A stretch of 64,000 bases of DNA, taken from contig CACYSU010000002.1 in NCBI GenBank assembly GCA_902777205.1, positions 62,001 through 126,000 on the forward strand, given 5' to 3'. Below, one piece after another: positions 1 to 64,000 of the stretch (positions within the stretch are counted from its first letter, which is position 1; each line of letters starts with the position of its first letter). This DNA comes from an uncultured Rhodospirillales bacterium. GTDB taxonomy: Bacteria > Pseudomonadota > Alphaproteobacteria > CAAGCB01 > CAG-977. Under the pieces are notes generated by a model, which was given only the letters and a program-made list of their open reading frames with translations, was not told where the DNA came from and did not search any database. The translations under genes and the position numbers were made by a program.

Positions 1-26
1 TTCAGCGCGCTTAGAATAACCATCTA

Positions 27-55
27 TTAACCAAAGGACAATCATATTTTACTAT
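27..55 (+). promoter_or_regulatory. candidate promoter of the amidase-PBP1A run
   Basis: TTAACC at 27-32 and TACTAT at 50-55 are separated by exactly 17 bases, a sigma-70-like arrangement. Transcription from it would begin near 62. That makes the ATG at 101 a better start for the amidase than the in-frame ATG at 59, which would lie upstream of the transcript. Prediction from sequence only. Confidence 0.4.
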
Positions 56-100
56 GTTATGTCATATTTTTTGAAACCAACAGGGACGCGTGGCACAAAA

Positions 101-1297
101 ATGCTTGTTTTTCGCCGGATATGCCGTTTTTTGACCGCATTGGGATTCGCGGTTTTGTGCGCGGCGCGTCCGGCCGCCTGCGCGTCGGTGCAGGACATCC
201 GGCTGGGGGCGCGGGACGGGGCAAACGTCCGCGTCGTCATCGACCTGTCGGAAAAGGTTGCCTTTAAAACGTTCGCCCTGACCAACCCCGACCGCGTCGT
301 CATCGACCTGCCGTCCGCGAATTTCGCGGTCAAGGAACGCGACCTGCCCAAAAAAGACTATCTGAACGGCGTCCGTCTGGGCAAAACGGATCCGAAAACC
401 GCCCGCGTCGTTTTGGAATTCAACCGCGGGGTCGCGATCAAACGGTCGTTCACCCTCGCGCCGCAAAGCGGTTTTCAATGGCGTCTGGTGGTCGATTTGG
501 AACTGATGGCGAAAACGGACGGGCTGAAACAGGTCACGACGGAATGGTACGACAACTCCGTCGCCGAGGAAAAGAAACCCGCGGCCGCCCCCGCGCGGCA
601 GGACAAACCGCTGATCGTCCTCGACCCCGGCCACGGCGGCAAAGACCCCGGCGCGATCGGTGTTTCCGGCGTGTATGAAAAGCATTTGACGCTGGCCATG
701 GCCAAACAGCTGCGCGCCCTTTTGGAAAAAACGGGACGCTACCGCGTCAAGCTGACCCGTGAAACGGATGTTTTCATCGCGTTGTACGCGCGCCGCCGGT
801 TCGCGCGGTCGGTCAACGCGGATCTGTTCATCTCCGTCCACGCGGACAGCATCAAAAAACCGCAGACCCGCGGCCTGTCCGTTTACACCCTGTCCGAAAA
901 GGCGTCGGACAAAGAGGCCGAAAAACTGGCCGAATCCGAAAACAAGGTGGATTTGATCGCGGGCATCGACCTGTCGGGCGAAACGCAGGAAGTCACCGAC
1001 ATCCTGATTGATCTGGCGCGTCGGGAAACGAACAATCATTCGTCGTTTTTCGCGGAACGCCTGATGGACGAGATTCGCAAGGAAATCACCGTCCTGCCGA
1101 ATTCGCACCGTTTCGCGGGGTTCGCCGTTTTGAAATCGCCGGACGTGCCGTCCGTCCTGATCGAAATGGGATACCTGTCGAACAAAGAGGAGGAACGCCT
1201 GCTGCGTCAGGCGGGATACCGCGAAAAGCTGGCGAAAGCCACCGTGCGCGCCATTGACGTTTATTTCGCGCAAAAACACAAAGCGAACTTTAATTGA
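101..1297 (+). CDS. amiC: N-acetylmuramoyl-L-alanine amidase with AMIN domain
   Basis: Periplasmic zinc amidase that cuts the bond between N-acetylmuramic acid and L-alanine in peptidoglycan, as needed for daughter-cell separation. The 398-residue protein starts with a signal peptide (about 1-27, ending near AAC-AS), then an AMIN domain (about 28-140) that in this family directs the enzyme to the septum or outer membrane. An Amidase_3 domain follows (about 170-390). The zinc and catalytic residues are visible: His178 in DPGHGG, Glu193 in VYEKH, His247 in SVHAD and Glu355 in LIEMGYLSN. An ATG at 59 is in frame, but the start at 101 directly begins a signal peptide and fits the promoter at 27-55. 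The PBP1A gene follows after 61 bases; this order is common in alphaproteobacteria, usually behind rne, which would lie before the window. Confidence 0.93.
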   Translation: MLVFRRICRFLTALGFAVLCAARPAACASVQDIRLGARDGANVRVVIDLSEKVAFKTFALTNPDRVVIDLPSANFAVKERDLPKKDYLNGVRLGKTDPKTARVVLEFNRGVAIKRSFTLAPQSGFQWRLVVDLELMAKTDGLKQVTTEWYDNSVAEEKKPAAAPARQDKPLIVLDPGHGGKDPGAIGVSGVYEKHLTLAMAKQLRALLEKTGRYRVKLTRETDVFIALYARRRFARSVNADLFISVHADSIKKPQTRGLSVYTLSEKASDKEAEKLAESENKVDLIAGIDLSGETQEVTDILIDLARRETNNHSSFFAERLMDEIRKEITVLPNSHRFAGFAVLKSPDVPSVLIEMGYLSNKEEERLLRQAGYREKLAKATVRAIDVYFAQKHKANFN

Positions 1298-1358
1298 ACG
1301 TGGACAAATCGGACGGCGGCGGGTAAACTGCCAACCGGAATTGATACGGAACGGAACA

Positions 1359-3860
1359 ATGTCTAAATTTTTTTCAACGCTTGTCAGCTACGCCCTGTTT
1401 TTGGCGATACTGGGATTGATTGTGCTTTTGCTGATTTTTTCGCATTACGGCAAAAGCGTTGACGATTACCGCCGTCTGGCGACCTACGAACCGCCGGTCA
1501 CCAGCCGCCTGTACGCATCCGACGGCCGTCTGCTGGCCGAATACGCGTCCGAAAAACGGGCTTTTGTCCCGTACGAAGCCATCCCCAAACAGCTGGTGCA
1601 GGCGTTCATGTCCGCCGAAGATAAAAAGTTTTTCTCGCACGGCGGGGTCGATTTCATCGGCATCATCCGCGCGATCGGACAAAACATTAAAAACATGGGT
1701 TCCGGCCGGCGCATGATCGGCGCGTCCACGATCACGCAGCAGGTGGCGAAAAACTTCCTGCTGACGAACGAAGCGTCGTTCGAGCGTAAAATCAAGGAAG
1801 CCATCCTCGCCATCCGCATCGAACGCGCGTTTTCCAAAGAATACATCATGGAATTGTACCTGAACCAGATTTATCTGGGGCACTATTCCTACGGCGTCGC
1901 GGCGGCCGCGCTGAACTATTTCAACAAAGCGCTGGACGAACTGACCGTCGCGGAAAGCGCGTTTCTGGCCGCCCTGCCCAAAGGGCCGAACAACTACGAC
2001 CCCGAAAAACACTATGACGAAGCCGTCGCACGCCGCAACTGGGTGCTGTCCCGCATGAAAGAGGACGGCTACATCACGGACGAACAGATGCAGGCCGCGA
2101 CCGCCGAACCGATCACGCTGGTGACCCGCCCGCAAAAAGAGGTCGCGACCGACGGCGAATATTTCGCCGAAGAGGTGCGCCGCTTCCTTGTTTCCAAATA
2201 CGGCGAAGAGGCGCTGTATCAGGGCGGACTGGCCGTCCGCACGACGGTCGATCCGGATATGCAGAAATACGCGACGCAGGCGTTCCGCGAAGGATTGATC
2301 CTGTACGACCAGCGCCACGGTTTCCGCGAACCGATCGCCAAAGTCGATCTGTCCGAAGAGGAATGGCTGGACGTTCTGCTGTCCGTTCAAACGCCGAATT
2401 ACGCGCCCGAAAACTGGATGCCCGCCGTCGTTCTGGCCGTTGACGCCGAAAAGGCCGACATCGGGCTGAAAGACGGCACGACGGGAACGATCCCGCTTTC
2501 CGAAATGAAATGGGCGCGCAAAAACCTGCCCGATCAGGCTCTGGGGCCCGAAATCACCGCCGCGAATCAGGTTTTGGCGGTCGGGGATGTCGTTTGGGCG
2601 GAACACGTCACGCGCGGCGCAAAAAACCAGAAATACCCCGAAAACACCTACGCCCTGCGTCAAATCCCCGATGTCGAAGGCGCGATGGTCGTCCTCGACC
2701 CACACACGGGGCGTATTCTGGCGATGGTCGGCGGCTATTCGTTCAAAAGGTCGCAGTTCAACCGCGCCGTCCAAGCGAAACGCCAGCCGGGGTCGTCGTT
2801 CAAACCGTTCGTCTATCTGGCGGCCTTGGACAACGGGCTCACGCCGTCGTCGCGGGTATTGGACGCGCCGTTCGTCATGGATCAAGGCAACGGCATGGGC
2901 AAATGGAAACCGAAAAACGTGTCCAAACGCTTTTACGGCCCGACCACTTTGCGCGTCGGCATTGAAAAATCCAGAAACCTGATCACCATCCGTCTGGCGC
3001 GCGCGATCGGCATTGACAAAGTCGTCGAATACGCCAAGAAATTCGGCATTTCGGACGACCTGCCCGACCAGATGTCCGTCGCGATCGGATCGGGGGAAAC
3101 GACGGTTCTGCGCTTGGCGACCGCTTACGGTATGCTGGTCAACGGCGGCAAAAAAATCTCGCCCGTTTTCATCGACCGTATTCAGGACAGAACAGGCGCG
3201 ACGGTCTATAATTCCGATTCCAGACCGTGCGAAAAATGCAAATCGGACGACGGGTGGGACGGACAGGGCGCGCCGAAAATCCCCGACATCCGCGAACAGA
3301 TCGAGGATCCGCGCAGCGCGTATCAGATCATCAACATCATGACCGGCGTCCTGCAGCCCGGCGGCAGCGCGGCCAGCCTGCGCCGTCTGGGACGGACGTT
3401 CGCGGCGAAAACGGGCACGTCGAACAATTCGCTGGACGGGTGGTTCGTCGGCGTCACGCCCGATCTGGTCGCCGTCGTGTTCGTCGGCTTTGACGACCCG
3501 CGCACGCTGGGCAAAAACGATTTCGGCGGCACGGTCGCCCTGCCGGTGTTCAAACGCTTTGTTGATACGGCGCTGAAAGATATGCCGCGCGTGCCGTTCC
3601 GCGTGCCCGCCGGCATCCGGTTCGTCCGCGTGAACCATAAAACGGGCGAACCCGCCTCCGCCAAAGACCGCGATGTCGTGATGGAAGCGTTCAAATCCGG
3701 CGAAAACTGGCGGGGCAAGGTCAAAGGGTACATCGACGGTTCGGACGAGGAAACATCCCCCGTCCACACACCCGCCGAACAGACGGACGCCAACACGGCC
3801 GAATCCGGACAGACCGAAGAACCGGACGACAACATCCCCGGAATCGGCGGCATTTTTTAA
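1359..3860 (+). CDS. mrcA: penicillin-binding protein 1A, bifunctional transglycosylase/transpeptidase
   Basis: Inner-membrane class A PBP that polymerises glycan strands from lipid II and cross-links the peptides. The 833-residue protein has one N-terminal membrane segment (about 8-28). A family-51 glycosyltransferase domain follows, with catalytic Glu near 87 in AEDKKFFSHGG and downstream motif GASTITQQVAKNF. An OB-like insert leads to the transpeptidase domain: active Ser479 in SSFK, then SRN, then AKTGTSNNSLDGWF. The C-terminal tail is rich in Asp, Glu and Thr and looks disordered. The reading frame is open from 1254, but the ATG at 1359 begins the typical cytoplasmic/membrane N-terminus and clears the amidase stop. 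Probably transcribed with the amidase and prfB. Confidence 0.95.
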   Translation: MSKFFSTLVSYALFLAILGLIVLLLIFSHYGKSVDDYRRLATYEPPVTSRLYASDGRLLAEYASEKRAFVPYEAIPKQLVQAFMSAEDKKFFSHGGVDFIGIIRAIGQNIKNMGSGRRMIGASTITQQVAKNFLLTNEASFERKIKEAILAIRIERAFSKEYIMELYLNQIYLGHYSYGVAAAALNYFNKALDELTVAESAFLAALPKGPNNYDPEKHYDEAVARRNWVLSRMKEDGYITDEQMQAATAEPITLVTRPQKEVATDGEYFAEEVRRFLVSKYGEEALYQGGLAVRTTVDPDMQKYATQAFREGLILYDQRHGFREPIAKVDLSEEEWLDVLLSVQTPNYAPENWMPAVVLAVDAEKADIGLKDGTTGTIPLSEMKWARKNLPDQALGPEITAANQVLAVGDVVWAEHVTRGAKNQKYPENTYALRQIPDVEGAMVVLDPHTGRILAMVGGYSFKRSQFNRAVQAKRQPGSSFKPFVYLAALDNGLTPSSRVLDAPFVMDQGNGMGKWKPKNVSKRFYGPTTLRVGIEKSRNLITIRLARAIGIDKVVEYAKKFGISDDLPDQMSVAIGSGETTVLRLATAYGMLVNGGKKISPVFIDRIQDRTGATVYNSDSRPCEKCKSDDGWDGQGAPKIPDIREQIEDPRSAYQIINIMTGVLQPGGSAASLRRLGRTFAAKTGTSNNSLDGWFVGVTPDLVAVVFVGFDDPRTLGKNDFGGTVALPVFKRFVDTALKDMPRVPFRVPAGIRFVRVNHKTGEPASAKDRDVVMEAFKSGENWRGKVKGYIDGSDEETSPVHTPAEQTDANTAESGQTEEPDDNIPGIGGIF

Positions 3861-3878
3861 CTTGCAAGGAAACCATAC

Positions 3879-4980
3879 ATGAAAGCTGAATTACAAGCCA
3901 TCATCAATGACATCGAGCAGTCGCTGGCACTGCTGAGGAGGCATCTTTGACTGGGACAACGCGTTAAACCGTCTGGATGAAATCAACTCGCTGACCGCGG
4001 ACGCGAATTTGTGGGACAACCCGCAGCGCGCGCAAACCCTGCTGGCCGAACGCAACCGGCTGGAGGAATCGATTCAAACCTTTTCCAAACAGGAACAAGA
4101 TTTAAAAGACACCGTCGAACTGTTGGAACTGGCCGAAGCCGAAGACGACCAAACCGTTTTGGACGAAGGCCGCCAAGCGTTGGAAAACCTGCGCGCGCAG
4201 GTGCAAAAGGCCGAATTGGAAGCCTTGCTGTGCGGCGAAGCCGATTCCAACGACACGTTTTTGGAATTGCACGCCGGCGCCGGCGGCACCGAAGCGCAGG
4301 ATTGGACGGACATTTTGCTGCGTATGTACACCCGCTGGGCGGAAAAGCACAATTACAAGGTCGAATTGCTGGAACAAAGCGACGGCGAAGAAGCCGGCAT
4401 CAAATCCGCCGTCATCAAAATCAGCGGGCACAACGCTTACGGCTGGCTGAAAACGGAAAGCGGCGTGCACCGTCTGGTGCGCATTTCGCCGTTCGACGCC
4501 AACGCCCGCCGCCACACCAGCTTCGCGTCGGCGTGGGTCTATCCCGTCATTGACGACACAATCCAGATCGACATCAACCCCGCGGATTGCAAAATCGACA
4601 CCTACCGCGCGTCGGGGGCGGGCGGACAGCACGTCAACAAAACGGAATCGGCCGTCCGCATCACGCATTTGCCGACCGGCATCGTCGTTTCGTGCCAAAC
4701 CCAGCGTTCGCAATTCCAGAACAGGGACACCGCATGGGGGATGCTGCGCGCCCGTTTGTACGAACTGGAATTGAAAAAGCGCGAAGAACAAAACAACGCG
4801 GTCGAGGACGCGAAATCCGAAATCGGATGGGGATACCAGATTCGCTCTTACGTTCTGCAGCCCTACCAGATGGTCAAGGATCTGCGCACGCAGGTTGAAA
4901 CGTCCAACGTCCGCGGCGTTCTGGACGGCGACATCGACCTGTTTTTGGAAGCGTCGCTCGCATCGAAAATCAAGGAATGA
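3879..4980 (+). CDS. prfB: peptide chain release factor 2, made by programmed +1 frameshift
   Basis: RF2 recognises UGA and UAA stop codons and triggers release of the finished peptide. The first 23 codons run from ATG 3879 to an in-frame TGA at 3948-3950; the rest is in the +1 frame, joined through CTT-TGA-C. The combined product is 366 residues, the usual RF2 length. In the main frame the catalytic GGQ lies in [16 protein letters not shown] and an N-terminal helical domain precedes it. The Ser-Pro-Phe-type stop-recognition region is present ([16 protein letters not shown]). The gene follows PBP1A by 18 bases and its stop is one base before the next ATG. This is not a broken gene: the shift site is the classic autoregulatory one, see 3936-3951. 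Confidence 0.95.
3936..3951 (+). promoter_or_regulatory. RF2 programmed +1 frameshift signal
   Basis: An internal Shine-Dalgarno sequence AGGAGG (3936-3941) stands three bases before the slippery CTT TGA C (3945-3951). This is the same spacing as in the E. coli prfB signal (AGGGGG-TAT-CTT-TGA-C). In the known mechanism, slow decoding of TGA when RF2 is scarce lets the ribosome slip +1 from CTT to TTT and make more RF2. Confidence 0.95.
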
Positions 4981-4981
4981 C

Positions 4982-5710
4982 ATGAAAAAACTCCTGCCGC
5001 TTCTTTTCGTGTTTTTAACGGCCGGCTGCATGAAGCCGCTGTACGAAACCGATTATCCGCTGTACCGGCAATACAAATACTGGGAATCGACGGACAAGGA
5101 TTGGCAGGAGGTTGATCAGTTTCAAATACAGGTGTTCCGCGTTCAAACGGGCGATCGCACGGATCTGCGGCTGGTCGCGCAGCGCGACGGTCTGCCTTCG
5201 ACGGAACGGGGATACATCCGCGCGTCGCAAAAAGCGGCGTTCAACCTGATGACGCAGGCGTGCGGCGCGTCGATTCCCGCCGTCGCGCGGGCGCGGCCGC
5301 CCGAAAAGGGACGGAAAATCGACCGGTTTTTCTATCAGTACGCCGACGGATCGCTGGGCGTGACGTTTTCGTGCCGCGCCGGAAAGATTCGCGGCATGGA
5401 TTTGGCCGCCGAACAACAAAAATGGTCGCTGGCCGATCGGCGGTGGGAAAGCATCAACGGCCGCAAAGCCTTTGTTGACGTTCTGCCCGCCGCGTCGAAC
5501 GGCCTGCGCCAGATCAGGATCAGGCTGTTTGACAGCACGGTGTCGGAAAACCGGCGGCTGGCGCGCAAAATCGTCGAGGACATCTGCCCCAACACGAATT
5601 TCAGAATCCTGTCCGACAAAGCCGGACTGGACATCACGCCGGCCGGACACGCGCCGGACGTTGTTTCGGATGAAAATGTCAGAATCTATGATTTCACTTG
5701 CACACCTTAG
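4982..5710 (+). CDS. predicted lipoprotein of unknown function
   Basis: A 242-residue exported protein. Residues 1-16 form a lipoprotein signal with lipobox LTAGC, Cys16 being the predicted lipidated residue. I see no familiar domain in the mature part. It is basic and mixed alpha/beta in character, with Cys residues spread through it (QACGASI, FSCRAGK, VEDICP and the C-terminal FTCTP). The ATG follows the prfB stop by one base and the next gene starts seven bases after its stop, so it belongs to the amidase-PBP1A-prfB run. Location suggests an envelope role, but this is only inference. Confidence 0.75.
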   Translation: MKKLLPLLFVFLTAGCMKPLYETDYPLYRQYKYWESTDKDWQEVDQFQIQVFRVQTGDRTDLRLVAQRDGLPSTERGYIRASQKAAFNLMTQACGASIPAVARARPPEKGRKIDRFFYQYADGSLGVTFSCRAGKIRGMDLAAEQQKWSLADRRWESINGRKAFVDVLPAASNGLRQIRIRLFDSTVSENRRLARKIVEDICPNTNFRILSDKAGLDITPAGHAPDVVSDENVRIYDFTCTP

Positions 5711-5717
5711 GACGAAA

Positions 5718-6542
5718 ATGCCCCTTTCATTGCAAATCATCGCCGGCCTGCTGTTCCTGTACCTGCTGGCGGCGGCGGCGGTTTATGTTTTTCAGCGCCG
5801 TTTGATGTACAACCCTTACACGCACGTTAACACGCCGCACCGCGACAAATCCCCGAAAATGGACAAGGTGTCGATTGAAACGCCCGACGGATTGACGCTG
5901 GCTTCCTATTACGCGGCGCCGAAAACCGGCAAAGACGGCCGCTTGATGCCGACAATCCTGTACCTGCACGGCAACACGGGCGAAGCCGGCGACGCGGCGC
6001 ACAAGCTGATTCCGATCGTCAACGCGGGATACGGCGCGCTGCTGCTTGAATACCGCGGATTCGGCGAAAACGCCGGAAAACCGACGGAAAAGGGGCTGAT
6101 TACGGACGCCGCGGCCGCTTTGGATTTCATCAACCGGCAACAGGACGGCAAAGCCCGCGTCATCTATTACGGAATGTCCATGGGAACGGGCGTCGCCAAC
6201 GGATTGGCCGCGATCCGCCCGCCCGCCGGATTGGTGCTGGAATGCGGGTTCACGTCCATGACGGACGCCGCGCAGTACCACTATAAGATTTTCCCGATCA
6301 AATATCTGATCAAAGACACGTTCGATTCCAAAGAACGGATCAAATCCCTGACCGCGCCGGTGCTGTTCTTGCACGGCGAACGCGACCGGACCGTTCCCGT
6401 CGAACAAGGCCGCGAAATGTACGAAACCGCGCCCGTCGCCGACAAAACGCTGAAACTGTATCCGGACGGCGGACACATCAATTTGTACGATTTCGGCGCC
6501 AGCGACGACGTGGTTGACTGGATGAACCGCCATTATTCATAA
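5718..6542 (+). CDS. membrane-anchored alpha/beta hydrolase
   Basis: A 274-residue serine hydrolase of the BEM46/ABHD13-like group. Residues about 1-24 form one N-terminal membrane segment (ending LLAAAAVYVFQRR). The hydrolase fold follows, with oxyanion-region HGNTGEAGD, nucleophile elbow GMSMGTG, acid in GERDRTVP and final histidine in GGHINLYDF. The frame is open from 5472, but the ATG at 5718 lies just behind the upstream lipoprotein and begins directly with the anchor. Substrate is unknown; members act on esters or acylated substrates. A strong terminator follows at 6559. Confidence 0.85.
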   Translation: MPLSLQIIAGLLFLYLLAAAAVYVFQRRLMYNPYTHVNTPHRDKSPKMDKVSIETPDGLTLASYYAAPKTGKDGRLMPTILYLHGNTGEAGDAAHKLIPIVNAGYGALLLEYRGFGENAGKPTEKGLITDAAAALDFINRQQDGKARVIYYGMSMGTGVANGLAAIRPPAGLVLECGFTSMTDAAQYHYKIFPIKYLIKDTFDSKERIKSLTAPVLFLHGERDRTVPVEQGREMYETAPVADKTLKLYPDGGHINLYDFGASDDVVDWMNRHYS

Positions 6543-6558
6543 GAAAACCCGAAAAACG

Positions 6559-6593
6559 AAAACCCCGCCTTTCAATAAAAGGCGGGGTTTTTA
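6559..6593. terminator. intrinsic terminator, probably bidirectional
   Basis: A 14-bp stem AAAACCCCGCCTTT / AAAGGCGGGGTTTT around a CAATA loop, with T-runs readable on both strands. It lies between the hydrolase gene (+) and the acyltransferase gene (-) and can serve both. Confidence 0.85.
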
Positions 6594-6605
6594 AAACGCT
6601 TTTCT

Positions 6606-7049
6606 CTATCCTCTCGGCATGATTTTCGCCGGATTTCCCGCGACCATCGAATTGTCGGGAACATCGCTGACTACCACGGTGTTCGCCCCGATGATGCAAT
6701 TCGCGCCGATTTTGACGGGGCCGATGATGAACGCCCCCGGATAAACAATCGCGTTGTCCCCGATTTGCGGATAGTTGTCGGGGTTTCCGACGCGGTTGGG
6801 ATAGTCTTTGCCGCCGATCGTCACGTTTTGATACAGCACGCAGTTTTTCCCCAATCGGGCGTATTTTGAAATGACCAGCCCGACCGGCAGGATAAAGCGC
6901 GTCCCCTGCGCTTTCAACGTTTCCGGATCGCCGATATAGCACATCTCCCGCATCATCCGTTTTTCGGCGTCGGTCATTTCCACCTTGTCCTGCTCGTCGT
7001 TTTTCAATACGTTGATCGCGCTGTGAATCTTGTCCAGAATATTAGCCAT
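6606..7049 (-). CDS. hexapeptide-repeat acyltransferase (serine acetyltransferase-like)
   Basis: A 147-residue left-handed beta-helix protein. Residues about 1-45 are helical. From about 52 the I/V/L-G-x-x hexapeptide pattern runs to the end (LGKNCVLYQNVTIGG, IGDNAIVYPGAFIIG, IGANCIIGANTVV, closing VAGNPAKI). It most resembles the CysE/CapG O-acetyltransferase group, but it lacks the long N-terminal domain of true CysE. An acetyl-CoA-dependent transferase acting on a sugar or serine is plausible. It is monocistronic, with terminators on both sides. Start ATG 7049 has GGGAG upstream. Confidence 0.75.
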   Translation of the reverse strand: MANILDKIHSAINVLKNDEQDKVEMTDAEKRMMREMCYIGDPETLKAQGTRFILPVGLVISKYARLGKNCVLYQNVTIGGKDYPNRVGNPDNYPQIGDNAIVYPGAFIIGPVKIGANCIIGANTVVVSDVPDNSMVAGNPAKIMPRG

Positions 7050-7078
7050 ACCGATTCTCCCGTTTCATTTGTTAAATG

Positions 7079-7106
7079 AAAGGCGGCCGTTCGCGCGGCC
7101 GCCTTT
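7079..7106 (-). terminator. terminator of the RND efflux operon
   Basis: Perfect 11-bp stem AAAGGCGGCCG / CGGCCGCCTTT with a six-base loop, lying 4 bases past the pump stop codon. On the minus strand the stem is followed by TCATTT, so the T-run is short. Confidence 0.7.
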
Positions 7107-7109
7107 GCC

Positions 7110-10100
7110 TTATTCGTTTACGGAACCCGTAACGGCCGCCGCTTCCTTTTCCAGCTTCATCTGCCGTTTCGCGTGGAATTTTTCACGCCGGTTGACGAAC
7201 ACGACGAACAGCATCGGAATGATGAAAATACCGAACGCCGTCGCGGCGATCATGCCGCCGAACACCGTCGTGCCGACGGAACGGCGCGCCATGGCGCCCG
7301 CGCCCGACGCGATCACCAGCGGCAGCAGCCCCAGAATAAAGGACACCGCCGTCATCATCACCGCGCGGAAACGCAAGTGAGCCGCCTGAATGGCCGCTTC
7401 CTGCGTATCGACACCCTCTTCGTGCAAAACCTTTGCAAATTCGACGATCAGAATGGCGTTTTTGGACGCTTGGGCGATCAGCAGAATCATACCGATCTGC
7501 GCGTAAACGTTGTTGACCAGCCCGAACGTGTACAGGAAAACCAACGCGCCCAGCAAAGCCACCGACACCGACAGCAAAACGGTGATGGGGATCATCCAGC
7601 TTTCATACAACGCCACCAAGAACAGATAGGCGAACAGGAAAGCCAGCACCAAAACGACGGCCGTCTGACCGCCGGCTTCTTTTTCCTGCAGGGACATCCC
7701 CGTCCATTCGTATTCGTACCCTTTGGGCAGAACCTCTTTGGACAGCCGTTCCATTTCGTTCATGGCCTGCGTCGAACTGACGCCCGCGGCGGGCGAACCG
7801 TTGACCTTGACCGTCATCATGTTGTTGTAACGCGTCAACTGCTGGGGTCCCAGAATGGATTTCACCGTCAGCAGCGAACGCAAAGGCACCATTTCGCCTT
7901 TGTTGTTGCGCACATGGATGCGGAAGATGTCATCCTGCTTGCTGCGGTCGCTTTCCCGACCCTGCAGGTTGACTTCGTACACGCGGCCGGCCAACGTGAA
8001 ATCGTTGATGTAGGCATAGCCCAGCGTCGATTGCAGCTGCGAAAACACGTCTTTGATTCCGACGCCCAGCATTTGCGCCTTTGTGCGGTCAAGCTCGACG
8101 AACAGCTGCGGCGTGGCGGTGTTGAACGTGCTGTAAACCATGGTCAGCTGCGGATCCTGATTCGCGGCCATCAACAGCTTGTACATCACCTGTTCCATGT
8201 TCTGCGGCGTTTCACCCTGCCCGTTCTGCAAACGGTAATCGAAACCGTTGGCCATGCCGATGCCGGGAATGGCGGGCATATTGAACGCGCGGATCAGCGC
8301 GCCTTGAATCTGGTTGAACTGCGGCTGCAGCTTCGCCAGCAGCGCCTGCACCTGCATTGACGTGTCGCGGCGGACTTCGTAGGGTTTCAAACCGGCAATC
8401 ATCATGCCGAAATTCGACCCGTTGCCGCCGATCATGCTGTAACCGGCGACGCCCATCACATTTTCAACGGCAGGATGAGCGTGAACAATCTCGTACACCT
8501 GTTTCAAAACGGCCAAAGTACGGTCTTGCGACGCGCCTTCGGGCAGCTGAACGTCGATCATCGCGACGCCCTGATCTTCATCGGGCAAGAATCCCGACGG
8601 TGTGACTTCGTTCATTCCGACCGCGGCGGCGATAACGCCGGCGATGATCAAAATGGACAGGGACGAATGACGCACCAACCGTTTGACAACGGCGGAATAT
8701 CCGTCGCGCCCCCTGTCGATCTGGCGCATCACCCACGGCACCAGCCCTTTCTGGCTTTTCTGGCCGCGGCGCAGCAAAATCGCGCACAGCGCCGGCGACA
8801 GCGTCAACGCGTTCAACGCGGAAATCAGCATTGAACACGACACGGTCACGGCGAACTGCTTGTACAGCTGTCCCGTAATGCCCGGAATGAAAATGACCGG
8901 AACGAACACGGACAGAATAACCAGCGTAATCGCGATAATCGGCGCGGTGATCTGGCTCATCGCCTTTGCGACGGCGTCCGGTACGGAAAGATCGGGTTCC
9001 TCGTCAATCACGCGTTCTGTATTTTCGACGACCATGATCGCGTCGTCCACCACGATGCCGATGACCAGAACGATGGACAGCAGGGAAATCGTGTTGGCGG
9101 AAATGCCGAACGGCGCCATGAAAATGAATGTGCCGATCAGCGACACCGGCACGGCGATCGCGGGAATCAACGTCGCGCGCCATGTGCCCAAAGACAGGTA
9201 AACGACCATCAAAACCAGAACGAACGCTTCAAAAATCGTGTGCAACACTTCGTCAACGGTCGCTTCGATGAAAACGGTCGTGTCGAAAATGGTGACATAG
9301 TCCACCCCTTCGGGGAAGAACGGCTTCATTCTTTCCAATTCCGCCTTGACCTTCGTCGCCACGTTCATCGCGTTCGCGCCGGGGGCGAGGTTGATCATCG
9401 CGCCGGACGCCGGACGGCCGTTGTATTGAATCGTCGAAGCGTACGTCGTCGTGCCCAGTTCGATTTTGGCCACGTCTTTCAACCGCAGCAGACCGCCGTC
9501 CTTGTTCGCGCGCAAAATGATGTTGCCGAACTCTTCGGGCGTGCTCAAACGGCCGGACGTTTTCAGCGTCAGCTGCAGCTGCTGATCCTTGGGGGCGGGC
9601 GAAGCGCCGACGGAACCGATGGCGGGCTGGATGTTCTGCGACGAAATGGCGGAAATGACATCCGCGTTCGTCAACCCCAGATTGGCCAGACGTTCCGCGT
9701 CGATCCACACGCGCATACTATAGTCGATATCGCCGAACGTGTTGACTTCGCCGACGCCGGTGATACGCGCCAAATCGTCTTTGACGCGTGAAGTCATATA
9801 GTTCGCCAAAAAGTTCGACGCGCGGGATTCGTCGGGCGAATACAAAGCGAACGCCATCAACATGGACGACGTGTTTTTCTCCACCGTAACGCCTTGCTGC
9901 TGCACTTCGGACGGCAGCTTCGTGGACACCTGGTTGACGCGGTTTTGCACGTTGACCGTGTTCATGTCGGGGTCGGTGCCCAACGCGAACGTCACCGTCA
10001 GGGAATACGACCCGTCGTTGGAACTGGTCGATTCCATGTACAGCATATTGTCAACGCCGTTGATCTGCGATTCCAGAATCTGCGCGACGGTTTGTTCGAT

Positions 10101-10271
10101 CACTTCCGCGGACGCGCCGGGGTAGGTCGCCGAAACGGAAACCGACGGCGGCACGACGTCCGGCAGCTGCGCCACCGGAATGGTTTTTAACGAAATCAAC
10201 CCCGCGATCGAAATCACCAAAGAAATAACGATCGCCAAGCGGGGTCTTTTAATGAAAATACGCGAAAACAT
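7110..10271 (-). CDS. RND multidrug efflux transporter, inner-membrane subunit (HAE1/AcrB type)
   Basis: A 1053-residue proton-driven pump of the AcrB/MexB family that exports drugs and other amphiphiles through a tripartite complex. The sequence has the family layout: TM1 (about 10-30), a large periplasmic porter domain, TM2-7, a second porter/docking domain, and TM8-12. The proton-relay pair is seen in LVIGIVVDDAIMVVEN (TM4), and the TM10 Lys region in QASKNAILIVEFAK. Signature GFLPDEDQG is also present. The fusion-protein gene lies upstream with an 11-bp gap. No TolC-like outer-membrane gene or TetR regulator is adjacent, so the outer channel must come from elsewhere. Confidence 0.93.
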   Translation of the reverse strand: MFSRIFIKRPRLAIVISLVISIAGLISLKTIPVAQLPDVVPPSVSVSATYPGASAEVIEQTVAQILESQINGVDNMLYMESTSSNDGSYSLTVTFALGTDPDMNTVNVQNRVNQVSTKLPSEVQQQGVTVEKNTSSMLMAFALYSPDESRASNFLANYMTSRVKDDLARITGVGEVNTFGDIDYSMRVWIDAERLANLGLTNADVISAISSQNIQPAIGSVGASPAPKDQQLQLTLKTSGRLSTPEEFGNIILRANKDGGLLRLKDVAKIELGTTTYASTIQYNGRPASGAMINLAPGANAMNVATKVKAELERMKPFFPEGVDYVTIFDTTVFIEATVDEVLHTIFEAFVLVLMVVYLSLGTWRATLIPAIAVPVSLIGTFIFMAPFGISANTISLLSIVLVIGIVVDDAIMVVENTERVIDEEPDLSVPDAVAKAMSQITAPIIAITLVILSVFVPVIFIPGITGQLYKQFAVTVSCSMLISALNALTLSPALCAILLRRGQKSQKGLVPWVMRQIDRGRDGYSAVVKRLVRHSSLSILIIAGVIAAAVGMNEVTPSGFLPDEDQGVAMIDVQLPEGASQDRTLAVLKQVYEIVHAHPAVENVMGVAGYSMIGGNGSNFGMMIAGLKPYEVRRDTSMQVQALLAKLQPQFNQIQGALIRAFNMPAIPGIGMANGFDYRLQNGQGETPQNMEQVMYKLLMAANQDPQLTMVYSTFNTATPQLFVELDRTKAQMLGVGIKDVFSQLQSTLGYAYINDFTLAGRVYEVNLQGRESDRSKQDDIFRIHVRNNKGEMVPLRSLLTVKSILGPQQLTRYNNMMTVKVNGSPAAGVSSTQAMNEMERLSKEVLPKGYEYEWTGMSLQEKEAGGQTAVVLVLAFLFAYLFLVALYESWMIPITVLLSVSVALLGALVFLYTFGLVNNVYAQIGMILLIAQASKNAILIVEFAKVLHEEGVDTQEAAIQAAHLRFRAVMMTAVSFILGLLPLVIASGAGAMARRSVGTTVFGGMIAATAFGIFIIPMLFVVFVNRREKFHAKRQMKLEKEAAAVTGSVNE

Positions 10272-10282
10272 GGGCGCAATCC

Positions 10283-11476
10283 TTATTTCTTAGCCGGAGC
10301 GACGGCTTTCGCCCGTTCCTTTTTCACCGGCGCCTTTTCGGGCGCGGCGGCCTGTTTTTTCGGCGCGGCGTCGATCACGACCTCCTGCCCCGGACGGACT
10401 TTCTGCAAACCGCTGACGATGACGCGGTCGCCGGCTTCCAACCCGTCGGTGACGACGATGTCCTTGCCCTGTTCCGCGCCGACGGCGACGGGTTTGTTGA
10501 CGACCTTGTTCTGTGCGTCAACGACGTAAACGTATTTCGACGTGGCGGAAGACATCAAAGCGGCCTGAGAAATGACGACCTTTTCCTCGGGGGCTTCGTA
10601 TTCCAGCAAAACGGAAACGAACTGTCCGGAAACCAGCTGTTTGGACGGGTTCGGGAAAACGGCGCGCAATTTGACGGTGTCGGTCGAATCGTCAACGATG
10701 ACGTCGGTGAAGTTGATCTGACCGCCGTAACGGTAAACCGAGGAATCCGCCATGATCAGGGAAACCGCCAGATTGTCGTTGCCGGATTTCAGCATCCCCG
10801 CGTTCTGCATGGCCAGCAATTCGCGTTCGGACACCGAAAACAGCACATAGATCGGATCATAGCTGACCATCGTCGCCAACGTGGAATTGACGGACAGGTA
10901 TTCGCCGGCGGAATAGGCGGACAAACCGATTTTTCCGGTGAACGGGGCTTTGATGTCGGTATAGCTCAAATCCAGCTTGGCCAGTTTCAAAGCGGCCTGC
11001 GCCTGCGCGACGGCGCCTTTGGCGATGCTGTTCTGCGCTTCGCGCGTATCGACGGTCGATTGGGAAATGTTGCCCGTTTTGCGCAATTCCAAAGCGCGGT
11101 CCAAATCCAGCTTGGTGTTTTTGGCGTCTGCTTCGGCTTTGGCCAGATTGGCGGCGGCCTCGGCGACTTTCGCTTCAAACGGTTCGCGTTCCAAAACGAA
11201 CAGGATCTGGCCTTTTTTGACGATGTCGCCTTCTTCAAACAGGCGGTCTTTCAAAAATCCGGCGACGCGGGCTTTCAGCGTCACGGAATTGACGGCGTCA
11301 ACCCGTCCGGGGAAACTGAAACGTTCGGTATAGGCTTTATAGCCCGCCTTTTCCACGGTGACGTGCGGTTTTTGCACGACCTGCACGGCCGCGTCCTTTT
11401 TCTTCAGACAGCCGTTCAGCATCAAAACGGACGCCACGGCACAGGCAAAAAACGACAAAGAGCGATTTTTCAACAT
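10283..11476 (-). CDS. RND efflux periplasmic adaptor (membrane fusion protein)
   Basis: A 397-residue AcrA/MexA-type lipoprotein that links the pump to an outer-membrane channel. Residues 1-23 are a lipoprotein signal (lipobox LNGC). Then come a lipoyl half-motif (VTLKARVAGFLKDRLFEEGD), a long alpha-helical hairpin (about 95-165, with AKAEADAKNTKLDLDRA), the second lipoyl half (IKAPFTGKIG), a beta-barrel and a membrane-proximal domain. The C-terminal 30 residues are Ala/Lys/Pro-rich. GGGAG precedes the ATG by eight bases. A promoter for both pump genes must lie in 11477-11572, but I see no convincing -35/-10 pair. Confidence 0.92.
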   Translation of the reverse strand: MLKNRSLSFFACAVASVLMLNGCLKKKDAAVQVVQKPHVTVEKAGYKAYTERFSFPGRVDAVNSVTLKARVAGFLKDRLFEEGDIVKKGQILFVLEREPFEAKVAEAAANLAKAEADAKNTKLDLDRALELRKTGNISQSTVDTREAQNSIAKGAVAQAQAALKLAKLDLSYTDIKAPFTGKIGLSAYSAGEYLSVNSTLATMVSYDPIYVLFSVSERELLAMQNAGMLKSGNDNLAVSLIMADSSVYRYGGQINFTDVIVDDSTDTVKLRAVFPNPSKQLVSGQFVSVLLEYEAPEEKVVISQAALMSSATSKYVYVVDAQNKVVNKPVAVGAEQGKDIVVTDGLEAGDRVIVSGLQKVRPGQEVVIDAAPKKQAAAPEKAPVKKERAKAVAPAKK

Positions 11477-11572
11477 ACAAACATCTCCCGACTAGGGTTC
11501 AAACGACCGACCGCCTCCGGCAATCAACCTTTTTTTATACATAAGTCGCCGTATTCCTACAAGCGCTTTTTA

Positions 11573-12427
11573 TCAAACGTGCGTATTTAAAAACCACCAA
11601 TCAGGGTGTTTTTCGCGCATTTCACACAAACATGATGACGCGTCCCGATCCGTTTTGAACACGCCGAAACACGTTCCGCCGCTGCCGGACATCCGCGCCA
11701 AACGGCACGCGGGGGCGGTTTCCAACGCCCGCAGCACCTCGGAAACCGCGGGTTCCAAGCGACAGGCGGCGTCACTCAGATCATTATGCCGCTTTGCCAA
11801 TTCCGCGACAAAAGCGTCGAAATCCGTCATTTTTTCCGTGAAAGGGGCGGGATCGGAAAACACGGGATCGCGCGCTTTGAACACGGCGGGAGTGGAAACC
11901 GGCCGGTTCGGATTGACCAGCAGCAAATGCAGCGGCGGCAATTCCGGCGCGGGCGTCAACACTTCGCCGATTCCGGAAACCTGCACCGCTTCGGCCGCCA
12001 GACAGGACGGCACGTCCGCCCCCAACGCCAGCGCGATTTCATCCAAATCCCCGCGCGCGACATCGCATCGCCACAGCTTTGACAACGCTTTCAGCGCCGC
12101 CGCCGCGTCCGACGACCCGCCGCCGATTCCCGACGCGACGGGCAGATTTTTTTCCAGCGTAATCTCGGCCGCCGGTTCGCGTCCGCATTTTTGCGCCAGC
12201 ATCCGCGCGGCTTTCAACACGATGTTGTCGCCCGTGTCCGGCAGCGCGCCGGCATAAGGCCCCGTTATCCGCAAACTCAGCGTTTCCGCCGAACGAACCG
12301 TGACGACATCGCCGTCCGCGGCGAACGCGAACAGACTGTCCAGCAAATGATACCCGTCCGCGCGCCGCCCCGTGACGTGCAGATACAAATTGACTTTGGC
12401 CGGAGCCTTTTCACAAACGGCGTTCAT
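11573..12427 (-). CDS. ispE: 4-diphosphocytidyl-2-C-methyl-D-erythritol kinase
   Basis: GHMP kinase that phosphorylates CDP-ME in the non-mevalonate (MEP) isoprenoid pathway. The 284-residue length is typical. Lys11 in KAPAKVNLYLHV, the ATP-binding loop PVASGIGGGSSDAAAA (96-111) and the ALGADVPSCL catalytic-Asp motif are all seen, and the C-terminal SGSGGTCFG loop is intact. The frame is open further upstream, but the ATG at 12427 overlaps the TGA of the TPR gene (ATGA), the standard coupled arrangement. A TPR protein ahead of ispE is common in alphaproteobacteria. Confidence 0.95.
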   Translation of the reverse strand: MNAVCEKAPAKVNLYLHVTGRRADGYHLLDSLFAFAADGDVVTVRSAETLSLRITGPYAGALPDTGDNIVLKAARMLAQKCGREPAAEITLEKNLPVASGIGGGSSDAAAALKALSKLWRCDVARGDLDEIALALGADVPSCLAAEAVQVSGIGEVLTPAPELPPLHLLLVNPNRPVSTPAVFKARDPVFSDPAPFTEKMTDFDAFVAELAKRHNDLSDAACRLEPAVSEVLRALETAPACRLARMSGSGGTCFGVFKTDRDASSCLCEMREKHPDWWFLNTHV

Positions 12428-14202
12428 TTCGACTTTCTCGATTTTTTGGCTTTTTTCAACGTTCCCGCGCGCAGGTTCAGCCGGTCGCCGACGCGGTCGA
12501 GCCCCTGTTCCAGCTTCATTTCCGTGCGCGCGCGCCCGTCGCCGGAAAAATCGTCCTTCATCGCCAAAGCCTTCGTCCATTGGAACCGCGCCTCGCGCTT
12601 GCGGCCGACGCGCCAATAGGCGTCGCCCAAATGATCGTTGATCACGGCGCTGTCGGGATCCAAAGCGACGGCGTTTTCCAAAATGCCGACGGCTTTCGGA
12701 TATTCTTTCAAAAGGTAGTACGTCCACCCCAGACTGTCGATGACGAACCCCTCGCGCGGCGCCAAAAACGCCGCCGTTTCCAGCATTTCCTTGGCTTTCC
12801 GGACGTTTTTCCCGCGTTCGATCCACGAATACCCCAAATAGTTCAGGGTCAGCGGCTGATCCGGCGACAGGATCAACGCCTGCAGCAAATCCTGTTCGGC
12901 CAAATCCCATTGCCCGCTGCGTTCATACGCGACGCCGCGGCTGTAAAACAGCCCCCAATGCGAACGGTTCGGGGCGGGGATTCTTTCGACCGCCTGCGAA
13001 TAGGCGTCGATCGCCTGCGGGAATTTTTTGTTTTTCAGGAAAATGTCGCCCAGTTCGATCCACGGGAAAGCCAGATCGGGGCGTTTGGCGGCCATTTCTT
13101 TCAAAACCTTTTCCGCGGCGTCCAAATCGCCCTTTTCGGCATAGATGATGCCCATGCGAATCCGGCCGGCGAAATAGGTTTCGGAGTTTTCCCCCTCTTC
13201 GGCGTACAGCCGCAGTGCGGCGTCGTAACGCCCCTGCTTTTCGTAAATTTCGCCCAACAGCACCCGCGCCAAAGACAGCGACGGATCCAGCGCCAGCCCG
13301 AAACGGATGAAAAACAGCGACACGTCCGCGTTTCCCTTTTCCGCCAAACTGCCCGAAACGTCGAAAAACGCCTCGGCCAGACCGGCCTTGGGCGACGCGA
13401 TGCTTTTAGGCACTTTGCGGTCGGCGTTCGCCGCGCCGGCGGTAAAGAACCGCTCGTCCGTCAACGGATAGGACTTCGCCCCCTTGCGATAGGCTTCGAC
13501 CAAAGCGTTGAACTGCTTCGTCCGGCCTTGGCGCAGCAAAAAATTGCCATATACCTGCGACGCGCGCAGGGACAGCCCCCCCGGTTCGCCCAGCAGGGCT
13601 TCGTAATTATGTTCGGCCTCCTGCGTTTCGCCCCAATAATCGTACAGGGCGGCCGCGTGGAAATAATACAGGGATTCCAATCCGCCCTTGTTCAGCTTTT
13701 CCAACGCTTTCAACGCTTTTTTGCGATCCCCCGCGCCGGCCTGCAGCCACACTTCGACCAACGGGAACAGGAAATTGTCCTCCTCCGCGCCGTGAAAGCT
13801 TTCCAGCTGGCGCAGCGCGGCGGCATAGTCGTTTTGCAGTGCGTGGTACGATACGGCGACCAACGACGCCAGCAGAGAATCGGGCGCGTACTTCAATTCC
13901 TTCATAGCGTAGGGGTAGGCTTCGGCGATCCGGCCGTCCACCGCCAGCAGGGCGAACATTTCCGATTGCAAAGCGCGGTTGTCCGGATCGGCGTCCAACG
14001 CTTTTTGCAAATACTTTGCCGCCGCGGTGAAATCCTGATCCTGCCGCGCCTGCAAATACAGCAGGTAATCCCCCGCCGCCGGCAACGCCTGAACCGTTTT
14101 CGCTTTTCCGGCCGCGGCGTCCGGCGCGGCGCCCGTGTGGTGCGGGACGCAGGCCGCCAGAATCAAAATCAACAAAGCGTATATTTTGGAATGAATGCGC
14201 AT
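12424..14202 (-). CDS. TPR-repeat lipoprotein
   Basis: A 592-residue protein with a short lipoprotein signal (ILAAC, Cys near residue 14) and then mostly tetratricopeptide repeats. Clear units are around DYLLYLQARQDQDFTAAAKY, YDAALRLYAEEG, GDLDAAEKVLKEMA, KFPQAIDAYSQAVERI, GQWDLAEQDLLQAL and EYPKAVGILENAVALDPDS. TPRs mediate protein contacts, so an envelope scaffolding role is likely; the partner is unknown. An in-frame ATG at 14232 exists, but the ATG at 14202 starts the signal sequence directly. Translationally coupled to ispE downstream. Confidence 0.88.
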   Translation of the reverse strand: MRIHSKIYALLILILAACVPHHTGAAPDAAAGKAKTVQALPAAGDYLLYLQARQDQDFTAAAKYLQKALDADPDNRALQSEMFALLAVDGRIAEAYPYAMKELKYAPDSLLASLVAVSYHALQNDYAAALRQLESFHGAEEDNFLFPLVEVWLQAGAGDRKKALKALEKLNKGGLESLYYFHAAALYDYWGETQEAEHNYEALLGEPGGLSLRASQVYGNFLLRQGRTKQFNALVEAYRKGAKSYPLTDERFFTAGAANADRKVPKSIASPKAGLAEAFFDVSGSLAEKGNADVSLFFIRFGLALDPSLSLARVLLGEIYEKQGRYDAALRLYAEEGENSETYFAGRIRMGIIYAEKGDLDAAEKVLKEMAAKRPDLAFPWIELGDIFLKNKKFPQAIDAYSQAVERIPAPNRSHWGLFYSRGVAYERSGQWDLAEQDLLQALILSPDQPLTLNYLGYSWIERGKNVRKAKEMLETAAFLAPREGFVIDSLGWTYYLLKEYPKAVGILENAVALDPDSAVINDHLGDAYWRVGRKREARFQWTKALAMKDDFSGDGRARTEMKLEQGLDRVGDRLNLRAGTLKKAKKSRKSK

Positions 14203-14344
14203 GACCGGTTTTCCTGAACAAAGTTGTTTCATTGTGTTCTGTTTCGCTTAAAAAATCAAGAGCGACCTCGGATTCGCGGCCGGATTATCCGATTTATAAG
14301 AAAACGGTTAGCTTTGACCGGCGAAGTGTGATATCCTCGCCGCC

Positions 14345-15136
14345 ATGACAGAACAAATTCCGGCAGAAAAACTGTTGCAATGGCAAATCACCGCGGGGGT
14401 TGACGAAACGATCGGCGACATCCCCGTCAACCGCTTTGCGCCGGTTAAAAAAACGGATGCGCCCGCCCTCGGCGACACCGAATCCGCCCCCGTCGTGTTC
14501 GCGCCAACGCCGCAGCAAACCGAATCCGCCCCTCTGCCGCCCCCGCCGACAATCGCTTTGGCCGGACAGGCGGCGACTTTGGACGAACTGCGCGCCGCCA
14601 TCGCCGCCTTTGACGGCTGTTCGCTGAAAGAAACGGCGGCCAACATGGTTTTCGCGGCCGGAAATCCGGACGCCCGCCTGATGATCATCGGCGAAGCCCC
14701 CGGCGCGGAGGAAGACCGGCAGGGTCTGCCCTTTGTCGGCGCCAGCGGCCATTTGCTGGATCTGATGCTGAAATCAATCGGATTGGACAGGACGCAAGTC
14801 TATATTTCCAACATCCTGCCGTGGCGGCCGCCGGCCAACCGCAAACCGTCCGAATCGGAAATGGCGCTGTTCACGCCGTTCGTGCGCCGCCACATCGCGC
14901 TGGTCAAACCGGATGTCCTGCTGCTGCTGGGCGGCAGCGCCGTGTCCGCCCTGATGAACACCAACGCCGGCATTACGAAAACCCGCGGCCGGTGGATGAG
15001 CTACCGCGACGGCGACACCGCCATTGACGCGCTGGCGTCCTTTCACCCCGCGTTTTTGCTGCGCACCCCCGCACAGAAAAAACTGGCATGGCGCGATTTG
15101 CTGACCGTGAAAAAACGGCTGGCGGTTCAGCCCTGA
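14345..15136 (+). CDS. uracil-DNA glycosylase, family 4/SPO1-type
   Basis: A 263-residue DNA repair enzyme predicted to remove uracil from DNA. An 80-residue Pro/Ala-rich N-terminal extension precedes the UDG domain. Motif A is IGEAPGAEEDRQGLPFVG, then VYISNILPWRPPANRKP, and motif B HPAFLLRTPAQKK. Classical family-4 enzymes bind a 4Fe-4S cluster through four cysteines. Here only one Cys exists in the whole protein (FDGC), so a normal cluster cannot form. Some databases call relatives bacteriophage-type DNA polymerase; the glycosylase fold is the better call. It ends convergently with the InsA-like gene, overlapping by 10 bases. Confidence 0.85.
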   Translation: MTEQIPAEKLLQWQITAGVDETIGDIPVNRFAPVKKTDAPALGDTESAPVVFAPTPQQTESAPLPPPPTIALAGQAATLDELRAAIAAFDGCSLKETAANMVFAAGNPDARLMIIGEAPGAEEDRQGLPFVGASGHLLDLMLKSIGLDRTQVYISNILPWRPPANRKPSESEMALFTPFVRRHIALVKPDVLLLLGGSAVSALMNTNAGITKTRGRWMSYRDGDTAIDALASFHPAFLLRTPAQKKLAWRDLLTVKKRLAVQP

Positions 15137-15576
15137 CCGCCCCTTTGCTTCGACGGATTTGAATTTTCGATAATGATCTGAACCTTGCTGCCGTTCGGCA
15201 ATTCGGTTCCTAAAACATAGGATTCGCGGTTCAAATCCTCTTTGTCCAAAGCCGACAGATACGCCAGAATCTCTTTCAGCTTCACTTTTTTCATTTGTTC
15301 CATTTTAGGCATTTCATCCAGATATTCCGTGTAAACCGTTTTCATCCAGCGGGACACGGTCTGCACGCTGACGCCGATCAACTTGGCGATCATGCTCATC
15401 GACATTCCGGACGCGTACAGCATGACCGCCGTCCGCTTTTCCTGATCGCTGCGGCCGTGCGGCTTCGTTTTCGTATATTGATAGCCGCATTTTTTGCATT
15501 TGTAACGCTGCAAACCGCCGACGAAACCGTTTTTCACCGCCTTGTCGCAGCCGCATCTCAAACATTTCAATTCCAT
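15127..15576 (-). CDS. lone InsA-like zinc-ribbon/HTH protein (IS1-type)
   Basis: A 149-residue protein resembling the IS1 InsA regulator half of a transposase. A zinc ribbon opens it (CLRCGC then CKKCGYQYTK), followed by a helix-turn-helix (MSMIAKLIGVSVQTVSRWMK, about 62-82). The last 60 residues (KLKEILAYLSALDKEDLNRE onward) have no InsB-like DDE domain. No insB, terminal repeats or target duplication are seen nearby, so this is either a domesticated DNA-binding protein or a remnant. The gene is intact, has AAGG eight bases before ATG 15576, and faces a palindrome-rich AT region (15646-15667) that could hold its own operator. Confidence 0.75.
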   Translation of the reverse strand: MELKCLRCGCDKAVKNGFVGGLQRYKCKKCGYQYTKTKPHGRSDQEKRTAVMLYASGMSMSMIAKLIGVSVQTVSRWMKTVYTEYLDEMPKMEQMKKVKLKEILAYLSALDKEDLNRESYVLGTELPNGSKVQIIIENSNPSKQRGGQG

Positions 15577-15645
15577 AGCCGTCGCCTTTCCATCAACAGA
15601 ACGCCCTTATTTTGCCGCCGTCATCATTAAAATCAAGAAAAAAAT

Positions 15646-15667
15646 ATGATATCATTTTTATAATGAT
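15646..15667. promoter_or_regulatory. overlapping palindromes, candidate operator
   Basis: ATGATATCAT (15646-15655, perfect palindrome) overlaps ATCATT-N5-AATGAT (15651-15667). Three ATGAT-type half sites thus lie 70-90 bases upstream of the InsA-like start codon, where an autorepressor site would be expected. In so AT-rich a tract chance is possible. Confidence 0.4.
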
Positions 15668-15834
15668 AAAACACATTATTTTAGAATATTTCCCGCAATT
15701 ACGTTTTTGAATATCTGAAACAAAAATACTTCTTTCGCTTTTCATCGTGCCGGAAACGGTCGCCTAGCACTCTTAAAAACCAACGCTCCAAAAACAACAC
15801 TCACTTTTATACAGACGAAATTTCATTTTAAATC

Positions 15835-15852
15835 ATATGAATACGATCATAT
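15835..15852. promoter_or_regulatory. perfect inverted repeat upstream of the membrane protein
   Basis: ATATGA and TCATAT are separated by six bases, about 115 bases before the membrane-protein ATG at 15966. It could be a dimeric repressor site. AT-rich surroundings make chance occurrence quite likely. Confidence 0.3.
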
Positions 15853-15965
15853 CAATATCAACAAAATAACACATCATTATATCGGAACAACAAGAAAAAT
15901 ACACATTGACCATAATTAAAAAACACATTTATAAACAAAAACGGCTATATAAAAACGGTGATAAA

Positions 15966-16673
15966 ATGAAAAAATTTATGAATAAATTTTATATCTCGAT
16001 CGCATTGACGATAATTCTTCTTTTATTTTCATACGCGGCCGCGTTTTCTTTTTATCCGGACGATTTGACGGCGTGGACGGCCGATTGCGGCGTATTGGAT
16101 TGGATCACTTATTTTTGCTACGCGGGATTGCTGACCGCCCTGTTTTGTTTCAGAACGGATTTCAAATCGGCGCGTGAAAAAAAGATGTTCGCGCTGTTTT
16201 GCTTTTTCGCGATCGCCGCCCTGCTGCGCGAAGCCGGCGTCCAGCATTGGCTGGCCGGAACGGACACGACGGCGTTTAAAATCCGGTTTTTCACCAATCC
16301 GGCCAATCCGCCGTTTTTAAAAGCCGTTTCCGCCCTCTGCCTGCTGGCGACGGGCGCGGCGTTCGCTTACACCATGTATGCGCATCTGATTCCGGCGTTC
16401 AAGGGCTTTTTCAGCCAAAAAGCGGGATCGTGGACGATCATCACCCTGTTGTCCGCCGGCGCGATGTGCAAAATTTTCGACCGCCTGCCCGCGAATTTGG
16501 CCAAACGCGGATTCCCGCTCGACCGTTCGGGTGTCTGGTTCGGCGCGTGCCAGATCATGGAAGAAACACTGGAAACGTGCCTGCCCGTTTTGGGAATTCT
16601 CGCCCTGATCCAGTTTCATCAAAACAAAGCCCTGTTTTTCCCGTGCAAACAGGCGGAAAACGATTACTTATGA
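15966..16673 (+). CDS. multi-pass membrane protein of unknown function
   Basis: A 235-residue protein with about five hydrophobic segments: residues about 8-28, 47-62, 77-93, 122-140 and 160-176, with another near 203-222. Between them are SAREKKM, the loop LAGTDTTAFKIRFFTNPANPP, and near the end IFDRLPANLAKRGFPLDR then QIMEETLETCLP. The two acidic Glu residues in the last segment are unusual for a membrane helix and may be functional. I do not recognise the family. The first codons and the leader are AT-rich, unlike neighbouring genes, which could mean recent acquisition. ATG 15966 is preferred over the in-frame codon at 15906 because it starts the cytoplasmic MKKF leader. A good terminator follows. 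Confidence 0.7.
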   Translation: MKKFMNKFYISIALTIILLLFSYAAAFSFYPDDLTAWTADCGVLDWITYFCYAGLLTALFCFRTDFKSAREKKMFALFCFFAIAALLREAGVQHWLAGTDTTAFKIRFFTNPANPPFLKAVSALCLLATGAAFAYTMYAHLIPAFKGFFSQKAGSWTIITLLSAGAMCKIFDRLPANLAKRGFPLDRSGVWFGACQIMEETLETCLPVLGILALIQFHQNKALFFPCKQAENDYL

Positions 16674-16678
16674 TACAA

Positions 16679-16702
16679 AAAGAGGGGCGAAAGCCCCTCT
16701 TT
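16679..16702. terminator. bidirectional intrinsic terminator
   Basis: Perfect 10-bp stem AAAGAGGGGC / GCCCCTCTTT with a GAAA tetraloop, between the convergent membrane-protein and carD genes. T-runs exist for both strands. Confidence 0.88.
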
Positions 16703-16722
16703 GAATTTGCGCTGAAACGGGA

Positions 16723-17223
16723 TCAGCCGGCCAACTGCAGAATGTCGCACAGTTTGACGGTGGCTTCCTGCGTGTTGATTTTTTCCAACGCGGCCAGCTC
16801 GTTCGCCAAACGATCCAACGCCTGTTCATAAATTTGGCGTTCGCTGTACGACTGGTCGGACTGCGATTGCGACCGGTACAGGTCGCGGACGACTTCGGCG
16901 ATGGACACCGGATCGCCGGAATTGATTTTCGCTTCGTATTCCTGCGCGCGGCGGCTCCACATCGTGCGTTTCGTTTTGGATTTTCCGCGCAGCGTTTCCA
17001 ACGCCGTATCCATGATGTTTTTGTTCGACAGCTTTCTTAATCCGGAATTTTTAGCCTTGGCCATCGGAACGCGCAGCGTCATGCGGTCTTTGTCAAAATG
17101 GACGGCGATCAACTCCAATTCCTGTCCCGCGACGGTGTCTTTCGTAATGCTCAGCACTTTGCCGACGCCATGGGTCGGATAAACGACGAAATCACCGGTC
17201 GAAAAAGAAACTTCCTTCACCAT
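16723..17223 (-). CDS. carD: CarD/CdnL-family transcription regulator
   Basis: A 166-residue RNA polymerase-binding protein that stabilises open promoter complexes, notably at rRNA promoters, in families where it has been studied. The N-terminal Tudor-like domain is clear (FSTGDFVVYPTHGVGKVLSI, about 7-26, to LRVPMAKAKNSGLRKLS). The C-terminal helical DNA-contacting domain includes TMWSRRAQEYEAKINSGDP and AEVVRDLYRS. GAGG lies nine bases before ATG 17223. The 241-bp leader upstream holds two sizeable hairpins, so regulation at the RNA level is possible. Confidence 0.93.
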   Translation of the reverse strand: MVKEVSFSTGDFVVYPTHGVGKVLSITKDTVAGQELELIAVHFDKDRMTLRVPMAKAKNSGLRKLSNKNIMDTALETLRGKSKTKRTMWSRRAQEYEAKINSGDPVSIAEVVRDLYRSQSQSDQSYSERQIYEQALDRLANELAALEKINTQEATVKLCDILQLAG

Positions 17224-17464
17224 TTCAAGTATCCTCTATCAAGGTTTACCCGTGTGAAAAGGGTTTTCGACTTTTTCCAACGAAAAAGCCGCGTTTTCAC
17301 AACTTGTCTTTAAAGTTTTCCGTGGAAAGGCACCGGCCTTTCCTTTAAAGGACTATCTTATATACCACAAAAACGGCCTTTTGGATAGTCTTTTAGCGTC
17401 GAAAATGTCATATTTTTTTAATGAAGCGCGAAAAACGGCGGAAACGCACCCGCCGCGGCAACCG
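17224..17464. other. carD leader with two inverted repeats
   Basis: No gene here. GGAAAGGC / GCCTTTCC (17324-17343) forms a perfect 8-bp stem around ACCG. GACTATC / GATAGTC (17351-17357 and 17384-17390) forms a second 7-bp inverted repeat; on the minus strand a TATA-rich tract (complement of 17358-17366) lies between its arms. Either could be the terminator of the upstream pseudouridine-synthase gene, or an operator or leader of carD; neither has a clean T-run. Confidence 0.45.
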
Positions 17465-18268
17465 TCACGGACGGCCTTGCGCGAAATCGACGGCCTGCGC
17501 CAAACGATCCGCCGGCGTCAGCTGCAATTCCAAAATTTCATTGGAAAACGGCCGTTTGAACCGCAAAAAGTACGCCTGCATCGCCAAACCGTCCGAAAAA
17601 CCGCCGCTGAAGGTCGCGCCATACATCGCGTCCCCGAAAACGGGATGACCGGCGGACGCCAGATGCGCGCGCACCTGATGCCGGCGGCGGGTGCGTTCGG
17701 ACACGTCCAGATACGTCGCGTTTTTCAACCGGCGCACGACGGTGTATCCGGTCGCGGCGTCCTGCCCCGTTCCCTTTTTCACGGTTTTCATTTTGCGCCC
17801 CGATTTGTCCGCGGGATCTTTGTCAACCGGCGCGTTGATGACGCCGCCGTCTTTTGCCACAATCCCCTCGACAACCGCAAAGTACCGTTTTTCGATATTG
17901 CCGTCGCGCGACTGCTGCAATAAAAACCGCTGCGCCTTTTTGTTTTTGGCGAACAGGATCAGCCCCTGCGCGCCGCGGTCAAGCGTGTCAACCCTGTAAA
18001 ACCATTGCGTTTCAGCCGACAGATTGCCGCATCCGGCGCGGACGCGCAGCAATTCCGCGACGGATTCACCCTTTTTCCCGTCGCTGTAAAAAGCGGGAAC
18101 GCCGGCCTTTTTATTCACGACAATGACATCGTCATCCTCGTAAACGACATTGACGGCGCGGTCGATATTGTCGCAATTCGCCGCGGGGTGATCCTGCGAC
18201 TCCAGCGGTTTCAGAACGCATCCGGATAACACCGGCGCCAGCAAAAGGAAAAACAGGATTTTTTTCAT
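17465..18268 (-). CDS. RluA-family pseudouridine synthase-like protein with lipoprotein signal
   Basis: A 267-residue protein whose fold is clearly that of RluA-type RNA pseudouridine synthases: YEDDDVIVVNKKAGVPAF (43-60), GLILFAKNKKA (102-112), EKRYFAVVEG and RRRHQVRAHLASAGHPVFGD (194-213). Two things are odd. First, residues 1-17 form a textbook lipoprotein signal ending LSGC (Cys17), which would send it out of the cytoplasm, away from RNA. Second, the usual HRLDxxTSG motif reads DTLDRGAQG: Asp97 is kept but the near-invariant Arg before it is Thr95. The start is well supported, because AAGGGGGAG stands just before ATG 18268, nine bases after the dehydrogenase stop. It may be a repurposed envelope protein; a cytoplasmic enzyme with an unprocessed N-terminus is the alternative. 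Confidence 0.82.
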   Translation of the reverse strand: MKKILFFLLLAPVLSGCVLKPLESQDHPAANCDNIDRAVNVVYEDDDVIVVNKKAGVPAFYSDGKKGESVAELLRVRAGCGNLSAETQWFYRVDTLDRGAQGLILFAKNKKAQRFLLQQSRDGNIEKRYFAVVEGIVAKDGGVINAPVDKDPADKSGRKMKTVKKGTGQDAATGYTVVRRLKNATYLDVSERTRRRHQVRAHLASAGHPVFGDAMYGATFSGGFSDGLAMQAYFLRFKRPFSNEILELQLTPADRLAQAVDFAQGRP

Positions 18269-18277
18269 CGCTCCCCC

Positions 18278-20605
18278 TTACGCGGACAATTCCCGACGCA
18301 ATTTGGAAAACTTTTCGTCCTTGTGTCCGCTCTGACTGACGGATTCCTCGGCGATTCCGCCCTCCATGCCGTTGCGCAGAACCGTCAGCGTCATGTTTTC
18401 GATTTCGGCGACCAGCGCGCGCATTTCGTCGGCCTGACGCATCGCGTCCAACGCGCCGTCCTTGGTTTCGATCATCGCGAACAGCTCTTCGGTCTTATAG
18501 GCTTCGGCCACGACCAGATAAGCTTTGACGACATCAACGACGGGCGCGCCGCTTTCCGAACGCATTTTGCCGATGAAATTGACGCCGACGCGGTTGATCA
18601 GGTTGTTGACGATCATCGTCGCGCTGATTTCGCGGTGCAGCGGATGTTTCAAAATGTAATCGCCCGCCGTTTCGCGCAGCACCCGCGGGAAATATTGCGG
18701 CAGCCGCCGTTCGCGGATGAACGCGTCGTCCGGCAGATCGCTGTTCAGCACGGCGTCGTACAAAAACAGCTTGGCGTAAGCCATCAAAACGCACAGTTCC
18801 GGACGGGTCAGCCCCTTGCCCAGATTGAAACGGGCGTCCATTTCCGCGTCCGACGGCAGGGATTCCAAAGCCCTGTTCAACCGGTCGTCCTTTTCCAGCG
18901 CGTGCATCAGCTTTTTGTTGCCGGGGATGCTTTTCGCGCCGCGGTGCTGCATATAGGACAAAATCTGCGTTTGCTGATAATTGTCGCGCAGCACCAGACC
19001 GGCAACGTCGTTTTGCATGGATTTCAGCAGCCCGTTGCGCTGTTCCATCGTCATTTTGCCGTCGGCGACCATCATGTTCAGCATGATTTTGATGTTGACT
19101 TCGTGGTCGGAACAATCGACGCCGCCGGAATTGTCCACGGCGTCCGTGTTCAAACGCCCGCCGTTCATGGCGTATTCGATGCGGGCTTTCTGCGTCAATC
19201 CCAAATTCGCCCCTTCGGCCACGATTTTGGCGCGGACGCGTCCGGCGTCGATGCGGCAATCCGTGTTCGCGCCGTCCTTGGCGTCCATCTGCGTTTCGGC
19301 GCCGGCTTTGACATACGTCCCGATGCCGCCGAAATACAGCAGATCGACCGGAGCGGACAATATCGCCTTGATCAGTTCGTCCGGCGTCAAAACGGTCTGC
19401 GTCGTCCCCAAAACGGAACAAGCCTCTTTGGAAATGGTGATGATTTCGTCTTTGCGGCTGTAAACGCCGCCGCCGGCGGACAACAGCGAACGGTCGTAGT
19501 CGATCCACCCCGCCTCGGCCTTGAACAGGCGTTCGCGTTCCTTGTAGGAAACGGCCGGATCGGGCGTCGGATCAATGAAAATCGACGAAGAGTTGAACGC
19601 CGCGATCAATTTCATATGCTTGGAACACAACATGGCGTTGCCGAACACGTCGCCCGCCATGCTGCCCGACCCGACGGCGGTGAAATCCTGCGTCTGGCAA
19701 TCAACGCCCGTTTCGCGGAAATGACGTTTGACGCTTTCCCACGACCCGCGCGCGGTAATGGCCATGCCTTTGTGGCTGAAACCGGTGGAACCGCCCGAAG
19801 CGAACGCGTCGCCCAGCCAGAACCCGTATTGCAGGGACAAAGCGTTCGCGATGTCGGAAAAGTCCGCCGTCCCCTTGTCGGCCGCGACGACCAGATACGG
19901 ATCGTCGCCGTCATAGCGCACAACGTCGGCCGGATGCGTGATTTGCCCCGAAACGATGTTGTCCGTCAGATCCAGCAAACCGCGGATCATGGTTTGATAC
20001 CCTTTGACGGCATAGTCGCGAATCTGTTCCTTTGTGCCGTTTTCGGGCGGATGTTTGGGAAAGAAACCGCCTTTCGACCCGACGGGGACGATGACGACGT
20101 TTTTAACCTGCTGCGCCTTGACCAAACTCAAAATTTCCGTTCTGAAATCCTCTTTGCGGTTCGACCAGCGGATGCCGCCGCGCGCGATTTTCCCGAACCG
20201 CAGGTGGACGGCGTCCACATCGTCGGAATAAACAAAGATTTCGGCCATGGGCTTCGGTTTGGGCAGGTGGTGGATTTCGCCCGACGCGAATTTGAACGAA
20301 ACGTAGTCCTTTTGACCGTGTTCCTGATAAAAATTCGTGCGCAGCATCGCTTTCAAAACCGACCAGACCGCTTTCAACGCCGTGTTTTTGGGCATTTTGG
20401 CGTCAATTTCGTCCTGCAAAGCGGCGTATCCCTTGTCCGCGGCCTTTTCCGGATTGAATTTCAGGTCGAAATAACGCAAAAAGTCTTCCGTCATTTCGGG
20501 ATTTTCCTGATAAGCCTGCAAAACGGCGCGTTTCGTGGCGATCGCGGTTTGGCGGACATACGACGCCCAAGCGTTCAGCAAAAAGTCTTGACGATTGAAA
20601 AGCAT
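18278..20605 (-). CDS. NAD-dependent glutamate dehydrogenase, short (C-terminal catalytic) form
   Basis: Oxidises glutamate to 2-oxoglutarate and ammonium with NAD. The 775 residues match the catalytic half of the large Bact_GDH proteins: LPKPKPMAEIFVYSDD, then ARGGIRWSNRKEDFRTE, KAQQVKNVVIVPVGSKGGF, the substrate region GDDPYLVVAADKGTADFSD, the cofactor-domain segment AVGSGSMAGDVFGNAML, and VAEGANLGLTQKARIEY. Typical proteobacterial members are about 1600 residues, with a long N-terminal ACT/PAS-like regulatory half. That half is absent here, and the divergent neighbour leaves no room for it. ATG 20605 has AAAGGG upstream; a longer frame to 20668 overlaps the promoter. Likely co-transcribed with the pseudouridine-synthase-like gene. 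Confidence 0.9.
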   Translation of the reverse strand: MLFNRQDFLLNAWASYVRQTAIATKRAVLQAYQENPEMTEDFLRYFDLKFNPEKAADKGYAALQDEIDAKMPKNTALKAVWSVLKAMLRTNFYQEHGQKDYVSFKFASGEIHHLPKPKPMAEIFVYSDDVDAVHLRFGKIARGGIRWSNRKEDFRTEILSLVKAQQVKNVVIVPVGSKGGFFPKHPPENGTKEQIRDYAVKGYQTMIRGLLDLTDNIVSGQITHPADVVRYDGDDPYLVVAADKGTADFSDIANALSLQYGFWLGDAFASGGSTGFSHKGMAITARGSWESVKRHFRETGVDCQTQDFTAVGSGSMAGDVFGNAMLCSKHMKLIAAFNSSSIFIDPTPDPAVSYKERERLFKAEAGWIDYDRSLLSAGGGVYSRKDEIITISKEACSVLGTTQTVLTPDELIKAILSAPVDLLYFGGIGTYVKAGAETQMDAKDGANTDCRIDAGRVRAKIVAEGANLGLTQKARIEYAMNGGRLNTDAVDNSGGVDCSDHEVNIKIMLNMMVADGKMTMEQRNGLLKSMQNDVAGLVLRDNYQQTQILSYMQHRGAKSIPGNKKLMHALEKDDRLNRALESLPSDAEMDARFNLGKGLTRPELCVLMAYAKLFLYDAVLNSDLPDDAFIRERRLPQYFPRVLRETAGDYILKHPLHREISATMIVNNLINRVGVNFIGKMRSESGAPVVDVVKAYLVVAEAYKTEELFAMIETKDGALDAMRQADEMRALVAEIENMTLTVLRNGMEGGIAEESVSQSGHKDEKFSKLRRELSA

Positions 20606-20639
20606 AGGTTTTCCCTTTGTTAAAATACGAATTTTCCAC

Positions 20640-20668
20640 AGAATATACTGGTGTTTTGCAAACGACAA
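20640..20668 (-). promoter_or_regulatory. candidate promoter of the glutamate dehydrogenase gene
   Basis: On the minus strand TTGTCG (complement of 20663-20668) and TATTCT (complement of 20640-20645) are 17 bases apart, 35 bases upstream of the start codon at 20605. Confidence 0.45.
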
Positions 20669-20748
20669 GCTTTTTTAAAAATCACAAAAAATCTTCCTTT
20701 TCCCGTTCAAAGCGGTTAAAAATGATAGACGGGTTTTAGGGATCGCGA

Positions 20749-21537
20749 ATGGAAAACGGACTTTTTTCAAAAACGGCGCGGGTATGCGCGCTCTTTTTAA
20801 AATATCTGCTTTACCTGTTCAATCTGGCTTTGCTGGGCGGATTGGGCGTCAAAACCGTCAACCTGTGGATCGCGCGCCCGTTCGATTTTTCCGACATGGT
20901 GGCGGCTTTTCCCGCGGAACCGGAATTCCTTGACAAGGCCGGCGCGGAAAAACAGTTTCTGGCGGCGGCCGGATTTGAAACGGCGGTGTTCATCCTCGGC
21001 GGTTTTCTGTGCTACGAACTGCTGATCAAACAAAAAAGCTTCCGCCGCGGGCTGATCGCGCCGATGTTCGCCCTGTTTTTGTGGGCGACGGGGGAAAGCG
21101 TCTTTCTTTTCTTTCCCGCGACGGAAAAGGCGCAGGACATCAACGTCTGCCGGACGATGAACATATCGTGGGACACCAAAAACCACCGCTGCCGCCTGAT
21201 GGATCTGGAATTGCGGCGTTTTGAAAAGTTAAAGGCGGCCAAGAAAAAACGCCCCGTGAAAAAGGCTTTGCCCCCGAAACCGGCCGCGCAGCCCGAAAAA
21301 ACAACGCCGCCCGCGCCGGTCAAGGCGACGCCCGAACACGCCGCCGAAATCAAGCCGGCGGCCAAAACCGCCAAACGACCGGCCGCCGCCGCAAAACCCG
21401 TCCGCAAAAAACGCGCCAAAGCCCCCGCCTCGAATCCGGCGACGAAAACAGCGCCGACCGCCGTTCCCGCCGCCACGCCCAAAACCGCGCCGAAACCCGT
21501 GCAAAAACCGCTGCCCGTCCAAAACAAAAAGGTTTGA
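20749..21537 (+). CDS. membrane protein with Ala/Pro/Lys-rich tail
   Basis: A 262-residue protein of unknown function. Three membrane segments are visible, about 12-38 (LLYLFNLALLGGLGVKTV), 72-90 and 102-120 (FALFLWATGESVFLFFP). A small loop with Cys at CRTMNISW and HRCRLMD follows. The last 105 residues (from about 158) are low-complexity repeats of Lys, Ala and Pro, such as KKALPPKPAAQPEKTTPPAP, similar in composition to histone H1-like or TonB-spanning tails. The start has AGGGA a few bases ahead. It is followed one base later by the MscS gene, so the two are likely co-expressed; whether the tail faces cytoplasm or periplasm cannot be decided. Confidence 0.75.
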   Translation: MENGLFSKTARVCALFLKYLLYLFNLALLGGLGVKTVNLWIARPFDFSDMVAAFPAEPEFLDKAGAEKQFLAAAGFETAVFILGGFLCYELLIKQKSFRRGLIAPMFALFLWATGESVFLFFPATEKAQDINVCRTMNISWDTKNHRCRLMDLELRRFEKLKAAKKKRPVKKALPPKPAAQPEKTTPPAPVKATPEHAAEIKPAAKTAKRPAAAAKPVRKKRAKAPASNPATKTAPTAVPAATPKTAPKPVQKPLPVQNKKV

Positions 21538-21538
21538 C

Positions 21539-22384
21539 ATGACCGCTTTTATCAACCAGCATCTTTCCTTTCTTCTGCCCATTCTTTACAAAATCCTGCT
21601 GGCGGGCGGCATTTTGTTCGCGTCGTCGATGATCGCGCGCTTCATCGCCGTTTCGTTGGACAAGGGCGTCCACAAAATCCCGAACGTTGACGACACGTTC
21701 CTGCCCGTCGCCACGCTGATCGCCCAATACGGCGTTTACGGGCTGGGCGGATTGTTCATTTTAAACCTGTTCGGCATCAACACGGCCAGCATCGTCACCC
21801 TGATCGGCGTCGGCGGCCTGTCGATCGGCTTCGCGCTGAAAGACGCGATTTCCAACATGGCGTCGGGGTTCATGCTGTTGTTTTTGCGGCCGTTCAAAAA
21901 CGGCGACGCCGTCGAAATCGGATCGACCGCCGGAACGATCAAGGCGATCGGCCTGTTCACGACGCGGCTACAAACGTTCGCGGGCGTGTATGTCTGTATG
22001 CCGAACAACCTGTTTTGGACGACGCCGATCATCAATTATTCCCGCAACAAAAAACGCCGGATCGAAGCCAAGATCAGCCTGTCCTATTTTGATTCGCTGG
22101 AAACGGCGGTTGACAGCTTGAAACGGATCGTCGCGTCCGAACCGCGCTTTCTGGACGATCCCGCCCCGCAAATTCTGGTCAAGCAGCTGAATTTCGCCGC
22201 GGCGCAGCTGGAATTGCGCGGATGGGTGAAAACGTCGGAATATTGGGACACGCAATGGAGCGTCAACGAAAAAATCAAACAGGCGATCGAAACGGGCAAG
22301 ATGTCGGCGCCCGTCCTGCGCCGTGAAATATTGGTGAAAACACCCGAACGGCAGGAAACGAATGAACCGGTTTCCGACCTATAA
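21539..22384 (+). CDS. MscS-type mechanosensitive channel
   Basis: A 281-residue small-conductance mechanosensitive channel that vents solutes on osmotic downshock. Two hydrophobic segments (about 12-38 and 62-84) precede the pore helix TM3 (GVGGLSIGFALKDAISNMAS, about 95-114), with the Gly/Ala packing pattern of MscS. The beta domain follows (LFLRPFKNGDAVEIGSTAGT) and a C-terminal alpha/beta domain ends at residue 281. It begins with ATG immediately after the stop of the upstream membrane protein, and its 3-prime end overlaps the methyltransferase-like gene by 23 bases. Confidence 0.92.
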   Translation: MTAFINQHLSFLLPILYKILLAGGILFASSMIARFIAVSLDKGVHKIPNVDDTFLPVATLIAQYGVYGLGGLFILNLFGINTASIVTLIGVGGLSIGFALKDAISNMASGFMLLFLRPFKNGDAVEIGSTAGTIKAIGLFTTRLQTFAGVYVCMPNNLFWTTPIINYSRNKKRRIEAKISLSYFDSLETAVDSLKRIVASEPRFLDDPAPQILVKQLNFAAAQLELRGWVKTSEYWDTQWSVNEKIKQAIETGKMSAPVLRREILVKTPERQETNEPVSDL

Positions 22385-23003
22385 CTCTTTTCAGGCTTCG
22401 CCCGCCGGCCGCCGCGCCGCGCGCCGGTTTCAAAGCTTTTTCGCCCAAGCCGCGCCGTTTGACGCGCCGGTCGTCCGGATCGGCCCCGCGGCCTTTTTCG
22501 ACGAATCCGTCCCCGACGGCGATATTTTCCAAACCGCCGAAAGCGTCGCGGAAAACGCCCCTCTGCCGTCGTTGGGGGACGCCTGTTCGGCCGGAACGGT
22601 TTTCATCGCCGCGCTGAACGACGGCGTTTTTCACGCCCTGCCCCCGCTGATCAAAGAATCCGCCCGCGTTTTAAAACCGGCGGGGCGGCTGATCCTGATT
22701 GTTAAAAACGCGCCGTCGCTGTGTCCGGCCGTCGGCGGCGTTCCGTCATCCCGCCCGTTCGCCGTCCGCCGCGAACTGGCGCGAAACGGGTTGCGCACGA
22801 CGGAACGGCGGGACGTTCTGCACATTCCCTTTTACGGCAAAGCCGGCGATATCGCGGACAAAATCCTTTACACGCTGAACGTTTGGGGCGGCGGCTTCAC
22901 CGTTTTCACGGCGCGCAAAGCCCCGTTCGTCCCGCAGCGCGACGAAAACTACAGCTCCGCGCGCATGACCAGCGCGTCCGTTTTCACGTCGCCGCGCACA
23001 TAG
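22362..23003 (+). CDS. degenerate class I methyltransferase-like protein
   Basis: A 213-residue protein related to the small SAM-dependent methyltransferases often found in alphaproteobacteria. The N-terminal FQASPAGRRAARRF, the middle LINDGVF-like strand region (IAALNDGVFHALPPL) and the strand ARVLKPAGRLILIV are recognisable, as is SSRPFAVRRELARNGL. The glycine-rich SAM-binding loop, usually near residue 40, reads VVRIGPAAFFDE and lacks the G-x-G pattern, so SAM binding is doubtful. It overlaps the MscS gene upstream by 23 bases, and its 3-prime end runs 55 bases into rimI on the other strand. Confidence 0.65.
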   Translation: MNRFPTYNSFQASPAGRRAARRFQSFFAQAAPFDAPVVRIGPAAFFDESVPDGDIFQTAESVAENAPLPSLGDACSAGTVFIAALNDGVFHALPPLIKESARVLKPAGRLILIVKNAPSLCPAVGGVPSSRPFAVRRELARNGLRTTERRDVLHIPFYGKAGDIADKILYTLNVWGGGFTVFTARKAPFVPQRDENYSSARMTSASVFTSPRT

Positions 23004-23392
23004 TAATTCGGACGGCGGCCGACCTGTTTGAACCCGTGACGTTCGTACAAAGCGATCGCGTGAGGGTTGTCAACGGCGACCTCTAAAAACAATTCCCTGA
23101 TTCCCTGACCGGCCAGCGACGAAAACGCCGTATCCATCAATTCGTCGGAAACGTGTTTGCCGCGAAAAGCGGGCAGCACGCCGAACGTCACGATATCCGC
23201 CTGTTCCGTGCTGTACGCATACACGCCGATCGCCGCCGGAACGCCGTCCTGATACGCGATCAACCCCAACGCCCCCGGCAGCAGCAGGGTCTGGCGCATC
23301 ATGGATTCGTTCCACCCTTTGGCGAAACACGCGCAATGAATGTCGGCGTACGTTTTGGCAAAGGACGCGTCGCAAACTTTCACTTCCGACAC
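22949..23392 (-). CDS. rimI: ribosomal-protein-alanine N-acetyltransferase (GNAT)
   Basis: A 147-residue GNAT acetyltransferase that modifies protein N-termini, ribosomal protein S18 in the E. coli case. FGVLPAFRGKHVSDELM is the acetyl-CoA motif, slightly changed from the usual Q/R-x-x-G-x-A/G. The C-terminal LEVAVDNPHAIALYERHGF and RRPNYYVRGD are typical of RimI. The frame is open far upstream, but the best start is GTG 23392: it has a strong GGAGGTGAC seven bases before, inside the end of tsaB, giving a 13-base overlap. tsaB-rimI pairing is a common arrangement. Confidence 0.88.
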   Translation of the reverse strand: MSEVKVCDASFAKTYADIHCACFAKGWNESMMRQTLLLPGALGLIAYQDGVPAAIGVYAYSTEQADIVTFGVLPAFRGKHVSDELMDTAFSSLAGQGIRELFLEVAVDNPHAIALYERHGFKQVGRRPNYYVRGDVKTDALVMRAEL

Positions 23393-24021
23393 AATGTCAC
23401 CTCCGCCTCGCGCAGGTAAAGCGCCTGCGGATATTCCTTTTTCGGCGTCATTCCGGCGGCGAACGCGGCGACATCCCCCGCCGTCGGCATGGAAACGGCG
23501 CAAACCGCCGCATCGCCGTTTTCCTCGACAAACCGCGCGACGCCGTTCCCCGCCAACACATACCCGCCGGCGGCAAAGGCCTTTATTTCTCCGGCCGTCA
23601 TCGCCGCGGCGTCCGTCGCGGGCGCGCCGCCCTGAAAACATTGGACATAGTAATCGTCGCGCTTGGTTTCCAAAACCAGACACAGCTTTTGAATTTCAGG
23701 ATGCTCGCGCGCGGCTTTCCACGCCAGAACATCCAAAACGGACACGCCCGTCATCGGCAATCCGGCCGCCAAAGCGATCCCGTCCGCCGCGGCCAGCCCG
23801 ACGCGCACGCCCGTGAACGATCCGGGGCCCGTCGTCACGGCGACGGATTCGACATCGGCAAAGGACGCGCCGGCCTTGGCCAAAACCTCTTGCACCATGG
23901 GAATCAACCGTTCGGCCTGCCCGCGTTCCATATGTTCGACAATTTCCGCCGCAACGCGCGTTCCGTCGTAAAAAGCGGCGGAACAATCCCCGTGCGCACA
24001 ATCAACCGCCAGTATTTTCAT
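23380..24021 (-). CDS. tsaB: tRNA threonylcarbamoyladenosine biosynthesis protein TsaB
   Basis: A 213-residue ASKHA-fold partner of TsaD in the complex that places t6A at position 37 of ANN-decoding tRNAs. The N-terminal MKILAVDCAHGDCSAAFYD and the diagnostic VTTGPGSFTGVRVGLAAADG (about 64-83) are intact, with GERTEAEQL-like helix MERGQAERLIPM before it. Like other TsaB it lacks metal-binding His residues of TsaD. The start overlaps the end of the CvpA-like gene by 20 bases and its end overlaps rimI. Confidence 0.93.
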   Translation of the reverse strand: MKILAVDCAHGDCSAAFYDGTRVAAEIVEHMERGQAERLIPMVQEVLAKAGASFADVESVAVTTGPGSFTGVRVGLAAADGIALAAGLPMTGVSVLDVLAWKAAREHPEIQKLCLVLETKRDDYYVQCFQGGAPATDAAAMTAGEIKAFAAGGYVLAGNGVARFVEENGDAAVCAVSMPTAGDVAAFAAGMTPKKEYPQALYLREAEVTLCRK

Positions 24022-24796
24022 GGTTTTTCCTTTTCAAATCTTCCCAAACCTTGCGTTCAAAATCGTTTTTCAACAGCTTTTGAATTTGCCTTTCCGTTTG
24101 AATTTCGACGATTTCCCGCTGCGATTTGCCTTCCATTTGCATTTGAAACGCGTCGCAGAAATCGCGCGCCGACACCGTCTGTCCGGTTTCCGATTCAAAC
24201 TGTCCGGCCGCATAGGCGCAGACATAGTCCAAAACAGGCCGCCCGTCCGCCCGTGTTTCTTTCATAAACCTCAACGCCGCGCGTTTCCAGTCTTTTAATT
24301 CGGGATCAGCCTTAACCTCCGGCGCCATTTCGATACCTGACAGGATTCGCACCCCGACGCGCACGGCCGGATAAAGCGACCGCGCCGCGAAACCGTTTTC
24401 GACCGCCGCGGGACTGGCGACCGCGCAGACCAGCGTCAACACCGCCGCGAAACAAACGGCGCGCAGCATCCCCGCCAAAACGCCGCCGGCCGCGTCAATC
24501 TTTGCCAAGCGGCTTTTTTTGACCTTTTTCGCCCAATCTTCCGTCAACAAACGCAAAAAGAACCAGACGAAAAAACTGCCGGCCGACAACGCCAGCACAT
24601 ACTGCGCTTGAATTTTTTCAACAAAAGCGGCGATCGGCGGAACGAACAGCGGCATTAAAAAGTAACCGGCAATTCCGGAAAGGACGTAAATGACGAAACG
24701 AATCGCCTCTTCGCAAAAACCGCGTTTCCATCCGATCCATCCGGACACGGCCGCCGCGGCGAAAACGATCGCGTCAAACCAGCCGCCCGTGATCAT
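24002..24796 (-). CDS. CvpA-like membrane protein (second copy)
   Basis: A 264-residue protein with four hydrophobic segments in the first 150 residues, laid out like CvpA/colicin V production proteins: FDAIVFAAAAVSGWIGWKRG, then IRFVIYVLSGIAGYFLMPLF, VLALSAGSFFVWFFLRLL and GVLAGMLRAVCFAAVLTLV. The cytoplasmic C-terminal half is helical and charged (QMEGKSQREIVEIQTERQ). It follows a canonical cvpA in tandem and may be a diverged duplicate. The ATG at 24796 has GGAG upstream; the TTG at 24802 is less likely. Function is unknown beyond the family link to envelope homeostasis. Confidence 0.7.
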   Translation of the reverse strand: MITGGWFDAIVFAAAAVSGWIGWKRGFCEEAIRFVIYVLSGIAGYFLMPLFVPPIAAFVEKIQAQYVLALSAGSFFVWFFLRLLTEDWAKKVKKSRLAKIDAAGGVLAGMLRAVCFAAVLTLVCAVASPAAVENGFAARSLYPAVRVGVRILSGIEMAPEVKADPELKDWKRAALRFMKETRADGRPVLDYVCAYAAGQFESETGQTVSARDFCDAFQMQMEGKSQREIVEIQTERQIQKLLKNDFERKVWEDLKRKNHENTGG

Positions 24797-24798
24797 GG

Positions 24799-25584
24799 TC
24801 AATCCGCTCCGGACGGGATTTCGTCAACGCTTTCCAAAAACAGCTTGTCCAGCTCTTCGCGTTCCTTTTTGTCGTATCCCGCGTCGGCCGCGCCGGATTT
24901 TTCCTCGATCCGCGGATTGTTCAACGCGTCGAACAGGTCGTCCGCCTTTTCGGGATCAACGGGCTTTTCCTCTTGAACGACGGGGGCCTTTTCCTTTTTC
25001 TTCGCGCTCTTTTTCGCTTTTTTGGCGGGCGCGTTCAGCTTTTGGATCAGCTCTTCGATTTCGTCGGGCTTTTGCTCTTTTTCCTTTCCAACGGGGTTGT
25101 CGAACAGGGATTCGGGCAGGTGCTCCCTGACGTTTTCGGTCACGCGTTCCAGATAGGGAAACATCTGGCTTTTCTTTTGCGTTTTTTCCAGATATTTCGG
25201 CGCCAGCGTCATCATCAGGAAATAGACCAACACCAAAATCACGACGCCGCGCACCGCGCCGAAAATGAAACCGAGGAAATGATCCAAACGGTTCAGCGCG
25301 CTTTGCCGCACTTTCTTTTCGATTTTGGAACACACCAGCGTCAAAACGATCAGCGTCGCGATCGTGACGACGACCAGCGAAGCGATGTTGGCGAACAGCG
25401 GTTTCGGCAGGTATTTCAACACGAACGGTTCCAGATACGGCATCGCGTAAAACCCCGCGATCGTCGCGATGAACCACGATCCGATGCCCAGCATTTCGCT
25501 GATGAAACCGCGCGAAAACGACAAAATGGCGGAAACGATCAAAACGATCGCGATAAAAATGTCAACGCCGCAAATGTTTTCCAT
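24799..25584 (-). CDS. cvpA: CvpA family membrane protein
   Basis: A 261-residue protein. Four membrane segments occupy about 8-165, with family motifs IVSAILSFSRGFISEMLGI, FIATIAGFYAMPYL and DHFLGFIFGAVRGVVILVLV. The remaining 100 residues are highly charged and Lys/Glu-rich (KKAKKSAKKKEKAPVVQEEK), ending in acidic helices. CvpA is needed for colicin V export in E. coli and is linked to bile-salt and envelope stress resistance in enterics; its molecular role is unclear. Its ATG overlaps the radA stop (TAATG), so it is coupled to radA. Confidence 0.85.
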   Translation of the reverse strand: MENICGVDIFIAIVLIVSAILSFSRGFISEMLGIGSWFIATIAGFYAMPYLEPFVLKYLPKPLFANIASLVVVTIATLIVLTLVCSKIEKKVRQSALNRLDHFLGFIFGAVRGVVILVLVYFLMMTLAPKYLEKTQKKSQMFPYLERVTENVREHLPESLFDNPVGKEKEQKPDEIEELIQKLNAPAKKAKKSAKKKEKAPVVQEEKPVDPEKADDLFDALNNPRIEEKSGAADAGYDKKEREELDKLFLESVDEIPSGAD

Positions 25585-26993
25585 TACGCATCCTGTTTGT
25601 CAGACAAACCGAACATTTCCGTCAAAGTCTTCAGATGCCCGATTTCAATAAGCCTCAGCGCAGTATCCGACTCTTTTACTGATTTTTTATTAACGCGCGC
25701 GGGCGGAATCAAAGCGCGGGCGAATCCCAGCTTCGCGGCCTCTTTCAACCGCAAATCGGGCTGGGGCACGGCGCGAATCTCGCCCGACAGGCCGATTTCC
25801 CCGAACACGACCGCGTCCGCCGGCACGGGAATCTGCGCGACCGACGACAGCAAAGCCGCCGCCACCGCCATATCCGCCGCGGGTTCGGTGATGCGGATGC
25901 CGCCCGCGACGTTCAGATACACGTCCTTGGCCGACATTTGGAAACCGCAACGCGCCTCCAACACCGCCAAAACCATGTTCAGCCGCGACGAATCCCACCC
26001 GACGACCGCGCGTCTGGGGTTGCCGCCGCTGGGCGCGACCAGCGCCTGAATTTCAACCAGCATCGGACGCGACCCCTCGATGCCGGCATAAACGCAGCTG
26101 CCCGTCACGTTGCCGCGCCGTTCCGCCAAAAACAAAGCCGACGGATTGGGAACCTCGCTCAACCCGCGTTCGGTCATTTCAAACACGCCGATTTCGTCAG
26201 TCGCTCCGAAACGGTTTTTCACGCCGCGCAAAATGCGGAAATGGTGGCCGCGGTCGCCCTCGAAATAAAGGACGGTGTCAACCATATGCTCCAACACGCG
26301 GGGGCCCGCCAAAGTCCCCTCTTTGGTCACATGGCTGACCAGAAACAGGGCGAATCCGCGCCGTTTCGCCAGCCGGATCAGTTCGTTGCCGCACGCGCGC
26401 ACCTGCCCGACCGTTCCGGGGGCGGAATCCATCGTATCCACGAACATGGTTTGGATCGAGTCGATGACGACGACATCGGGGGCTTCGCCGCAATCCAGCG
26501 TCGCGATGATGTCGCGGACGTTCGTCGCGCTGGCCAGTTCGACGTTCGCTTTCGCCAACCCCAGACGGGCGGCGCGCAGCCGCACCTGATCCACGGATTC
26601 TTCGCCCGAGATATAGACGCAGCGCACGGGCGCGCCTTTGACGTTGCACACGGCCGACAAAGCCGCCGTCACCTGCAGCAGCAGCGTCGATTTGCCGATC
26701 CCCGGATCGCCGCCGATCAGCAGAACCGATCCCGCGACCAATCCGCCGCCGCACACGCGGTCAAGCTCTTTGATCCCCGATTTCAAACGGAACGACGTTT
26801 CCGGCACGCCGTCAAGGCTGACGAATTCGATTTTCCGGCCGCCTTTGCCGCCCGTCGCTTTCGGCGCGGACGCGGCCGCCGTTTCCTCTTCGATAATGGT
26901 GTTCCATTCGCCGCAGGCTTCGCACTTGCCCGCCCACCGCGGAAACACCGCGCCGCAGTTCTGGCACACGAAACGCGAAGTGTTCTTTGCCAT
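25584..26993 (-). CDS. radA: DNA repair protein RadA
   Basis: A 469-residue RecA-related branch-migration helicase that processes recombination intermediates. The zinc finger CQNCG...CEACG is at about 9-34, the Walker A GGDPGIGKSTLLLQV near 93, and the family-specific KNRFGATDEIGVFEM near 257. The C-terminal Lon-protease-like domain (VNVAGGIRITEPAADMAVAA) carries no Lon catalytic dyad, as usual for RadA. It sits between mlaF and cvpA with overlapping starts and stops. Confidence 0.96.
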   Translation of the reverse strand: MAKNTSRFVCQNCGAVFPRWAGKCEACGEWNTIIEEETAAASAPKATGGKGGRKIEFVSLDGVPETSFRLKSGIKELDRVCGGGLVAGSVLLIGGDPGIGKSTLLLQVTAALSAVCNVKGAPVRCVYISGEESVDQVRLRAARLGLAKANVELASATNVRDIIATLDCGEAPDVVVIDSIQTMFVDTMDSAPGTVGQVRACGNELIRLAKRRGFALFLVSHVTKEGTLAGPRVLEHMVDTVLYFEGDRGHHFRILRGVKNRFGATDEIGVFEMTERGLSEVPNPSALFLAERRGNVTGSCVYAGIEGSRPMLVEIQALVAPSGGNPRRAVVGWDSSRLNMVLAVLEARCGFQMSAKDVYLNVAGGIRITEPAADMAVAAALLSSVAQIPVPADAVVFGEIGLSGEIRAVPQPDLRLKEAAKLGFARALIPPARVNKKSVKESDTALRLIEIGHLKTLTEMFGLSDKQDA

Positions 26994-27766
26994 CAGCCGC
27001 GCACTTCCATTTGAATGGGACCGTCGGCGCGGCCGTTGATAAACTGTTCGACATACGGGTTGCCGGAACGGTCGATTTCATCGACGCCGCCGTACCAGAT
27101 GATTTTGCCTTTGTACAGCATCGCGACCTTGTCGGCGATTTTGCGCACCGAAGACATATCGTGCGTGATCGTAATGCCCGTCGCGCCCAAATCCGTGACG
27201 CACGACCGGATCAGATCGTTGATCACGTCCGACATGATCGGATCCAACCCCGTTGTCGGTTCGTCAAAGAAAATCAGTTCGGGATCGGTCGCGATCGCGC
27301 GCGCCAGACCGACGCGTTTTTTCATGCCGCCCGACAGTTCGTCGGGATACAGGTTCGCGACATCCGCGCTCAACCCCACCTGCGCCAACTTTTGCATGGC
27401 GATTTCGCGGGCGGGGGCGCGCTTCATCTTTTTCCCCTGAATCAGGCCGAACGCCACGTTTTCCCAAATGTTCAAACTGTCGAACAGCGCCGCGCCCTGA
27501 AACAGCATCCCCGTCTGCGCGTTGACTTTTTCCATTTCCCGCGCGTTCAATCCGACGATTTCCCGCCCGTCGATCCGAATCGACCCCGCGTCGGGCGTCA
27601 GCAGCCCCTGAATACACTTGATCGTGACGGATTTCCCCGTCCCCGACCCGCCGATGATGACAAGGGATTCGCCCTTTTTAACCTCCAGCGTCACGCCGTC
27701 CAAAACGACTTTTTTACCGAAAGCCTTGCGAACGCCGGTCATTTTCACTTTGATATCGTCGCCCAT
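26993..27766 (-). CDS. mlaF: phospholipid ABC transporter ATPase (MlaF type)
   Basis: A 257-residue ABC ATPase that powers lipid movement between the membranes to keep outer-membrane asymmetry. Walker A is GGSGTGKSVTIKC, the signature LSGGMKKRVGLARAI and Walker B LIFFDEPTTGLDP; the C-terminal extension is typical of MlaF. The start is ambiguous between ATG 27766 (GGGGG five bases ahead) and ATG 27781 (ATGA overlap with mlaE). The MCE-domain partner MlaD and periplasmic MlaC are not in the window. Confidence 0.9.
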   Translation of the reverse strand: MGDDIKVKMTGVRKAFGKKVVLDGVTLEVKKGESLVIIGGSGTGKSVTIKCIQGLLTPDAGSIRIDGREIVGLNAREMEKVNAQTGMLFQGAALFDSLNIWENVAFGLIQGKKMKRAPAREIAMQKLAQVGLSADVANLYPDELSGGMKKRVGLARAIATDPELIFFDEPTTGLDPIMSDVINDLIRSCVTDLGATGITITHDMSSVRKIADKVAMLYKGKIIWYGGVDEIDRSGNPYVEQFINGRADGPIQMEVRG

Positions 27767-27777
27767 CGCCGCCCCCG

Positions 27778-28551
27778 TCATTTGGAAAAGAACAGTTCCG
27801 TCAGCATATAGTTGCTGATCAAAATCAAAATCGACGACGACACGACCGCGTTCGTGGTCGCTTTGCCGACGCCTTCCGCCCCGCCTTTGGAATAAAATCC
27901 GTGATAGCACCCCATCAGCGTGACGATGAAACCGAACACCGCCGCCTTTGTCATGCCCGACGTGATGTCAACCGCCTGCATGAAATTCCATGTGTTGCGT
28001 AAATAGTTGATCGCGTTGAAATCCAGTTTATACACGCAAATCAGATACCCGCCGTAAATCCCGATCACGTCGCCGATCAGCACCAGAACGGGCAGCATCA
28101 CCATTCCCGCGACGACGCGCGGCACGACCAGATATTTGAACGGATTGGTCGAAAGGGTTGTCAGCGCGTCGATCTGTTCCGTCACGCGCATCGTGCCCAA
28201 TTCCGCCGCCATCGCCGCCCCGACGCGTCCCGCGACCATCAGCGCGGCCAAAACGGGTCCCAGTTCGCGCGTCACCGTCAATTCGACGACCGAAGCGACG
28301 ACGCCCTCGGACGACAGGGTGGACAGCCCCGAATAGCTTTGCAAAGCGATGACCAGCCCCGAAAACATCGTCGTCAGCGCGACGACGGGCAGGGAATAAA
28401 ACCCGATTTCGACCATTTGCGAAAACAGCGTCCGGAAATAAAACGGCGGCCGCACGCAATAGGACAGCGATTTCACCGTGAACAGCGTCAGCCGCCCGAC
28501 GGAGCGCAAAAAATCCAGAAAAACCCTGCCGACAGGGGCGAATATGTTCAT
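27778..28551 (-). CDS. mlaE: phospholipid ABC transporter permease (MlaE type)
   Basis: A 257-residue permease with about five to six hydrophobic segments. Family motifs are seen: VEIGFYSLPVVALTTMFSGL, VTRELGPVLAALMVAGRVGA (the coupling region) and AELGTMRVTEQIDALTTL. It forms the membrane dimer of the Mla retrograde lipid transporter with MlaF. It follows alr by 11 bases and abuts mlaF. Confidence 0.93.
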   Translation of the reverse strand: MNIFAPVGRVFLDFLRSVGRLTLFTVKSLSYCVRPPFYFRTLFSQMVEIGFYSLPVVALTTMFSGLVIALQSYSGLSTLSSEGVVASVVELTVTRELGPVLAALMVAGRVGAAMAAELGTMRVTEQIDALTTLSTNPFKYLVVPRVVAGMVMLPVLVLIGDVIGIYGGYLICVYKLDFNAINYLRNTWNFMQAVDITSGMTKAAVFGFIVTLMGCYHGFYSKGGAEGVGKATTNAVVSSSILILISNYMLTELFFSK

Positions 28552-28562
28552 CGCTCAACCTT

Positions 28563-29641
28563 TCAGTCTGTGTAAACGCGGTAAAAACGGCTGCCGAGGT
28601 GCGTCAGCAATTCATAATCTATCGTTCCCGCGATTTTTGCAATTTCTTTTAACGGGCATTGTTCGCCGTAGATTTCCGCCGTTTCGGCTTTTTCCAAATC
28701 GGCGGCCGGAACGTCCGTCACGTCAACGGTCGTCAAATCCATTGAAATCCGCCCGACGACCGGCGCTTTTGTTCCGGCGATCCACACGAATCCGCCGTTC
28801 GCCAAAGCTCTGGGATAGCCGTCGCCGTACCCGATCGCCAGCGTCGCGATTTTCGCGGATCTGTCAAACGTCCGCGTCGCGCCGTACCCGACGGTCCGCC
28901 CCGTCGCCGCGTCCTGAATCTGCAGGATTTTCGCGCGCAGGGAAACCGCGCCGTTATATAAATCGTGCCCCAAACGGACGACATCCTTGTAAAACCGCGG
29001 ATCGGGCAGGTTCGCCCCGTCCGTCGCGGACAGACTTTGCTCGAACGGTTCGGGCAACGCCGCGCGCAGCTTGGCGCACAGCGCGTCAAAACGGCTCAGC
29101 TGATCTTCGCTTTTCGGGTTTTCCGGATCGTCGGCGCAGGCCAGATGACTGATCACCAAACCGATTTTCAGGTTTTCCGGCACGTTCGCGCACAACGCGT
29201 CCACATCGCTTTCCGTCAGCCCCAAACGGGTCATTCCCGTATCAACGTGAATCGCGGCGGGCAAAACGACGCCCCCGCGTTCGGCGAAAGCGTCCCAGCG
29301 GCCGATTTGTTCCGGCGTGCTTAAAACGGGAATCAGATCGTTTTTTGCGAAATCCGCTTCCGTATCCGGCAGAACGCCGTGCAAAGCGTAAATCTTCGCG
29401 TCAGACGGCAGCACCGCCCGCAGCGCAGCGCCCTCGAACCCGTAAGCGGTGAAAAAGTCGCGGCATCCCGTGTCATACAGGGCTTTCGCCACCCTTTCCG
29501 CCCCCAAACCGTAGGCGTCCGTTTTCAACACGGCCGCCACGCGGGTTTGAGAACCGACGCGGGCTTGCACCGCGCGCCGGTTTTCGGCAATCCTTTTCAA
29601 ATCGACGGTCAGAACGGCGCCCGCCTGTTCGGGGGTCAAAC

Positions 29642-29645
<4 letters not shown>
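28563..29645 (-). CDS. alr: alanine racemase
   Basis: PLP enzyme interconverting L- and D-alanine, supplying D-Ala for peptidoglycan. The 360-residue protein has the PLP lysine Lys41 in [14 protein letters not shown], substrate loop VDTGMTRLG, and catalytic Tyr254 in VGYGATRTF. The usual RPGIALYG phosphate-binding motif reads RLGHDLYNG (224-232), a divergence worth noting, but the fold and catalytic pair remain. ATG 29645 overlaps the alaS stop (ATGA), so D-alanine supply and alanyl-tRNA charging are translationally coupled. Confidence 0.92.
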
Positions 29646-32278
<2,633 letters not shown>

Positions 32279-32390
32279 TGTCGTTGTATCCTGTGTTAAA
32301 AAATTAAATCCTTTGAGGGTGAGTTATAACGCAAATTCGCCGAAGAAACATCTTTTTTTACACACTAATGTAAAATATTTAAGGCGGGTG

Positions 32391-32419
32391 TTGACCTTGC
32401 GCGCCAAAACCCGTATTTA
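32391..32419 (+). promoter_or_regulatory. candidate promoter of the def operon
   Basis: TTGACC (32391-32396) and TATTTA (32414-32419) are 17 bases apart, 26 bases ahead of the def ATG. A small dyad TTACA-N6-TGTAA at 32358-32373 lies just upstream and could be a regulator site. Confidence 0.6.
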
Positions 32420-32445
32420 AAAGGAAAACCGTAAAGGAAAACGCC

Positions 32446-32967
32446 ATGGCTTTGCTGAAAATTGTGGAAGTCCCCGACCCGCTGCTGAAAAAGAAAAGCG
32501 CGAAGGTCGAAAACATCGACGACGCCCTGCGCAAAACGCTGGACGATATGCTGGAAACCATGTACGACGCGCCCGGCGTCGGGCTGGCCGCGCCGCAGGT
32601 GGGGATTTTGAAACGCATGGTCGTCATCGACGTGTCGCGCGAAGACGAACCGAAACGCCCCTACAAAATGATCAACCCCGTCATCACCGCGCACAGCGAC
32701 GAAACCGTCGTCCATGACGAAGGATGCCTGTCCGTCCCCGAACAGTACGCGCCCGTCGAACGCTATGAAACCGTGACCGCCGAATACACGGACGAAAACG
32801 GCAAACGGCAAACCGTGCGCGCCGACGGATTGCTGGCGATCTGCATCCAGCACGAATTGGAACATCTGGACGGCAAGCTGTTCATCGACCATTTGTCCAA
32901 AGTCAAACGCGACATGATCGTGCGCCGCGTCGAAAAGGAACGCCGTTGGAAACAGGACAGCGAATAA
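32446..32967 (+). CDS. def: peptide deformylase
   Basis: Metalloenzyme that removes the formyl group from the N-terminus of new proteins. The 173 residues hold all three motifs: GVGLAAPQ (44-51), EGCLS with metal ligand Cys94, and HELEH (136-140) with two His ligands and catalytic Glu137. AAAGGA lies close before the ATG. First gene of def - EptA-like - fmt - truA; deformylase and formyltransferase are thus co-expressed but separated by an LPS-type enzyme. Confidence 0.96.
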   Translation: MALLKIVEVPDPLLKKKSAKVENIDDALRKTLDDMLETMYDAPGVGLAAPQVGILKRMVVIDVSREDEPKRPYKMINPVITAHSDETVVHDEGCLSVPEQYAPVERYETVTAEYTDENGKRQTVRADGLLAICIQHELEHLDGKLFIDHLSKVKRDMIVRRVEKERRWKQDSE

Positions 32968-34415
32968 GCCGCGTTTCGCGTCTGTCGGCGCTTTACCTGA
33001 CGCCGGTTCTGATTGTCGTCGGATTGAAAATAAAAACCGACGCGCTGAACGACGGCACGCTGTCCGCCGGATTCATCTGGCGTTATTACGCGACGGCCGT
33101 TGTCGCCTGCGCGGGGTTCGGCTATTACTTCGCGCGCCTGTTTTCGCGCTTTTTCAAACCCGCCGTTTGCGTCAGCGCGTTCGTTTTCTGGGCGATGGCG
33201 TTTTGCTACTGGGTTTCTTTCGCTTTGACAAAGAACCTGCCGAACGAAAGCGTTTTCGTCACGGTTTTCGACACGACCGCCCTGCACACCCGCGATTTTC
33301 TGAAAATCGTCCCCGCGCGGGTTTGGGCGGCGGCCGCACTTTACTGGGCGGCGTTCGCTTTGTGCGTCAGATCCGTCAAACCGTTTGACCGTCAAAAGGG
33401 CGACGGCCTTTTTTACGGCGTTTTGTGCGCTTTCTTCGCGCTTTTGTGCGTCACCACGCAGGGACAGGACAGCCTGTTTTCCCGCGCGGTCAAATCCTAC
33501 CGCCTGTACGCGGAACTGAAAGAACAGATCGCCGACACGGTGAAAAACGGCCGGACGGGCGCCGTTGACGTTTTTTCCCCCGAAACAAGACGGACGATCG
33601 TCGTCGCCGTCGGGGAATCCGCCAACCGCCGCGTGTTCAACGAAAACATCGCCGATTTTGAACAAAAGACCGCGTTTTTGAAAAACAAGCCCGTTTTCAT
33701 TCCCGACGCGACGGCGAAACACGTCGCGACCGCCTATGTCGTCAAGGATATGCTGATGCCGGAAAACGTCAATCTGGCCGCCGCTTATAAACGTGCGGGG
33801 TTCAAAACGTTCTGGCTGTCCAACCATTTCAAAAGCGGCAAGCACGACAACCTGATCTACGCCCTGACGCGCAATTTCGACGTGCTGCGGTATTTCAACT
33901 TTACGCAAACGAACCAATCGTTTGAATGGACAAGCTCGCATTACGACAACGTTTTGATCGCGCCGTTTGCCGCCGCGCTGAACGACCCCGCGGAAAAAAA
34001 GCTGATCTTCGTCCACCTGTTCGGGTCGCATTTTCCCTATACCAGCCGGTATCCGGACGCGACGGAAACGTTCATCCTCGACCAATACGCGGCGTCCGTC
34101 CGCTATACGAACACGGTGCTGGCGGAAATTCTGAAACTGGCCGAATCGTCAAACCAAAACGCCGCGCTGCTGTATTTTTCCGACCACGGCACCATGCCCG
34201 AAAACCCGTTCGAGCGTTTTTCGACCGTCCCCGACATGATCGAAGTCCCGATGTTTTACTGGCTGTCCGAACCGTATTTGAAAACGCCGCTGGCCAAATC
34301 CGCGAAAACGCTTGCGACGGTGAAAAAAACGACGACATCGGAAACGGCCTTTATCATCAACGCGTTGTCGGGTATAACCGTTGACACCCGCATTTTAAAC
34401 AAGGAGCCGCAATGA
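32946..34415 (+). CDS. phosphoethanolamine transferase-like protein (EptA/sulfatase family)
   Basis: A 489-residue inner-membrane enzyme of the EptA/CptA alkaline-phosphatase-like superfamily, expected to transfer phosphoethanolamine from lipid to lipid A or core sugar. Four to five hydrophobic segments lie in the first 165 residues. The periplasmic domain has TIVVAVGESANRR (metal-binding Glu), a candidate nucleophile Thr in KHVATAYVVKD, HLFGSHFPYTSRYP and the metal motif YFSDHGTMPENPF. The C-terminus is somewhat short. The best start is TTG 32946, with AAGGAA six bases before, inside def (22-base overlap). Its stop overlaps fmt (ATGA). Confidence 0.83.
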   Translation: METGQRISRVSRLSALYLTPVLIVVGLKIKTDALNDGTLSAGFIWRYYATAVVACAGFGYYFARLFSRFFKPAVCVSAFVFWAMAFCYWVSFALTKNLPNESVFVTVFDTTALHTRDFLKIVPARVWAAAALYWAAFALCVRSVKPFDRQKGDGLFYGVLCAFFALLCVTTQGQDSLFSRAVKSYRLYAELKEQIADTVKNGRTGAVDVFSPETRRTIVVAVGESANRRVFNENIADFEQKTAFLKNKPVFIPDATAKHVATAYVVKDMLMPENVNLAAAYKRAGFKTFWLSNHFKSGKHDNLIYALTRNFDVLRYFNFTQTNQSFEWTSSHYDNVLIAPFAAALNDPAEKKLIFVHLFGSHFPYTSRYPDATETFILDQYAASVRYTNTVLAEILKLAESSNQNAALLYFSDHGTMPENPFERFSTVPDMIEVPMFYWLSEPYLKTPLAKSAKTLATVKKTTTSETAFIINALSGITVDTRILNKEPQ

Positions 34416-35335
34416 AAGCCGTTTTTATGGGAACCCCTGATTTTGCGCTGGCCGCGCTGAAAGCTTTGCATTCAAAACACGATGTCGTCTGCGTTTACAC
34501 CCAGCCGCCGCGCCCCAGCGGCCGCGGCCACAAACCGACGCCGTCGCCCGTCCACCTGTATGCCGAGGAACACGGCATTCCCGTGCGCTGTCCGCCGACG
34601 TTCAAACCGCAAGAGGAAAAAGACGCGTTCGCCGCGCTGGACGCCGACATCGCGGTCGTGGCCGCCTACGGACTTTTGCTGCCCAAAGCGTGTTTGAACG
34701 CGTTTAAATACGGATGCGTGAACATTCACGGGTCGCTGCTGCCGCGGTGGCGCGGCGCCGCCCCGATTCAGCGCGCGATCATGGCGGGGGACGCGGAAAC
34801 GGGCGTGACCCTGATGCAAATGGACGCCGGCATGGACACGGGGGATATGCTGCTGATCAAAAAACTGCCGATCGGGGCGAAAGACACGGCCGGAACCGTC
34901 TTTGACAAAATGGCGGCGCTGGGCGGAGAAACGCTGCTGGAAGGATTGGAACTGTTGGAACATGGCAAACTGCCCCCCGTCAAACAGCCTGCGGACGGCA
35001 TCACCCACGCCGCCAAAGTCGCGAAAGAGGAAGGCTTGATCTCCTTTGACATCCCCGCCCGCGAACTGGATTGCAAGATTCGCGGATTGCTGCCGTGGCC
35101 GGGGGCGTGGTTCTTTTACAACGGCGAACGGATTTCCGTTTTGGACGCCGATCCCGTCGAACTGGACGATGCCATCCCCGCCGGAACGGTGTGCGAAAAC
35201 CTGACCGTCGCCTGCAAAACGGGCGGATTAAAGCTGAACGTCCTGCGCCGCGACGGCAAAAAAGCCCTGCCCGCCGCCGATTTCCTGCGCGGTTTCGATT
35301 TGCCCGAGGGGACGGTTTTAAATGCCCAGATATAA
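34412..35335 (+). CDS. fmt: methionyl-tRNA formyltransferase
   Basis: Adds formyl from 10-formyl-THF to initiator Met-tRNA. The 307-residue protein opens with VFMGTPDFALAALKAL. It has the catalytic/cofactor segment NIHGSLLPRWRGAAPIQRAI and MDAGMDTGDML, then a C-terminal OB-like domain with KIRGLLPWPGAWFFYNG. The ATG overlaps the EptA-like stop; the truA start lies 14 bases inside its end. Confidence 0.97.
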   Translation: MKAVFMGTPDFALAALKALHSKHDVVCVYTQPPRPSGRGHKPTPSPVHLYAEEHGIPVRCPPTFKPQEEKDAFAALDADIAVVAAYGLLLPKACLNAFKYGCVNIHGSLLPRWRGAAPIQRAIMAGDAETGVTLMQMDAGMDTGDMLLIKKLPIGAKDTAGTVFDKMAALGGETLLEGLELLEHGKLPPVKQPADGITHAAKVAKEEGLISFDIPARELDCKIRGLLPWPGAWFFYNGERISVLDADPVELDDAIPAGTVCENLTVACKTGGLKLNVLRRDGKKALPAADFLRGFDLPEGTVLNAQI

Positions 35336-36059
35336 AATCACCGTCGAATACGACGGCACGAACTACGCGGGGTGGCAGCAGCAAAAGGACGCCCCGTCGA
35401 TCCAAGAGGAATTGCAAAAGGCCGCCGCGGCTTTCCTGCACGAAAACGTCGCCGTCACGGGCGCGGGACGCACGGACGCGGGCGTTCACGCGACGGGACA
35501 GGTCGCGCATTTCGACACGGCAAAGGAAATCGACCCGTTCCGCGTGTGCCAAGCGTTCAACGCCCATTTGCGCCCGCAGCCCGTTTCCGTTTTGGACGCC
35601 GAAATCGTCCCCGACGACTTTCACGCCCGTTTCAGCGCGCAAAAACGGCATTACATTTATAAAATTCTGAACCGCCGTTCGCGCCCCGCCCTGTGGGAAA
35701 ACCGCGTGTGGTGGGTGCACCGGCCGCTGGACGAATCGAAAATGGCCGACGCGGCGCAAGTGCTGATCGGCAAACACGACTTCACAACATTCCGCGCCGC
35801 CGCGTGCCAAGCGAAATCGCCGGTGAAAACGCTGGACGAAATCAGGATCGAACGGTACGGCGACTTTGTGTTCTGCTATTTTTCGGCGCGCTCTTTCCTG
35901 CATCACCAAGTCCGCAACATCGTCGGCACACTGAAACTGGTCGGCGAAGGATTGTGGACAAAACAGGATGTCGTCAACGCCCTGAACGCCAAAGACAGAA
36001 AAGCGGGCGGTCCCACCGCCGACGCCGCCGGATTGTATTTCGACCGCGTGGATTACTGA
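35322..36059 (+). CDS. truA: tRNA pseudouridine synthase A
   Basis: Converts uridines 38-40 of the tRNA anticodon arm to pseudouridine. The 245 residues include YKITVEYDGTNYAGWQQQ, the catalytic Asp motif GAGRTDAGVHATGQVAHF (near residue 50), and C-terminal FLHHQVRNIVGTLKLVGEG. It overlaps fmt by 14 bases and is last in the def operon. Confidence 0.97.
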   Translation: MPRYKITVEYDGTNYAGWQQQKDAPSIQEELQKAAAAFLHENVAVTGAGRTDAGVHATGQVAHFDTAKEIDPFRVCQAFNAHLRPQPVSVLDAEIVPDDFHARFSAQKRHYIYKILNRRSRPALWENRVWWVHRPLDESKMADAAQVLIGKHDFTTFRAAACQAKSPVKTLDEIRIERYGDFVFCYFSARSFLHHQVRNIVGTLKLVGEGLWTKQDVVNALNAKDRKAGGPTADAAGLYFDRVDY

Positions 36060-36069
36060 CGGGAAGTTT

Positions 36070-36098
36070 TTGACAAATCGACAAAATTGCGGTAAATT
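36070..36098 (+). promoter_or_regulatory. strong candidate promoter of the unknown gene at 36133
   Basis: TTGACA (36070-36075), a perfect sigma-70 -35, is 17 bases from TAAATT (36093-36098). Transcription would start near 36105, so the downstream gene likely begins at ATG 36133 and is transcribed separately from truA. Confidence 0.7.
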
Positions 36099-36132
36099 CG
36101 ATTCAATCAACGAATCAACCGGACGCTGTCGA

Positions 36133-36891
36133 ATGGCCGACCTGACATTGAAACGATCGTCGCTGGAAACTTTCATCGCCGCCGCCACGCGAAAGGCGAC
36201 CGCGGCGCAATGCCGTTTGGCGCAAAAAAGCGAACGGTTCGTCAACGCCGTTCCCCTTTTGAAAAAAACGAAAGCGAAAATCGCCGCTTTTGACAAACGG
36301 ATGACGGCGCGGTTCGGCAAAAACTACACGAAAACGCGCAACATCGCGATCGGCGTCGGCAAATTTTTCGTCGCGGGTCAATTCGGCGGCGCGGGCATGG
36401 TCGCCCTGTTGGCGTACAACGCGGCCGCGGCCGTCGATCCGATGATGAAAATCGCGGAACAGCAGCGGCAGGCGGGCAAAGTCACCGGATTTTTCGATTT
36501 TGTGAAAAAACACCCCGTCCAAAGCACGGCCACGTTTCTGGCGGCGTCGCTGGGCGCGTCCGCGATCGCCTGCGGTCTGGCGGGCGCGTCGGGCGCAAAG
36601 CTGGCGTCGCGCGCGGGGGCGGCCGCTTTGATCACTTTGCCGGAAATGCGTTCCCTGGCCGCGACGGCTAAAAACTGGGCGTCTGGAAAAGCGTCGTTCA
36701 AGGACATCGCCCGCGATGCGGCGACCGTCTGCCTCAGCGTCGGGGCGTTCGTTTCCGGTTCGGCGTGGCAGCAGGAATCCGCCGCCGCCCCCGATTTTCC
36801 CGTTGACAAGGCGGACAGGGTGAAAAAGCCGGAAAACAGCGACGCCCGCACAATTCTGACGATGAAAAAACGGCTGGACGGCCGGACTTAA
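36133..36891 (+). CDS. unknown Ala-rich protein with two hydrophobic segments
   Basis: A 252-residue protein I do not recognise. The first 80 residues are basic and helical (KKTKAKIAAFDKRMTARFGK). Two Gly/Ala-rich hydrophobic stretches follow at about 77-103 (GVGKFFVAGQFGGAGMVALL) and 135-155 (FLAASLGASAIACGLAGASG), then a third mild one near 195-218. The tail is charged (KADRVKKPENSDARTIL). It has its own strong promoter at 36070 and ends two bases from a convergent lipoprotein gene. It could be a membrane-associated or surface-assembly protein; there is no evidence for a specific role. Confidence 0.65.
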   Translation: MADLTLKRSSLETFIAAATRKATAAQCRLAQKSERFVNAVPLLKKTKAKIAAFDKRMTARFGKNYTKTRNIAIGVGKFFVAGQFGGAGMVALLAYNAAAAVDPMMKIAEQQRQAGKVTGFFDFVKKHPVQSTATFLAASLGASAIACGLAGASGAKLASRAGAAALITLPEMRSLAATAKNWASGKASFKDIARDAATVCLSVGAFVSGSAWQQESAAAPDFPVDKADRVKKPENSDARTILTMKKRLDGRT

Positions 36892-36893
36892 GC

Positions 36894-37568
36894 TTACAAT
36901 CCGATCGACCGCAGATATTCGGACGGACGGGCGTATTCCGCCGCCGCGGGCGCGGGACGGTTCAGCAAAGCGGCCAAAGCCGCCGCGTGTTCGCCGTTTC
37001 CGGATTGAATCGCGGCGTAATTTTTCAAAACGAACGATTTGACGCGGTAATTTCTTAAATCGTTTTCGGAATAGGCGGCTTTGCCGTCGGGAATCATTTC
37101 AACGTAATATTCGTTGTCGCTGTATTCCATCACATAGGACGGCGCGGCGAACGAATCCGTCAAAACCATTGTCACGCCCAATCCGTAAGCCGACGTTCCC
37201 ACCGTATATACCGCCGACAAATCGCAGACGCCCTGCACCTGCTCCTTATCGCTGAACACGGATCCCGCCTTTTTATCGCATTGCGAAACCAGCGACGACG
37301 ACACGGCGAACACCCCGCCCATCATCACGCCGTTTTTCATTTTGTAATCCGCCCTGACCGCCGCTGTTTTGTACCCTTGCCGCCGCACGGTCAGATGCTG
37401 AACGTCGTTGCCGGACAATTCGCCCCAATAGGGCGTCGTCCCGACCTTGACATCGCCCGTATATACGTCGGCGGCCACGTTTGAATCAATGAACAAACGG
37501 TGGCGTTCGGGGGCGGAAGAGCAGGCGGCCAGCATTAAAACGACCGCCGCCATCGGCAGATTTCTCAT
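36894..37568 (-). CDS. lipoprotein with PEGA-like segment
   Basis: A 224-residue exported protein: signal with lipobox LAAC (Cys16), then a PEGA-like beta segment (LFIDSNVAADVYTGDVKVGT and VRRQGYKTAAVRADY, about 26-75). A hydrophobic patch follows (MMGGVFAVSSSLVSQC), and the rest is unassigned. Its ATG overlaps the stop of the larger PEGA lipoprotein upstream, so the two are made together and may interact. The function is not known; PEGA domains are usually surface-binding modules. Confidence 0.72.
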   Translation of the reverse strand: MRNLPMAAVVLMLAACSSAPERHRLFIDSNVAADVYTGDVKVGTTPYWGELSGNDVQHLTVRRQGYKTAAVRADYKMKNGVMMGGVFAVSSSLVSQCDKKAGSVFSDKEQVQGVCDLSAVYTVGTSAYGLGVTMVLTDSFAAPSYVMEYSDNEYYVEMIPDGKAAYSENDLRNYRVKSFVLKNYAAIQSGNGEHAAALAALLNRPAPAAAEYARPSEYLRSIGL

Positions 37569-39589
37569 TTCCCGTCCCCCTTTTCAATCGCCAGCGCGAC
37601 CTTTTTAACGCCGTTGGAACGCAGCCGCCGGCGGATCAGCATAAAATCATCCTTTTCCAGCAGAAAGCCGACCTTGCATTCCGGATCGTCGTCGCGCTGC
37701 TTTTTCAACGCCGCCACTTTGTTTTTCAATGAAACGTAGCGGTCTTTCAAATCCCGCGACGGGAACCAGCGGTCGTCGATTTCCGATTTGACGGCGGCCG
37801 CCTCTTTCGACGCGGCGGCGATTTTCCGGTCCATTTCCGCCTGAAACCGGCGGCGCGTCCCCGCGTCCGTCCGACAGGCCGGCTTGCCGTCGCGATGCAA
37901 AGCGGCCGCGAAAACCACCCCGTCGCCGCCCGTTTTGAATTTTTCGATTTTAACGGGAACGTTTAAAATCCGGCGTTCCCCGTTGTCGTAATCGACCGTC
38001 AGAAGCAAACCGCGCTTGGCGAAAGCGGACACGCCGAAATCCTTTTTCAAATAGGAAACGGCGTATTTTTTCACGTCATCCGCGTTTTTGACGGACTTTG
38101 CGACGGACACGGCGTGCCGGCAGTTGTCCTGAACGACATCCTTGTAAATCTTGTACTTGTTTGAATCGTATTTTCCCGTCCACACGCGCTTTTTTTCCAC
38201 TTTGCAGACGGCGGAATCTTTCGGAACCTGTTTCAAAATCCCGTTGATCCTGTCGAAAAAGGCCGTTTTATACGCTTGTTTGTCAAAAAACGCGCGAACG
38301 AAAAACTCCCCTTTTTCGTTATAGGACACGGCCGCGCGCAGAAAAGCGTCGGGATAGTCCCATTTCATCAGGGATTCCAAAATCCCTTCGCGCGTCGCGG
38401 CGCGGGGGACGAGGGGGCTTTCCGCCGCCGGCGGTTCAAAATCGAACGTGTGGTATTTGTCGCGCTTCACGATTTCGGCGGCGGGACGCGAAACGGGCGC
38501 GGCCGTTTTTTCTTTTCCGTCCGCCGTTTCCAGCAAAACGAACGCCGCGTCCGCCGATTTTTTCAACCGCGCGTGTTTGGAAACGCTTTGCCCGCCGACG
38601 GCTTTGATTTCCCCGCTTTGAACCGCGTATCCGTTTTTAAAAACCTCAAACCCGTGCGTTCCGCGCGACACTTTGATTTTTTCCAGCGGCGTCACCCCTT
38701 TTTTCACACCGTCGATCAACACTTCCGCCCCCGCCGGATCGGATGTGAAGGACAGATACGCAGACTTTTCCGTCATCACGGCGTCCAGCTTCACGTCGTC
38801 GCCGCGGCGCATATCGCGCGATTTCAACACGACGGAATATTCCAGAAATTCCGGATGCTTCAGCGTGACCGTGTTGTCCCGATCAATGTTGACGGAAAAG
38901 GCCGCGGGCGTCGTTCCGCGCGCTTCGCCGTTCAGGAACACCCGCGCCGCCGCGCCGTCCCGCGTGTCGATCGAAACGTTGACCGACGCGGGCGTCAACA
39001 AAACGGAAAGCGGCAGCTCGCCTTGCGCCGGCACGTTGACGCTTTTTTCAACCGCCTGATAATTCGGGTGTTCGACGCGCAAAACGTGGCGTCCCGCCTT
39101 GACCGCGATTTTGATGTTGGAATCGGATTGGGAAAACAGAACGTCGTCGATGAAAACGTCTGCCGACGCGTCCGGCGCCGTCGTCAAATTCAAAACGCCC
39201 GTGTCCGCGCCGCGCGCGCCGACCGTTTTTTTGACGGTGTCGGCCGCCCCGTCCGTAAACGAACGCGGCACGCTGATCGTCGTCGAACAGTCCTTGACGA
39301 CCGGATCGAAATAGCGCAGCTCGACGGTCATCGGAATGACGGCCGATCGGGGATAGGATTTGCGGATGAACTCTTCGTTCTTTTTAACGGCGGCGTCGCA
39401 AACGTCTTCGCGGTCGGACAGCTTCGCGCTTTTGAAATTCGACCGGAACAAAACCTTGTCCCCGCTGGTCAGGCGCAAAGTGCTGTCGCCGCCGCGCAGG
39501 GAATTGACCCACGACGGCGCGGTGTCGGAATAGACGCGCGCCGAACACGCAGATAAAGCCAGTAAAAAAACGACCAAGCGTCCGAACAA
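37565..39589 (-). CDS. large lipoprotein with PEGA repeats
   Basis: A 674-residue exported protein starting at TTG 39589, with AGGAG about nine bases before. The lipobox is LSAC (Cys15). After a beta-rich N-terminal part come three PEGA-type units at about 150-195, 205-250 and 268-320: VFIDDVLFSQSDSNIKIAVK, ARVFLNGEARGTTPAAFSVN and AEVLIDGVKKGVTPLEKIKV, each with the x-V-x-I-D/N-G pattern. The second half is charged and helical, with a Lys-rich coiled stretch near the end (SRDLKDRYVSLKNKVAALKK). Likely an outer-membrane or periplasmic surface protein. It is translationally coupled to the smaller PEGA-like lipoprotein. Confidence 0.75.
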   Translation of the reverse strand: MFGRLVVFLLALSACSARVYSDTAPSWVNSLRGGDSTLRLTSGDKVLFRSNFKSAKLSDREDVCDAAVKKNEEFIRKSYPRSAVIPMTVELRYFDPVVKDCSTTISVPRSFTDGAADTVKKTVGARGADTGVLNLTTAPDASADVFIDDVLFSQSDSNIKIAVKAGRHVLRVEHPNYQAVEKSVNVPAQGELPLSVLLTPASVNVSIDTRDGAAARVFLNGEARGTTPAAFSVNIDRDNTVTLKHPEFLEYSVVLKSRDMRRGDDVKLDAVMTEKSAYLSFTSDPAGAEVLIDGVKKGVTPLEKIKVSRGTHGFEVFKNGYAVQSGEIKAVGGQSVSKHARLKKSADAAFVLLETADGKEKTAAPVSRPAAEIVKRDKYHTFDFEPPAAESPLVPRAATREGILESLMKWDYPDAFLRAAVSYNEKGEFFVRAFFDKQAYKTAFFDRINGILKQVPKDSAVCKVEKKRVWTGKYDSNKYKIYKDVVQDNCRHAVSVAKSVKNADDVKKYAVSYLKKDFGVSAFAKRGLLLTVDYDNGERRILNVPVKIEKFKTGGDGVVFAAALHRDGKPACRTDAGTRRRFQAEMDRKIAAASKEAAAVKSEIDDRWFPSRDLKDRYVSLKNKVAALKKQRDDDPECKVGFLLEKDDFMLIRRRLRSNGVKKVALAIEKGDGK

Positions 39590-39654
39590 AATCCCTCTCC
39601 TTTCGCGGGTTCATTATAAAACGCGGAAAAGAAAGAGCAACCCTTAAACTCAAA

Positions 39655-39683
39655 CCCCCGCCGACTTGTCCGTCCGGCGGGGG
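39655..39683 (-). terminator. terminator of the SulP gene
   Basis: Perfect 9-bp GC stem CCCCCGCCG / CGGCGGGGG around an 11-base loop, 14 bases past the SulP stop. On the minus strand it is followed by TTTGAGTTT. Confidence 0.75.
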
Positions 39684-39696
39684 AATGCGCGCGCTT

Positions 39697-41436
39697 TTAC
39701 GCCTTTTTGTTTTCCTCGTCCTCGACCAGACGTTCGGACAGGGACAAAGCCTGCCGGAACCGCGCCGCCCAAGCGACCGTCGTGTTCAGCCGCCGTTTGA
39801 TGATTTCCATTTTCAGGACTTTGCGCGGCTGGTCTTTGGCGTTGCTGACGATGATTTTCGTTTTGCGTTCGCGGCACTGCTTGATGAAATCGACCAGAAT
39901 GTTGACCGCGGTCGCGTCCATCATCGGCACGGAACCCATGCGCAAAATGATGATCTTCGGCGGGTTGGGCAGCGTGTCGAAAAACTCCGTCAGCCGCGAC
40001 GCCGCGCCGAAAAACAGCGGGCCGCTGATGCGGAAAGCGACGACGCCGTCGGGCAGGTTGCCGACAAAATCGGTCGAAGACAGCATTTCGTGCTTGTGTT
40101 CGTCGGTCAGCTGCAAATCGCTTTCAACCGCGAAATTGACGGACATCCGGTGCATGAAGATCAGGCTGGCCATCACGACGCCGACTTCAATCGCGGTATT
40201 CAAATCGACGAACACGGTCAGCAGAAACGTCACGATCATCGTCAGCCGGTCGCCCATCTGCGCCGACATCAGCAGACGGATTTTGTCGAACCCGCTCATG
40301 TTCCACGCGACGATCACCAGCACCGCCGCCAATCCCGCCAACGGCACGAACGACGCCAGCGGGGCGAGGAACACCATGAACAGCAGCAAAGCGACGGCGT
40401 GGATCATGCCGGAAACGGGGGAATACGCCCCCGCGCGAATGTTCGTCGCCGTTCTGGCGATCGCGCCCGTCGCGGGAATGCCGCCGAACAGAACCGACGC
40501 GACGTTGGCCGTTCCTTCGGCGACCAGTTCGCAGTTCGACAAATGGCGGTCGCCCGTCATACCGTCGGCGACGACGGCGGACAGCAGCGATTCAATCCCC
40601 GCCAGAAAAGCGATCGTAAACGCGCTGGGGAACAGCAAAGCCAGCTCTTCCCACGAAAACGTCGGGAACGACGGCGTGGGCAGGCTGTCGGGAATTCCGC
40701 CGAATTTCGACCCGATCGTATCCACCGGCAGGTGAAAAGCATAAACGGCGACCGCGCCGACGACGACGCCGATCAGGAAATTCGGCAGACGCGGGGCGAA
40801 TTTGCGTAGCAGCAGCATCACCGCCAAAGTGGAGAACGCGATAGCGGTCGAAGCCGGGTCGAACGTGTGCTTATAAGCGAAAAACGCCTGCCACTTTTCG
40901 ATGATTTCGGCGGGGACGCTGTCGATTTGCAGCCCGAACAAATCTTTGATCTGGCTGGAAAAGATGATGACGGCGATGCCCGCGGTGAACCCCGTCACGA
41001 CGGGATAGGGAATGTATTTGATCAGCGCGCCCAAACGGAAAAATCCCGCCAGTATCAGCATCAGCCCCGCCATGATCGTCGCCAAAGCCAGCCCGTTGTA
41101 GCCGTAGGCCGCGATGATGTTGTAAATCACGACGACGAACGCGCCCGTCGGACCGCCGATCTGGAAACGGCTGCCGCCCAGCAGGGAAATCAGGAAACCC
41201 GCGACGATCGCGGTGAACAACCCGCGGTCGGGCGTCGTCCCCGACGCGATCGCCAGCGCCATGGACAGCGGCAAAGCGACGATCGCGACCGTCACCCCCG
41301 CGGTAATGTCGCGGCGCAATTCGGAAAACGTGTAGTTTTCCTTGAACACGCGGAAGAATTTGGGCACGAACCCCTGAAAATAAAGCGGCAGGTTCCGGCT
41401 GAACCGGTACCATTTTTCGCGGGAAATGAACTGCAT
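39697..41436 (-). CDS. SulP-family anion transporter with STAS domain
   Basis: A 579-residue inner-membrane transporter of the SulP/SLC26 group (sulfate, bicarbonate or dicarboxylate in characterised members). The hydrophobic core (about 30-430) includes FSELRRDITAGVTVAIVALP, GGSRFQIGGPTGAFVVVIYN and FGGIPATGAIARTATNIRAG. The C-terminal STAS domain (about 455-550) has FRISGPLFFGAASRLTEFFD and ILRMGSVPMMDATAVNILVD. ATG 41436 fits the usual N-terminus better than the upstream codon at 41502. The substrate cannot be read from sequence. Confidence 0.92.
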   Translation of the reverse strand: MQFISREKWYRFSRNLPLYFQGFVPKFFRVFKENYTFSELRRDITAGVTVAIVALPLSMALAIASGTTPDRGLFTAIVAGFLISLLGGSRFQIGGPTGAFVVVIYNIIAAYGYNGLALATIMAGLMLILAGFFRLGALIKYIPYPVVTGFTAGIAVIIFSSQIKDLFGLQIDSVPAEIIEKWQAFFAYKHTFDPASTAIAFSTLAVMLLLRKFAPRLPNFLIGVVVGAVAVYAFHLPVDTIGSKFGGIPDSLPTPSFPTFSWEELALLFPSAFTIAFLAGIESLLSAVVADGMTGDRHLSNCELVAEGTANVASVLFGGIPATGAIARTATNIRAGAYSPVSGMIHAVALLLFMVFLAPLASFVPLAGLAAVLVIVAWNMSGFDKIRLLMSAQMGDRLTMIVTFLLTVFVDLNTAIEVGVVMASLIFMHRMSVNFAVESDLQLTDEHKHEMLSSTDFVGNLPDGVVAFRISGPLFFGAASRLTEFFDTLPNPPKIIILRMGSVPMMDATAVNILVDFIKQCRERKTKIIVSNAKDQPRKVLKMEIIKRRLNTTVAWAARFRQALSLSERLVEDEENKKA

Positions 41437-41468
41437 GGCTTTTGTCCGATGGCAATGATGACTTTCGG

Positions 41469-41522
41469 GGCGAAAAGTATGCCTTTTTCCTTTTGTTTTC
41501 AAGGAAAAATCCGGTTTTCGCC
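41469..41522 (-). terminator. nested inverted repeats after the ABC exporter genes
   Basis: Outer arms GGCGAAAA (41469-41476) / TTTTCGCC (41515-41522) enclose inner arms TTTTTCCTT (41484-41492) / AAGGAAAAA (41501-41509). It lies just past the exporter operon end and ahead of the SulP start. It is probably a structured terminator, though no clean T-run follows. Confidence 0.5.
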
Positions 41523-41529
41523 GATTTTT

Positions 41530-43266
41530 TCAAACATTGAACTGGCTGTTGTACAGATTCGCGTAGAATCCGCCCTTTTCCAACAATTCCGCGTGCGTTC
41601 CGCGTTCGACGATATGCCCCGAATCCATGACCAAAATCAAATCGGCGCGGCGAATCGTCGAAAGCCTGTGCGCGACGACAAAGCTTGTCCGCCCTTTCAT
41701 CATTTCGTCAAAGGCCTTTTGAACGTAAATTTCCGTGCGCGTGTCGATCGAACTGGTCGCTTCGTCCAAAATCAGCATGGACGGCAGGGACAGCATCGCG
41801 CGGGCAATGCACAACAGCTGTTTCTGTCCTTGCGACAAACTGCCGCCGTCTTCGCCGATCACGGTGTCGTACCCGTCGGGCAGGCGTTTGATGAACCCGT
41901 CGGCGTGCGCGGCGACCGCGGCGGACACGATTTCGTAATCGGACGCGGCGGGCTTGCCGTACGCGATGTTTTCCCGCACCGTCCCCGATTTCAGCCACGT
42001 TTCCTGCAGCACCATGCCGAATTGGGCGCGCAGGCTGTCGCGCGTCATTTCTTCAACGTTGGTTTTGGAAACGGAAATGCCGCCCGAATTGACATCGTAA
42101 AACCGCATCAACAGGTTGATCAGCGTCGTTTTGCCGCATCCCGTCTTGCCCACGACGGCGATTTTCTGTCCCGCTTTGACGTTCAGGGACAAATCCTCGA
42201 TCAGCCTGATTTCCGGAACGTAAGAGAAATAAACGTGTTCCAAATCGACCGTTCCGTCCGCGCGGCGCAAAATTACCGCGTCTTCGGCGTCGGGCGTTTC
42301 GGGCGGTGCGTCGATGATTTCAAACAGCCGTTTCGCGGACGCCAGCGCGCTTTGCAGTTCGGCAATCACGCCCGAAATTTCGTTGAACGGCTTGGTGTAT
42401 TGGTTCGCGTAGCTTAAAAAGCACGACAGCTGACCGACGCTTAAAACGCCGGCGACCGCGCTCAATGCCCCGACGATGCCGACCAGCGTATAAACCACGC
42501 CGTTGACAAAGCGGGTGCAGGGATTGGTGATAGAGGAAAAAAACAACGCCTTGACCCCGCAATTTTGCAATCGGGCGTTGATTTCTTCAAATTTTTCGCG
42601 GGATTTTTCTTCGTAGCCGAACGCCTTGACCAGCTTTAAATTGCCGACCGTTTCGTTGATCAGCGCCGTCATTTCGCCGCGCGTTTCCGACTGTACTTTG
42701 AAGAATTTGAAAGTGCGTTTGGCGATGAAGTTCGCGACGAACAGCGACAACGGCGTGACGAACACGACCAGCAGCGTGATTTTGACGTTGATGACCGCCA
42801 TAAACCCGATCGTGCCGAAAATCGTGACAATGCCCGTGAACAGCTGCGTAAATCCCATCAACAGCCCGTCCGCGACCTGTTCCGCGTCCACCGCCACGCG
42901 GCTGAGAATATCGCCGTGCGGCATCGTGTCGATAAAGCGCAAGGGAACTTTTTGCAGCCGGTCGAACGCCTTGACGCGGATGTCGCGCACGGTCAGATAA
43001 GTGATCTTGTTCGTGCAAAGCCCCATCAGCCATTGCGACACGGCGGCGATTGCCACAACGGCCGCCAGCATTTCCAAAATGGATTTCAACGCCTGAAAAT
43101 CGACCGCGCCTTTGCCCGCGACCAAATCGACCGCGCGCCCCGTCAACACGGGGGCGTACAGCGTCATCGACACGCTGACGACCGCGAAAAACAACGCCAA
43201 AGCCAGATAGGACAGGTACGGGCGCGTAAAGGACAGCAGCCGTTTCAACAAACTTTCCTGCATCAC
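41530..43266 (-). CDS. ABC exporter half-transporter, canonical-site subunit
   Basis: A 578-residue type IV ABC exporter half with six TM segments (about 1-320) and a nucleotide-binding domain. Walker A is GKTGCGKTTLINLL, signature LSQGQKQLLCIARAM and Walker B SMLILDEATSSID, with the catalytic Glu present. It pairs with the upstream half (43263-44990), whose Walker B lacks that Glu, a heterodimer of the TM288/LmrD type. The start ATG overlaps the partner stop (ATGA). Substrate unknown; drugs or lipids are usual. Confidence 0.92.
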   Translation of the reverse strand: MMQESLLKRLLSFTRPYLSYLALALFFAVVSVSMTLYAPVLTGRAVDLVAGKGAVDFQALKSILEMLAAVVAIAAVSQWLMGLCTNKITYLTVRDIRVKAFDRLQKVPLRFIDTMPHGDILSRVAVDAEQVADGLLMGFTQLFTGIVTIFGTIGFMAVINVKITLLVVFVTPLSLFVANFIAKRTFKFFKVQSETRGEMTALINETVGNLKLVKAFGYEEKSREKFEEINARLQNCGVKALFFSSITNPCTRFVNGVVYTLVGIVGALSAVAGVLSVGQLSCFLSYANQYTKPFNEISGVIAELQSALASAKRLFEIIDAPPETPDAEDAVILRRADGTVDLEHVYFSYVPEIRLIEDLSLNVKAGQKIAVVGKTGCGKTTLINLLMRFYDVNSGGISVSKTNVEEMTRDSLRAQFGMVLQETWLKSGTVRENIAYGKPAASDYEIVSAAVAAHADGFIKRLPDGYDTVIGEDGGSLSQGQKQLLCIARAMLSLPSMLILDEATSSIDTRTEIYVQKAFDEMMKGRTSFVVAHRLSTIRRADLILVMDSGHIVERGTHAELLEKGGFYANLYNSQFNV

Positions 43267-44990
43267 GCGGCCTCCTCTTTTTCCATCTGCGACAGGCAGA
43301 TTTCACGATAAACGGGACAGTTTTCAAACAAATCGTCATGCCTGCCGACGCCGACCGCTTTGCCGTCGTCCAAAACGACGATGAAATCCGCGCCGCGCAC
43401 CGTCGAAATGCGTTGAGAAACCAGAAAAACCGTCGTTCCCGCAAGATCGTTTTTAATCGCTTTACGCAGTTTTGCGTCGGTCGCGAAGTCCAGCGCCGAC
43501 GCGCTGTCGTCCAAAATCAGGATTTCCGGCTCTCCGACCAAAGCCCGCGCGATGGTCAGCCGTTGCCTTTGCCCGCCCGACAGGTTGTGCCCGCCTTGCG
43601 CTATCGGCGCGTCAAGCTTTTCGGGTTTTGTCGAAACGAATTCGTCGCCCTGCGCGATTGTCAACGCCCGCCAAATCTCTTCGTCCGTCGCGTCGGCTTT
43701 CGCCCAGCGCATATTGTCGCGGATCGCGCCTTTGAACAGCACGGCCTTTTGCGGCACGACGCCGATTTTGCGGCGCAGGTCGGCGAAAGGATAATCCCGA
43801 ACGTCAACGCCGTCGATCAGCACCCGCCCTTTTGTCGCGTCGTAAAAACGGGACAGCAGGCTGATCAGGGTCGTTTTGCCCGATCCCGTGCCGCCGATGA
43901 CGCCGACCGTCGCCCCCGCCGGAACGGTGAAGTCGATGCCGGACAAGGATTCCGCCTCGGCGTTTTTATAGGCGAACGACACGTTTTCAAACCGCACGCG
44001 GGGCGCGCCGGACAACGGTTCCGCCGCTTTGCCGTTTTCCGTGACCGTCGGGAAGACCGCGAACACGTCGTTGATGCGGGCGGCGGACGCGGACGCTTTG
44101 GTGAACACGACGATCAAATTCGCCAAAGCGACCAACGCCAGCAAAATCTGCGACATATAGTTGACCAAGGCGATTACTTCGCCCTGCGTCAAATCGCCCG
44201 CATTGACTTGAAAACCGCCGCCCCACACAATCGCGATGACTGCCAGATTGACGACGACGTACGTCGCGGGGTTCAGCAAAGCCGCGATTTTTCCCGCCGC
44301 GACCTGTTCGCTCATCAGCGTTTCGCACGTTTGTTCAAACGCCGCGTGTTCTTCTTTTTGTTTGGAAAAAGCGCGAATGACGCGCACGCCTGTCAGATTT
44401 TCGCGCACCAGCAGGGAAACTTTGTCCATACACGCTTGAATCCGCTTGTAACAGGGAATGCACTTTGCCATAACGAACCAGATGACCGCGCCGATCAGCG
44501 GCGTCGCGACCAGAAAAATCACCGCCAGCTTCACATCGACGAAAAACGCCATGACAATCGCGCCGACGACGATGAACGGGGAACGCAAAAACAGGCGCAA
44601 GCCCAAATTCACCCCCGACTGCGCCTGATTGATGTCGCCCGTCAGCCGCGTGATCAGGGACGGCGTGCCGATTTCGTCCAATTCGGCATAGGACAAATCG
44701 CCGACGTGGCGGAACAGCGCGCTGCGCAACGCCGTGCCGAACCCCATGGACGCTTTGGCGGCGAAAAACTGCGCGGTCAGGGAACAGACCAGCCCCAGCA
44801 ATCCCAAGCCCACCATCAGCGCGCCCATTTTGTAAATATAGGCGGTGTCGCCGTTTTTAATGCCAACATCAATGATTCCAGCCATAACCAGCGGAACGAA
44901 CAGCTCGAAACACGCCTCCAGAAACTTGAACAAAGGACCGATGACGCATTCTTTTTTGTAATTTACTAAAAAGCGGGCGAGCTTAAACAT
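43263..44990 (-). CDS. ABC exporter half-transporter, degenerate-site subunit
   Basis: A 575-residue ABC exporter half of the YheI/LmrC/TM287 type. Six TM segments precede the NBD with Walker A GGTGSGKTTLISLL, signature LSGGQRQRLTIARAL and Walker B ILILDDSASALD. The catalytic Glu after the Walker B Asp is replaced by Asp, the mark of the non-hydrolysing site in heterodimeric exporters. ATG 44990 begins the typical MFKLARFLVNYKKE leader, with GAGG upstream. First gene of the two-gene unit. Confidence 0.9.
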   Translation of the reverse strand: MFKLARFLVNYKKECVIGPLFKFLEACFELFVPLVMAGIIDVGIKNGDTAYIYKMGALMVGLGLLGLVCSLTAQFFAAKASMGFGTALRSALFRHVGDLSYAELDEIGTPSLITRLTGDINQAQSGVNLGLRLFLRSPFIVVGAIVMAFFVDVKLAVIFLVATPLIGAVIWFVMAKCIPCYKRIQACMDKVSLLVRENLTGVRVIRAFSKQKEEHAAFEQTCETLMSEQVAAGKIAALLNPATYVVVNLAVIAIVWGGGFQVNAGDLTQGEVIALVNYMSQILLALVALANLIVVFTKASASAARINDVFAVFPTVTENGKAAEPLSGAPRVRFENVSFAYKNAEAESLSGIDFTVPAGATVGVIGGTGSGKTTLISLLSRFYDATKGRVLIDGVDVRDYPFADLRRKIGVVPQKAVLFKGAIRDNMRWAKADATDEEIWRALTIAQGDEFVSTKPEKLDAPIAQGGHNLSGGQRQRLTIARALVGEPEILILDDSASALDFATDAKLRKAIKNDLAGTTVFLVSQRISTVRGADFIVVLDDGKAVGVGRHDDLFENCPVYREICLSQMEKEEAA

Positions 44991-45079
44991 TGGAAACCTC
45001 GACATTCCTGAATTTTTCCCAATCCCTACACATTTGAAAGGCAAAAGACAAGAAAAAAGGGGCGGTTGCGCCCGCATTC

Positions 45080-45108
45080 TTGCATTTGAAACGAACCTTT
45101 GATATATT
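45080..45108 (+). promoter_or_regulatory. candidate promoter of the ELM1-like gene
   Basis: TTGCAT (45080-45085) and TATATT (45103-45108) are 17 bases apart; the gene starts at 45146 with GGAGG ten bases ahead. A GGGCG-GTTG-CGCCC hairpin at 45060-45073 lies just upstream; on the minus strand it is followed by CTTTTTT and could stop antisense reading. Confidence 0.6.
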
Positions 45109-45145
45109 TAGACACCATTAGAGAAAAATCGGAGGTAAAAATACG

Positions 45146-46408
45146 ATGGAATATTGCGGTTTTTTCAGCGGGCGTCTGGGTTCCGATAATCAAACCCGCG
45201 GTTTGATTTTGGAAGCGGAAGCCGATAAAAAAGTTCCAGTTACCCGAAACAAGCTGTTGCAGGCGCCGAACGGTCAGCCGCTGGACAGATCGCGTTATCC
45301 CGATGAAAAATCCTTTAAAAAGGACGTGTACGCGTCTTTGGACGCCTATCTGGCGGACGCGCCGAAACCGGACGTGTTCGTCCTGCCGTTCAACCACGGC
45401 GATATGAAAAACGCGCCGAACGACGCCGATATGCTGGCGAAAACGGTCAAAGACTACTATGGCGACCGGAAACTGGGCAACGTGACGACTTTGGTTCTGA
45501 CAGGGGCTTTTCACGATTACCGGCACGTCGATTTGGCAAACGTCCCTTATCACCTGATGACGGAAGAACAGGCCGAACGGCTGGACAAAGATCCCGAACT
45601 GAAAAAGAAAATCGTTCCGACTCTGGGCGTTGCGGGCAACCTGACCGGCCTCAGGATTCGGCAAGAGGGCAATCGTCCCGCTTTTGCGGAAGAACTGGCG
45701 CAGTTCAAAAACGGCAAGCCGACGGTGTTTTTCTCGCTGGGCGGGCGCGTGGAAGGTCCCGAAATCCAATTCACGATGAAAGACGCCGAAAACATTTGGA
45801 AAAAAGCGCAGGAATTTCAAAAGAACGGGTTTAACGTCGCTTTGGGCAACAGCCCGCGCACGCCGACGGATGTGACGGACTATCTGTTTGAACAGGCGCG
45901 CGATAACGGCGTCAGCTTTTACAACGCCAAAAAAATCGCCGAAACGGACACCGCCGATTTCCGCCAGTACACGGGTAAGTATAAAAAGGAATTCGCCGCT
46001 CAACAGGAAAAAATCGGCAATATCTATCCCGCCATTTTGTCCGTATCGGATATCGTCGTCGGAACCAAAGACAGCTTTTCCTATACGTCGGACACGGCGG
46101 CGCTGGGGATCAAGACGGCGGTTTATTCGGATATGTACATCGATCCGGCGAAACGCCCCGATTGCGACAGGCTGTTGAATTCCGTCAAAAACAAATACGT
46201 TTACGATTTAAACGATCCGCGGGTGTTTGATCCGAAAGAAACGCTGCCCGTTTTGCCGCAAACCAATGCCACGATTATCAACGCGGTGAAAAAATTCGAC
46301 CGGCAAAGAACCGCCGAACGGCTGAAAGCGGTTAAAAACGCCCACCGCCAAACGGCAACGGAACAAAACATCGTTTCCTTGAAACTGAAAAAAGATTTCC
46401 AACGCTAA
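45146..46408 (+). CDS. ELM1-like (DUF1022/mitochondrial fission ELM1 family) protein
   Basis: A 420-residue cytosolic protein that I assign to the ELM1 family by three motifs: FFSLGGRVEGP (195-204), ALGNSPRTPTDV (232-243, matching the family T-S-R-R-T-P) and SDIVVGTKDSFSYTSDTAALG (301-321, split here as SDIVVGTKDS and SYTSDTAALG). The family has a GT-B glycosyltransferase-like fold; bacterial members are widespread in alphaproteobacteria and the activity is not established. It differs by an unusual N-terminal EYCGFFSGRLGSDNQTRG and a basic C-terminal helix. It has its own promoter and a shared terminator with the convergent HAD gene. Confidence 0.68.
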   Translation: MEYCGFFSGRLGSDNQTRGLILEAEADKKVPVTRNKLLQAPNGQPLDRSRYPDEKSFKKDVYASLDAYLADAPKPDVFVLPFNHGDMKNAPNDADMLAKTVKDYYGDRKLGNVTTLVLTGAFHDYRHVDLANVPYHLMTEEQAERLDKDPELKKKIVPTLGVAGNLTGLRIRQEGNRPAFAEELAQFKNGKPTVFFSLGGRVEGPEIQFTMKDAENIWKKAQEFQKNGFNVALGNSPRTPTDVTDYLFEQARDNGVSFYNAKKIAETDTADFRQYTGKYKKEFAAQQEKIGNIYPAILSVSDIVVGTKDSFSYTSDTAALGIKTAVYSDMYIDPAKRPDCDRLLNSVKNKYVYDLNDPRVFDPKETLPVLPQTNATIINAVKKFDRQRTAERLKAVKNAHRQTATEQNIVSLKLKKDFQR

Positions 46409-46410
46409 AT

Positions 46411-46445
46411 AAAAGCCCCCTTATGAAAACAAGGGGGCTTTTTTT
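46411..46445. terminator. bidirectional terminator between ELM1-like and HAD genes
   Basis: Stem AAAAGCCCCCTT / AAGGGGGCTTTT with an eight-base loop, followed by a T-run on the plus strand and an AT-rich tract on the minus side. Confidence 0.88.
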
Positions 46446-46457
46446 AAAAAAACGCTT

Positions 46458-47561
46458 TCACCGATTGCGGCGGGCGGACAGGACGGCTTGCGCGACAGCG
46501 GATCGTTGCGCGGCACGGGCGCGGGTCTGCCCGACCGTTATTTTCAAAACCCGCCCCAGCTCGTCCGGATCTTTGACCGCGATCGTCGGAAAGCACTTGT
46601 CCGATTTGTCCGTGACGCGGTTTTTCTCGCCGTTCATCACATGAACGACAAAGACGCGATCCGCCGCGCCTTTGGATTCAAAATAATCGCGCACGGCTTC
46701 AACCATATCGCGGTCGGTGCCGTTTTTTGCCAGACTGTCGCCCAACACCAAAACGGGACCGCCCTTTTCAAACGCCCGATCCAGAAATCCGGACTGCTCC
46801 ACCCCGTTGCGCTTGCTTTGATTTTTGGAACGGATTTCCATCGACCCCGTCGGTTCGACCGTGTAAAACAGTGCGCCGTTCGGATTTTCGGGCGCGGATT
46901 CGTTTTTCGACCCGTCGGGGTTGCGGCCGGACATAATCCGTTTCATGCGCGTATCAACAAAAGCGAACATCTCTTTGCCTTTATCAGGCGATTCCTTGAT
47001 AAATTCCGCCAGATTCAGATAACTCAAATGCTTTTTGTATTCGGCGAGGATTTTGCCGCGCGACTCCGGCCAACGCTTGAAAATTTCCTGTTTCAACGCC
47101 AAAACGCCTTCCCCGACGTAACGCTCGAATTTCTGTTCTTTCAGCGCGTCTTCAGGCGTCGCGGCGCGGCGCAAAACCCGCGTTTTCCCGTTTTCGACGA
47201 CCAAACGTCCGTGGCCGGCGACGGCGGAGGCGTTTTCAAATTCCTTCACGCCGCCCAACAAATCATGGAAAGCCCCGTCCGGCATCTTTTCCCCCGTCAC
47301 GTCGTTGACGCGCGCGTCCGCCCAATGCCGTCCGGTCACGATGAAATACGCCCCGCCCGTTTCGGGCAAAGCCGTCAGCGCGCGGCGGATGTCGGGTTGC
47401 ATATAGCATCCGTCCTTACCGGTTTCCGCCTTGTTTTCCGCCGCGTAATCCGCGTTTTTTTCAACGCACGAGGTCATATCCAGATCCGTAAAGACGGTAA
47501 CGGGCTTTTCCCCCGCCTGTTTCAGCAAACGGGACAAATTCCGGCGCGAAGCGGCATCCAT
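46458..47561 (-). CDS. HAD-superfamily phosphatase, class IIB-like
   Basis: A 367-residue hydrolase. HAD motif I is FTDLDMT (nucleophile Asp26, acid Asp28), motif II IVTGRHW (Thr76), and motif IV VLGDSLAKNGTDRDM. A large cap (about 95-250) sits between them, as in class IIB enzymes such as trehalose-phosphate or sucrose-phosphate phosphatases. A basic segment KNQSKRNGVEQSGF probably carries the motif III Lys. No synthase partner is adjacent, so the sugar phosphate is unknown. ATG 47561 has AAGGATT directly before; candidate promoter at 47592-47621. Confidence 0.78.
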   Translation of the reverse strand: MDAASRRNLSRLLKQAGEKPVTVFTDLDMTSCVEKNADYAAENKAETGKDGCYMQPDIRRALTALPETGGAYFIVTGRHWADARVNDVTGEKMPDGAFHDLLGGVKEFENASAVAGHGRLVVENGKTRVLRRAATPEDALKEQKFERYVGEGVLALKQEIFKRWPESRGKILAEYKKHLSYLNLAEFIKESPDKGKEMFAFVDTRMKRIMSGRNPDGSKNESAPENPNGALFYTVEPTGSMEIRSKNQSKRNGVEQSGFLDRAFEKGGPVLVLGDSLAKNGTDRDMVEAVRDYFESKGAADRVFVVHVMNGEKNRVTDKSDKCFPTIAVKDPDELGRVLKITVGQTRARAAQRSAVAQAVLSARRNR

Positions 47562-47591
47562 AATCCTTAAATCCTTCTATTGTTTTTTCAA

Positions 47592-47621
47592 AGTATATCA
47601 TACATCCCCGCCTGTTGTTAA
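47592..47621 (-). promoter_or_regulatory. candidate promoter of the HAD gene
   Basis: On the minus strand TTAACA (complement of 47616-47621) and TATACT (complement of 47592-47597) are 18 bases apart, about 30 bases before the start codon. Confidence 0.45.
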
Positions 47622-47638
47622 ATTTTTTTTAAGCCCGC

Positions 47639-47651
47639 CGAGTCAGACTCG
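47639..47651. promoter_or_regulatory. palindrome ahead of the flagellar mini-cluster
   Basis: CGAGTCAGACTCG is a perfect 13-base palindrome about a central A, followed by a further pair CGACT / AGTCG ending ten bases before the fhlB ATG. It could be an operator or a leader hairpin. Confidence 0.45.
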
Positions 47652-47674
47652 ACTTGAAAGAAACGGAGTCGGAT

Positions 47675-47962
47675 ATGGCGCAGGAAAAACGCACCGTCGC
47701 GGCGGCTTTGAAATTTGATCCGGAAACGGGGGAAACGCCCACGGTCGTCGCCAACGGGTACGGGCACGTCGCCGAACGGATTTTGGATCTGGCGTTCGCC
47801 GCGGGGATCAAAGTCCGTCGGGACGCCGATCTGGCGGAAATTCTGGCGGCCGTCGATCTGGACGCGGAAATCCCGCCCGAAGCGTTCGCCGCCGTCGCCG
47901 AAATTCTTTCCTACATTTATGAATTGAACGCTTCCGCCGAAGCAAAGGGGCAGACAGAATGA
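47675..47962 (+). CDS. FhlB-like flagellar export switch protein (FlhB C-terminal domain homologue)
   Basis: A 95-residue stand-alone version of the cytoplasmic domain of FlhB. The core TVAAALKFDPETGETPTVVA, then RILDLAFAAGIKVRRDADLA and AVDLDAEIPPEAFAAVAEIL match FhlB/YscU C-terminal proteins. The autocleavage NPTH motif of FlhB is replaced, as in other FhlB proteins. In flagellar systems it can partly replace the FlhB C-domain in switching export specificity. ATG 47675 has GGAG seven bases before; a TTG at 47654 is less likely. Its end overlaps the next gene (ATGA). Confidence 0.85.
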   Translation: MAQEKRTVAAALKFDPETGETPTVVANGYGHVAERILDLAFAAGIKVRRDADLAEILAAVDLDAEIPPEAFAAVAEILSYIYELNASAEAKGQTE

Positions 47963-48219
47963 CATCGACATCCGACATTCAATCCGAAATGGAAAAGGCG
48001 TCCGCCCTGTTGACGGCGGCGACCGATTTGATGAACGCCGGCCGGCTGGTGGACATCGCGTCGCTGAAAAACATGGTCGATTCGATCTGCCAATCCGTCA
48101 AATCGGCCGGATACGCGCCGTGCGCCCCGTTGAAACCGTTGATGATCCGGCTGAACGAACAAATGGATTCGTTCCGCCGCGCGATGGACGACCGGTACGG
48201 CGCCCTGACCCGAATTTGA
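47959..48219 (+). CDS. small helical protein in the flagellar cluster
   Basis: An 86-residue, almost entirely helical, acidic protein (MEKASALLTAATDLMNAGRL and LKPLMIRLNEQMDSFRRAMD). I do not recognise a named family. Size, helicity and position between fhlB and fliO suggest a flagellar export chaperone or a FlgN/FliT-like helper; this is inference from context. It overlaps fhlB by four bases. Confidence 0.65.
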   Translation: MTSTSDIQSEMEKASALLTAATDLMNAGRLVDIASLKNMVDSICQSVKSAGYAPCAPLKPLMIRLNEQMDSFRRAMDDRYGALTRI

Positions 48220-48229
48220 AGGAAATCAT

Positions 48230-48544
48230 ATGGAACGCGAACCCTCTTTTCTCTTGGCGTTTTTAGGGCTGGTTTTTGTCGTCGGGATCATTTTCCTGCT
48301 GTCGTACCTGTTCAAACGGTTCGGCGGCGGTTTGATCGCCGGCCTGCCCGCCATGAAAAAATCCGGCACGGTGGAATTGCTGGAAATCAAACCCGTCGAT
48401 CCGAAAAACCGGCTGGTTCTGGCGCGGTGCAAAGGCAGGGAATACCTGCTGCTGACGGGGGAAACGAACACGGTGGTTGATTCTTTCGCCGCAAACGGGG
48501 ATAATGACGGCCGGAATTTCGGGGACGAATTGATTGATGCTTAA
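48230..48544 (+). CDS. fliO: flagellar biosynthesis protein FliO
   Basis: A 104-residue membrane protein that helps assemble the FliP core of the flagellar type III export gate. One membrane helix (about 7-30, LLAFLGLVFVVGIIFLLSYL) is followed by a small soluble domain with VELLEIKPVDPKNRLVLARC and YLLLTGETNTVV, the typical FliO pattern. It has AAGGAAA ahead of the ATG, ten bases after the previous stop, and overlaps fliP by eight bases. Confidence 0.85.
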   Translation: MEREPSFLLAFLGLVFVVGIIFLLSYLFKRFGGGLIAGLPAMKKSGTVELLEIKPVDPKNRLVLARCKGREYLLLTGETNTVVDSFAANGDNDGRNFGDELIDA

Positions 48545-49268
48545 GAAAATCGCGATCGCTTTAACGGTTTTGTGCCTGACGGCTTTGCCCGCCGCCGCGC
48601 AAAGCGTCAATATTGATCTGGGCGACACGGGCGGGTCGTCCACCGCCAGAATCGTCCAGCTGGTTTTGCTGCTGACGGTGCTGTCCGTCGCCCCCAGCAT
48701 TTTGATCATGGTCACGTCGTTCACGCGCATCGCCGTCGTTCTCTCGATCACGCGGCAGGCGCTGGGCACGTCGCAAACCCCGTCCAACATAGTGCTGGTC
48801 GCTTTGGCGCTGTTCATGACGGGGTTCATCATGACCCCGACGTTTGAAAAGGCGTGGGACAACGGCATCCACCCGTTGATCGAAGAACGGATCGAAACGA
48901 AAACCGCCGTCGAACGCACCGTCGCCCCGTTCAAGGAATTCATGCTGAAAAACGTCCGTGAAAAGGATTTGCAGCTGTTTATGGACTTTTCCAAAACGCC
49001 CGAAGTCGAAAAACCCGAAGACACGCCGCTGACATCGTTGGTGCCGGCGTTTATGATCAGCGAACTGCGCCGCGCTTTTGAAATCGGATTTCTGATTTTC
49101 GTGCCGTTTCTGATCATCGACATGGTGGTGGCGTCCGTGCTGATGAGCATGGGGATGATGATGCTGCCGCCGTCCATGCTGTCCATGCCGTTCAAACTGA
49201 TTTTCTTCGTCGTCGTTGACGGGTGGTATATGCTGGTCGGCAGTCTGGTCAAAAGCTTCGCGACATGA
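48537..49268 (+). CDS. fliP: flagellar biosynthesis protein FliP
   Basis: Core subunit of the flagellar export gate. The 243-residue protein has a cleavable signal (ALTVLCLTALPAAAQS), then SILIMVTSFTRIAVVLSITR, LVALALFMTGFIMTPTFEKA and the C-terminal LVPAFMISELRRAFEIGFLI and MMMLPPSMLSMPFKLIFFVV, all diagnostic of FliP. No fliQ, fliR or flhA follows; the next feature is a tRNA gene, so this is a small detached flagellar cluster. Confidence 0.96.
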   Translation: MLKKIAIALTVLCLTALPAAAQSVNIDLGDTGGSSTARIVQLVLLLTVLSVAPSILIMVTSFTRIAVVLSITRQALGTSQTPSNIVLVALALFMTGFIMTPTFEKAWDNGIHPLIEERIETKTAVERTVAPFKEFMLKNVREKDLQLFMDFSKTPEVEKPEDTPLTSLVPAFMISELRRAFEIGFLIFVPFLIIDMVVASVLMSMGMMMLPPSMLSMPFKLIFFVVVDGWYMLVGSLVKSFAT

Positions 49269-49285
49269 CGTGAATAAAATAAAGC

Positions 49286-49314
49286 TTGCCAGACATTGGG
49301 TTTCGGGATAAACA
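49286..49314 (+). promoter_or_regulatory. candidate promoter of tRNA-Arg
   Basis: TTGCCA (49286-49291) and TAAACA (49309-49314) are 17 bases apart and end 11 bases before the tRNA. Confidence 0.6.
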
Positions 49315-49325
49315 ATAAAGCGTGT

Positions 49326-49402
49326 GGTCCCGTAGCTCAGCTGGATAGAGCAACAGCCTTCTAAGCTGTGGGTCCCGCGTTCGAATCGCGGCGGGATCAC
49401 CA
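49326..49402 (+). tRNA. tRNA-Arg (anticodon TCT)
   Basis: A 77-base cloverleaf: acceptor GGTCCCG pairs with CGGGATC (one G-T), the D-arm GCTC..GAGC is present, anticodon stem ACAGC/GCTGT holds loop CTTCTAA, and T-arm GCGTTCGAATCGC. CCA is encoded at 49400-49402. The TCT anticodon reads AGA/AGG arginine codons. Confidence 0.95.
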
Positions 49403-49407
49403 AAATA

Positions 49408-49434
49408 AAAACCCTCGACTTGTTCGAGGGTTTT
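49408..49434. terminator. terminator after tRNA-Arg
   Basis: Perfect 11-bp stem AAAACCCTCGA / TCGAGGGTTTT with a CTTGT loop, six bases past the tRNA. T-runs exist on both strands. Confidence 0.88.
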
Positions 49435-49482
49435 GTTTTGCGGCATTTTTTCAGAAATTCACGTCCACGATCTCTTTCAACA

Positions 49483-49562
49483 GAATCACGTTTTTCCGAT
49501 ATAATTCTACCTTGAAAATCACGTTTTTCAATATGGAATACGCCGCGAAAATCACGTTTTTC
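49483..49562. repeat. three 16-bp elements at exact 33-bp spacing
   Basis: GAAAATCACGTTTTTC occurs at 49514-49529 and 49547-49562, and a variant with the same ATCACGTTTTTC core at 49485-49496. The cores start 33 bases apart (49485, 49518, 49551). A weaker TCACGT copy lies at 49459. The element is a partial palindrome (GAAAA...TTTTC), and the 33-bp step keeps copies on nearly the same face of the helix. It lies between the tRNA terminator and the rodA stop. Function unknown; binding-site array, promoter cluster or coding remnant (11-codon period) are possible. Confidence 0.8.
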
Positions 49563-49581
49563 TGAAAAAGCGTCTTCGTTT

Positions 49582-50736
49582 TTAATCGTCGTAGGCGCCG
49601 CGGCGGCCGATCTGAACGTCGCGGTTGACGTTGACGCATTCGATCAAACCGAACGAAAACATCAGGGTCAGCATCACGGTTCCGCCGTAGGAAATCATCG
49701 GCAGCGGTACGCCGACGACGGGCAGCAGCCCCATCACCATGGCGATATTGATGAACACGTACAAAAACAGGTTCATGGTCAGCCCCAACGCCAGCAACCG
49801 CCCGAAAAAGCTGGAAGAACGGAACGCGATGACATACCCGTAGAAAATCAATGCCAGATACAGCAACAGCAACGACACCGACCCGACCAAACCGAATTCT
49901 TCGGCCAAAACGGTAAATATGAAGTCCGTCTGTTTTTCCGGCAGGAAATTCAGCCGGCTTTGCGTCCCCTGCAAAAATCCTTTGCCGAACACGCCGCCCG
50001 ACCCCAGCGTGATTTTTGATTGCAGGATGTGGTATCCCTTGCCCAGCGGATCGCGTTCGGGATCAAGAAAAGTGAACACGCGTTCCTTTTGATAATCGTG
50101 CAGAAACCGCCACCCGATCGGAATGGAAACCAGCCCCGCCACCCCCAGCGCGGCGAATTTCCACATTTGCACGCCCACCAGAAAAAACAGCGACAGCGAC
50201 CCCGCGCCCATCAGCACCGCCGTGCCCAAATCGGGCTGTTTCAGCACCAGCGCAACAGGCAGCAACACCATGAACGACGGAATGACAATCGACGACATCG
50301 TCATCATTTCCTGCAACGAACTGCCGTGGAAATAGCGCGACAAGGCCAAGATCAGCGCGATTTTCATCAATTCGGACGGCTGCACCTTGATAAATCCCAG
50401 ATTCAGCCAGCGCTGCGCCCCCATTGCGTCGTGGCCGAAAAATTCGACGATGAACAGCAGGATCAAAGCCCCGACATAAAAAACATACGCGTATTTCAGC
50501 CAGAACCGCAAGTCTATCATCGCGACGGCCAGCATGATCGCGAACCCCAGCCAGAAACGGGAAAACTGGCGGCTGGCCCACGGGTTCCAACCGCCGTTCG
50601 CGGCGGCGTACAAAACGACGAACCCCGTCAGCGCGACCATGCAGATCAGAAAGATGTAGCACCAGCTGAGCCGCATGAACCGTTCTTTCAGCGTCATATT
50701 GGCATTGCGCAGCCGGAAAGAGGAAAAATCCGCCAT
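49582..50736 (-). CDS. rodA: peptidoglycan glycosyltransferase RodA
   Basis: SEDS-family polymerase that extends glycan strands during cell elongation with PBP2. The 384-residue protein has about ten TM segments. Family signatures are seen: GAQRWLNLGFIKVQPSELMK, VLKQPDLGTAVLMGAGSLSL and the C-terminal PVVGVPLPMISYGGTVMLTL. Its ATG overlaps the PBP2 stop (TAATG). Confidence 0.96.
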   Translation of the reverse strand: MADFSSFRLRNANMTLKERFMRLSWCYIFLICMVALTGFVVLYAAANGGWNPWASRQFSRFWLGFAIMLAVAMIDLRFWLKYAYVFYVGALILLFIVEFFGHDAMGAQRWLNLGFIKVQPSELMKIALILALSRYFHGSSLQEMMTMSSIVIPSFMVLLPVALVLKQPDLGTAVLMGAGSLSLFFLVGVQMWKFAALGVAGLVSIPIGWRFLHDYQKERVFTFLDPERDPLGKGYHILQSKITLGSGGVFGKGFLQGTQSRLNFLPEKQTDFIFTVLAEEFGLVGSVSLLLLYLALIFYGYVIAFRSSSFFGRLLALGLTMNLFLYVFINIAMVMGLLPVVGVPLPMISYGGTVMLTLMFSFGLIECVNVNRDVQIGRRGAYDD

Positions 50737-52601
50737 TACAATTTCTCCGCGTTTTTCTTAAAGGTTTTGGGCGTTTTCGCCGCCGGATCGAATTTCAGCG
50801 CCGCTTCCATGATCGCGCGGGCGATCGGCGCCGCCGATGTCGAACCGCCGCCGCCGTGTTCGACCACCACCGCCAAAGCGTACCGCGGATTGTCCGTCGG
50901 ACCGAAAGAAACAAACAAAGCGTGGTTCCGTTCCTCCCACGGGATTTCGTCCTGACGGCGCATCCCCTGTTCGCGTTCTTTCATGGAAATGCGTTTGACC
51001 TGCGTCGTCCCCGTTTTGCCGGCGATCATTTTGCCGTCAACGTTCAGGCGCGCCGTTTTCGCCGTTCCTTTGGGGTTGTTGACCACCTCGAACATCCCGT
51101 CGCGCATCATCTGCAAATAATTTTTGGGAATGTTCAGGTATTCGCCTTTACATTCCGACGGGCTGCGGTCGTCCGGCACGACCAGCGTCGGTTTGACCTT
51201 GTATCCGTCGTTGGCCAGAATCGCCGTCATCACCGCCAGCTGGATCGGCGTCGCCAGCACATATCCCTGCCCGATGCCCGTGTTGTACGTGTCGCCCTGC
51301 AGCCATTGTTCGCCCAAAATCAGCTCTTTCCACCGCCGCGTCGGCATCAGCCCCGATTTTTCCCCCGGCAGGTCGATTCCCGTCGGCATTCCGAACCCGA
51401 ACCGTTTGGCCATGGCGGAAATCTTGTCAATGCCCGTGCGGCGCGCGACTTCGTAAAAATAGATGTCGCACGAATGCATCAAGGCCTCTTTCAAATCGAC
51501 GTTGCCGTGCCCCGCCGGTTTCCAGCAATGGAACCGGTGCGCGCCCATCATGATGTGCCCGCCGCAGAAAATCTTCGTGTCCGGCCGGATGACGCCGGCT
51601 TCCAACGCGGCCAGCGCGACGATCATCTTGAACGTCGATCCGGGGGAATACAGACCGCCCAACGCTTTGTTCAACAAAGGATTGCGCTCGTTGGACGACA
51701 GCTCTTTCCATTCGTCCGGCGTCAATCCGCGGTTGAATTTGTTGGGATCGAAACTGGGCGTTGACACCAGCGCCAGCACTTCGCCCGTGTAAATGTCCAG
51801 CAAAACGGCCGCGCCGCTTTCGTTTTTCATTTTTTTATAGGCGACTTCCTGAATCCGCATATCAATCGTCAGCGGCAAAGTCGTTCCGGGGACGCCTTCG
51901 TCGCGTTCGATTTCGCGGATGACGCGGCCGACGGCGTTGACTTCGACGCGCTGCGCCCCCTCTTTGCCGCACAAAGCCGTGTTGTATTGCAGCTCGATGC
52001 CCGATTTGCCGACGCGGAACCCCGGCAGACGCAGTAAAGGCTTGCCGGCGGCGATTTCCTCTTCCGACACGGCACCGACGTACCCGACGATGTGGGCGGC
52101 GGATTCGTTAAAGGGGTAATGACGGCTGAGCCCCTCGTCAATGATGATGCCGGGCAGATCCGGCGCGTTCAGCTGAATCGCGGCCATTTGCTCCCACGTC
52201 AGGTTTTCGCGGATCGTCACGGGCGTGAAATCGCGCGACCGGCGGACATCCTTGCGGATGCGCTGAATTTCGCCGTCCGTCAGCGGCAGAATCTTGTTCA
52301 AAGCGTCCAGCGTCGCGTTCAAATTGCCTTCGGTCTGTTCGGAAATGACCAGCACGCGGAAATTCTGGTTGTTTTGCGCCATGGGCTGGCCGAACCGGTC
52401 GAAAATCAACCCGCGCGGCGGCGCCAGCAAACGCGTGCTGATGCGGTTTTCCTCCGCCAGCGTTTTATAACGGTCGGATTCCAGCACCTGCAGATAATAC
52501 ATCCGCCCCAACAGAATCGACGACAGGAACAGCTGCGAACCGGCCAGCATCGCCGCCCGTCGGGTCAGCATTTTCCCCTTGTCACCGTCCCGCGTAATCA
52601 T
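50736..52601 (-). CDS. mrdA: penicillin-binding protein 2 (elongation transpeptidase)
   Basis: Class B PBP that cross-links peptidoglycan made by RodA in side-wall growth. The 621-residue protein has an N-terminal TM (about 15-36), a dimerisation domain starting RGLIFDRFGQPMAQN, and the transpeptidase with Ser322 in STFK, SCD (377-379) and KTG (529-531). ATG 52601 overlaps the mreD stop and has AGGGA close before; the open frame up to 52664 lies inside mreD and is not used. Confidence 0.96.
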   Translation of the reverse strand: MITRDGDKGKMLTRRAAMLAGSQLFLSSILLGRMYYLQVLESDRYKTLAEENRISTRLLAPPRGLIFDRFGQPMAQNNQNFRVLVISEQTEGNLNATLDALNKILPLTDGEIQRIRKDVRRSRDFTPVTIRENLTWEQMAAIQLNAPDLPGIIIDEGLSRHYPFNESAAHIVGYVGAVSEEEIAAGKPLLRLPGFRVGKSGIELQYNTALCGKEGAQRVEVNAVGRVIREIERDEGVPGTTLPLTIDMRIQEVAYKKMKNESGAAVLLDIYTGEVLALVSTPSFDPNKFNRGLTPDEWKELSSNERNPLLNKALGGLYSPGSTFKMIVALAALEAGVIRPDTKIFCGGHIMMGAHRFHCWKPAGHGNVDLKEALMHSCDIYFYEVARRTGIDKISAMAKRFGFGMPTGIDLPGEKSGLMPTRRWKELILGEQWLQGDTYNTGIGQGYVLATPIQLAVMTAILANDGYKVKPTLVVPDDRSPSECKGEYLNIPKNYLQMMRDGMFEVVNNPKGTAKTARLNVDGKMIAGKTGTTQVKRISMKEREQGMRRQDEIPWEERNHALFVSFGPTDNPRYALAVVVEHGGGGSTSAAPIARAIMEAALKFDPAAKTPKTFKKNAEKL

Positions 52602-53134
52602 TTTTCCCTGTCCGACAGATAAACGTGCAGTTTCGCGCATGGCCACGACACCAGCGGATAGCACAACAACAACAGCAAATAGCTGATGAACGCGATCAAA
52701 ACGGGCGTGAACACCGCGTAGTTAATCGAAACGAACAGCCATTTCAGAAAACACGCGCCGGCGGAAAACACGGCGAACCCGAACCACACGAACGAAAACG
52801 GGCGGCCGGCCAAAAACCGTCGCTGGCTGCCCGCCGTCAGGTAGAACAGCGTAAAGACCAGCGTGTTGATCCCCAGCGGCGTCCCGTCCAGAAAATCCAG
52901 AAAAACGCCGGTCGCGAACGCGCTTAAAATCGAAAAGTCGTACGGCCTGTAGATCGCCCAGTAAAACACCGGAACCAACGTCAGGGACGGCCGCACGGAC
53001 GAATACCCCGGCAGATACGTCGGCGCGACGGAAAACAGCAGGATCAGCACGGTCAGGATCTTCGGCGAATACCGCCGCAGCAGCGCCGCGCACCGTTCGT
53101 TCCACGGCTGGTTTGTCAACGGGAGTTTTCGCAT
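52598..53134 (-). CDS. mreD: rod shape-determining protein MreD
   Basis: A 178-residue inner-membrane protein with about five hydrophobic segments; motif FATGVFLDFLDGTPLGINTL is typical of MreD. It links MreC and the elongasome to MreB. The start overlaps mreC by 19 bases. Confidence 0.92.
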   Translation of the reverse strand: MRKLPLTNQPWNERCAALLRRYSPKILTVLILLFSVAPTYLPGYSSVRPSLTLVPVFYWAIYRPYDFSILSAFATGVFLDFLDGTPLGINTLVFTLFYLTAGSQRRFLAGRPFSFVWFGFAVFSAGACFLKWLFVSINYAVFTPVLIAFISYLLLLLCYPLVSWPCAKLHVYLSDREK

Positions 53135-53985
53135 ATCGGATCCGGTAACAATCCCGACAGGCCGTAATCGACGATGCGCACCATTTCCAGTCGGCTGCGG
53201 TTGAAGAAAGGACGGACTTTGATCACGCCGTCATTGACGGAAACGATCACGCCGACCGGCAATCCGGCGGGATAGACCCCCGCGATCCCCGACGTGACGA
53301 TCCGGTCGCCGACGGCGACTTTGGTGTGGTTGGGCAAAGACACCAGCTGCGGATATTCCGTGTTGTCGCCCGACAGGATCGCGGGCGTGTCCAACGGTTC
53401 GATTTTCACCGGCACGCGCGAGTTGATGTCCGTGATCATCAAAATTCTGGCGGCGTTGATGCCGACCGAAGCGATCCGGCCGACCAGCCCGTCGCCCGTT
53501 AAAACGACGTTGCCCTTTTCGATTTCCTGTTTCTGCCCGACGAAAGCGATCAGGGATTGCGCGAACGCGTTGCCCGTGTCGGCGATGACGCGCGACGTGA
53601 TCGAAACGGCGGGCGGCGGCGGAACATAGTTCAGCAGGTCGATCAGATAGGCGTTTTCCTTGCGCAGCTGTTCGGTGTCCAGCCGGATCATGTTCAATTC
53701 GCGGTTTTCCGCGCGCAAACGGGCGTTTTCCTGCCGGATCGACACCAATTCGTGCATATTCTGCATAAAACGGGACGCCAGTTCCGCCGGCCTTGACAGC
53801 AGGGACAGAACGGGCGTCGCGATATCGTTGAACAGGACTTGCGCCTTTTCGACCAGAACCGTGTCGGCTTTGCCCAACAGCATCAACCCGAACGCCGCCA
53901 TCACCAGCCCCAAAACGGCGAACCGGCGCAGTTTCGATTTGATCCGGTAAAGGGATTCCGTATTGCCGGAATGCTGTTTTCCCAT
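53116..53985 (-). CDS. mreC: rod shape-determining protein MreC
   Basis: A 289-residue bitopic protein: one TM (about 24-44), a coiled coil (about 72-112, VSIRQENARLRAENRELNMI) and a beta-rich periplasmic domain (VVLTGDGLVGRIASVGINAA, VGDRIVTSGIAGVYPAGLPV). It activates PBP2-RodA in the family scheme. It follows mreB by 23 bases. Confidence 0.94.
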   Translation of the reverse strand: MGKQHSGNTESLYRIKSKLRRFAVLGLVMAAFGLMLLGKADTVLVEKAQVLFNDIATPVLSLLSRPAELASRFMQNMHELVSIRQENARLRAENRELNMIRLDTEQLRKENAYLIDLLNYVPPPPAVSITSRVIADTGNAFAQSLIAFVGQKQEIEKGNVVLTGDGLVGRIASVGINAARILMITDINSRVPVKIEPLDTPAILSGDNTEYPQLVSLPNHTKVAVGDRIVTSGIAGVYPAGLPVGVIVSVNDGVIKVRPFFNRSRLEMVRIVDYGLSGLLPDPICENSR

Positions 53986-54008
53986 GACGGCCTGCCGACG
54001 GGAAAAGG

Positions 54009-55139
<1,131 letters not shown>

Positions 55140-56033
55140 CTACTCCAGAAAGTGTAAAGCGTCGGTTAATGCGTCGGGACTTTTTGCGTCGGAAACGACA
55201 CAATCCGCGCAAAAACGGTGTTTGAACCATGTGATTTGGCGTTTGGCGTAGTTGCGGGTCATCTGGCGGGCGTGATCGGCGGCTTCGTCCCGCGTTATTA
55301 TCCCGTTTAAAAACGCCGCGATCTCCCGAACGCCGACGGCTTTTAAAATCAGGCTGTCCGGCGGCGGGTTTTTCGCCAACAACGTGCGCACCTCGTCAAC
55401 GGCCGCGCTTTGCATCATCCGGTCGAACCGGCGGTCGCACCGGCCGTACAGTTCCGCGCGCGGCGGATCGGTCAAAATACAAAAGAAATCGGCCTCGACG
55501 GCCTTTTCATACGGCAGGCTTTGCCAGTACGTCACGGATTTCCCCGTTTGCGCCAACACTTCGGCGGCGCGCAGGACGCGCTGCGGATCGGTGAAGGAAA
55601 AAGCCGGATCCTTTTTTTGAAAATCCGCCAAAAACCGGTCGAAGCCCAGTGTTTCACATTCGTCGCGGACGGCGCGGCGCACGGCTTCGTCCGCCTGCGG
55701 CACGGGGGAAATGCCGTTGATCAGCGTTTGCAGGTAAAATCCCGTTCCGCCGACGACAACGGGCGTTTTACCGCTTTCCCGCGCCTTTTGAATTTCGTTC
55801 GCGGCCGCCCGCACCCATTTGAAAACGGAAAAGTCCGCGTCGGGTTCCAAAAAACCGTAAAGCCTGTGAGGGACGCCGCGTTCCTCCTGTTCCGTCGGGC
55901 GCGCGGTCAGGGTCGGCACGTCGCGGTACACCTGCATACTGTCGGCGTTGATGACGACCCCGTCCGCCGCCGCGGCCAAACCGGCCGCCAGCGCGGATTT
56001 TCCGGACGCCGTCGGCCCTGCGACAACTATCAC
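55140..56033 (-). CDS. miaA: tRNA dimethylallyltransferase
   Basis: Adds the isopentenyl group to A37 of tRNAs reading UNN codons. The protein has the P-loop GPTASGKSAL near its start, DSMQVYRDVPTLTARPT, GTGFYLQTLINGI, LILKAVGVREIAAFLNG and the tRNA-binding end NYAKRQITWFKHRF. The best start is GTG 56033, with GGAAA upstream, giving 297 residues that begin just before the P-loop. An ATG at 56105 would run into the divergent DUF1015 gene and is less likely. The gap to that gene is then only 61 bases. Confidence 0.9.
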   Translation of the reverse strand: MIVVAGPTASGKSALAAGLAAAADGVVINADSMQVYRDVPTLTARPTEQEERGVPHRLYGFLEPDADFSVFKWVRAAANEIQKARESGKTPVVVGGTGFYLQTLINGISPVPQADEAVRRAVRDECETLGFDRFLADFQKKDPAFSFTDPQRVLRAAEVLAQTGKSVTYWQSLPYEKAVEADFFCILTDPPRAELYGRCDRRFDRMMQSAAVDEVRTLLAKNPPPDSLILKAVGVREIAAFLNGIITRDEAADHARQMTRNYAKRQITWFKHRFCADCVVSDAKSPDALTDALHFLE

Positions 56034-56094
56034 TTTGTTTTCCGGCCGTTTTGCGCTACAACGTAACAGGTCTTTGTTTTTACAGGAGCTTGCC

Positions 56095-57339
56095 GTGAGT
56101 GTCATTCCCTTATTCCGTCCCTTTAAAGCCGTCCGTCCGGCGCCGCAATTCGCCGCCGAAGTCGTCGCCCCGCCCTATGATGTCCTTGATACAAAAGAAG
56201 CGCGGGAAAAAGCAAGGGGAAAACCCTATTCCTTTCTGCACATATCCAAAGCGGAAATAGACCTGCCGGAAAACACGGATCCCTATGACGCGTCGGTCTA
56301 TGCGAAATCGGCCGAAAACTACGCCGCCATGCTGGCCGCCGGCGTGTTGAAACAGGACACCAAGGCCTGCTATTACGTTTACCGCGCCGTCATGGGCGAC
56401 CATACGCAAACCGGATTGGCCGTCGCCGCCAGCGTCGCCGAATACGACAAAAACAGAATCCGCCGCCACGAATTCACCCGTCCGGACAAAGAGGACGACC
56501 GCGTGCGCCAGATCGACGCCTTGAACGCGCAGACGGGGCCCGCCCTGCTGGCGTACCGGCAGATTCCGGAAGTGAACGCGATCATCAAAAAAACGACCGT
56601 CAACCCGCCCGCCTATGAAGTCACGGGCGACAACGACATTCGCCACGCGCTCTGGGTGATTGACGACGACAACGACATTGACGCGATCACGCGCGCTTTC
56701 GACAAACAGGAGGTCGTCTATATCGCCGACGGCCACCACCGTTCGGCCGCCGCGTCCCGCGTCGCGAAAAAACGCGCGGAACACAATCCGGAACACAAGG
56801 GAACCGAAGCCTACAACTCGTTTCTGGCGGTCGCTTTCCCAATCGACGAAATGAAGATTCTGGATTACAACCGCGTCGTTCGGGATTTGAAAGGCCTGAC
56901 GCCCGACGCGTTTTTAAACGAGCTGTCGCGCGATTTCACCGTTGAAAAGACGGACGCCCCCGCCAAACCGCGCCGCAAAAACACGTTCGGCCTTTATCTG
57001 GACGGCCGGTGGTATCAGCTGACGCTGAAAAAAACGCCGGAAACGGCCGATCCGGTCAAAGCGTTGGATGTCAGCATCCTGTCGGATCTGGTTTTGGGCG
57101 GGATTTTGGACATCACCGATCTGCGCAAGGACAAACGCATCGACTTTGTCGGCGGGATGCGCGGCTTGTCCGAATTGGAAAAACGCGTTGACAGCGGGGA
57201 ATGCGCGGCGGCCTTCGCCCTGTACCCGACGCAAATGGCCGAATTGACGGCCGTCGCGGACAGCGGGCAGGTCATGCCGCCCAAATCGACGTGGTTTGAA
57301 CCGAAACTGGCCGACGGGCTGGTGTCCAATCCGATTTGA
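56095..57339 (+). CDS. DUF1015 family protein
   Basis: A 414-residue cytosolic protein of the uncharacterised DUF1015 family. Family hallmarks are IPLFRPFKAVRPAPQFAAEV, VVAPPYDVLDTKEAREKARG, YYVYRAVMGDHTQTGLAVAA and YIADGHHRSAAASRVAKKR. The catalytic or binding role of the DGHHR motif is unproved. The start is GTG 56095, with AGGAGC seven bases before; the open frame from 55948 lies inside miaA and is not used. Confidence 0.85.
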   Translation: MSVIPLFRPFKAVRPAPQFAAEVVAPPYDVLDTKEAREKARGKPYSFLHISKAEIDLPENTDPYDASVYAKSAENYAAMLAAGVLKQDTKACYYVYRAVMGDHTQTGLAVAASVAEYDKNRIRRHEFTRPDKEDDRVRQIDALNAQTGPALLAYRQIPEVNAIIKKTTVNPPAYEVTGDNDIRHALWVIDDDNDIDAITRAFDKQEVVYIADGHHRSAAASRVAKKRAEHNPEHKGTEAYNSFLAVAFPIDEMKILDYNRVVRDLKGLTPDAFLNELSRDFTVEKTDAPAKPRRKNTFGLYLDGRWYQLTLKKTPETADPVKALDVSILSDLVLGGILDITDLRKDKRIDFVGGMRGLSELEKRVDSGECAAAFALYPTQMAELTAVADSGQVMPPKSTWFEPKLADGLVSNPI

Positions 57340-57367
57340 AAAAGCGGGGAAATCCCCGCTTTTTTTT
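57339..57367. terminator. terminator of the DUF1015 gene
   Basis: GCGGGG / CCCCGC stem with AAAT loop, flanked by A- and T-runs so it can work in both directions for the convergent lipoprotein gene. Confidence 0.85.
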
Positions 57368-57368
57368 A

Positions 57369-58283
57369 TCATTCGACGTTGATTTCGACCGCCATCGGCT
57401 GCGACGCGTCGATGTCAACCGGCGGTTCCAGCAGGCCTTCAAAACGTTCGGCGACGCACACGCGCGTTTTTTGCGCCACGGGTTCGCCCAGAATGTCGAA
57501 CGCGCTTTGCAGGTCGAAAGCGGGCAGCGTGCCGAACGGCGACACCGTGAACACGACCTTGCGCCCGCGCGTCAGCCCGCATTGACGGAAAGCGGCCGCG
57601 TTCGCGTCGATTTTGTTTTGCAGACGCCGCAAATACCGGCGGACGACCTCCGGCTTGCCGGAAAAATAGGCCGACGATTCCGCCGGCGAGTATTTCAGCA
57701 CATAGCGTTGGTAAAACTCGGCTTCCGACAGCGGAGCGGAAACGCGGCGCACGGAATCCTTTTCAATGAAATGCGACAGCAGGTACAGCAATTTGTCCCG
57801 CGCCGTCCGAAAATCCGGCGAAAAGTCCGTTTTGGAAACACGCGCTTTCCAAAACTGGCGATCCTCTTTTCCCGCCTGAACGGCCGTCAGCGAAATGAAT
57901 TTTTCATACACGGGCTTTCGGTCGTACATGGTCGTCACGGCGGGGACGGGTTCATCGACGGGATGATCGGGAACGACGGTTTCGACATTGCTTTTAACGC
58001 TGATCGTCCCTTCCTTGTTCACGCCGAATTTCAAACGCAAAACGACCGCGGCCGGCGAAGCCAGCCGATATCCCTTTTCTTCCAGAACGGGTTTCAGCCT
58101 GTCCATGAACTGTTTGTATTCAATGTCGTCCTTTGACACGTCCTCGTTCAACAAATGGACGACGGCGGTTTTCACGGGCGGCACGCGGCTCAGATAGGAA
58201 TCCGCCGTCAAAACGTCCGTTTCCGCGCTGGGCAGCTGACAGCCGGCGATCAAAAAGACCGCCGGCAGAAAAAAACGTTTCAT
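57369..58283 (-). CDS. predicted lipoprotein of unknown function
   Basis: A 304-residue exported protein with lipobox IAGC (Cys15). The mature N-terminal half resembles periplasmic proteins with KFGVNKEGTISVKSN and a YDRKPVYEKFISLTAVQAGK strand pattern. The C-terminal 75 residues (GLTRGRKVVFTVSPFGTLPA ... VDIDASQPMAVEINVE) recall the TonB/TolA C-terminal fold, but the match is by eye only. The small unknown gene upstream ends three bases before its start. Confidence 0.68.
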   Translation of the reverse strand: MKRFFLPAVFLIAGCQLPSAETDVLTADSYLSRVPPVKTAVVHLLNEDVSKDDIEYKQFMDRLKPVLEEKGYRLASPAAVVLRLKFGVNKEGTISVKSNVETVVPDHPVDEPVPAVTTMYDRKPVYEKFISLTAVQAGKEDRQFWKARVSKTDFSPDFRTARDKLLYLLSHFIEKDSVRRVSAPLSEAEFYQRYVLKYSPAESSAYFSGKPEVVRRYLRRLQNKIDANAAAFRQCGLTRGRKVVFTVSPFGTLPAFDLQSAFDILGEPVAQKTRVCVAERFEGLLEPPVDIDASQPMAVEINVE

Positions 58284-58286
58284 CGC

Positions 58287-58604
58287 TCAGGCCAGCGTGA
58301 CGACGCCGGATTCGATCGCCTTGAGCATGACGGCCACGTCGCGCCACCCCGACACGGGTTCGCCGTCGTCGCCGATGACATCAACGCCCTTTTCGCGGCA
58401 AAAAGCGATCATTTCCTGTTCGTCCGCGTTGAACACGGCCTGCCACAGATCCTCGAACTCCTTTTTGGAATAATCGGGGGCGGCGCCGAACAGGCGGACG
58501 GTCAGCCCGTCGGTTTCGGAAACCAGCTCGTCATTGGTTCCTTCGGCCAATTCCGGTTTTTCCGGCAAATAATCCTGCGCGCGGATGACGGTTTGTGTTT
58601 GCAT
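58287..58604 (-). CDS. small acidic protein of unknown function
   Basis: A 105-residue acidic cytosolic protein with no motif I recognise. It contains FGAAPDYSKKEFEDLWQAVF and DEQEMIAFCREKGVDVIGD, ending hydrophobic. ATG 58604 has a very good AAAGGAG seven bases before, so it is expressed. The same frame up to 58643 is not needed. It leads into the lipoprotein gene and is divergent from purB. Confidence 0.65.
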   Translation of the reverse strand: MQTQTVIRAQDYLPEKPELAEGTNDELVSETDGLTVRLFGAAPDYSKKEFEDLWQAVFNADEQEMIAFCREKGVDVIGDDGEPVSGWRDVAVMLKAIESGVVTLA

Positions 58605-58671
58605 TTTTTTCTCCTTTGTTCGTATAACGGTATGTAAACACATTTACTTTCTGCAATAAAGGAAAAAAACG

Positions 58672-59964
58672 ATGATCCCGCGTTACAGCCGCCCCGAAAT
58701 GTCCGCCGTCTGGTCGGACGAAAACAAATTCAAAACATGGTTGGAAATCGAAATCAGCGCTTGCGAAGCGTTGGCGGAGCTGGGAAAAATCCCGCGGGAA
58801 GCCGTCGCCGACATCCGCGCGAAAGCCGCGTTCGACCCGAAACGCATCGACGAAATCGAAGCCGAAGTCAAACACGACGTGATCGCCTTTTTGACGAACG
58901 TCGGGGAAAACGTCGGGGAAAACGCGCGATACATCCATCAGGGCATGACATCTTCGGACGTTTTGGACACGTCGTTCAATATGCGCCTGACGCAATCGGC
59001 GGACATTTTGCTCAAAGATATGGACAGGCTGCTGGCCGCTTTGAAAAAACGCGCCGAGGAACACAAATACACGCTGTGCATCGGGCGCAGCCACGGCATC
59101 CACGCCGAACCGACGACGTTCGGGCTGAAAATGCTTGGGTTCTACGCAGAATTCGAGCGTAACAAACACCGTCTGGAGCTGGCGCGCAAAGAGGTCGCCA
59201 CCTGCGCGATTTCGGGCGCCGTCGGCACGTTCGCGACGATCGACCCGCGCGTTGAACAATACGTCGCGAAAAAACTGGGGCTGACCCCCGAACCCGTTTC
59301 GACGCAGGTCATCCCGCGCGACCGGTACGCCGTTTTCTTCACCACCGTCGGCGTCATCGCGTCGTCGATCGAACGGCTGGCGATCGAGATCCGCCATTTG
59401 CAACGCACCGAAGTCCGCGAAGTTGAAGAATATTTCTCCGCCGGACAAAAAGGGTCGTCGGCCATGCCGCACAAACGCAACCCCGTCCTGTCGGAAAATC
59501 TGACGGGGCTGGCGCGGCTGCTGCGTTCCTATTCCATTCCCGCGATGGAAAACGTCGCGCTGTGGCACGAACGCGACATTTCACATTCGTCCAACGAACG
59601 CATCATCGCCCCCGACGCGATGACCGGATTGGATTTCTGCCTGAACCGGCTGTCCGGCATCATTGAAAAGCTGCTGGTCTATCCCGAAAATATGCTGGCC
59701 AACCTGAACCGGCTGAAAGGCCTGATTTATTCGCAGCGCGTGATGCTGGCGCTGGTGGACAAGGGAATGAAGCGCGAAGACGCGTACAAACTGGCGCAGC
59801 GCAACGCGATGAAAGTCTGGGCGGGCGAGGGTTCGTTCCAAGACCTGCTGGAATCCGACGCCGACGTGATGGCCGCGATGACGAAAGAGGAGCTGGAATC
59901 CCTGTTCGACACGTCGTTTTACACGCGCCAGATCGACTTTATTTTCAAAAAGGTTTTCGGGTGA
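58672..59964 (+). CDS. purB: adenylosuccinate lyase
   Basis: Cleaves SAICAR and adenylosuccinate in purine synthesis. The 430-residue protein has HQGMTSSDVLDTSFNMRLTQ, GRSHGIHAEPTTFG and the superfamily signature GSSAMPHKRNP, with HERDISHSSNERIIAPDA after it. AAAGGA lies before the ATG. It ends three bases from the convergent holA gene. Confidence 0.97.
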   Translation: MIPRYSRPEMSAVWSDENKFKTWLEIEISACEALAELGKIPREAVADIRAKAAFDPKRIDEIEAEVKHDVIAFLTNVGENVGENARYIHQGMTSSDVLDTSFNMRLTQSADILLKDMDRLLAALKKRAEEHKYTLCIGRSHGIHAEPTTFGLKMLGFYAEFERNKHRLELARKEVATCAISGAVGTFATIDPRVEQYVAKKLGLTPEPVSTQVIPRDRYAVFFTTVGVIASSIERLAIEIRHLQRTEVREVEEYFSAGQKGSSAMPHKRNPVLSENLTGLARLLRSYSIPAMENVALWHERDISHSSNERIIAPDAMTGLDFCLNRLSGIIEKLLVYPENMLANLNRLKGLIYSQRVMLALVDKGMKREDAYKLAQRNAMKVWAGEGSFQDLLESDADVMAAMTKEELESLFDTSFYTRQIDFIFKKVFG

Positions 59965-59967
59965 AAA

Positions 59968-60984
59968 TCAGCGGCGCGCGGCCTGCGCGGCGATTTGCAG
60001 GAACACGAGCCCGCAAATCAATTTCTGCGGACGGGAGGCGAATTTGCAATCCCGTTCCGCCTGCGTCAACAGATCCAGCGCGCGGCCGGCTTTGGTCAAA
60101 TTCCACATCCGCAGCTGGCGTTTGAATTCGTCCACCCGTTTGAAATGCAGGCGCAAAGCCGCCACGGCCGTTTCCGCCGGAACGCCGTCGGCGATTTTCG
60201 CCAGAACGACGTGGAATTTTTTCATATGCGCCGACGCCGCGCGCAGCAATCCGATCGCGTTTTCCCCCTCGGCGAACAAACGGTCGAGCGTTTCGTGCAG
60301 CTCCCGCTGGTTTCCGCCGGACAAAGCGTACAGCATCTGGTCGATCGACAACGCCGAAGCGTCGCCGATGCACGCGGACGCGTCGTCCATCGTGATCGTT
60401 TTCTGCGTTCCCATATAGGCGAACAGCTTCGCCAGTTCGGAACGCGACTGCAGCCTGTCCGCGCCCAAATTGTCGGCGATGAAATTGATCACGTCGGGCG
60501 TCGTTTGAAACCCCTGTTCGGCGACGCTTTGAAACACGAAGCGTTTCAAGGCCTCACCTTCGTCCGAATAGCACGGAAACACGGCCAGATCAGCGGATTC
60601 GGCGAACAATAGCGGCAGGGAATCCTTCGTTTTCAAATTTCCCGCCGTCACGATGATCAGCGCATCGCCCTTGTACGCCGGCAAAAAGCTTTTCATTGTC
60701 GCGGTAAAGTAATTGTCCGCGCCGCGCACGACGATCACGCGCCGCCCGCCCATCAGCGACAGCGCGTTGGCCTCGGCGGACAAAACGGCGGGATCGTCCT
60801 TGATTTTCGCCGGCGTCAGCTCGACCAGCCGGAACGGGTCTTTGTCCGCGACGACGGCCTTTGTCATACGTTCGCGGCATTCTTCGACCAGCCCGTCGTC
60901 CTGCCCGTAAAACAAAACGGCTTTCAGCGACGGCGCGCCCGTTTTGATCAGCGTTTCCAAAGCGGATTGCGTCAGCTTCGTCAT
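59968..60984 (-). CDS. holA: DNA polymerase III delta subunit
   Basis: Clamp-loader subunit that opens the beta clamp. The 338-residue protein has the typical start LIKTGAPSLKAVLFYGQDDG, then RVIVVRGADNYFTATMKSFL and the C-terminal collar helices (FKRVDEFKRQLRMWNLTKAG). Overlaps lptE (ATGA); the leuS-lptE-holA order is classic. Confidence 0.93.
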   Translation of the reverse strand: MTKLTQSALETLIKTGAPSLKAVLFYGQDDGLVEECRERMTKAVVADKDPFRLVELTPAKIKDDPAVLSAEANALSLMGGRRVIVVRGADNYFTATMKSFLPAYKGDALIIVTAGNLKTKDSLPLLFAESADLAVFPCYSDEGEALKRFVFQSVAEQGFQTTPDVINFIADNLGADRLQSRSELAKLFAYMGTQKTITMDDASACIGDASALSIDQMLYALSGGNQRELHETLDRLFAEGENAIGLLRAASAHMKKFHVVLAKIADGVPAETAVAALRLHFKRVDEFKRQLRMWNLTKAGRALDLLTQAERDCKFASRPQKLICGLVFLQIAAQAARR

Positions 60985-61511
60985 TTTTTCACGTCAAAGC
61001 TTTTTAAAAACGCCGCCAGCCGCAACCCGATGTCGTCCCCCAAAATCCGCATGATGCGTTCCTGCGCCGTTCGTTCGGCAACATCCGTCGCGTACGGCGA
61101 TTGCTGCACGTCGTAACTGCTGCGTCCGGTGGCCGCGGCGTTCAGCAGCTTTTCGCCCGCGGGATAGGAATACAGCGTGTAATAGGCCGTGTAGCTCATC
61201 ACATAGCGCGTGGCCAGATTATCCTTGCGCACGCCCTGTTCCGACAGGGTTTTGTCCGACAAAACAACGACCAGCCGGTAACGCGGATCGACGGGTTCGC
61301 CCCGCGGCGTCAGCCGGTTGACCAGCGTGCGGCGCAGCACCTGCCCCGTCCGGTCGGGAATTTCGTCAATGAAAATCGACGCCGTTTCCCGCGTCAGCTT
61401 TTCCCCCGAAACGGAACCGTCCGTCCCCGCGCCGCCGTACAGCGGGCGGAAACCGCACGCCGTCAGCGACAGCAGGGCGAACAGAGCCAGTAATTTACGC
61501 GGCGACAACAT
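60981..61511 (-). CDS. lptE: LPS-assembly lipoprotein LptE
   Basis: A 176-residue outer-membrane lipoprotein that plugs LptD and aids LPS insertion. The signal ends LTAC (Cys19), followed by GFRPLYGG, the usual alphaproteobacterial LptE N-terminus, and [20 protein letters not shown]. It overlaps leuS by 17 bases and holA by four. Confidence 0.9.
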
Positions 61512-64000
61512 TGACGATCTTGTTCTTTACAACAATGATTTTGCGAATGGTCTTGCCTTCCAGCTGGGCTTTGACCGTCGGCAGAGCCAGCGCGGCGGCC
61601 TTGACGGCTTCATCGTCGCTGTCTTTGGCGATTTCGATCGTGCCGCGCATTTTGCCCATGACCTGAACGGCCATCGTGACGGTGTCGTCCGCGGCCATTT
61701 TCGCGTCCGCCTCCGGCCATTTTTCGGCCGCCAGCAGCGTGTCGTGTCCCAGATTATGCCACATTTCCTCGGCGATGTGGGGGGCGATCGGCGACATCAA
61801 ACGCACCAGCGTTTCAAACGCGAAACGATAGGCGTATTTGTCCCCGTCGTCGTTGATTTTCAGATCGCCGACCGCGTTCGTCAGCTCGCGCAGCCGCGCC
61901 AAAGCGACGTTGAAACGCAGCTTGTCCAGATCGTCCGTGACCAAAGCGACGGTTTTATGCGCCGCGCGGATCAGCTTTTCGGCCGCGGCGGACAGCGTTT
62001 CCGGCCGCTTCATTTCCGCGGGGCAGGCGACGGCCATGCGCCACAAACGGTTGATGTAGCGCCACGCGCCGTCGATGCCGGCCTCCGTCCATTCCAAATC
62101 GCGTTCGGGCGGCGTGTCGGACAACATGAACACGCGGGCGGCGTCCGCACCATAGGTAGATAGGATCGTTTCCGGATCGACCAAGTTGTATTTCGACTTG
62201 CTCATCTTTTCGGAACGGCCGACTGTGACGGGCGTGCCGTCTTTGATTTTGACCGCCGTGCCGTCGGGTTTCTTTTCGACTTCGGTCGGGAACAGCCAGT
62301 TGCCGTCAACGTCCTTGTACGTTTCGTGGCAGACCATGCCCTGCGTGAACAGGCCTTTGAACGGTTCGTCGATGTCCAGATAGCCGCAGTCGCGCAAAGC
62401 CTTGGTGAAGAAACGGGCGTAAAGCAGGTGCAGAACCGCGTGTTCAATGCCGCCGATGTACTGATCGACGGGCAGCCAGCGGTTCGCCAAATCCTTTTTG
62501 AACCCGCAATCCGTTTCGTGCGGCGACGCGTAGCGGGCGAAATACCACGACGATTCAAAGAACGTGTCGAACGTGTCCGTTTCGCGCAAAGCCGGCTTGC
62601 CGCAAACGGGGCAAGTCGTGTGCTTCCACGTCGGGTGGCGTTCCAACGGGTTGCCGCCGGATGCCTCGAACGTCACGTCTTCGGGCAAAGTGACGGGCAG
62701 ATCTTTTTCGGGAACGGGAACGACGCCGCAATGTTCGCAATGGATCACGGGAATCGGGCAGCCCCAGTAACGCTGGCGGGAAACGCCCCAGTCGCGCAAA
62801 CGGTACTGCACGGTCGCCTTGCCCTTGCCGATTTCCTCCAGCTTTTTGATCATGGCGGGAATGGCGTCTTTGGTCGCCATGCCGTCCAGAAAAGCCGAAT
62901 TGACCGCGACGCCGTCGGCGATGTCGTCAAACGCCTTGTCCGTCACGACGGGGATGCCCTCGTCCTTGTGCGAAACGACGACGCGCACGGGCAGGCCGTA
63001 TTTGCGGGCGAAGTCCAGATCGCGCTGGTCGTGGGCGGGACAGGCGAAAATCGCGCCCGTGCCGTATTCCATCAAAACGAAATTCGCCACATACAGCGGC
63101 AGTTCGGGGTTTCCGCCCAGCTTTTTAAATTCTTCGGGGAACGGATGCATCACCTTCAAACCGGTGTCAAAGCCTTTCTTTTCGGCGGCTTCGATCGTGG
63201 CGACGGACGTTCCCAACGCTTCGCATTCCTTGATGAATTTCGCCAGTTCGGGATTGGTTTTCGCCAATTCCTGCGCGATCGGGTGTCCGGCGGAAATCGC
63301 GCAGAACGACGCCCCGAACAGCGTGTCGGCGCGGGTGGTGAACACTTCCAGCGTCTTGTCCGTTCCGACGACGGGGAAATACATATACGCGCCGTAGGAT
63401 TTGCCGATCCAGTTTTCCTGCATGACGCGCACCTTTTCGGGCCACCCGTCCATGGTTTTCAGGTTTTCCAGCAATTCGTCGGCGTAATCGGTGATTTTCA
63501 AAAACCACTGCGACAACTTGCGCCGTTCGACGGGCGCGCCCGTGCGCCACCCTTTGCCGTCAACGACCTGTTCGTTCGCCAGAACCGTTTGATCGACGGG
63601 GTCCCAGTTGACCCACGAATCCTTGCGGTAAGCCAGACCTTTTTTCAAAAAGTCCAGAAACATTTTCTGTTCGTGCTTGTAATATTCGACTTCGCACGTG
63701 GAAACTTCGCGGCTCCAATCAATGGACAGCCCCATTTTTTTCATTTCCTCGCGCATATTGGCGATGTTTTCGCGCGTCCATTTCGCGGGGTGGACGCCGT
63801 GCTTGATCGCCGCGTTTTCCGCGGGCAGCCCGAAAGAATCCCATCCCATCGGGTGCAGCACGTCATATCCCTGCGCCAATTTGAAACGCGCGATGACGTC
63901 GCCCTGCGCATAGTTGCGGACGTGCCCCATATGGATTTTCCCCGATGGATACGGGAACATTTCCAGCGCGTAGTACTTCGGTTTGCCGGACGTGTCCCGC
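61495..64000 (-). CDS. leuS: leucyl-tRNA synthetase (N-terminus beyond the window)
   Basis: Charges tRNA-Leu. The visible 835 codons contain the HIGH-type motif in [18 protein letters not shown], the editing domain ([14 protein letters not shown]), and KMSKS in [17 protein letters not shown]. The frame stays open to base 64000 (KYYALE before MFPYPSG), so the true start is outside, probably 20-30 codons further. First gene of leuS-lptE-holA as far as visible. Confidence 0.97.

Follow-up and report, generated by a model that had tools for sequence, protein, structure and literature searches.

The PsiLp gene lies on the reverse strand of the 64,000-nucleotide stretch of DNA analysed here (the window) and codes for a protein of 267 residues, in which a predicted lipoprotein signal is followed by a short linker and an RluA-type pseudouridine-synthase domain (Table 1). 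It is flanked upstream by the gene of an NAD-glutamate dehydrogenase (GDH) and downstream by that of CarD, which served as a synteny anchor. The original prediction had placed the gene nine bases behind GDH with a distinct sequence directly in front of its ATG, and both features are indeed found: the stop codon of GDH (TAA) occupies positions 18278-18280, the ATG follows 9 bases on and is preceded by GGGGGAGCG, and the gap contains the Shine-Dalgarno sequence GGGGGAG. Both genes are probably co-transcribed. With only ~776 residues, the GDH is compact and includes the full catalytic domain, half of the C-terminal domain and little of the N-terminal part; the NAD-glutamate dehydrogenases of relatives within the family show the same compact form.

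Table 1 Features of the PsiLp locus, in window coordinates.
Feature	Position	Strand	Remark
PsiLp, complete gene (267 aa)	17465..18268	-	
Predicted lipoprotein signal peptide, residues 1-17, MKKILFFLLLAPVLSGC; lipobox LSGC, lipid Cys17	18218..18268	-	LPAM_1 21.7 bits
Cys32, linker, at conserved CDNI	18173..18175	-	common to both members, not a family feature
Cys80	18029..18031	-	common to both members
PF00849 PseudoU_synth_2 domain, residues 47-205	17654..18130	-	E 5e-22
Motif II DTLD, residues 94-97, replacing HRLD	17978..17989	-	Thr95 in place of the base-flipping Arg; Asp97 kept
Tyr129, conserved active-site Tyr	17882..17884	-	kept in both members
Motif III, residues 191-202, ERTRRRHQVRAH	17663..17698	-	ETGRTHQIRVH in the family; Arg200 kept
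Shine-Dalgarno sequence GGGGGAG of PsiLp	18271..18277	-	between the GDH stop and the ATG
NAD-glutamate dehydrogenase (GDH), catalytic domain PF05088, upstream of PsiLp	18278..20668	-	same order at the orthologue locus
CarD, downstream of PsiLp	16723..17223	-	synteny anchor

The original prediction had read the first 17 residues as a lipoprotein signal with the lipobox LSGC, and the Pfam profile LPAM_1 covers precisely this segment with a score above its cut-off of 20 bits. The first in-frame ATG, GTG or TTG past Cys17 is a GTG at codon 51, within the second strand of the fold. Since no in-frame start lies between Cys17 and this codon and the ATG is equipped with a Shine-Dalgarno sequence, signal and domain belong to one protein. 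A mis-called start is thus ruled out, and a start past Cys17, which had been named as the finding that would overturn the lipoprotein assignment, is excluded by the sequence for the whole domain. A lipobox by chance is likewise ruled out, as the orthologue described below has one too; among 131 homologues, a lipobox start occurs in these two proteins only. The genome of the window encodes a signal peptidase II (PF01252, E 4e-37) and a DsbA-like protein. Cys17 is followed by Val18 and Leu19, with no Asp. A disulfide between Cys32 and Cys80 was considered as proof of export and is weakened by the resemblance of Cys80 to the Cys of the HC..SLSG motif, found near this position in 67 of 128 homologues; Cys80 is probably the counterpart of this Cys in RluD-type homologues and may be ancestral. 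An ordinary lipoprotein of the same genome, an RND-type efflux periplasmic adaptor-like protein at window positions 10283-11476, carries a lipoprotein-like signal with LNGC.

The domain behind the signal scored 79.2 bits against the Pfam profile PF00849 (gathering cut-off 26.8). It remained below the threshold of the NCBIfam model TIGR00005 (145.2 bits, cut-off 192.7) and far under those of the other subfamily and equivalog models (RluA/C/D, TruC). A structure prediction by AlphaFold2 from 57 sequences yielded a pLDDT of 80.6 and a pTM of 0.79; in much of the core the pLDDT exceeds 90, and in the signal it stays below 50. Comparison by Foldseek and VIA-align 2 matched the model to RluD from Neisseria (11wx, Z 28.5), RluA (2i82, Z 27.9) and RluD and RluC from E. 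coli. PsiLp is therefore confidently predicted to adopt the RluA/RluD catalytic-domain fold, and model and profile match agree with the earlier description of an RluA-type fold in frame behind the N-terminal signal. With RluD, RluA and RluC (PF00849, TIGR00005), PsiLp shares this fold (Z 27-28.5), the catalytic Asp, the active-site Tyr and the motif III Arg, and its nearest RluD-type homologues are 30-38% identical. It differs from them in having a lipobox signal in place of an S4 domain or a plain start, in the loss of the base-flipping Arg and in degraded motifs II and III.

A single orthologue was found in a genome of the same genus (G004, L007:1486-2220). It comprises 244 residues, is 40.7% identical to PsiLp and, as PsiLp does, follows GDH and precedes CarD. 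Its N-terminus, MRKFIFSFVFLMICGC, has a signal with the lipobox ICGC as judged by pattern; LPAM_1 gave no match to it at E 0.01, and PF00849 matched it at 60.7 bits. The protein is shorter by ~20 residues through an in-frame loss. Its motif II reads HHLD, so that the base-flipping Arg is gone here as well, and motif III has lost its GRTHQ part together with the conserved Tyr216. The original prediction had turned to orthologues to see whether signal and DTLD go together: signal and Arg loss occur jointly in both members, and the DTLD spelling itself is not shared. Orthologues that lack the signal and keep HRLD, named as the opposing case, were not encountered in this family of two, whose sole orthologue has the signal and lacks the Arg. 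In a phylogenetic tree, both members cluster (99/90); their branches are long and are placed next to E. coli RluA, possibly by a false join. A GCGNLS stretch hints at RluD ancestry for PsiLp, for which the tree placement is unreliable owing to the long branches.

In RluA-type enzymes, the Arg of the HRLD motif displaces the target base from the RNA stem. This column holds Arg in 129 of 129 homologues, Thr in PsiLp and His in the orthologue. The loss of the Arg with retention of Asp97 had been recognised before, and the alteration turns out to be wider, as six more family-conserved positions are changed in PsiLp (P90F, H94D, T100A, G194R, T196R and H231Q). T100A turns the Thr of TSG into Ala, and Gln231 replaces a near-invariant His. 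Near- or fully invariant among the 129 homologues are the HRLD Arg, the TSG Thr and the T, G, R, H, Q, R and H columns of motif III, whose core reads GRTHQIR in the family, RRRHQVR in PsiLp and MSSEELR in the orthologue. Out of 30 columns conserved at 95% or more, PsiLp keeps 20 and the orthologue 14, compared to a homologue median of 30 (5th percentile 27.4). Moreover, the net charge is +8 in PsiLp (pI 9.4) and -4 in the orthologue, which argues against a conserved basic RNA groove. Since RluD-type and RluC-type paralogues with an intact HRLD are encoded in the same genome, housekeeping pseudouridylation need not depend on PsiLp.

Could PsiLp, anchored to the membrane or exported, still form pseudouridine in an RNA of an unusual kind (perhaps one that is unstructured or lies outside the cytoplasm) or in a nucleoside, without Arg-driven base flipping? 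Asp97, Tyr129 and Arg200 are present in both members, PsiLp retains a basic surface and HQVR, and the HHLD of the orthologue offers a His, a residue that assists base flipping in TruB (PMC3919597). However, exchange of the base-flipping Arg for Met or Lys rendered RluA inactive, and RluB R108A kept 0.6% activity (PMC3919597). The orthologue is also devoid of the G-R-T-H-Q of motif III and of Tyr216, and the periplasm is not expected to hold ordinary RNA substrates. We therefore regard an active enzyme as unlikely.

PsiLp evolves rapidly. Between the same two genomes, it is 40.7% identical, compared to 71.7% for RluD, 83.8% for RluC, 82.2% for GDH, 80.6% for MscS and 98.2% for CarD. Another fast gene beside conserved ones, p262 (window 20749-21537), encodes a protein of 262 residues that has no Pfam match, ends in an Ala/Pro/Lys-rich tail and is 52.5% identical to its G004 counterpart. 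Synonymous sites are saturated in this genome pair (dS ~1.6-2 or more in other genes), which precludes a dN/dS figure for PsiLp; its dN of 0.55 is well under the saturated dS. In a simple neutral simulation, all 400 of 400 copies acquired stops, with ~9-13 expected, and the signal survived in at most 4 of 400 runs. Both members have an open reading frame and have kept the signal; thus, PsiLp evolves fast but under constraint. Identity between the members is highest in residues 201-225 (13/25), 226-252 (16/27) and the linker 18-38 (10/21), and lowest in residues 141-172 (3/32). Between the two members, it is the C-terminal region 201-252 (~56%, 29/52) and the linker that are best conserved, rather than the RNA-binding groove.

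A second explanation would leave the hydrophobic N-terminus unprocessed and the domain in the cytoplasm, either anchored through its N-terminus or soluble, as an RNA-binding assembly factor. There is precedent for this in organelles: mt-LAF3, a pseudouridine-synthase homologue in trypanosome mitoribosome assembly, does not require catalysis (PMC11469412), and the PsiLp model aligns to it in 7aoi and 6yxx with Z ~22 and 20-21% identity in the structure alignment. Like PsiLp as we read it, mt-LAF3 uses the fold in a role without need of catalysis; unlike PsiLp, it works on organelle RNA and is not a lipoprotein. Against a cytoplasmic factor, a basic N-terminus, an uncharged core and the lipobox Cys pattern in orthologues of 41% identity predict export in an N-in/C-out orientation, a signal pattern that the neutral simulation seldom retains. 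The RNA-binding groove is also not conserved, and we find this explanation improbable.

PsiLp is present in 2 of 12 genomes of the family, the same 12 that form the order sample, and missing from the other ten; the genome of one of the two members is 88% complete. The remaining members of the genus have a glycine-zipper lipoprotein gene, or no clear gene, between GDH and CarD, and a tblastn search of this gap yielded no convincing PsiLp remnant. No further orthologue appeared in class samples of 385 and 389 genomes or in a phylum sample of 398, which are partial and overlapping. These returned only weaker RluA-type matches that start at query residue 25-40 and have no signal. None was present either among the best 80 loci of a pattern-based scan of 84,980 genomes, which requires short exact peptides and could let 41%-identical relatives escape.

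The glycine-zipper lipoprotein (PF05433-like; in G002, G003, G004, G006 and G011) is, as PsiLp is, encoded between GDH and CarD, yet it is unrelated in sequence; in G004 its gene adjoins the PsiLp orthologue. It occupies the gap in most genus members (L143:1970-2425, L144:1857-2312, L007:943-1395). It is absent from window positions 17224-17464 and was not found in the genome of the window by a search that had no positive control.

A duplicated RluD-like gene that was fused to a lipoprotein signal and decays without function, its distribution reflecting repeated loss, would account for the rapid divergence (41% identity, where the paralogues have 72-84%), the patchy occurrence and the different motifs lost in the two members, but is quite unlikely in view of two open frames where ~9-13 stops are the neutral expectation, a codon composition matching the respective genome (GC3 0.71 and 0.43), a dN well below the saturated dS and the conservation of residues 201-252.

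Pseudouridine synthases have an ancient origin and work on RNA in the cytoplasm, the nucleus or organelles. In PsiLp, an enzyme that as a rule edits rRNA inside the cell has acquired an export and lipid tag and lost residues essential to it, which suggests that the fold now serves a new purpose in the envelope. We consider it probable that PsiLp is a lineage-specific envelope lipoprotein with an exapted RluA fold, most likely dead as a tRNA or rRNA pseudouridine synthase, because both members lack the base-flipping Arg and the wall that motif III forms in the RNA-binding cleft is degraded, most strongly in the orthologue. We also lean towards the wider view that a pseudouridine-synthase fold left the cytoplasm in the form of a membrane lipoprotein and took on a new, non-RNA-modifying envelope role in one genus of small-genome bacteria. 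Judging by a gene set with a large-type NAD-GDH and CarD, these bacteria are presumably Alphaproteobacteria. Between the two options left by the original prediction, an envelope protein reusing the fold has gained support from the signal and the Arg loss of the orthologue, and an unprocessed N-terminus has lost ground.

In our model of such an envelope lipoprotein, PsiLp would be exported by Sec, receive its lipid at Cys17 and then be cleaved by the signal peptidase II of the genome. Sorting would probably lead to the outer membrane, given Val18 and Leu19 and no Asp after the Cys, and a tether of ~20 residues would hold the domain at the periplasmic face. There, the fold may be kept as a scaffold that binds some other envelope ligand or partner. 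This scaffold reading is weakened by the retention of Asp97, Tyr129 and Arg200, none of which a purely structural relic needs, by the HQVR and the strongly basic character of PsiLp, which resemble an RNA binder, and by a family of two members in all, one of them without an LPAM_1 match. The open-access papers searched contained no account of a pseudouridine synthase that is exported or a lipoprotein. If our reading holds, an exported, lipid-anchored member without the base-flipping Arg would show that the fold can be redirected to the envelope, and PsiLp would be a clean case of a cytoplasmic enzyme gaining an export signal and turning into a pseudoenzyme.

Elsewhere in the window, positions 15127-15576 encode a stand-alone protein of 149 residues. 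Its N-terminus is rich in Cys, and by eye its transposase-like helix-turn-helix resembles InsA; the open reading frame does not include the catalytic part of a transposase.
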